A stretch of DNA of 33,170 nt. It comes from Altererythrobacter xiamenensis (lineage in GTDB: Bacteria; Pseudomonadota; Alphaproteobacteria; Sphingomonadales; Sphingomonadaceae). Positions within the stretch are counted from its first letter, which is position 1. Each line of letters starts with the position of its first letter. The stretch lies in the NCBI GenBank assembly GCA_945906905.1, contig CAMDSM010000003.1, forward strand, positions 1 to 33,170, read 5' to 3'. Shown in pieces: positions 1 through 33,170 of this stretch. The position numbers were made by a program, and so were the translations under genes. Below the pieces are notes generated by a model, which saw nothing but the letters and a program-made list of their open reading frames with translations, was not told the origin of the DNA and did no database searches.

Positions 1-394
1 TGACGATTTGCGGCAGGTCGAGGTGTCCTGTCACTTCACTGTAGTAGGGAAATGTCGCGTCGACAGGCACGGTGATCAGCTTCTCGTCGCCGCCTTTGTC
101 GTCTTCCATCATCAGTACGCCCACGGGGCGCACCTTGATCACCGCGCCGGGAATGATCGGCGAGCGGGTGATCACCAGCGCGTCGAGCGGATCGCCATCT
201 TCGCCCAGCGTATGCGGCACGAAGCCGTAATTGGCCGGATAGCGCATCGGCGTGTGCAGGATGCGGTCAACGAACAAGGCGCCCGAAGCCTTGTCGAACT
301 CATATTTCACCGGCTCACCGCCCATCGGAACTTCGATGATGACATTGAGGTTTTCGGGCGGATTATCGCCAACCGGAATGAATTCGATACGCAT
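1..394 (-). CDS. ppa: Inorganic pyrophosphatase (C-terminus cut by window edge)
   Basis: Minus-strand reading from ATG at 394 gives [76 protein letters not shown]..., typical of family I pyrophosphatase. Open to the window edge; not listed in the ORF track. Confidence 0.95.
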   Translation of the reverse strand, partial: [131 protein letters not shown]

Positions 395-585
395 GGATGC
401 TTGATCCCTCTTTACGAGTGTAATTGGCATCCTCTCACCAATGGGTTGGGCCGTTAGCCCAAGAGAGCACGCAAGGCCACAGGTGAATTGCCAGCAGCGC
501 CAAAGTGAGTCATTGTAACGACCGTGACAATGGCGGCCAAGCAGAGTCGGAACGGCTCGCGGCGGTCTGGAGCAGGAGAGAGACG

Positions 586-1698
586 ATGCATGTAGGCTTG
601 GCTACCGGTTTCGGCCACCAGCGCGGCGACACCTATGATGATGCCCGGCTGGTGCGCGAGGAAGTCAACAATCTGGTGCTGGCCGAGGAGCTGGGCTTCG
701 ATTCGGTGTGGATTACCGAGCATCACTTTTCCGACTATTCGGTGTCAAACGATCCGCTGCAATTGCTCACCTGGATCGCCGCGCGCACCAGCCGCATCAA
801 GCTGGGCACGCAATGCATCATCGTGCCGTGGCACAATCCGGCGCGGCTGGCCGAATATATCATCAACCTCGATATCCTGAGTGGCGGACGGGCGATCCTG
901 GGCTTTGGCGGCGGGCTGAGCCCACAGGAATTCGCCGGGCTGGGGGTGGATCAGAACAAGGCCCGCGCGCTGTATAATGATATTCTCGACGTCCTGATCC
1001 CGGCGCTGGAAAGCGGCGTGATCGAGGGTGAGGGCGCCTATGGCAACATCCCGCGCACCGAGCTTCGCCCACGTCCGATCAAGAGCTTTGCCGGGCGCAA
1101 GTTCTGCGGATCATTGTCGGGCAGTTCGATGGTCGCGGCAGCGCGGCACGGCTTTGGCAATATGGTGCTGATGCTGCCCCAGCGCGGCCAGGAAACCCCG
1201 CCCGATCAGTATAAAGCTGTGTGGGACGAAGTGCATGGCGATGGCTCCAGCCCGCCCGCGCCGATGCTGAGCGGCAATTTCTACATTCACGAAGATGGCG
1301 ATTTTGCCGAACGACAGGGCCAGATGTATCTCGCCAATACCATGCGCGCGGCGGTGAAGAACTATTCGCTGTCCAAGCCCGGCACCTTTGCCAATGTGAA
1401 GGGCTATGAACAATATGAGCACATGATGCTTCACTCGCCGGCCGAAATTGACGCCTATTGCGAGAACTTCAGCAAAGGCGCGATCACCGGCACGCCGCAG
1501 CAGATTCTCGACCGCTTGTGGGAACTGAAAGGCATCTACAACCCGCAAGGCTTCTTCCCGCATGTCTATTTTGGCGGAATGCCGCAGGATGATTGCTTGC
1601 GCTCGATGCGCCTGTTCGCGGCCAAGGTTCTGCCCGAGTTGCAGAGCTGGGAGGCGGCGGCCAGCATTGATGATCGGTTCCTCGAAGCAGCGGAATAG
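586..1698 (+). CDS. LLM class (luciferase-like) flavin-dependent oxidoreductase
   Basis: MHVGLATGFGHQ...VLAEELGFDSVWITEHHFSDYSVSNDPLQLLTWIAARTSRIKLGT; bacterial luciferase-like fold motifs. ATG at 586 after AGGAGAGAGACG is preferred over the 505 start in the track. Confidence 0.9.
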   Translation: MHVGLATGFGHQRGDTYDDARLVREEVNNLVLAEELGFDSVWITEHHFSDYSVSNDPLQLLTWIAARTSRIKLGTQCIIVPWHNPARLAEYIINLDILSGGRAILGFGGGLSPQEFAGLGVDQNKARALYNDILDVLIPALESGVIEGEGAYGNIPRTELRPRPIKSFAGRKFCGSLSGSSMVAAARHGFGNMVLMLPQRGQETPPDQYKAVWDEVHGDGSSPPAPMLSGNFYIHEDGDFAERQGQMYLANTMRAAVKNYSLSKPGTFANVKGYEQYEHMMLHSPAEIDAYCENFSKGAITGTPQQILDRLWELKGIYNPQGFFPHVYFGGMPQDDCLRSMRLFAAKVLPELQSWEAAASIDDRFLEAAE

Positions 1699-1736
1699 TT
1701 GCGGCTTTCGCAGGGGCGGACTAAACGCCCCTCCCC

Positions 1737-2972
1737 ATGAGCAAGATTGAAACACCGCGCCCTGTTCGCGGCACGCAGGACATTTTCGGGGCCGACGCCG
1801 AAGCCTTCGCCTTTGTGGTGGAGACGTTTGAGCGCGTGCGGAAGCTCTATCGCTTTCGCCGCATCGAAATGCCGGTGTTCGAAAAAACCGAGGTGTTCGC
1901 CCGGTCGCTGGGTGAAACCACCGATGTGGTCGCCAAGGAAATGTATTCCTTCCTCGACCGGGGCGACGAATCGTTGACCCTGCGCCCCGAATTCACCGCC
2001 GGCATCGCCCGCGCCTTCATCACCGACGGCTGGCAACAACTCGCGCCGTTGAAGGTGGCGACGCACGGGCCATTGTTCCGCTACGAACGCCCGCAAAAGG
2101 GCCGCTACCGCCAGTTCCACCAGCTTGATGCCGAGGTGATTGGGGCAGGCGAGCCGCAGGCGGATGTCGAACTGCTGGCGATGGCCGATCAGCTGTTGAA
2201 AGAACTAGGCGTTTCAGATGGCGTGACCTTGCAGCTCAACACGCTGGGCGATGGCGACAGCCGCGATGCGTGGCGCGCGGCCTTGGTGGAGCATTTTGCT
2301 GGAGTGCGCGGGGTGCTGAGTGAGGATTCGCAGGAACGGCTGGAGAAAAACCCGCTGCGGATTCTCGACAGCAAGGATGCCCGCGACAAGGTCCACGTGG
2401 GCACCGCGCCGATGATCGACCAGTTTTTGAGCAGTGAGGCGCAGGATTTCTTCGGCGCGGTCACTTCGGGGCTGGATGCGGCGGGCGTGGCGTGGACGCG
2501 CAATCAGGCGCTGGTGCGTGGGCTGGATTACTACCGCCACACCGCGTTTGAATTCGTGACCGACCGGCTGGGTGCGCAGGGCACCGTGCTGGGCGGTGGG
2601 CGGTATGATGGGCTGATAGAAAGCTTGGGCGGCGCGCCGACACCTGCGGTTGGGTGGGCTGCGGGGATTGAGCGGTTGGCGATGTTGGTGGGGGATCGAC
2701 CGGAAGCACTTCTGGATGCGGTTGTTGTTGTTGAAGATGACGCCTCGTTGGCGCGGGCCATCGCAGTAACGCAAAAGCTCCGGCTCGCTGGCTGGAAAGC
2801 GGAATTGTTCGCTTCGGGCGCACCCCGCAAGCGGTTCGACAAGGCCAAGAAGGTTGCCTCACACACACTGGTCACATTCCCGGCCACCGAGCACGGCGTG
2901 ACGATGCGTGTGATGGGAGACGGTGGAGGAACCCACACCGCGATTGAGAATGCGGTCCTCTTCGACAAATGA
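1737..2972 (+). CDS. hisS: Histidyl-tRNA synthetase
   Basis: [64 protein letters not shown]: class II HisRS motifs. Confidence 0.97.
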
Positions 2973-4036
2973 CCATCCCCACCGAACGCCTCGCCCAGAT
3001 CACGCACCGCTTTGCTGAACTCGAAGCGCGCATGGCGTCGGGCCAGTTGGAGGGGGCAGCCTTCACTGCCGCCAGCCGCGACTATTCCGAGCTGGAACCT
3101 GTCGCCAACGCGGCCAGCCACGTGCTGGCCATGCGCGAGGAATTGGACAGCCTCACCGCCATGCTCTCCGACCCCGAGATGAAGGCGATGGTCGAAGACG
3201 AGCTGGCTCAGCTCAAGCACAGCCTCCCGCAAGCCGAGCACGCGCTCGCCATCGCCATGTTGCCGCGTGATGAGGCTGACAACCGCTCGGCCATGCTCGA
3301 AATCCGCGCGGGCACTGGCGGCGATGAGGCGGCGCTGTTCGCGGGTGATCTGCTGCGGATGTATGAGCGCTATGCTGCTTTGCAGGGCTGGAAGGTGGAA
3401 CCAGTCAGCATGAACGCCGCCGAGGTTGGGGGCTTCAAGGAAGTGGTCGCCAGCGTCACTGGCCCCAACGTGTTCCGCAAACTGAAGTTTGAAAGCGGCG
3501 TCCACCGCGTGCAGCGCGTGCCGGTCACCGAAAGCGGCGGGCGCATCCACACCTCTGCCGCCACCGTGGCGGTGCTGCCCGAGCCGACCGAGGTGGACGT
3601 GCAGATCAACGATGGTGACCTGAAGTTCGATATCTATCGTGCGAGCGGAGCGGGCGGCCAGCACGTCAACACCACCGACAGCGCGGTGCGCATCACCCAC
3701 CTGCCCACGGGCTTGGTGGTGATCTGTCAGGATGAGCGCAGCCAGCACAAGAACAAGGCCAAGGCGCTGCTGGTTTTGCGCGCGCGCCTGTACGAAAAGA
3801 TGCGCGACGAGGCCCAGGGCGAGGAAGCCGCCGCGCGCCGGGCGATGGTCGGCAGTGGCGATCGCTCCGAACGCATCCGCACCTACAATTTCCCGCAAGG
3901 CCGCGTGACCGATCACCGCATCGGCCTCACGCTCCATCGGCTTGACGAAGTGCTGGCAGGCCCGGCTCTTGGCGAAGTGATCGATGCGCTGACCGCCGAG
4001 GATGAGGCCAAGCGGCTGGCGGCTTTGGGGGAGTGA
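2969..4036 (+). CDS. prfA: Peptide chain release factor 1
   Basis: [40 protein letters not shown] (GGQ motif), [23 protein letters not shown] overlap with the hisS stop. Confidence 0.97.
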
Positions 4037-4037
4037 G

Positions 4038-4865
4038 TTGAAAGTCGCTGACGCCTTGCGAGAAGCTGCCGCAACGTTGGCTGCCACCAGTGACACCGCC
4101 CGCCTCGATGCCGAATTACTGCTGGCCCATGCGCTGGGGGTCACCCGTTCGGCCATGTTGCTGCATCATATGCAAGCCGAAGCTCCCGCTAGTTTCGCCG
4201 CGCTGGTCGCCCGCCGCGAGGGACATGAGCCAGTCGCCTATATCTTGGGGCATCAAGAATTTCGCGGGCTGAACTTCGCGGTCAATCCGGCCGTTCTGAT
4301 CCCGCGCGGCGATAGCGAATGCGTGGTGGAGGCGGCGCTGCAAGCCCGCCCCGATGCCGCCCGCGTGCTCGATTGCGGCACGGGTTCAGGCGCGCTGTTG
4401 CTGGCAGTGCTGCACGAATTGCCCGCCGCCAGCGGTCTGGGCGTCGATGCCTCGACCCCGGCGCTGGCAGTGGCTAGCGGCAATGCCAAGGCCCTCGGGC
4501 TGGCGGGCCGGGCGCAATTCCTGTTGCGCGACTGGACCCAACCCAACTGGACCGACCAGCTCGGCCAGTTCGACCTGATTCTCGCCAACCCGCCCTACGT
4601 CGAAGACGATGCGCCGCTCGATCCGGATGTGCGCGATTTTGAACCAGTCAGCGCCCTGTTCGCCGGGCCAGAGGGGCTGGATGATTACCGCGTGCTGATC
4701 CCGCAGCTGCCCGCGTTGCTGCGCCAAGGCGGCATGGCAGTGCTCGAAATCGGTGCGAGCCAGGCTGCGGCGGTGTCCGCCATCGCCGCTCCCAATGGCT
4801 TTACCACCAGCCTGCACCACGATCTGGCTGGCAGGCCGCGCGCGCTGGTTCTCACGCCGTGTTGA
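4038..4865 (+). CDS. prmC: Peptide chain release factor N5-glutamine methyltransferase
   Basis: ANPPYVEDD (NPPY motif), EPVAYILGHQEFRGLNFAVNPAVLIPRGDSE, DCGTGSGALLLAVLHE; directly follows prfA. TTG at 4038 is the likely start. Confidence 0.93.
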   Translation: MKVADALREAAATLAATSDTARLDAELLLAHALGVTRSAMLLHHMQAEAPASFAALVARREGHEPVAYILGHQEFRGLNFAVNPAVLIPRGDSECVVEAALQARPDAARVLDCGTGSGALLLAVLHELPAASGLGVDASTPALAVASGNAKALGLAGRAQFLLRDWTQPNWTDQLGQFDLILANPPYVEDDAPLDPDVRDFEPVSALFAGPEGLDDYRVLIPQLPALLRQGGMAVLEIGASQAAAVSAIAAPNGFTTSLHHDLAGRPRALVLTPC

Positions 4866-5097
4866 CATTAGCACTTGGCAAACCTTTTTCGAGTAGCTAC
4901 CCCCTATGCAGGCAAGCGGCTTGTGGCATTTCGCCAGCACCCGCGGCCTAACTCCTCAATTTGCACTTCAAGCGGCGTCCATCGTCATTTGCCTGCGCAA
5001 ACCGGAGAAGCCACAGCTGCAAAGGGTGCGCTGTGACGAGGGGTCATGCGACCAGTGCTCACCAGAATGCCGGTCCCAATGAGAAAGCGGATTTCCC

Positions 5098-6072
5098 TTG
5101 AATAACCAACGCAATAACAACAACAGCAACAACAATAGCAACAATCGTCGGCGTGGTCGCGGCAACAGCAATCGCAGCGGAAGCGGCGGTAACGGCGGCA
5201 ATCAGGGCAACCGGATTGACAGCCGCGCGCGTGGCAATGCCCCGCAGCTGCTGGAAAAATACCGCAAGCTGGCGCAGGAAGCGCAGCTGAACGATGATCG
5301 CGTGCAGACCGAATATTTCCTGCAATTCGCCGATCACTATTTCCGCGTGATCGCCGATGGCAAAGTGAAGAGCGACGATCCGCGTCCCCCCCGCCGCGAT
5401 GGCGAGCAGAGCGGTTTTGACGGCGATTATGACGATTTTGAGCGGGAGGATGAACGTCCACGCCAGCCGCAGCAGTCGCGCCGCTATGAGCAGTCGGACG
5501 ACGATGGGGAAGGCGAACAACGCCCAGAGCAACGCCCTGAACCGCGTCAGGATTCGCGACCAGAACGGCGCCCAGAATCGCGCCCGGATTCCCGTTCGGA
5601 ACCGCGCCGTGAACAGCGCCCCGAACAACGCTCCGAACAGCGGCCTGAGCCCCGATTCGAAGCGCGCGCCGGTGCCGAAGGTTCCGAGGGTGAGGCGGAT
5701 GGCGGTGACAATCCCTTTGCCGGACAGCCGCGTGCCAAACGCAACACTCCGCGTCGTCAGCCCGCCGAACGCGCCGCTCAGCGTCCGGTAGACCACGACG
5801 AGCCGGCCGGGCTTGATCCCCAGATGCTGCCGCCTTCGATTGCCCGCGTCCGCGATGATGCCGACGAGCATGAGAGCGACAAGCCCTTGATCAACCCGCG
5901 TGCCCGCAGCCGCCCGGCACCGCGTGCGCAAGCGCCAGCCGTTAAAGCTGCCCCTGAAGTCGCCCCTGAAGTCGCCGTGACAGCTGCTGACGAAGGTGAA
6001 AAGCCGCGCCGACAGCTCAAGATGCCGCGCAGCCGCTCGGGCGATGCAGAGGAACTCGAAGTAGCAGGCTGA
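5098..6072 (+). CDS. DUF4167 domain-containing protein with Asn-rich N-terminus and Arg/Pro/Glu-rich repeats
   Basis: NNQRNNNNSNNNSNNRRRGRG...IDSRARGNAPQLLEKYRKLAQEAQLNDDRVQTEYFLQFADHYFRVIAD matches the DUF4167 pattern. An in-frame TGA at 5080 leaves TTG at 5098 as the only upstream start. Confidence 0.88.
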   Translation: MNNQRNNNNSNNNSNNRRRGRGNSNRSGSGGNGGNQGNRIDSRARGNAPQLLEKYRKLAQEAQLNDDRVQTEYFLQFADHYFRVIADGKVKSDDPRPPRRDGEQSGFDGDYDDFEREDERPRQPQQSRRYEQSDDDGEGEQRPEQRPEPRQDSRPERRPESRPDSRSEPRREQRPEQRSEQRPEPRFEARAGAEGSEGEADGGDNPFAGQPRAKRNTPRRQPAERAAQRPVDHDEPAGLDPQMLPPSIARVRDDADEHESDKPLINPRARSRPAPRAQAPAVKAAPEVAPEVAVTAADEGEKPRRQLKMPRSRSGDAEELEVAG

Positions 6073-6091
6073 GGGGGCCGATCTGGCGGCG

Positions 6092-7669
6092 ATGCTCGCT
6101 TTCCTGCCTGATCCTTCCCAACGGCCCCGCCACGCGGGCTTGCTGGCGCTGGCGCTGGGCGTGGTGGCCGCCACCGGGTTTCAGCCGTATGGAGCCTGGC
6201 CGCTGTCGCTGCTGGCCATGGGCACGTTTGCTTGTCTGCTGCCCGCCACCCGCAGCTGGAAGCAGGCGGCCTGGCTCGGCTGGCTGTTCGGGCTGGGGCA
6301 CTTCACGCTTGGCAACAGCTGGATCGCCACGGCCTTCACCTTTCAGGCCAATTTGCCTGCTGTGCTAGGCTGGGCGGCGGTGCCGATGATTGCGGCCTAT
6401 CTCGGCATCTATCCGGCGCTGGCGGCAGGCGCGGCGCGGGCGCTTGCGTCCAAGGGCCACGGGCGAGGTTTCGCCTTCGCTTTTGCCGCCTGCTGGATCG
6501 TGGCCGAATGGCTGAGAGGCTGGGTGTTTACCGGCTATCCTTGGAACCCGTTTGCGGTGGTCTTGTTGGGGCCGATGGACCGTCCGGGCCTTGCCGCACT
6601 TGCCCCGTGGACGGGCACCTATGCCTTGTCCGGGCTGGCGGTGGTGCTGAGTGCAGGCCTTGTCGCCGCGCTGCTCCAACGCCGCTTTGTGGCCGCAGGC
6701 GTGGCGGCGCTGCTGGTGACGGCGGGGATGCTGTTGCCCGTTGACGAGGGCGCTGAGGGCACGCTGGCTGTCACGTTGGTGCAGCCCGGGATTGGGCAGG
6801 AGCAGATCCACGATCCGGGGTTCTACCAGGCCAATTTCACCCGCTTGCTGACCCTCTCGTTGCCGGCTGGCGAAGTGCAGACGCGGCTGGTGCTGTGGCC
6901 TGAATCGGGCATGGCCGACTATCTGGAGGAGGGCTATCCGCAGGTCTATTATGATCGCACCACCACGCTTGGCAGCCCGCTCTATGCGCGGCATGCGATC
7001 GGGCGGGCGCTGGGCGATGGCGGGCTGTTGCTGGCGGGCGGTCAGCGGTTGGTTTTCAACGAACAGCGGCGACTGACGGGGGCCTATAACTCGGTGCTGG
7101 CGGTGGCCGATGATGGCACGCTGGGGGCCGTCTATTCCAAGGCGCATCTGGTGCCGTTTGGCGAATATGTGCCCTTGCGCGGGCTTTTGGAACCGCTTGG
7201 GCTGACCCGCTTTGTGCCCGGCGCGATTGACTTTCTGCCCGGCCCCGGCCCGCGCACGCTCGATCTCGGGGCGCATGGGCGGGCGGGCATTCAGGTGTGT
7301 TACGAGATCATCTTTTCAGGGAACGTGGTCGACCGCGCGGATCGGCCGGATTTTATCTACACCGGCTCGAACGACGGCTGGTTTGGACAGGCCGGGCCGC
7401 CGCAGCACTTTGCCCAGAGCCGGTTGCGCGCGATCGAGGAAGGGCTGCCGGTTTTGCGCGCGACTACCAACGGCATTTCGGGCGTGATCGATGCGCGCGG
7501 TGTGGTCCGCCACACGCTGCCAAGCGGGCAGGCGGGCCGGATCGACGCAACTGTTCCGCCCGCTGCCCCGCCCACCTTGTTCGCCATGTTCGGGAACATA
7601 GTATCGCTTTGCTGGGCACTGGCGTTTCTTGCGTTCGCATTTGTTGCAATGCGGCATTCGCGCCGTTAG
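6092..7669 (+). CDS. lnt: Apolipoprotein N-acyltransferase
   Basis: N-terminal membrane segments, WRGWVFTGYPWNPF-like AEWLRGWVFTGYPWNPFAVV, LVLWPESGMADY, SKAHLVPFGEYVPLRGLL, IQVCYEIIFSG, SNDGWFG. Confidence 0.95.
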   Translation: MLAFLPDPSQRPRHAGLLALALGVVAATGFQPYGAWPLSLLAMGTFACLLPATRSWKQAAWLGWLFGLGHFTLGNSWIATAFTFQANLPAVLGWAAVPMIAAYLGIYPALAAGAARALASKGHGRGFAFAFAACWIVAEWLRGWVFTGYPWNPFAVVLLGPMDRPGLAALAPWTGTYALSGLAVVLSAGLVAALLQRRFVAAGVAALLVTAGMLLPVDEGAEGTLAVTLVQPGIGQEQIHDPGFYQANFTRLLTLSLPAGEVQTRLVLWPESGMADYLEEGYPQVYYDRTTTLGSPLYARHAIGRALGDGGLLLAGGQRLVFNEQRRLTGAYNSVLAVADDGTLGAVYSKAHLVPFGEYVPLRGLLEPLGLTRFVPGAIDFLPGPGPRTLDLGAHGRAGIQVCYEIIFSGNVVDRADRPDFIYTGSNDGWFGQAGPPQHFAQSRLRAIEEGLPVLRATTNGISGVIDARGVVRHTLPSGQAGRIDATVPPAAPPTLFAMFGNIVSLCWALAFLAFAFVAMRHSRR

Positions 7670-7720
7670 ATCGCACTACGCATTCGTCTCTATCAACCTG
7701 TCGAAGGACCGCCGTTCGCC

Positions 7721-8926
7721 ATGCGCCAATCCTATCTCTTTACTTCCGAAAGCGTTTCCGAAGGCCATCCTGACAAGGTTTCGGACCAGATTTCCGATGC
7801 CATCGTCGATCTGTTCCTGGGGAAGGATTCCGAGGCGCGCATTGCCTGCGAGACACTGACCACCACCCAGCTGGTCGTGCTGGCTGGAGAGATCCGCTGC
7901 AAGGGCGTGTATGAGGATGGCGCTTGGGCACCGGGCGCGCAGGCCGAGATTGAGGCGGCGGTGCGCAATACCGTGCGCGAGATCGGCTATGAGCAGGACG
8001 GCTTCCACTGGGAAAAGTTCGAATTCATCAACCGCCTCCACGGCCAGTCCGCGCACATTGCCCAAGGCGTCGATGCGGGCTCCAACAAGGACGAAGGCGC
8101 GGGCGATCAAGGGATCATGTTCGGCTATGCCACCGATGAAACTCCCGATCTGATGCCGGCCACCTTGTATTACAGCCACAAGATCCTCGAACGGATGGCG
8201 GCGGATCGCCATTCGGGCGCGGCACCTTTTCTGGAGCCGGACGCCAAGAGCCAGGTGACGCTGCGCTATGAAGGCAGCCTGCCGGTGGCCGCCACCGCCG
8301 TCGTCGTCTCGACCCAGCACGCGCCGGGTTATGACACGGGCGACAACGAGGCCCAGCTTCACACCTACGTCCGCCAAGTGATCGCCGAGGTGATCCCGCC
8401 GGTGCTGCTGCGTGAAACCGAATATCACATCAACCCCACTGGCAGCTTCGAGATCGGCGGCCCCGATGGCGACGCTGGCCTGACCGGGCGCAAGATCATC
8501 GTCGACACCTATGGCGGCGCGGCCCCGCACGGCGGCGGTGCCTTCAGCGGCAAGGATCCGACCAAGGTTGATCGGTCGGCAGCCTATATCACCCGCTACC
8601 TCGCCAAGAACATTGTCGCTGCTGGCCTTGCCACCCGCTGCACGATCCAGCTGGCCTATGCCATCGGCGTATCCAAGCCGCTGTCGCTCTATGTCGACAC
8701 GCACGACACGGGCACGATTGGTGACGACAAGATCGAAGCCGCGATCATGAGCATCGCCAAGCTCGGCGGCCTGACCCCGCGCGCCATCCGCACGCATCTG
8801 GGCCTCAACAAGCCGATCTATCGCAAAAGCGCCGCCTACGGCCATTTCGGTCGCCAGCCCGAGGGGGACTTCTTCCCGTGGGAGCGGACCGATCTGGTGG
8901 CGGACCTGAAGGCAGCTCTCGCTTAG
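7721..8926 (+). CDS. metK: S-adenosylmethionine synthase
   Basis: [65 protein letters not shown] signatures. Confidence 0.98.
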
Positions 8927-8967
8927 AGCACTTTCCACCGCACCCGGATTGGTCGAGAAGGAGTCTC
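8922..8967. repeat. Compact copy of the termini of the 22376-22651 element
   Basis: CTTAGAGC (8922-8929) and CCGGATTGGTCGAGAA (8944-8959); the 16-mer is identical to 22626-22641 and is the reverse complement of 22386-22401. Confidence 0.7.
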
Positions 8968-9225
8968 AGGGCGCGTGCGTTGGCGGATTTAGGGTGACAC
9001 AGGTGACACCCTGTCACCCCCCCAAATCACCATATAAATGCCTATTTTTCATAGTGTTGGCCAAGGGTGACACTTTGGGGGTTTGGGCGCGAAACATCGC
9101 AATTATCACATTCTCTGGCGTAAGAATATTACGTCAGCGGGGTGATGAGCCGGACCTGTGAAAGAGCTTTCGCTGGCTCTGGCACAGGCCGGGGGCTGTA
9201 GGAAACAGGGTCTAGGGTCAGGACT

Positions 9226-10800
9226 CTAACTCTCGCCCACCCGGCACGAATAGCTCCCCACCAAGGCCGGATCGCCGCCGTCATAGTGGGCATAGGCCGG
9301 GTGCGGGCATAACGGCATCTGGCCGGGCGCACCACCTGCTCGGCTGGCGGGCACGGCGGCGGGGGCTGCGCCGCCCTCGGTCCATTCCACCAGCGGGCCG
9401 AGCAGGTCAAAACTGGTATAGGCGTTGCCGCCCTGGCAGTGCATCATGCCCGGCACCATGTAGAAGCGCGCGGCATTGTCCCACGCTTCGGCGCCGTTGG
9501 TGGCTCGGGCGCGCTGGAAATAGTCCCAAGTGTCAAAGGCCGAGAACCACGGATCGGAGACGCCGTGGTAGAAGATGATCTTGCTGCCCCGGCCAAGCCA
9601 GGTCGACAAGTTGGTCCAGAAGGCGGTGTCGGTCAGCCGCCCGATCGCGTCCCATTCGACCTGTTGCATCCGCGCATCGACATCCATTGTGCGCATGGTG
9701 CTGGGCGGACCGAGCGGGCCGGGCGCGCCAGAGGCCATGAAGCCGGGAATGCCCGCGCCCTGAAAGGTGATCCCGGTATCCCACGGGAATGGCACATAGA
9801 CCGGGCGGCCAGAGGCATCACGCGGCCCGGCAAAGGCTTGTGCCAATGCCTGCGTCCGCGCGGGCGTAAGGCAGCCCTCGCGCTCGCCTGCGCTGCATGA
9901 CAGCACGGCGGGATCGAAAGTGCGGCAGGCATTGACATTGGCGATGATGCCATCGGTGCGCCCGTCCGCCCCATCGCACTGGCGGATCAGCTCGCGATCA
10001 ACCAGCGCACGTTCGGCAGCAGTGAAACCGGCGGTAGTGGTCACCCCAGCGGATTGCGTGGCGTTGAGCAGCACCTGGCCATATTCAGCCACCATGTTGG
10101 AATGGCCCGGCCGCATCGCAGGCGCGCCAACCACGATTCCATCGAACAGTTCAGGGTAACGCTGGCTCGCCAGCATTCCCTCGCGCCCACCGGTGGAGCA
10201 GCCGGTCATATAGGAATGGTGCGGCGCGGCGCCATAGAAGCGCGCGGTGATATCGCGCGTGGCCAGCGTTACGGTGCGGACCGAGGTTTCGGCAAAATCG
10301 AGCGCAGCGCGCTGATCGGCGTGGAAGCTCTGGTCGAACACCGCGCCCTGATGTCCGCTGTCGTGGCTGGCAACGGCGAAACCGCGTGCCAGCGCGTTGC
10401 TCGCGCCCGCTGCGACCGGGCCGATGGCGGGTCTGATCGAGCCGTTGAGCCCGCCGCCGCCCATCAACAGATAGCGTTCGTTCCATACCACCGGTAGAGC
10501 CAGTTCAAACCCGATGCCATAGCTGACCCCGCCCGCGCCGCTGCGCTGGTTGATCGTGCCCGTAACGAGGCAGTGCGGTGCTGTGGTCATGGCCGGGCCG
10601 CCCTGACTGGCGGGCAGGTTGCGGCCTTCCGGGTAATAGGTGGAACCGGTGATGCGCACATCGCCGGAGACTTGACCCGATAGGGCCTCGCAGGATGCGG
10701 GATCGGCCTGTTCACCTTGGCCCTCAGCGGGCGCGGCGGATAATGGAGCCAATACCGCTGCGCCCAGCAACAACCTGATGAATGTCAGCGATCCGCGCAT
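9226..10800 (-). CDS. Secreted tannase/feruloyl esterase family alpha/beta hydrolase
   Basis: Signal peptide (MRGSLTFIRLLLGAAVLAPLSAAPAEG), nucleophile context YMTGCSTGGREGMLASQRYPELFDGIVVGAPA, C-terminal VPGMMHCQGG. Confidence 0.9.
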   Translation of the reverse strand: MRGSLTFIRLLLGAAVLAPLSAAPAEGQGEQADPASCEALSGQVSGDVRITGSTYYPEGRNLPASQGGPAMTTAPHCLVTGTINQRSGAGGVSYGIGFELALPVVWNERYLLMGGGGLNGSIRPAIGPVAAGASNALARGFAVASHDSGHQGAVFDQSFHADQRAALDFAETSVRTVTLATRDITARFYGAAPHHSYMTGCSTGGREGMLASQRYPELFDGIVVGAPAMRPGHSNMVAEYGQVLLNATQSAGVTTTAGFTAAERALVDRELIRQCDGADGRTDGIIANVNACRTFDPAVLSCSAGEREGCLTPARTQALAQAFAGPRDASGRPVYVPFPWDTGITFQGAGIPGFMASGAPGPLGPPSTMRTMDVDARMQQVEWDAIGRLTDTAFWTNLSTWLGRGSKIIFYHGVSDPWFSAFDTWDYFQRARATNGAEAWDNAARFYMVPGMMHCQGGNAYTSFDLLGPLVEWTEGGAAPAAVPASRAGGAPGQMPLCPHPAYAHYDGGDPALVGSYSCRVGES

Positions 10801-10929
10801 GGCCCAGTCCTTTCCCGTTCTGTTTTGCCAAGGCTAGCAAGCCAGACAAACTGCGACAACATGGGATTGCCCATGTGCATTGTAACGCGGGTGCGGCTTG
10901 CTAAGATCGCGGCCAAGGGAGACCAGAGG

Positions 10930-12183
10930 ATGATCATGTTCAAATTGGCGGCGCTGGCGCTGGCCGCCACGCTGCTTACCAACCCCGCCATGACCCAGAC
11001 GGACCTTGCCGCCCCGCCGGGCTTGTGGGTCGCCAGCTGGACCGCCAGCCCGCACGCACCGCTGATGGCTGAAGGCCCGTTCGCCGCCGCCAGCTATGAC
11101 AATGTCACCATCAGCCAGATCTTGCGCCTGAGCGAGGGCGGCAACCGCCTGCGTGTTCGGCTGACCAACCGCTATGGCAGCGGACCGCTCGCCATCGGCC
11201 GCGCGCGGATATTCCAGATCGACGATGCGGGGGCCGAGGTTCCCGGCACCAGCCGGATGCTCACCTTCGGCGGCAACACTGGCGCAGTGATCCCGCGTGG
11301 AAGCCCCTTTGCCAGCGACGTGGTCGCCCTCGAACTGCCCGATCTCGCCCGCATCAAGGTGGAATTCCACCTGCCCACCCCCACCGGACCGTGCACCTGC
11401 CACCTCACCGGGCAGGATGTGCTGGCGGTCTCGGCCCCCGGCGATCATGTGGGTGAGGCGTGGGAGCCTGTTTCCACCTCCAGCACCCGCGCCTTCCTGC
11501 AGACGGTGGAAGTGCTCAGCCCCGATGCGAGTGGCACCATCGTCACTTTCGGCGATTCGATCACTGATGGCGTCGGCTCCACTCCGGGTGCCAACCGCCG
11601 CTGGCCCGATATTCTGGCCAATCGCCTGCAGGAGGCGGGGCTGGAATATGCCGTCGCCAATGCCGGGATCAGCGGCAACCGCGTGCTCAGCCCCGGCATG
11701 GGCGAAAGCGCGCTCGCCCGGTTTGACGAGGACGTGCTGAGCCTGCCCAATGTCACCCATCTGATCATTTTCGTCGGCGTGAACGATATCGGCAACCGCT
11801 TTGGCCAGATGCCGCGCGGAATGAGTGCCCTCATGCTCGATCAGCCCGCAATTGATGCAGACCAGATGATCGCCGGCTACCGCCAGTTGATCGACCGCGC
11901 ACGGGACCGTGGTATCGTCGTGCTCGGATCGCCCATCGGCCCCTACAAGGGCGCGGGATATTGGAGCGAGGAAGGCGAGGCGGCGCGCGTGGCGATCAAC
12001 GACTGGATCATCAACAGCGGCGAGTTTGATGGCGTGGTCCGGCTCGACACCGCTTTTGCCGATCCGGCCGATCCGGCACAGATGCGTGATGGCTATCACA
12101 TGGGCGATTACCTGCACGGCTCGGATGCGGGCTTGGCTGCCGTGGGTGAATCCATCGACCTGACGCTGTTCGCACAATTTTGA
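10930..12183 (+). CDS. Secreted SGNH/GDSL hydrolase
   Basis: VTFGDSITDGVGSTPGANRRWPDILANRL, IIFVGVNDIGN, DGYHMGDYLHGSDAG. ATG at 10930 with upstream AGAGG gives a signal peptide start (MIMFKLAALALAATLLTNPAMTQ). Confidence 0.9.
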   Translation: MIMFKLAALALAATLLTNPAMTQTDLAAPPGLWVASWTASPHAPLMAEGPFAAASYDNVTISQILRLSEGGNRLRVRLTNRYGSGPLAIGRARIFQIDDAGAEVPGTSRMLTFGGNTGAVIPRGSPFASDVVALELPDLARIKVEFHLPTPTGPCTCHLTGQDVLAVSAPGDHVGEAWEPVSTSSTRAFLQTVEVLSPDASGTIVTFGDSITDGVGSTPGANRRWPDILANRLQEAGLEYAVANAGISGNRVLSPGMGESALARFDEDVLSLPNVTHLIIFVGVNDIGNRFGQMPRGMSALMLDQPAIDADQMIAGYRQLIDRARDRGIVVLGSPIGPYKGAGYWSEEGEAARVAINDWIINSGEFDGVVRLDTAFADPADPAQMRDGYHMGDYLHGSDAGLAAVGESIDLTLFAQF

Positions 12184-12247
12184 CCTGATCGATCCAGCGG
12201 GAGGGGCTTTAACTTCCCCCTAAGGGACTATCGCTAAGAACTGCCAA

Positions 12248-13999
12248 ATGATGAGCAGGCGGATCTTGGGGCTGATCCTGCGGATAGCCGTGGTGGTGCT
12301 GGCGCTGAGTGCGCCAGCCAGCGCCTTTGCGTCGACCACGCACGAGCGTCTGCACGGCCAATTGGTCAACCACGCACACGAACCGCTGCAACCCACCTGC
12401 CACGGCTATTCTCAAACCGTAATGCCTCTGGGCCAGGCGATCACCGCGGTCGAATGGAATTGCCGCCCGAGCGGCTGGCGCGATGGCAACACGGTAAGCT
12501 GGCTGAGCTTCTCGGGCTGGACTGAGGGCGAACCGCCGCTGTTACTTTCCAGCCGCATCACCGTGTTCGAAAGCCTTTCCATCGCCGCGATTGCTGATGG
12601 TGCGGTGCAAGCCGTGGTGCATTATTCCAACGACGATGCCCGCCCGCGCATTGCCGGGCCGGTGTTCTCATTGCCGATGCCTGCAACCGATGCCGCCACC
12701 GATGGCTTCATCGTGCGCATCGTGCGCCCGCATTCGGTGACAATTGCCAGCGAGGCCACCGTCACCAGCGATCCGTTTGATCTGGCGATCACGCCGATGT
12801 CACTGATACTGCTGGCGATGGTTGCGGGTATGCTGCTGATGCCACTGATGCTCGATGCGATGTTCTATGTCGTGCTGCGCGAACGGTTCGTACTGCTCCA
12901 TGCCGGCATGACGATGGCGATGCTGGCCTATGTGATGTTTACCGGCGGCGTGGTGCATGGCTTTGCCGATGTGCCGGTTTCGCTGCAAGCGGTGCTGGGG
13001 CCGCTGGTGTGGGCAATCGGCGTGGGATTGGGCGGCCTGTTCACCGTGGCTTTTCTTGAACGCGACGCGCTGCCGGATTGGTTGCGCAAGACCGTGATCG
13101 TGATCGGCTGGTGGACCATGCTGGTGCCTGGTTTCTTCGCCCTGCAACTGGATGCGACCCAGCCGTTCGACAACCAGATGTATTTCCTATCCATCGCCGC
13201 TGCCATCCCGACCTATCTGGTGGCGATAGTGGTAGCGTTGTTTTCTGGCAGCAAGGCGGCGCGCTATCTGATCGTGGCGTGGATGCCGATCATCTTGGCC
13301 TCGGCGGATCGGCTGCTGCGAGGCATGGGTGTCTATTCGGCCCCGGCCTCGGCCGATCAGGCGTTGTATCTGGCGATGGCACTGGAAGTGATGATTATCT
13401 CGCTGGGCGTGGCCGAACGCTTCTTGACCGTGCGGCGCGAACGCGATCTGGCGCTCAACCAGGCCCGCTCGCTGGGGGAGTTGAGCGAGCGTGATCCGCT
13501 GACCGATCTGCTCAACCGCCGGGCCGTGGTCGAACGATTCGACAGCTTGCGGGCGGCCGGGTTTACCACTTTTGCCTTGCTCGATATCGATCATTTCAAG
13601 ACGGTCAACGACACCTTCGGTCATGGCATAGGTGACAATGTGCTGCGGGCCGTTGCGCGCGCACTGCAACCGGATGACGATTGCATTGCCGTGCGCATGG
13701 GCGGGGAGGAGTTCCTGCTGCTACTGCGCGGGCGCGGAGCGGCCCAACGCGCCGAACAGCGCCGCCAGGCAATCGTGCTCCACGTGGCCAATGCGGCGCA
13801 GCTTGACCGGCCGGTTACCGCCAGCATGGGGCTGGTCGAAGCACCGGCAGGGGCGCTGGCCGAGGCCGGCTTTGAGGCAATCTATCGCCGGGCCGACAAG
13901 TTGCTCTACGAAGCCAAGGAAGCCGGGCGCAACCGGACCATCAGCGAAAGGTTGCAACTGTTCCGCAGACGGCATGACACGCGCCGCACTGTTTTCTAG
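12248..13999 (+). CDS. Membrane-bound GGDEF diguanylate cyclase with 7TMR-DISM-like sensory region
   Basis: Signal peptide, extracytoplasmic domain, about seven hydrophobic helices, then LSERDPLTDLLNRRAVVERF...LDIDHFKTVNDTFGHGIGDNVL...AVRMGGEEFLLLL (GGEEF) and KLLYEAKEAGRNR. Confidence 0.92.
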   Translation: MMSRRILGLILRIAVVVLALSAPASAFASTTHERLHGQLVNHAHEPLQPTCHGYSQTVMPLGQAITAVEWNCRPSGWRDGNTVSWLSFSGWTEGEPPLLLSSRITVFESLSIAAIADGAVQAVVHYSNDDARPRIAGPVFSLPMPATDAATDGFIVRIVRPHSVTIASEATVTSDPFDLAITPMSLILLAMVAGMLLMPLMLDAMFYVVLRERFVLLHAGMTMAMLAYVMFTGGVVHGFADVPVSLQAVLGPLVWAIGVGLGGLFTVAFLERDALPDWLRKTVIVIGWWTMLVPGFFALQLDATQPFDNQMYFLSIAAAIPTYLVAIVVALFSGSKAARYLIVAWMPIILASADRLLRGMGVYSAPASADQALYLAMALEVMIISLGVAERFLTVRRERDLALNQARSLGELSERDPLTDLLNRRAVVERFDSLRAAGFTTFALLDIDHFKTVNDTFGHGIGDNVLRAVARALQPDDDCIAVRMGGEEFLLLLRGRGAAQRAEQRRQAIVLHVANAAQLDRPVTASMGLVEAPAGALAEAGFEAIYRRADKLLYEAKEAGRNRTISERLQLFRRRHDTRRTVF

Positions 14000-14016
14000 A
14001 GTGTGTGTGTTGATAT

Positions 14017-14412
14017 TCAGCCCATAAAGGGCGCGGAAACCTCCGGCGGCACGCGCATCAGCCGCCCGCTGGCCCGCTCCACCATCGCCCAGGTTGTCCG
14101 CGCCCGAACCAGCAGTTTGCCGCCCGCATCGGTAAAGGTGATATGCCGATCAAACCGCGCGCCCGATGGGCCTTCGCGGATCTCGGTCAGCGCCGTCACC
14201 ACATCGCCCAGACCGACATTGCCGCGATAGTCAATCTCGTGCCGGGTCACCACCCAGGCATATTTGGCGACGTGGTCGGGATCGCCATCGCGCGTCCAAT
14301 GCGCCGTGGCAATCTCCTCCATCCACCCGACCCAGACGGCATTGTTGACGTGGCCAAGTTCGTCAATGTGCTGGGCTTGGGCGGTGAAGGACATGGTGAA
14401 GGACCGGGCCAT
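14017..14412 (-). CDS. Acyl-CoA thioesterase (4HBT hotdog family)
   Basis: FTAQAQHIDELGHVNNAVWVGWMEEIATAHW...VVTRHEIDYRGNVGLGDVV: 4HBT pattern. Confidence 0.88.
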   Translation of the reverse strand: MARSFTMSFTAQAQHIDELGHVNNAVWVGWMEEIATAHWTRDGDPDHVAKYAWVVTRHEIDYRGNVGLGDVVTALTEIREGPSGARFDRHITFTDAGGKLLVRARTTWAMVERASGRLMRVPPEVSAPFMG

Positions 14413-16511
14413 TATTTTCGGCCTACCGCTGCGCTACTTGAGGCCGATCCCTCCAACCCCAACTGCCACAGGATAAACGCCATCTCCTCAGCATCCTCGC
14501 GCAGGCCCTCGAACCGCCCCGATTTGCCCGCGTGGCCCGCGCCCATATTGGTCTTGAGCAGCAGCACGTTGTCGTCAGTCTTGAACTCGCGCAATTTTGC
14601 CACCCATTTGGCCGGTTCCCAATAGGTGACGCGCGGATCGTTCAGGCCCGCCGTCACCAGCATCGGCGGATAGGCTTGCGCACACACCTGATCATAGGGC
14701 GAATAGCTGCGGATAGTGTTGAAGGCCGCCGCGCTTTCGATCGGGTTGCCCCATTCGGGCCACTCGCCCGGCGTCAGCGGCAGGCTGTCATCCAGCATCG
14801 TCGCCAGCACATCGACGAACGGCACATGCGCCACCACTGCGCCGAACAGATCGGGCGCCTGGTTGATCGCCGCCCCTATCAACTCGCCCCCGGCAGAGCC
14901 GCCGCTGGCGCTGATCCGGCCCGGCGCGGTATAGCCAAGCTCCGCCAGACCGCGCGCCACGTCGACGAAATCGTTGAAGGTATTGGTCCGCTGCTCCAGC
15001 TTGCCCGCCAGATACCAGCGCCGCCCCAGATCGTCCCCGCCACGAATATGGGCGATGGCATAGGCCATGCCGCGATCGACCAAGGACAAGCGGTTGGTCG
15101 AAAAGCCCGGATCGACGCCATAGCCATAGGCGCCGTAGGAATAGACGTGCAGCGGGCCGCCCGGCTCCCTGTCCCGCCGCTGGACGATGCTCACCGGCAC
15201 CAAGGCCCCATCGCGCGCGGCAATGCTGATCCGCTCGACCGCATAGAGCCTTGGATCATAGCCCGAGGGAATCTCCTGCACCTTGAGCACTTCCAAAGCG
15301 CCGCTGGTGAGGTGATAATCATAGACCGTTCCCGGCGTGACCATCGATTCATACCCGATCCGCAAGCGATCTACATCCCACTCGGGATTATGGCCCAAGC
15401 CAGCGCAAAAGCTCGCCTCGGGAAAAGCGATGGTCTCTACCGCGCCTGAATCGCCGTATTGGCGGATCTGTATCTGGTCGAGGCCGTTCAGCCGCCCCTC
15501 GGTGACGTAAAAATCCGCAAACAGGCTGAAATCGGTGAGGTAGAAGGCGTCTGACCCTTCGATCAGCGTGGTCCAGCAGCCCGGATCGGCCAGTGGAGCG
15601 GTGGCGAGGCGGAAGTTTACGTGGATGTCATTGGCCCAGATAAACAGCGTCTCGCCGTGCAGATCGACGCCATATTCCACCCCCGCTTGCCGCGCGCGCA
15701 CCAGCACCGGCGGGGCCAGCGGATCGGCGGCGGGGATCAGGCGCACCTCGCTGGTTTCATTGTCACCCGCCGCGATAATCAGCCACTCGCGGTTGGCCGA
15801 CATTCCTGGCGAGGCGGAAAAACCCAGCTGGTGTTCGTGATAGAGCTCAACATCGCCGGCTGGATCGCTGCCCAGCCTGTGCGCGCGAATGCTCTGGACC
15901 CGCCAATGCTCGTTGACATGGCCATAGATCAGCATGGTGTCGTGCGCCGCCCACACCAGATCGCTGTTGGTCTCCCCGATCACATCGGCCAGCTTTTCGC
16001 CCGTTTCCAGATCGACGATGTGGACGGTGAAGCGCTCGGACCCGTCGGTGTCGCTGGCATAGGCGATGTAGCGCCCGGTCTCGCTCACCGAAATGGCGTT
16101 GAGGCTAAAATAATCGAGGCCCGCCGCCAATGCCGGAACATCGAGGATCAGCTGATTTTCGCCACCAGCGACGGGCTTGCGGTAATGCTTGCGATATTCG
16201 CTGCCCAGCTCAAATTCGGACCAATAGAGCCAAGCCCCATCGCGCTGCGGCACGGTGGAATCATCCTCTTTGATGCGCCCGCGCATTTCGGCAAACAGCG
16301 TGTCGATCAGGCCTTTGTGCGGGGCCATGGCGGTTTCGAACCACTGGTTCTCGGCGGCCAAATGCGCCAGCACATCGGGATCGGTGACATCGGGATAGGC
16401 CGGATCGCGCAGCCAGTGATAGGGATCGGATATGGTCACGCCGTGCTGGGTATAGGAATATTGGCGCTTTTGGGCACGCGGGGCGGTTTGGTTCAAGGTT
16501 CTGGTCTCCAT
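14412..16511 (-). CDS. ptrB: S9 family peptidase (oligopeptidase B-like)
   Basis: ISASGGSAGGELIGAAINQAPDLFGAVVAHVPFVDVL, TAGLNDPRVTYWEPAKWVAKL, TNMGAGHAGKSGR (Ser/Asp/His context); N-terminal propeller with GVTISDPYHWLRD. Confidence 0.93.
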   Translation of the reverse strand: METRTLNQTAPRAQKRQYSYTQHGVTISDPYHWLRDPAYPDVTDPDVLAHLAAENQWFETAMAPHKGLIDTLFAEMRGRIKEDDSTVPQRDGAWLYWSEFELGSEYRKHYRKPVAGGENQLILDVPALAAGLDYFSLNAISVSETGRYIAYASDTDGSERFTVHIVDLETGEKLADVIGETNSDLVWAAHDTMLIYGHVNEHWRVQSIRAHRLGSDPAGDVELYHEHQLGFSASPGMSANREWLIIAAGDNETSEVRLIPAADPLAPPVLVRARQAGVEYGVDLHGETLFIWANDIHVNFRLATAPLADPGCWTTLIEGSDAFYLTDFSLFADFYVTEGRLNGLDQIQIRQYGDSGAVETIAFPEASFCAGLGHNPEWDVDRLRIGYESMVTPGTVYDYHLTSGALEVLKVQEIPSGYDPRLYAVERISIAARDGALVPVSIVQRRDREPGGPLHVYSYGAYGYGVDPGFSTNRLSLVDRGMAYAIAHIRGGDDLGRRWYLAGKLEQRTNTFNDFVDVARGLAELGYTAPGRISASGGSAGGELIGAAINQAPDLFGAVVAHVPFVDVLATMLDDSLPLTPGEWPEWGNPIESAAAFNTIRSYSPYDQVCAQAYPPMLVTAGLNDPRVTYWEPAKWVAKLREFKTDDNVLLLKTNMGAGHAGKSGRFEGLREDAEEMAFILWQLGLEGSASSSAAVGRK

Positions 16512-16527
16512 GCGCAGGTGTGGTAGA

Positions 16528-16555
16528 GCTTCCGGTTACATATTCAACCGGAAGC
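16528..16555. promoter_or_regulatory. Perfect 10-bp inverted repeat in the ptrB/pepP divergent region
   Basis: GCTTCCGGTT-acatattc-AACCGGAAGC; ends 8 nt before the pepP ATG. Confidence 0.7.
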
Positions 16556-16563
16556 ACGCCGCC

Positions 16564-18369
16564 ATGCTGATGAACACTTTTGAAGCCCGCCTGACCGCCC
16601 TGCGCGAGGAATTGGCCCGGCGCGGCCTTGCCGGTTTCGTGGTGCCGATCAGTGACGAACATCTGTCCGAATATGTCGGCTCCTATGCCCAGCGCCTCGC
16701 ATGGCTGACGGGCTTTGGAGGATCGGCCGGGACTGTGGCGGTGCTCAAAGATCGCGCGGCGATCTTCGTTGACGGGCGCTATACGCTGCAAGTGCGCGAT
16801 CAGGTGGATGGGCGCTTGTATGACTATATGTCGGTGCCGCAGGATTCGTTGGCCGACTGGCTGGCCGAACATGCTCCCGCGGGCGCGCAAGTGGGCTTTG
16901 ATCCGTGGTTGCATACGTCCGGCTGGGCCAAGGCCGTGGCCGAGCGGCTGGACAAGGCTGGGGCCAAGCTGGTGCCGGTGGAGAGCAATCCAGTCGATGC
17001 CGTCTGGAATGACCGGCCCGAACCCTCCACCGCCCCCACCTTCCTTCAAGACGAGGCCTTGGCGGGCCGCTCCAGCGCCGACAAGCGCGGGGCAATCGGT
17101 GAATGGCTGAAGGCGAAAGAGCTGGATGCAGTGGTGATCTCGGCGCTCGATTCGGTCGCCTGGGTGCTAAATATCCGCGGGTCAGATGTTGAGCGTACAC
17201 CCGTGGCCTTGTCCTATCTGACGGTCCTCGCTGATGGCACGGCGGACTGGTTCATCGCCCCGGACAAAGTTCCCGCCCAAGTCGCCGACGCGCTGGGCAA
17301 TGCCGTTCGAGTGCGTGACCGGGGCACCTTTGAGGCTGCGCTGGGCGATTTTTCCGGCAAGGCCGTGGCTGCCGATCCGCAGCACTCGGTTGCGGCGATT
17401 GTTTCCGCGCTGGAGGCGGCGGGGGCGAAAGTTGCAGGCCTGCCCGATCCCGCTCTGCTGCCCAAGGCGATCAAGACATCAGCCGAACAGCACGGCCACC
17501 GGGCGGCGCAGGCCCGCGATGGCGCGGCGGTCTCGCGTTTCCTCCACTGGCTTGAGGCTGAGGCACCCAAGGGCAGCGTCGATGAACTGTCCGCTGCCGC
17601 CAAGCTGCAAATGTGCCGTGAAGCCTGTGGCGATCTGCGTGACTTGTCGTTCGACACCATCAGCGGCGCGGGGCCAAACGGCGCAGTGGTCCATTACCGG
17701 GTGAGCGAGGAAACCAACCGCCAACTGGAGCCGAACAGCGTCTATCTGGTCGATAGCGGCGGGCAATATCCTGATGGCACAACCGACATCACCCGCACCG
17801 TGTGGATCGGCCCCAATGCTCCGCCAGCCGAGGTCAAGGACCGCTACACCCGCGTGCTCAAGGGCCATATCGCGCTGGCCGTGCAGACATTCCCGGCGGG
17901 AACCACCGGATCGCAGCTCGACACTTTGGCGCGGCAGTTCCTGTGGGCGGCGGGCCTCGACTATGCCCACGGCACCGGCCACGGCGTCGGCAGTTTCCTC
18001 TCGGTCCACGAAGGCCCGCAGCGGATTGCCAAGCCCAGAGGTGGTCAGGCGGGTGGTGAGCAGGAATTGATGGCGGGCATGTTCCTCTCGAACGAGCCGG
18101 GTTATTACAAGAGCGGCGAATACGGCATCCGGATCGAAAATCTGGTGCTGGTCGAAGCACGCCAGATCGCCGGAATGGAAGGCGAATGGCTCGGCTTTGA
18201 AACGCTCACCCTGGTGCCGATAGACCGCAGCCTGGTGGATCTCGGCCTGCTCTCCGGCGCCGAACTGGCCTGGTGGAACGCCTATCACGCGCGCGTTTTG
18301 CAAGTGATCGGCCCGCAACTGACCGGGCCAGATCGGAGCTGGCTGGAGGAGGCCTGCGCGCCCTTATGA
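16564..18369 (+). CDS. pepP: M24B aminopeptidase P family protein (Xaa-Pro aminopeptidase)
   Basis: VYLVDSGGQYPDGTTDITRTVWIG, HGTGHGVGSFLSVHEGPQRI, MFLSNEPGYYKSGEYGIRIENLVLV: M24 metal-ligand motifs. ATG at 16564 preferred over 16510. Confidence 0.93.
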   Translation: MLMNTFEARLTALREELARRGLAGFVVPISDEHLSEYVGSYAQRLAWLTGFGGSAGTVAVLKDRAAIFVDGRYTLQVRDQVDGRLYDYMSVPQDSLADWLAEHAPAGAQVGFDPWLHTSGWAKAVAERLDKAGAKLVPVESNPVDAVWNDRPEPSTAPTFLQDEALAGRSSADKRGAIGEWLKAKELDAVVISALDSVAWVLNIRGSDVERTPVALSYLTVLADGTADWFIAPDKVPAQVADALGNAVRVRDRGTFEAALGDFSGKAVAADPQHSVAAIVSALEAAGAKVAGLPDPALLPKAIKTSAEQHGHRAAQARDGAAVSRFLHWLEAEAPKGSVDELSAAAKLQMCREACGDLRDLSFDTISGAGPNGAVVHYRVSEETNRQLEPNSVYLVDSGGQYPDGTTDITRTVWIGPNAPPAEVKDRYTRVLKGHIALAVQTFPAGTTGSQLDTLARQFLWAAGLDYAHGTGHGVGSFLSVHEGPQRIAKPRGGQAGGEQELMAGMFLSNEPGYYKSGEYGIRIENLVLVEARQIAGMEGEWLGFETLTLVPIDRSLVDLGLLSGAELAWWNAYHARVLQVIGPQLTGPDRSWLEEACAPL

Positions 18370-18470
18370 CCATCAACCCGCCGGGCGTGTGGCACACTGC
18401 CGATATTGCCGACCACGCGCAGGGCCTGTTCATCACCGCCGGGATGGGCACTGAGAACCGCCCGCGCTGA
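18366..18470 (+). CDS. Tentative 34-aa ORF overlapping the pepP stop (ATGA)
   Basis: MTINPPGVWHTADIADHAQGLFITAGMGTENRPR*; only ORF structure supports it, no family recognised. Confidence 0.25.
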   Translation: MTINPPGVWHTADIADHAQGLFITAGMGTENRPR

Positions 18471-18481
18471 TCGATCCCGGC

Positions 18482-18497
18482 GCGACAATTTGCGACA
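18482..18497 (+). promoter_or_regulatory. GCGACA tandem direct repeat, 10-bp period, upstream of the two-component system
   Basis: GCGACAATTTGCGACA; a third GCGACA at 18524-18529. Confidence 0.5.
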
Positions 18498-18639
18498 CAA
18501 TAACCTCCTGACGGCACACCCCTGCGACAAGCAGCGCTTAAAGCCATGGAATGAGCAACGGGGCGCTGCGCTCCTCCTCCCCCCCTTCCTTGGAAGCCGG
18601 TGCCTCGTTGCTCTGTAAACGCCACCGGGACACGATGCC

Positions 18640-19425
18640 ATGGACAGCACTGATGCAACGGGGCATGCCCTGCCGGTAATGAACGATTCTGCCGAAATCA
18701 GATTGCTGCTGGTGGATGACGAGGCCAGCCTGCGTGAGCCGCTGGCCGACTATCTTGTCCGGCAAGGTTTCGCAGTGACGCAGGCCGCCGATGCCGCCCG
18801 GGCGCGGGTGTTGTTGGCTGACAAGAAACCCGATCTGGTGCTGCTCGATATCATGATGCCGGGCGAAGATGGCCTGTCGCTGTGCCGCCACCTGATTGAA
18901 AGCCAGCAGCTGCCGGTGATCTTCCTGACCGCGCGCGGTGAGGCGACCGACCGGATTGTGGGGCTGGAAATCGGCGCCGATGACTATGTGGTGAAACCCT
19001 TCGAACCGCGCGAGCTGGTCGCCCGCATCCGCTCGGTCCTGCGCCGGGCCAACCGCCCGGTTCCTGCGCTGGATAGCGATGCCTTGTATGATTTCGAAGG
19101 CTGGCTGCTCGATCCGCTGAAGCGGCGGCTGGTTGATCCCGAAGGCGCAGTGGTGCCGATCTCCTCGGCCGAATTCCGCTTGCTGGCCGCGTTCCTCGAT
19201 CATCCGCGACAGGTGCTCGATCGTGATCGCTTGCTCGATATGGTGCAGGGGCGCGAGGCGCATCTGTTTGACCGGGCGGTGGACAATCAGGTCAGTCGCC
19301 TGCGCCGCAAGATGGAGGATGACAGCCGTGATCCCCGCCTGATCCAGACCGTGTGGGGCGGCGGATATCGCTTCGCCGCCGATGTCCGGCGCATTGCCCA
19401 GGGCGCGACTGGAATTCGGGCCTGA
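18640..19425 (+). CDS. OmpR-family response regulator
   Basis: LLLVDDEASLREPLADYL...PDLVLLDIMMPGEDGLSLC...VIFLTARGEATDRIVGLEIGADDYVVKPFEPREL; winged-helix C-terminus RQVLDRDRLLDMVQGREAHLFDRAVDNQVSRLRRKME. Confidence 0.95.
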   Translation: MDSTDATGHALPVMNDSAEIRLLLVDDEASLREPLADYLVRQGFAVTQAADAARARVLLADKKPDLVLLDIMMPGEDGLSLCRHLIESQQLPVIFLTARGEATDRIVGLEIGADDYVVKPFEPRELVARIRSVLRRANRPVPALDSDALYDFEGWLLDPLKRRLVDPEGAVVPISSAEFRLLAAFLDHPRQVLDRDRLLDMVQGREAHLFDRAVDNQVSRLRRKMEDDSRDPRLIQTVWGGGYRFAADVRRIAQGATGIRA

Positions 19426-20840
19426 TGGCGCGTTTTTTTGGACGCGTGCTTCCCAAGAGCTTGCTGGGGCAGATGCTGCTGGCGGTGGCTCTGGCGTTGC
19501 TTGTGGCGCAGACGCTGTCGGGCATCCTGTTGTTCCGCGCCGAAAACCAGCGCCGCGAATCCGATTTCACGGCCGCATTGGCATTCCAGCTGGTGGCCGA
19601 TCCGCGGGTGGACTATCGCTCGGCGGGCGATGCCAATCACGGCGAGCGCTTGCGGCGGCTGCGGATCGAACGATCCGACGCCAGCCCGGTCCTGCCGGGC
19701 GAGGTGACCGACCCCGAGCGTGAAGTGCGCCTTCGCGAAGTGCTCACCAGCCAGGATATCGTGATCGATGAACTGGTGGTTCTCGAACGCGAAACGCGCA
19801 ATGACGAGTATATCCTGCGCGGCCTCAGCCGGATCGGGCGCAGCAACAGTTTCACCAACCGCGAACGCTGGGATCGCGATGGGCGGATGCTGCTGGCCGG
19901 GTTGAAACAGGAAGGTGACGGCGAATGGCGCGTGGCCCGAGTGCCGATGTTTGACATGGAACCGCGTCGCTATGGCGCAGTGCTGATGCAGACCTTGCTG
20001 CTTTATATTGTGCTGGTCGGCGGCCTCGCCATCCTGCTGCGCCGCATCACCCGCCCGCTGGCGGCATTAGCCGACCGTGTCGAACGTTTTGCCGAAACCC
20101 GCCAGACCGCCGGGCAACTCGAACCGACCGGACCGATGGACACCCGCCGCCTGATCATCGCCCACAATGCCATGGAAGCGCGCATTGCCGCGCTGATTGA
20201 CGAGAAGGACGTGATGCTGGGCGCCATCGGCCATGATCTGAAAACACCGCTCGCCGCCCTGCGGGTGCGGATCGAATCGGTTGAAGACGAGACCGAGCGC
20301 GGGAGAATGGCCCGGACGATCGAGGATATCACCCGCTCGCTCGACGATATCCTCAGTCTCGCCCGCGTCGGCCGCCCAACCGATCCGCTCGAACGCACCG
20401 ATCTGGCCGCGCTGGTCGCTTCGGTTGTGGAGGAATATGAGGACATGGGTGAGCCGGTGACGCTAGGCGAAACGGCGCGTATGGCGCTCGAGTTGCGCGC
20501 AACCTGGCTGCGGCGGGCCTTGCGCAACCTCATCGACAATGGCCTGCGTTATGGGCAGGCCCCGCACGTGTCGCTGGCACGTGAAGGGGCCGAGGCAGTG
20601 ATCCGGATCACCGATAAAGGCCCCGGCATTCCCGATGGCGAGATTGCCGCAATGATGGAGCCATTCACCCGCGGCGAAGCCTCGCGCAATCGCGAAACCG
20701 GCGGCGCGGGCCTCGGCCTGACGCTGGCGCGGGCCATCGCTGAACAGCATGGCGGCCGCTTGAGCCTGTCGAACATGCACGACGAGAGCGGCAAAGTAAC
20801 CGGCCTGGCCGCCGAAATTCGCCTGCCTGTATTAGGTTAG
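19425..20840 (+). CDS. Sensor histidine kinase (HAMP-HisKA-HATPase)
   Basis: Two TM segments, H-box AIGHDLKTPLAALRVRIESVED, N-box LRNLIDNGLRYG, DKGPGIPDGEIAAMMEPFTRGEASRNRETGGAGLGLTLARAIAEQHGG. Start overlaps response regulator stop (TGATG). Confidence 0.95.
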   Translation: MARFFGRVLPKSLLGQMLLAVALALLVAQTLSGILLFRAENQRRESDFTAALAFQLVADPRVDYRSAGDANHGERLRRLRIERSDASPVLPGEVTDPEREVRLREVLTSQDIVIDELVVLERETRNDEYILRGLSRIGRSNSFTNRERWDRDGRMLLAGLKQEGDGEWRVARVPMFDMEPRRYGAVLMQTLLLYIVLVGGLAILLRRITRPLAALADRVERFAETRQTAGQLEPTGPMDTRRLIIAHNAMEARIAALIDEKDVMLGAIGHDLKTPLAALRVRIESVEDETERGRMARTIEDITRSLDDILSLARVGRPTDPLERTDLAALVASVVEEYEDMGEPVTLGETARMALELRATWLRRALRNLIDNGLRYGQAPHVSLAREGAEAVIRITDKGPGIPDGEIAAMMEPFTRGEASRNRETGGAGLGLTLARAIAEQHGGRLSLSNMHDESGKVTGLAAEIRLPVLG

Positions 20841-22357
20841 CCCCCGACTGAATTGGGCACCAGTAGCCCATTTTCCAGCAGGTAGCGAAAATAGAACCAC
20901 TTCTCCTTCTCGCTGTTCACCTCGTTGCGGAAGGCGGTGATCAGCCGTTTGCCGTCGGTCTTGAGGTAGATTGCCCCATCCACTTCGACATTGGTGCGGG
21001 CAAGTTGCCGGATCAGATCGGTGATCTCGACCATCCTATCAGGCGATGGCCCGGCCACCTGGGCTTCGATCTTGGCGTGCAGATCAATCGCCAGCTGCTC
21101 GTCCTCGCGTTCGCGGGTGGATCGCTGCAATTCGGTGGACAGCAGCACGGGGGCAAAACCACGTCCCAGACGGCCCAGCCTTCCCAGCAGATCGGGCCGC
21201 GGGTGGACATGGCCTTCCTCGTCGCCCGATGAGATCACAAAGGCCGCCGGATGGACTGCGCTGAGGAATTCGTCGGTCACATCGGCGGCGCCGTGGTGGC
21301 ACACTTTCATCACATCCGACCGGAAAGTCTGCCGCGCTTCGGCCACAAAGATTTCGCGTTCGACAATGGTGGTCGGCCATTTGCCGATCCCGGTGTGCTG
21401 CTGAAGGAGGAACTTCTCCGCCGGGGCGTTCAGATCGCCACCGAACAGCACGCTAAAGGCACCGAATTGCAGCCGCAGGATCACCGAATGGCCGTTCTTG
21501 GTCTTGCCATAGCTGCCGCCCAGCACCCGCAACTTGTCACCATCGCCAGAATTCTCGACGAAAGGCCCAAGCACCTGGATGGTATAGTCACGAGCCGGAT
21601 CGGGAGCGAAGCCGGGCAGCCAGGCCTTGCCGCCATGCTGCTCGCCGTGCACGGTTGAGACCATGCGGTAGTCATCGACTGCGCCGCGCGCCAAGGCATG
21701 GCCCATCATCTGCGGATAGACATAATCGCGCGGCGGCGCGGTAAAGGCGGCGCGCATCGCGGAATCATCCACCAGCAGCCCGCGCAGATAGGAGAGATCC
21801 TCGCCAGCGCGCTGTTCCTTGCCGCCAACCTTGGCAAAATCGCCCGCCACCGCCCGCTCGGCCAGGCCGCTGTGATAGAGGTGGGCAAAGCGCGCCTTGG
21901 TATCGCGGAAAATCTGCGTGAAACCGCCGTAATGATCCTCGTCCGGGTGGGTGATGATCGCGGCATGGAAGACCAGCCCGGCGGTATTGGCGATGATCTT
22001 GAAGCGGTCAGCCAAAAACTCGGCCATATGATGCGATTTGCCCGCATCGATCACGACAATGCGCTCTGTTCCATCGCGCTCGGGCGTAATCAGCACGCAC
22101 CCATCGCCCTGGCCGACATCGACGAAGATGATCTCCAGCGGTCGCTGGTCGGTCAAGTGGCGAGTGGCCACACGCAAGGCTTGTGGATTGCCGCTCGACG
22201 AGCCCCACAACACATGCGTCCATTCGCCGCCCACTGGCCCCGCCGGATCCAGCGTAAGGTAATCACCCCACAACACTTGGCGGACCTTTTCGCCGCCATG
22301 GGTGAACAGGAAGATAGGCTTGTCATCGGGTGAAAGGTCGACGAATTTGTGTGCCAT
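20837..22357 (-). CDS. Standalone ComEC/Rec2-like MBL-fold metallohydrolase
   Basis: LEIIFVDVGQGDGCVLITPERD, HAAIITHPDEDHYGGFTQIF (HxDxDH-type), SVLFGGDLNAPAEKFLL, VMKVCHHGAADVTDEFLSAVHP; no multi-TM competence domain. Confidence 0.87.
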   Translation of the reverse strand: MAHKFVDLSPDDKPIFLFTHGGEKVRQVLWGDYLTLDPAGPVGGEWTHVLWGSSSGNPQALRVATRHLTDQRPLEIIFVDVGQGDGCVLITPERDGTERIVVIDAGKSHHMAEFLADRFKIIANTAGLVFHAAIITHPDEDHYGGFTQIFRDTKARFAHLYHSGLAERAVAGDFAKVGGKEQRAGEDLSYLRGLLVDDSAMRAAFTAPPRDYVYPQMMGHALARGAVDDYRMVSTVHGEQHGGKAWLPGFAPDPARDYTIQVLGPFVENSGDGDKLRVLGGSYGKTKNGHSVILRLQFGAFSVLFGGDLNAPAEKFLLQQHTGIGKWPTTIVEREIFVAEARQTFRSDVMKVCHHGAADVTDEFLSAVHPAAFVISSGDEEGHVHPRPDLLGRLGRLGRGFAPVLLSTELQRSTREREDEQLAIDLHAKIEAQVAGPSPDRMVEITDLIRQLARTNVEVDGAIYLKTDGKRLITAFRNEVNSEKEKWFYFRYLLENGLLVPNSVGG

Positions 22358-22375
22358 GCCAGCTTCTCCCCCAAG

Positions 22376-22651
22376 TTAAGAGCGCTTCTCGACCAATCCG
22401 GTACACCGTGATTGCCGCTGGAAGCTCCTCGGCAAGGAGCGTTGCGCAGGCCGGACTGGGTTGTCCGAACAAGCAACGCGACGTAGTCCGAGGGGCTTCC
22501 AGCAGCAACCCCGAAGGGGCGGGCCCCTTTTGGCCGATTGCGGCGTCTCTCGTCTGTCACGATGCAATGGCATCGCTCCCTCCTCGTTCCTTGCACTCGG
22601 CCAAAATTGGCTCCGTCACGGTGTGCCGGATTGGTCGAGAAACGCTCTAAG
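22376..22651. repeat. 276-bp compound inverted-repeat element (MITE-like or structured RNA)
   Basis: Arms 22376-22410 and 22617-22651 are complementary at 31/35 positions. Internal stems 22412-22432/22488-22508 (19/21) and 22528-22541/22593-22606 (13/14), plus hairpins CGATGC-AATG-GCATCG (22560-22575) and CCCC-GAA-GGGG (22509-22519). Confidence 0.85.
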
Positions 22652-22655
22652 CCAA

Positions 22656-24242
22656 TCAGCGCATCAGGCCGCCGATCAGGTTGCGCACAAATCTGCCGAT
22701 AATCGGTCCGCCCATTTCGCTGGCCATCGAGCCTGCCGCGCTGGTGGCGGCGTTGCGCATCGGGTTGGAGCGGCTGCGGCGGCCGGTGATCGCTCCGGCT
22801 GCGACGGTGGCGGCTGATGCAGCAGCAGCGCCGAGCGCGGCCTTGCCTGCCTTTTCCCAGATCGACGGGCTGGTGCGGGCGCGGCGACCCACTTCTTCCT
22901 CGCCCTTCTCTGCCACTTCCACGGCTGTGGCAGCGGCATCGGCGCTCTTGAGCGCGATCATTTCCTCGGCACTTTCGCGGTCAATCTTGGTGTCATATTT
23001 CCCGTCGAACGGACTGATCGACTGGATGAGCGCGCGCTCCTTGTCTGTAATCGGTCCCAGCCGGCTGCGCGGCGGCTTGATCAGCGTGCGCTGGACCACC
23101 GAGGGCGATCCATCCTCCAGCAGGGTGGAGACGAGCGCCTCGCCCGTGCGCAGTTCGGTAATCACCACCTCGACATCCAGTTCAGGATTGATGCGGAAGG
23201 TTTCCGCCGCCGCCCGAATCGCCTTCTGATCGCGCGGGGTGAAGGCGCGCAGGGCGTGCTGCACGCGGTTGCCCAGCTGGCCGGCAACTTCCTCAGGGAT
23301 ATCGATCGGGTTCTGGGTGACGAAATAGACGCCCACGCCCTTCGACCGGATCAGCCGCACCACCCGCTCAATCGTGTCGGTCAGCGCCTTGGGGGCATCG
23401 TCGAACAACAGGTGTGCTTCGTCAAAGAAGAACACCAGCCCTGGCTTTTCCGGATCGCCGACTTCGGGCAGGCTCTCGAACAGTTCGGCCAGCAGCCACA
23501 GCAGGAAAGTGGCGTAGAGCTTGGGGCTGCGCATCAGCTGATCGGCGGCCAGCACGTTGATAAGCCCTCGCCCCTGTTCATCGCAGCGGATGAAGTCGTT
23601 GATCTCCAGCGCCGGTTCGCCAAAAAACTGCGCCCCGCCTTGCGAATCAAGGCTGAGCAATTGCCGCTGGATCGTGCCGACGCTGGCCTTGGTGACATTG
23701 CCGTATTTGGAGGTCAGATCGGCGGCATTTTCGGCGGTGAAATGCAGCATCGCCTGCAGGTCTTCCAGATCGAGCAGCAGCATCCCTTGCTCGTCGGCAT
23801 AGCGGAACACGATGTTGAGCACGCCTTCCTGCGTCTCGTTCAAGTCAAGCAGGCGGGCCAGCAACAGCGGACCCATTTCCGATACCGTGGTGCGGATCGG
23901 GTGGCCCTGCTGGCCATACAGATCCCAGAACACCGCCGGATTATCCGAATAGGCATAGTCGGTCATGCCCAGTTCGGCAGCGCGGCTTTCCAGCTTGTCG
24001 GCGTGTTTGAACATGGGCGAACCGGCCATCGAGATGCCCGCCAGATCGCCCTTCACATCGGCCACGAACACCGGCACGCCCTGGGCCGAGAAACTTTCGG
24101 CCAGCCCTTGCAGTGTCACCGTCTTGCCCGTGCCGGTGGCGCCTGCGACCAGTCCGTGGCGGTTGGCGCGGCCCAGATTGAGCACTTGCCGCCCGCCGCT
24201 GGCATCCTTGCCGATGAAAATCTCGCCGCTAACCTCAGCCAT
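22656..24242 (-). CDS. HerA-like ATPase/helicase of the DUF853 (YjgR) family
   Basis: Walker [23 protein letters not shown], Walker [58 protein letters not shown]. Confidence 0.93.
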
Positions 24243-24347
24243 GCGCTGTCCCGTCTCTCGTTTGATATGTCAGGGCAATGCTTGCCGCAGGCGGGGCGCG
24301 ATGGTCAAGCAATAGACAACAGACAATTTCCGGCTAGAGCGAAGGCT

Positions 24348-26159
24348 ATGGCTGGCCCGCAACCTTTTGTCCTGCTGGATGACGCCCGCGCGACAGGTGC
24401 GAGCGACGCGCAGTTGTTCGAACAGCCGCGCGCTATTTTTGTCGCCCACCGTCCCGCCGATGTCGCGCGCGTGCTGGCCGAGGCTGATGCGGCGCGGATC
24501 GAAACGGGTGGCACGCTGGCGGGCTACCTCGCATATGAAGCCGGGCTGGCGCTGGAACCGCGCCTCGCCCCTTTGGCCGAGGCCCGCAGCGGAGCCTCAG
24601 GCCCGCTGGTGTGGTTCGGGCTGTTTGATTCTGTCACCACGATCCCTTCGGCAGAGGTGTCCGGCTGGCTCGAAGCGCGTGGGCCAAGCGGGCGCGCCAG
24701 CATCGGCCCAATGGAGCCGCAATTGTCCACCGGGGCCTATCTCGAAGGATTCGAGCAGCTGCAGGAAGCGATCCGCGCGGGCGATATCTATCAGGCCAAT
24801 TTCACCTTGATGCTGGAGGGCGCGGCCAACGGCGAGCCACTGGCGATTTACAGCGCGATCCGCCCGGCCGCCATGGCGGGATACGGCGGGGTGATCTTCG
24901 ATGGATCGCATTGGTTGCTGAGCTTCAGCCCCGAACTGTTCTTCACGGTTCTGGGGCGCGAGGCCAAGGTCAAGCCGATGAAGGGCACGCGCCCGCGCGG
25001 CAGCACCGAGGCCGAGGATGCCGCCTTTGCCGAGGAGCTGGCCGGATCGGTCAAGGACAAGGCCGAAAACCTGATGATCGTCGATCTGATGCGCAATGAT
25101 CTTGCCCGTGTGGCCGAGGCCGGTTCTGTGCGGGTGGATCGGCCTTTCGCCATCGAAACCTATCCCACCGTCCACCAGATGGTCTCCACCGTGCGCGCTA
25201 CCTTGAACGAAGGTATGGGCGCGCTCGACATGATCCGGGCGCTGTTCCCCTGCGGATCAATCACCGGCGCGCCCAAAATCCGGGCGATGGAGCTGATCAA
25301 CGCGCTGGAGCGCGATGCGCGGGGGCCTTATTGCGGGGCCATCGGGCGGATCGGCAGCACGCCCGATGGCAGCACCGACGCCGCCTTCAACGTCGCCATC
25401 CGCACCGTGCGCCTGACCCCGGGTGAGAACAACCGCCACAAGGTTGTTGCAGGCGTGGGCGGGGCGATTGTTGCTGACAGCTCAGGCATGGACGAATGGC
25501 GTGAGTGCCTGGTCAAGGGCGGGTTTTTGCGCGGGGCTGCGAGCGGGGCCGATCTGATCGAAGCGATGCGTTTTGATCCTCTCGAAGGCATTCCGCTGCT
25601 TGAACTGCATCTTGAACGGATGAAGACCAGCGCGATGGCTCTGGGCTTTGCTTTCGACCGGCATGAAGCGCGCAACCGGATACAGGCTTTGTGCTTTGAA
25701 CTGGAACAGGGTGCCAAACTGCGTCTTCTGCTGGCCCGCAGCGGTGAATTGACGCTGGAAGCACAGCCCTTGAGCGCAGGCACCTTGCCCGAACCGGTGG
25801 TCTGCGCTGTGATCCCGCTGCCCGTGGTGAGTGGTGACTGGCGGCTGCGCCACAAGAGCACCGACCGCGCTTTTTACGACCATGCCCGCCGCGCTGCGCA
25901 GACCGCTGGCGCGCACGAGGCGCTTTTCGTCCGCGATGATGGCCTGCTGACCGAGGCGAGCCATTCGAATATCTTCGTGGAGCGCGATGGCCTGCTGCTC
26001 ACCCCGCCGCTTGCTTTGGGTCTGCTGCCGGGCGTGCAGCGCCGCCATCTGATCGAACAAGGCCGCGCGGAGGAGGCGGAATTGCGGCTGGACGATCTTG
26101 CGGGCGGTTTTCTGCTCGGCAATTCGGTGCGCGGATTGATGAAGGCCCGGTTGCTATGA
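24348..26159 (+). CDS. pabBC: Bifunctional aminodeoxychorismate synthase component I / aminodeoxychorismate lyase
   Basis: PabB motifs AGDIYQANFT, KPMKGTRPRGS, MIVDLMRNDLARVAEAGSV, CGSITGAPKIRAMELI; then PabC-type LLTEASHSNIFVERDGLLLTPPLALGLLPGVQRRHL. ATG at 24348; the upstream part of the 967-aa ORF is antisense to the ATPase gene. Confidence 0.92.
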   Translation: MAGPQPFVLLDDARATGASDAQLFEQPRAIFVAHRPADVARVLAEADAARIETGGTLAGYLAYEAGLALEPRLAPLAEARSGASGPLVWFGLFDSVTTIPSAEVSGWLEARGPSGRASIGPMEPQLSTGAYLEGFEQLQEAIRAGDIYQANFTLMLEGAANGEPLAIYSAIRPAAMAGYGGVIFDGSHWLLSFSPELFFTVLGREAKVKPMKGTRPRGSTEAEDAAFAEELAGSVKDKAENLMIVDLMRNDLARVAEAGSVRVDRPFAIETYPTVHQMVSTVRATLNEGMGALDMIRALFPCGSITGAPKIRAMELINALERDARGPYCGAIGRIGSTPDGSTDAAFNVAIRTVRLTPGENNRHKVVAGVGGAIVADSSGMDEWRECLVKGGFLRGAASGADLIEAMRFDPLEGIPLLELHLERMKTSAMALGFAFDRHEARNRIQALCFELEQGAKLRLLLARSGELTLEAQPLSAGTLPEPVVCAVIPLPVVSGDWRLRHKSTDRAFYDHARRAAQTAGAHEALFVRDDGLLTEASHSNIFVERDGLLLTPPLALGLLPGVQRRHLIEQGRAEEAELRLDDLAGGFLLGNSVRGLMKARLL

Positions 26160-27331
26160 CCAATCATCTCAGCCAAATGCTCCAGCGCATCGAAGCCTCT
26201 CCCACCACCGCCATGACCGACCGCGCCACTGCCCTGCGCGAGGCCGGGCGCGATATCATCTCGCTTTCGGTGGGCGAGCCTGATTTTGCCACCCCCTGCC
26301 ATGTGATCCAGGCAGCGAAGGATGCGCTCGATGCCGGGGCCACCAAATACACCCCCGTCACCGGCACCATGGCGCTGAAAAAGGCAGCCTGTCTCCATTT
26401 CCAGCGCGACCTAGGCATTGCCACCGATCCTTCGCGGGTGATCATTTCGGCGGGCGGCAAGCAGGCATTGTTCGAGGCGATTGTGGCCACCGTCAGCGCG
26501 GGCGACGAAGTGATCGTGCCATCGCCGTGGTGGGTCTCCTATCCCCAGATGGTGCGCTTTGCGGGCGGCAGCGTAGTGCCGCTGGTCACCCATGCGCATC
26601 GCAATTTCCGCTTCGATCCGGGCGATGTTGAGGCGTTGATTACCCCCGCTACGCAATGGCTGATGCTCAATTCGCCGGGCAATCCGACCGGCGCAGTCTA
26701 TCCCCCCGAAATGTTGCTGGGGATCGCCGAGGTGCTGCGCCGCCACCCCCGCGTAATGGTGCTGTCCGACGATATCTACGCGCCCTTGAACTATTCCAAC
26801 GAGCCCCATGCCACGCTGGCCAACTTGTGCCCCGATCTGGCGACACGCATCTGCACGGTCAGCGGCGTGTCCAAAAGCCACGCGATGACCGGCTTCCGCA
26901 TCGGCGTCGCCACTGGCCCGGCATGGCTGATCGAGGCAATGGGCACGCTGCAAAGCAACTCCAGCGGCAATCCCGCCGCCGTATCGCAAGCTGCTGCGGT
27001 GGCGGCATTTGAAGGCCCGCAGGAGTTCCTGATCGAATGGCGCGAGATTTTCCGCCGCCGCCGTGATCTGGTGGTGGCCCGGATCAACGCCGTGCCCGGC
27101 CTCTCCACCCCCGTGCCCGATGGCGCATTCTACTGCTTCATCGACGCCACACCCTTGATGGATCGCTTCGGGGGCGATGATAACCAGCTGGCACTGCATC
27201 TGCTCGAACACGGTGTAGCGGTGGTCGCGGCTTCGGCCTTTGGTGGCAGCAACGGCTTTCGCATTTCCTTCGCCACTTCCGAAGATGTGCTGCAAGAGGC
27301 CCTCCACCGTATTTCAAAGGCCCTGCAATGA
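26156..27331 (+). CDS. Class I/II PLP-dependent aminotransferase (aspartate aminotransferase-like)
   Basis: ISLSVGEPDFATPCHV, LNSPGNPTGAVYP, VLSDDIYAPLNY, VSGVSKSHAMTGFRIGVATGP. ATGA overlap with pabBC. Confidence 0.95.
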   Translation: MTNHLSQMLQRIEASPTTAMTDRATALREAGRDIISLSVGEPDFATPCHVIQAAKDALDAGATKYTPVTGTMALKKAACLHFQRDLGIATDPSRVIISAGGKQALFEAIVATVSAGDEVIVPSPWWVSYPQMVRFAGGSVVPLVTHAHRNFRFDPGDVEALITPATQWLMLNSPGNPTGAVYPPEMLLGIAEVLRRHPRVMVLSDDIYAPLNYSNEPHATLANLCPDLATRICTVSGVSKSHAMTGFRIGVATGPAWLIEAMGTLQSNSSGNPAAVSQAAAVAAFEGPQEFLIEWREIFRRRRDLVVARINAVPGLSTPVPDGAFYCFIDATPLMDRFGGDDNQLALHLLEHGVAVVAASAFGGSNGFRISFATSEDVLQEALHRISKALQ

Positions 27332-27975
27332 GTGAATTCATCATCCTGTACGAAGACGCCGAAGCGCTGGTGATCAACAAGCCCGGCGGCCTGTCGATCG
27401 ATACCCCGCGCAAGGGCGGGCCATCGCTGGAGGCGCGGATCGATGAATTGAAGCTGGGCTTTCAACGCCCGCCGCAAGCTGCCCACAGGCTCGATACCGA
27501 TACCTCGGGCTGCCTGCTGCTGGCGCGCAATCCCAAGGCACTGGTGCGGTTCAACAAGGCTTTTGAACAGCGGCTGGTGGGCAAGACCTATCTCGGCATT
27601 CTCGCCGGTATTCCCGAAGCCAAGGAAGGCGTGATCGAACTGGCGCTGTCCAAGATCAGCAGCGAGGACAAAGGCTGGCGGATGATCCCGGCCAAAAAGG
27701 GCAAGCCCTCGCTCACCCGCTGGCGTGTGCTGGCCGAAGTCAATGGCCGGGCGCTGGTGGAATTCAGCCCCGAAACCGGCCGCACCCACCAGATCCGCGT
27801 CCACGCCGCCAGCGGCATCGGTATCGCGCTGCTGGGTGATCCGGTTTACGGCGAGAAGGCCGGCTTTGCCCGCACTATGCTCCACGCCAGTCGGCTGGAG
27901 ATTGGCCGCGAGAACAAGCCGCCGATCGTGGCCGAGGCACCAATGCCGCCCGATTTCACCGTGCTGGGTTTCTGA
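27328..27975 (+). CDS. RluA-family pseudouridine synthase
   Basis: ALVINKPGGLSID, AAHRLDTDTSGCLLLARN (HRLDxxTSG), SPETGRTHQIRVHAASGIGIALLGDPVYG. ATGA overlap with the aminotransferase. Confidence 0.95.
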   Translation: MSEFIILYEDAEALVINKPGGLSIDTPRKGGPSLEARIDELKLGFQRPPQAAHRLDTDTSGCLLLARNPKALVRFNKAFEQRLVGKTYLGILAGIPEAKEGVIELALSKISSEDKGWRMIPAKKGKPSLTRWRVLAEVNGRALVEFSPETGRTHQIRVHAASGIGIALLGDPVYGEKAGFARTMLHASRLEIGRENKPPIVAEAPMPPDFTVLGF

Positions 27976-27985
27976 GAGCTTTGCC

Positions 27986-28390
27986 ATGGGCCGCATCCTC
28001 GACCACGCGCTGGCGATAGCCGAGGAAAGCTTCGTCACCGCGTCCGGCCCTGGCGGGCAGAACGTCAACAAGGTGGCGACCGCGGTGCAACTGCGCGTCA
28101 ACGTGTTTGAGCTGGGGCTGACTCCGGCGGCATTCCAGCGCCTGAAAACGCTCGCCGGATCGCGCCTCAACCTCAAGGGCGAAATCGTGCTCGATGCCCG
28201 CCGCTTCCGCACGCAGGAGGCGAACCGGGCAGACGCGCGCGTGCGGCTGGGCGCGCTGATCGAAGAAGCACTGATCGAACCCAAGAAGCGCGCCCGCACC
28301 ACAGTCAACCGCCCCGGCAAGGTCAAGCGGCTGGCATCGAAGAAAGCGCGCACTGCGGTCAAGGTCACACGCGGCAAGGTCGACTGGTGA
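27986..28390 (+). CDS. arfB: Ribosome-rescue peptidyl-tRNA hydrolase ArfB
   Basis: FVTASGPGGQNVNKVATAVQLRV (GGQ) with basic C-terminal tail KKRARTTVNRPGKVKRLASKKARTAVKVTRGK. Confidence 0.93.
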   Translation: MGRILDHALAIAEESFVTASGPGGQNVNKVATAVQLRVNVFELGLTPAAFQRLKTLAGSRLNLKGEIVLDARRFRTQEANRADARVRLGALIEEALIEPKKRARTTVNRPGKVKRLASKKARTAVKVTRGKVDW

Positions 28391-28444
28391 GCCTCTCCAT
28401 CGCTTGACTTTACCCCGATTCTACCCCAATGGCGCGCCCCATGG

Positions 28445-28478
28445 GGCGGCGTGGTTTGCGTCGCCTGTTGTTTTTTTT
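28445..28478 (+). terminator. Candidate intrinsic terminator or rpmG leader attenuator
   Basis: GGCG...CGCC stem-loop then TGTTGTTTTTTTT (8 T at 28471-28478), next to a perfect 14-bp palindrome CGCCCCATGGGGCG at 28435-28448, between arfB and rpmG. Confidence 0.4.
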
Positions 28479-28516
28479 GCGGCCACCAGCCCGCACAAGA
28501 TTTTGGGAATTGAGAC

Positions 28517-28681
28517 ATGGCGAAGCCCGCAACCATCAAGATCCGCCTGAACTCGACCGAGTCGGGCCACTTCTATGTCACCAAGAAGAACCCGCGCAAC
28601 ACGACAGAGAAGATGAGCTTCCGCAAGTATGATCCAGTCGTGATGAAGCACGTGGAATACAAGGAAGGCAAGATCAAGTAG
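28517..28681 (+). CDS. rpmG: 50S ribosomal protein L33
   Basis: Own translation: [54 protein letters not shown]; absent from the ORF track because it is only 54 aa. Confidence 0.96.
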
Positions 28682-28742
28682 GCTTGATCTGGCGTTATCT
28701 GGTTCAGTGACAGTTCAATGCCCCGCCGCTAATGATGGGCGC

Positions 28743-29405
28743 ATGAACCATTTGAAAACCCACATCACCCGCATATTGGGCGCCGCATCAGTCGGCCTCC
28801 TTGCCCTGTCTGTGCCTGCCACGCTGGCGATCCCCGCCGCGCCCGCCGCCGCGCAGTCAAGCACGCAGCTAGACCGTGCGGTGCGGGCATTGCGCGCGAT
28901 CAGCACCATGCGCGCCAGCTTCACCCAGTCCGACCGCACTGGACAGACGGTAAGCGGCACGCTGACCTTGCGCAGCCCGGGTCGCATCCGCTTTGAATAT
29001 AGCGACGACGTCAACATGCTGGTCGTGTCCAACGGCTCCACGCTGACCATGGTCGACTATGACGTGCAGCAAGTGGAACGCTGGCCGATTCGCAATTCGC
29101 CGCTGGGCGCGCTGCTCGATCCCAATCGCGATGTCGTTCGCTTTGGCCGGCTGGTGCCGACAAATTCGGCCGGAGTGGTCTCGATTGCGGTGGAAGACCC
29201 CTCGCGCCCGGAATACGGCGAGATCACGCTGATCTTCGTCGAACGGGCCGGTGCCCCGGGCGGGCTGGAGCTGAACAGCTGGGTGGCGCTCGATTCGCAG
29301 AACAACCGCACCACCGTGCGCCTGTCAAACCACGCCTATGGCATGAGCGTTCCTGACAGTGCTTTCACCTTCCGCGATCCGCGCCGCTCGGGCCGTCGTC
29401 CCTAG
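28743..29405 (+). CDS. lolA: LolA-like outer-membrane lipoprotein carrier protein
   Basis: Signal peptide ending AAPAAAQS, then LDRAVRALRAISTMRASFTQSDRTGQTVSGTLTLRSPGRIRFEYSDD: LolA pattern. Confidence 0.88.
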   Translation: MNHLKTHITRILGAASVGLLALSVPATLAIPAAPAAAQSSTQLDRAVRALRAISTMRASFTQSDRTGQTVSGTLTLRSPGRIRFEYSDDVNMLVVSNGSTLTMVDYDVQQVERWPIRNSPLGALLDPNRDVVRFGRLVPTNSAGVVSIAVEDPSRPEYGEITLIFVERAGAPGGLELNSWVALDSQNNRTTVRLSNHAYGMSVPDSAFTFRDPRRSGRRP

Positions 29406-29437
29406 CCCTCGGATCAAGGCCGAGCGGTTGTAGGTTT

Positions 29438-29453
29438 GCGACAAATTGCGACC
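29438..29453 (+). promoter_or_regulatory. GCGACA-type tandem repeat upstream of the candidate sRNA
   Basis: GCGACAAATTGCGACC, differs from the 18482 site at only two positions. Confidence 0.5.
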
Positions 29454-29489
29454 GGTCATTCATTTAAACGACAGGCTGGCCTCCCTATA

Positions 29490-29628
29490 TTGTGTCTTGC
29501 AGGTCAGCTGGTGGACGCGGGTTTCCCCCCTGTTGCCCCCTCCGCCGCCAAGGCTGGCCTCGCAAAGCGTGACGAACGCTGAAGACGAACCCCCGTCCCC
29601 AAATGCCCCGGGGCGGGGGTTTTTCTTT
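29490..29628 (+). ncRNA. Candidate small RNA in the lolA-xth intergenic region
   Basis: TATATT (-10-like) near 29486, internal hairpin AGCGT-gacga-ACGCT, strong terminator at the end, no convincing CDS. Transcript bounds approximate. Confidence 0.45.
29588..29628 (+). terminator. Rho-independent terminator
   Basis: AACCCCCG (29588-29595) pairs with CGGGGGTT (29614-29621), inner CCCC/GGGG extension, then TTTTTCTTT. Confidence 0.85.
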
Positions 29629-29681
29629 CACCAAAATTGGCCCCGCTTGCTGACAGGCATCAACGCACCTAAGCGTTGCCA

Positions 29682-30485
29682 ATGATTTCTATCGCCAGCT
29701 GGAATATCAACTCGGTCCGCCTCCGCGCGGGGCTGGTCGCGCGTTTCCTGACCGAAGAAGCGCCCGATATTCTGTGCCTGCAGGAAATCAAATGCCAGGA
29801 ACCGCAGTTCCCCTATGCTGCGTTCGAGGCGCTGGGCTACACCCATTTCGCGGTTCATGGGCAGAAGGGCTATCACGGCGTGGCCATCGCCAGCCGCATT
29901 CCCATCCGCGAGGTGGCGCGCCACGATTGGCAGGCCAATGGCGAAGCACGGCACGTGGGGGTGGAACTGCTGGGGCCGCAGGCGGGCGCACTTGCAGGGA
30001 TGGTGCTGGAGAATGTCTATATCCCGGCGGGCGGCGATGCGCCCGATCGCACGATCAATCCCAAGTTTGGCCAGAAGCTCGATTTCCTCGAACGGATGAC
30101 CCAATGGGCCGGCACGCTTGATCGGCCGACACTGATCGTCGGCGATTTCAACGTCGCCCCGTTGCCCGAGGACGTTTACGATCACAAGGCGCTGCTGAAA
30201 GTGGTCAGCCATACGCCGATTGAGGTCGAAACGCTGGGCCGGTTCGCCGATGCCCACGGCTGGGTCGATCTGGGCCGCAAGCACCTGCCCGTGCCAGAGC
30301 GTTACTGGTCGTGGTGGTCCTATCGCACGTTCTGGCAGGAAAAGGATCGTGGTCGGCGGCTGGACCACATGTGGGCCTCGCCTGACCTTTCGGCGCAATC
30401 GCTGAGCCATCGCTTCGTCGAGGAAACGCGCCGGTGGGAAGGCCCAAGCGACCACGTGCCGCTGATTACGGAGTTTGCATCCTGA
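29682..30485 (+). CDS. xth: Exodeoxyribonuclease III
   Basis: MISIASWNINSVRLRAGLVARFLTEEAPDILCLQEIKCQ, PTLIVGDFNVAPLPEDVYD, GRRLDHMWASPDL, PSDHVPLITEF: EEP nuclease motifs. Confidence 0.95.
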   Translation: MISIASWNINSVRLRAGLVARFLTEEAPDILCLQEIKCQEPQFPYAAFEALGYTHFAVHGQKGYHGVAIASRIPIREVARHDWQANGEARHVGVELLGPQAGALAGMVLENVYIPAGGDAPDRTINPKFGQKLDFLERMTQWAGTLDRPTLIVGDFNVAPLPEDVYDHKALLKVVSHTPIEVETLGRFADAHGWVDLGRKHLPVPERYWSWWSYRTFWQEKDRGRRLDHMWASPDLSAQSLSHRFVEETRRWEGPSDHVPLITEFAS

Positions 30486-31564
30486 GCGCGCCCGAACCCA
30501 CAAGCGCGCCTTCTCCCGCACGCCGGGTGGCGCAGGCGGTGGATGCGCTGCGCCATGGCTGGCCGGTGAAGATCGGCTCTGCGCCGCTGTTGCTGCCGGT
30601 GGAAACTGCGCCGGAGACCGGAGCCGCTTCGCCCCGCATGCTGATCTCCGCTGCCCGCGCGGCCACGCTCAAACTGGTCAACCAGGCCCCGGCGGCCGAC
30701 GGCCACAGCCCGGTGCTGGTGCGCGCGGCTGAGCCGCTGACGTTGGCCGATGCCCGCCCGGTGGCCGATCCCGCGCTCGATCTGGTGGTGCCCTTGAAAG
30801 GCCCGTTCGTGGCCGAACCGATCATTTTCCTGCCCGAAGCAGAGGCGGCGCTGGAGTTGGCGCGGATCGCCGGAGTGCTGCCTGCCTTCCTGTTCGATCC
30901 GACTGGTGCAGGCGAGGCGTTATGCCTTGAGGCGAGCGACCTTGCCGAGTGGGCCGACCCGGAGCGCCTCACCATCGCCACCCGCGCGCGCCTGCCGCTG
31001 GCCGCTTGCGATGACGCCGAACTGGTCGCCTTCCGTAAAGTTGACGACATGCGCGAACATGTGGCGTTGATTATCGGCCAGCCCGATCATGACCGCGCAC
31101 CGCTGGTCCGCTTGCATTCCGAATGCCTGACAGGCGATATCTTCGGCAGCCTCAAATGCGATTGCGGCCCGCAACTTGATGCCGCGCTGGCGCTGATGGC
31201 TGATGAGGCCATCACTGGTGGTTGGGGCGTGTTGCTATACCTCAGGCAGGAAGGGCGCGGGATCGGGCTGATCAACAAGCTGCGCGCCTATCGCCTGCAA
31301 GATGCCGGGCTGGATACCGTGGATGCCAATTCAAGGCTCGGCCTGCCTGTGGAGGCGCGTGATTTTGCCACTGCCGCGCGGATGCTCGATCTGTTGGGGG
31401 TGGATCGCTTGCGGCTGCTGACCAACAATCCGGCCAAGGTCTCGGCGCTGGAAGCTGCTGGCCTGACGGTGATCGAACGCGTGTCGCACGAGCTGCCCGC
31501 CAACCCGCACAACGCCCGCTACCTCGCCACCAAGCGCGACCGAAGCGGGCATTTGCTGGGGTAA
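30482..31564 (+). CDS. ribA: GTP cyclohydrolase II with N-terminal extension
   Basis: LVRLHSECLTGDIFGSLKCDCGPQLDAAL, LLYLRQEGRGIGLINKLRAYRLQDAGLDTVDAN, LLTNNPAKVSALEAAG. Start uncertain: in-frame options include GTG 30434, CTG 30482 and GTG 30526. Confidence 0.9.
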   Translation: MSAPEPTSAPSPARRVAQAVDALRHGWPVKIGSAPLLLPVETAPETGAASPRMLISAARAATLKLVNQAPAADGHSPVLVRAAEPLTLADARPVADPALDLVVPLKGPFVAEPIIFLPEAEAALELARIAGVLPAFLFDPTGAGEALCLEASDLAEWADPERLTIATRARLPLAACDDAELVAFRKVDDMREHVALIIGQPDHDRAPLVRLHSECLTGDIFGSLKCDCGPQLDAALALMADEAITGGWGVLLYLRQEGRGIGLINKLRAYRLQDAGLDTVDANSRLGLPVEARDFATAARMLDLLGVDRLRLLTNNPAKVSALEAAGLTVIERVSHELPANPHNARYLATKRDRSGHLLG

Positions 31565-31570
31565 GGCACC

Positions 31571-32545
31571 TTACCTCAGCTCATACCGCGTCAGATTGCG
31601 CCCCAGCACATTGCCTTCGATCTGCCTCACCTCGCCCGACCAATCGGCCACGAACACCGAAGTGCGGTCCACTCCTGGCGCAAAGCGGGCGTTGTTGCCT
31701 GCCACCACCAGGCCCGCGCTGGAGAAGTCGCGGCTTTCGGCAGCGACGGCGATGAAGGCGGAGTAGTTCTCCTTGTCGCGCCCCTGCACGAACCAGTTGT
31801 TGCTGATCTGCCCGCTAGCGCCTGCTGGTAGATCGATCATGTAGTTGGTTGCGCGGCCGCCCGAATCATCGAAGCTGCATCCGGCGATATCGACGCGGGC
31901 ACTGCGGACCTTGGCGTAATGCCCGCCGCGTCCTTGCTCAAACCGGCTCCTGGTGATGCGCACCTGGCCCAGACTTCCGGTATAGATCGAATGCGCGCAG
32001 CCGCCTGCCCCCTCGCAAGTGCCAAGCCGCGTGAAGGTTGAGCGGTCGACCACCAGCTGCGCCCTGGTGTCATCGGCAGTGAGAATGCCCTGCTGGCTAT
32101 CGCGGAACCAGCTTTGCGCCACGGTCAGGTTGCCGTGTTCCAGCCGGATACCCGCGCCGTTGAAATCGCGCACATTCATGTTCTGGAACACCAGCCCCGA
32201 GACCTGCGCGCCGCGTCCTCGTAGCACCAGCGCGGCCTTGCCCTCGCAAGTGACGGCATCGAACACCGCTTCGCCCGGAACCAGCGCCATATAGGCGATC
32301 TCGCCCGCAGTTTGCACGGCGCATTGGCGGTGATTGCCCGGCGCAATGGCGATAGTCCCCTGCCCGTCGCCGATGGCATCGACTGCGGCCTGCAGGCTAG
32401 TGTAGCCGCGCCCGGTCTCCTCCACGGTGAATGGTGCAGGCGAGCCTTGCGCCAGCGAGGCGGTGAGCGGAAATGCGGCCAGTAGCGAGGCGGCCAGAGC
32501 GGCGACGGGGGCGGCGGTTTTGAGCACGGTTTTCATGGTCCGCAC
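31571..32545 (-). CDS. Secreted right-handed beta-helix repeat protein
   Basis: Signal peptide (MKTVLKTAAPVAALAASLLAAFPLTASLAQG) and repeats such as ALVLRGRGAQVSGLVFQNMNVRDFNGAGIRLEHGNLTVAQSWFRDSQQGIL. Confidence 0.8.
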   Translation of the reverse strand: MRTMKTVLKTAAPVAALAASLLAAFPLTASLAQGSPAPFTVEETGRGYTSLQAAVDAIGDGQGTIAIAPGNHRQCAVQTAGEIAYMALVPGEAVFDAVTCEGKAALVLRGRGAQVSGLVFQNMNVRDFNGAGIRLEHGNLTVAQSWFRDSQQGILTADDTRAQLVVDRSTFTRLGTCEGAGGCAHSIYTGSLGQVRITRSRFEQGRGGHYAKVRSARVDIAGCSFDDSGGRATNYMIDLPAGASGQISNNWFVQGRDKENYSAFIAVAAESRDFSSAGLVVAGNNARFAPGVDRTSVFVADWSGEVRQIEGNVLGRNLTRYELR

Positions 32546-32571
32546 TGTGGCACAATCAAGTAATGGGCAGG

Positions 32572-33170
32572 TTAATGCCCCGCAAAGGCCGGCATCACCT
32601 CAGCCCCGAACAATTCGGCGGAGCGGGTCACTTCGGCCACTGTAAGATCGCCAAATGCCAGCTGGGCGACGCAGTAGTTATGGCCGCCGAAACTCACATC
32701 CCGGAGCAGGAAATCGCGCACCGTGGCGGGCGATCCGGCGCAGGCTGAGCCCGCTGCTTCCAATGCCGGCCAATCCTTGGGGAAGTTGCGGACAAAGGCA
32801 TTGTCGCCCCCGCGCTGTTCCCACAGATGCACGAAGCTGGCGCGCCAGCGAGCAAAAGCGCGGGCGGCGATGGATTTCGCCTCGCCGTCCGTATCGGCCA
32901 CCACGATATGCCGCCCCACGCCGATCAGCGGCATGTCCTCGGGCGCGCCGTCATAGGCCGCATGATATCCGGCGATCAGCGCGCGCATTGGCTCTCCGTT
33001 GAGCAAGGTGACGATATTCAGCCGCTGCTGCGCGCACTGCTCCTTCGAACCGGGCGAATTGGTGCCATACCACAGCGGCGGATGCGGCACTTGCGTGGGC
33101 CGCTGCGGCACGGGCACGTCGTCAAAATTGTAGAACCGCCCGTGATACGTCAACCGAACCTGCGTCAGGC
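32572..33170 (-). CDS. LLM class flavin-dependent oxidoreductase (N-terminus beyond window)
   Basis: MTYHGRFYNFDDVPVPQRPTQVPHPPLWYGTNSPGS...RDVSFGGHNYCVAQLAFGDLTVAEVTRSAELFGAEVMPAF. Confidence 0.85.
   Translation of the reverse strand, partial: LTQVRLTYHGRFYNFDDVPVPQRPTQVPHPPLWYGTNSPGSKEQCAQQRLNIVTLLNGEPMRALIAGYHAAYDGAPEDMPLIGVGRHIVVADTDGEAKSIAARAFARWRASFVHLWEQRGGDNAFVRNFPKDWPALEAAGSACAGSPATVRDFLLRDVSFGGHNYCVAQLAFGDLTVAEVTRSAELFGAEVMPAFAGH

Follow-up and report, generated by a model that had tools for sequence, protein, structure and literature searches.

Introduction

MITEs are usually seen as decayed transposons whose interiors are not conserved. RUP/IS630-Spn1 is a non-coding, TA-flanked system with IS630-like terminal repeats and presumed mobilisation by IS630; RUP is 107 bp long, belongs to one species and has no conserved internal structure reported (PMC2229807). 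Correia/NEMIS and ERIC are also MITEs, with 5'TA3' termini, stable folds and intergenic positions near gene ends (PMC2229807, PMC10969869). The alphaproteobacterial CIR elements have TA termini and a conserved structure, in which a linker connects two hairpin arms (PMC2229807). REP dimers and REPINs, including the palindrome-nested GTAG-15 of Anabaena and CGTC-1 of Halothiobacillus, are inverted dimers of tagged hairpins within a palindrome (PMC3733652); REPs of the CGTC type have a CGTC tag, an 8-9 bp stem that starts with AT, and a CCA tail (PMC3733652).

Here we analyse a stretch of 33,170 nucleotides from Altererythrobacter xiamenensis (contig CAMDSM010000003.1; hereafter the window), in which an initial annotation had placed a nested inverted repeat between a HerA-like ATPase gene and a ComEC-like MBL gene, and had read it as a MITE- or REP-type mobile element or a large structured RNA. 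The repeat is one copy of a previously undescribed, non-coding mobile family that appears to hitchhike on IS630-type transposases. We found no description of such a family in the literature searched, subscription literature and ISfinder lying outside that search.

Results

A nested inverted repeat folds on both strands

All parts of the nested inverted repeat that the initial annotation had described were found at 22376-22651. The features of the locus are as follows.

22376..22651, no strand assigned: whole element, from sequence, fold on both strands and other genomic copies
22376..22411, + strand: left outer arm, terminal inverted repeat TTAAGAGCGCTTCTCGACCAATCCGGTACACCGTGA, which pairs with 22616-22651
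22412..22508, + strand: module A hairpin, with CAAGGAGCG...CGCGACG on the + strand; from sequence, homologous to module B
22509..22519: mini-hairpin CCCC-GAA-GGGG, from sequence, with a GNA triloop, separating the modules
22521..22618, - strand: module B, 98.4 bits and E = 2.2e-18 (G000:C3) with covariance model R1, whose training set includes the window copy (as L001) as 1 of 55 sequences
22549..22586, - strand: conserved core of module B, CGAGGAGGGAG-[CGATGC-CATT-GCATCG]-TGACAGACGAG, with G.A positions kept among copies
22616..22651, - strand: right outer arm, terminal inverted repeat reading inward as TAGAGCGTTTCTCGACCAATCCGGCAC, with an IS630-end match
24242..22656, - strand: HerA_C protein gene (PF05872, 700.7 bits)
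22357..20837, - strand: MBL-fold protein gene, 506 aa (Lactamase_B, E = 0.0015; TIGR00361 ComEC_Rec2, 52.5 bits; both scores under their cut-offs)

Folded as RNA, 22376-22651 reaches -172.2 kcal/mol on the + strand (shuffles, -104.4 ± 5.8; z = -11.7) and -170.2 kcal/mol on the - strand (z = -11.7), and 0 of 200 shuffles fold as well on either strand. The predicted fold is a multibranch junction, so the architecture proposed initially was reproduced. The 21-bp and 14-bp stems that had been noted are the outer portions of two homologous, inverted modules, and the "internal loop" beside CGATGC-aatg-GCATCG can form, on the - strand, a continuous helix with tandem G.A pairs. Three tandem G.A steps cap the 6-bp hairpin in the module B core of the window, and module A has the tandem pairs A22438.G22480 and G22437.A22481. 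The element ends on the right with GCTC-TA (22644-22649) and on the left with TTAA-GAGC (22376-22383), where the TA lies one base away from its place at the right end; the TA-to-TA span is about 22377-22649.

The two neighbouring genes are on the - strand, HerA_C first and the 506-aa MBL-fold protein after it; in their reading direction the element lies downstream of herA and ahead of the MBL gene. The likeness of the MBL-fold protein to ComEC is confined to its MBL domain and scores below cut-off. In a congener (G007) the HerA-MBL pair is present and adjacent without the element, and other copies have unrelated genes as neighbours, in either orientation; both observations speak against the suggested role in the leader of the MBL mRNA. 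A gene-specific leader RNA or riboswitch is likewise not supported, as position and orientation before one gene type are not conserved.

The HerA ATPase and MBL-fold protein are neighbours in the same order in the window (20837-24242) and in the congener (L148). Most of the other relatives that were searched did not show this arrangement; the two are possibly a transferable gene pair.

Copies are dispersed across two phyla

Besides the window copy, BLASTN found seven or more others, full or partial, in the genome of the window (at least eight in all) and matches in 11 of the 101 genomes searched, its own genome counted. R1, a covariance model built from 55 alphaproteobacterial copies, identified carriers among Sphingomonadales (60/301), Alphaproteobacteria (16/289 sampled) and Bacteroidota (3/297, query genome included), and some genomes hold at least 13 copies. 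The elements are about 170-310 bp long, with a median of 254. Carriers of a 26-base core pattern include Sphingomonas, Sphingopyxis, Croceibacterium, Erythrobacter, Porphyrobacter, Tsuneonella, Sphingosinicella, Aureimonas of the Rhizobiales and, in the Bacteroidota (Muribaculaceae), Muribaculum, Paramuribaculum and Bacteroidales MAGs. Viral contigs, phages and plasmids gave no match to the element, no neighbouring gene of note is shared among the 3,583 ORFs of the element loci, and neither 61 relatives nor G200, a genome with recent copies, yielded an autonomous copy whose arms are the same. Rfam 15 gave no match at the gathering score for the window element and 15 loci.

Two modules lying 4 kb apart in G289 proved to be two separate elements. 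Four loci in RPSH01 records labelled "Bacillus sp. 2B10" (L052, L054, L057, and L073) hold Sphingomonas-type copies, and the genes beside them are Sphingomonas-like too, which probably reflects mislabelling or contamination of the record.

The modules are conserved and covary

Each copy consists, inward, of the outer arms, then module A, the mini-hairpin and module B, the modules being two homologous hairpins of ~98 nt inverted around the mini-hairpin. In module B, the purine-rich strand has the sequence GAGGAGGGAG-[CGATGC nn GCATCG]-TGACCGACGA. On either side of the 6-bp hairpin, the bases pair as G.U, A.G, G.A, G-C, G-C, A.G, G.A, G-C, A.G and G.A, that is, with three tandem G.A steps, and many alphaproteobacterial copies have a fourth step after a pair that covaries between C-G, A-T and T-A. 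The tandem G.A positions are kept in 52-55 of 55 alphaproteobacterial copies. Pair 32.74 switches jointly from A.G to C.A (28 and 26 copies; swap in 26/55). Since the purine-rich motif stands on one strand only, only that strand folds with the G.A helix.

In 12 or more distant loci, R1, trained on module B alone, also detects a second, inverted module at a distance of 11-14 nt. Module A is the opposite-strand homologue of module B, and hence the ancestral element is best read as a dimer of inverted modules, one of which folds on each strand. Between them, the mini-hairpin pairs over a 4-bp stem, and its loop is three bases long in 101 of 107 cases; of these 101 triloops, 79 are GNA on one or the other strand, against a chance expectation of 1/8. 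C-GNA-G loops are of the type found in very stable DNA mini-hairpins, such as d(GCGAAGC). The indifference of the mini-hairpin to strand fits the inverted-dimer design.

We scored covariation in an alphaproteobacterial alignment (A1) and in a second alignment, drawn mostly from other alphaproteobacterial families and Bacteroidota (A2). Within A1, 95.0% of cells pair and compensatory (double) changes occur at 21 of 31 pairs; the covariation score is 0.375, against 0.115 ± 0.007 in shuffles (0/500) and at most 0.070 in slid registers. At pair G40-C65 of A1, the window copy has A in place of C. In A2, which was aligned by fitting to the model structure so that pairing is favoured, 91.2% are paired and every one of the 31 pairs shows compensatory change, with a score of 0.778 against 0.189 ± 0.010 in shuffles (0/500); slid registers on A2 still give at most 0.138. 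This covariation supports a structured nucleic acid. A lack of copies and of covariation, or a match to a described family, had been named in advance as counting against the proposal; both copies and covariation were found, and Rfam gave no match.

Some Bacteroidota copies (L302, L307, G101, Muribaculaceae) have AT-rich inserts between the modules. A shorter subfamily in G101 (L311-L317, Muribaculaceae) seemingly has a single module, and two arm and module types stand side by side in this one genome.

Copies are TA-flanked and often lie in stop codons

Among the 106 scored copies, which are those with any TA-ended register (24 more gave none), TA stands at both ends in 81 and at one end in 25. 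The base before TA is C or T in 76/106 and the base after it G or A in 78/106, which defines a YTAR target; IS630 itself prefers CTAG. The empty-site check that had been suggested was mostly fruitless at the HerA loci, where the intergenic DNA of relatives is too diverged to align, and gave one clean case elsewhere: CTAG flanks both insertion ends at L064, and its relative L113 has a single CTAG, the gene's own stop codon, and no element. This one pair fits a TA duplication, but TA is too short and palindromic to serve as proof of one.

In the output of a simple gene caller, the neighbours of the elements are gene 3' ends in 127 cases and 5' ends in 80. The gene context (n = 93) is convergent at 33 sites, tandem at 50 and divergent at 10; the median distance to the gene 3' end is 0 nt, with copies often in the stop codon, and orientation at tandem sites is unbiased (30 vs 20). 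TA targeting would account for much of the 3'-end excess, as TA is presumably concentrated in stop codons in GC-rich genomes. Many intergenic insertions seem to have landed on stop codons, and gene 3' ends have probably been reshaped.

G200 carries many near-identical copies of one arm type, several truncated at contig ends. Between two of its near-identical copies (L218 and L220), the ATTAG/TTTAG arm difference changes sides, a pattern that looks like an inversion of the core within its arms and that an assembly effect might also produce. Arms-only palindromes of 57-65 bp with the same TAGAGCACTTTCCGACC arms (G009:C1:961887-961951 and G008:C75:11604-11660) are explained by slippage between TCACCGTGA repeats at the inner arm ends; together with single-module copies such as L273, they look like slippage deletions.

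The arms vary and match IS630 ends

Within one copy, the outer arms are 85% complementary over their first 24 positions. Between copies, arms agree at 0.48, against 0.446 when shuffled, hardly above chance, and the 81 copies with TA at both ends fall into 26 arm clusters. In G246, L246 and L251 have module B cores that are 96% identical and arms that are 45% alike; of the copies with similar cores and dissimilar arms we use this pair alone, since inner TA dinucleotides put part of the others out of register.

Six loci (L184, L286, L287, L340, L363, and L364) hold Sphingomonadales insertion sequences of the IS630 family, ~1,050 bp long, with a transposase matching NF033545 (E = 5e-62). At L287, an integrase-core transposase ORF (238-1221; IS481/IS3-like by eye) adjoins the IS630 copy in an insertion-sequence cluster.

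Among IS630-family elements of Sphingomonadales, 34 of the 42 assigned ends start with TAGAGC or TAGAGT, although a few assignments look wrong; past this tip, the sequence varies from element to element. The MITE tips are the same TAGAGC/TAGAGT as those of IS630 elements resident in the order. Beyond the tip, 52 IS-arm pairs match at 14 or more of 18 positions (mean in shuffles, 0.03), and 20 copies match an IS630 end at 13 or more of 18 (shuffles, 0.2). For the window arm, the match beyond the tip is to the L363 (G343) IS630 end, at 14/18 positions; the best null match averages 8.5, and 0 of 500 shuffles reached 14. An ATTAG/TTTAG difference from end to end is common to the IS of G320 (L364) and the G200 element.

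The modules were sought in the IS630 elements and were absent, and the element is thus no simple deletion derivative. We found no IS630 transposase in most of the carrier genomes tested, including that of the window (G000) and the complete genome G009, and carriers were not visibly enriched for it. No IS with exactly matching arms was found in G200. The six Bacteroidota carriers that were tested have arms with different tips, and no IS630 was detected in them. As most carriers now have no IS630 gene, most copies are probably immobile relics.

Discussion

The element is short, non-coding and non-autonomous, with terminal inverted repeats (0.85 within a copy vs 0.48 between copies) and dispersed copies; it shares with the IS630-related, RUP-like MITEs the IS630-like terminal repeats and a TA target, here with YTAR preference. 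Because its TA-flanked ends match IS630 ends class by class, we read it as an IS630-mobilised MITE: it is very probably moved in trans by transposases of the IS630 family (Tc1/mariner type) and carries paired, folded modules. The MITE alternative of the initial annotation is supported. An IS630 transposase would bind the arms and excise or copy the element, which would insert at TA with duplication of the TA. For Sphingomonadales, an IS630-type transposase is the best-supported mobiliser, transposition itself being deduced from the ends and target sites. The hypervariability of the arms may arise because the IS630 elements whose ends they carry differ from lineage to lineage. The modules would act as folded single strands, one usable per strand, so that the element could work in either landing orientation; they may form an RNA hairpin in a 3' UTR that is transcribed by read-through from one side or the other, or an extruded or single-stranded DNA hairpin. 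The strand symmetry suggests a function that is workable from either strand, and we give about equal weight to an RNA hairpin on either strand and to a cruciform or single-stranded DNA hairpin.

At somewhat less than even odds, we suggest that the tandem-G.A module is a deeply conserved functional nucleic-acid device of Alphaproteobacteria and Bacteroidota, typically arranged as an inverted dimer so that each strand offers one folded copy. On this view it travels between chromosomes on IS630-type ends that are swapped, and is a structured cargo and not a decayed transposon. One alternative is that the element is a structured RNA first, a cis-regulatory or mRNA-stabilising 3'-UTR element that spread by transposition and whose module is conserved by selection on the RNA. 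The strong covariation, the tandem G.A pairs, the excess of gene 3' ends (127 vs 80 5' ends) and the few divergent sites agree with it; an excess of this kind is also expected from stop-codon TA targeting with purging of promoter insertions, and the unbiased orientation at tandem sites (30 vs 20), the GNA loops on either strand of the mini-hairpin and the lack of any conserved gene association count against it. A G.U excess in the outer arms (124 vs 62) had pointed to a strand-specific RNA, which we rejected when the asymmetry vanished with one copy per arm cluster (23 vs 23). On balance, we consider the RNA-first reading rather unlikely. We are about as doubtful of the idea that the modules are DNA devices, cruciforms or lagging-strand hairpins that help excision or insertion or dimerise the transposition complex. 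Such a role would suit the strand-symmetric build, with one well-folding module per strand, the GNA triloops found on either strand (79/101), of the type of the very stable d(GCGAAGC) DNA mini-hairpin, and the lack of strand bias in copy orientation and arm G.U content, but GNA triloops occur in RNA too, IS630 elements move without such modules, and arms-only copies exist, though these are apparently slippage deletions.

Two further readings are far less probable. A REP/BIME-type element moved by a RAYT (Y1/HUH) would be a giant REPIN, with two inverted GGAG-tagged hairpins in a palindrome; the inverted dimer of GGAG-hairpin modules follows the same logic as REPINs and palindrome-nested REP dimers (PMC3733652), and copies do sit at gene 3' ends. 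We consider this very unlikely, and the REP-type alternative of the initial annotation largely refuted: Y1_Tnp (PF01797) is absent from 13 of the 19 carrier genomes tested, including the complete G009, no core lies near any of the 12 Y1 genes found, and the ends are TA and match IS630, with no GTAG tag. The chance that the element is a small protein gene is slighter still, bordering on nil. Although the window copy has a 65-codon ORF, opened by GGAGGGAGC-ATG on the - strand, and the Shine-Dalgarno-like GGAGG and ATG are conserved, the apical loop of 2, 3, 4 or 5 nt shifts the frame, the Bacteroidota ORF has 4 codons, a stop falls within 30 codons in 44 of 143 copies, and changes track pairing, not codons.

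The IS630-mobilised MITE described here is conserved in its interior and not at its ends, with a tandem-G.A hairpin that shows complete covariation across two phyla. Its transposon ends vary and match different IS630 elements, which makes it a testable case of a structured cargo, selfish or useful, that changes its carrier. The covariance model offers a route to annotating hundreds of intergenic inserts that are now unannotated.

Comparison with known systems

REP units are 20-40 bp long with a GTAG or CGTC tag, whereas this element has modules of ~98 nt, a tandem-G.A core and IS630-type ends. Membership of the CGTC REPs is ruled out by the stem, CGATGC/GCATCG, and the lack of a CCA tail, and membership of the GTAG REP/RAYT group by the lack of a repeat-flanked Y1 (RAYT) gene among the 12 found in the carriers tested. 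CIR is defined by an exposed GANTC; in this element GANTC is depleted (35 in 128 copies vs 101 expected), which excludes it from CIR. Correia/NEMIS and ERIC, contrasted here by description, differ in that each family has a single conserved terminal repeat, lacks the tandem-G.A module and lives in other hosts. The Sphingomonadales IS630-family elements share with it the TAGAGC/TAGAGT tips, the TA target and arm classes, and differ in their length of ~1,050 bp, the presence of a transposase and the absence of modules. Closest by features is RUP/IS630-Spn1, from which the element differs in its length of ~270 bp, its presence in two phyla, its covarying inverted modules and its many arm classes.
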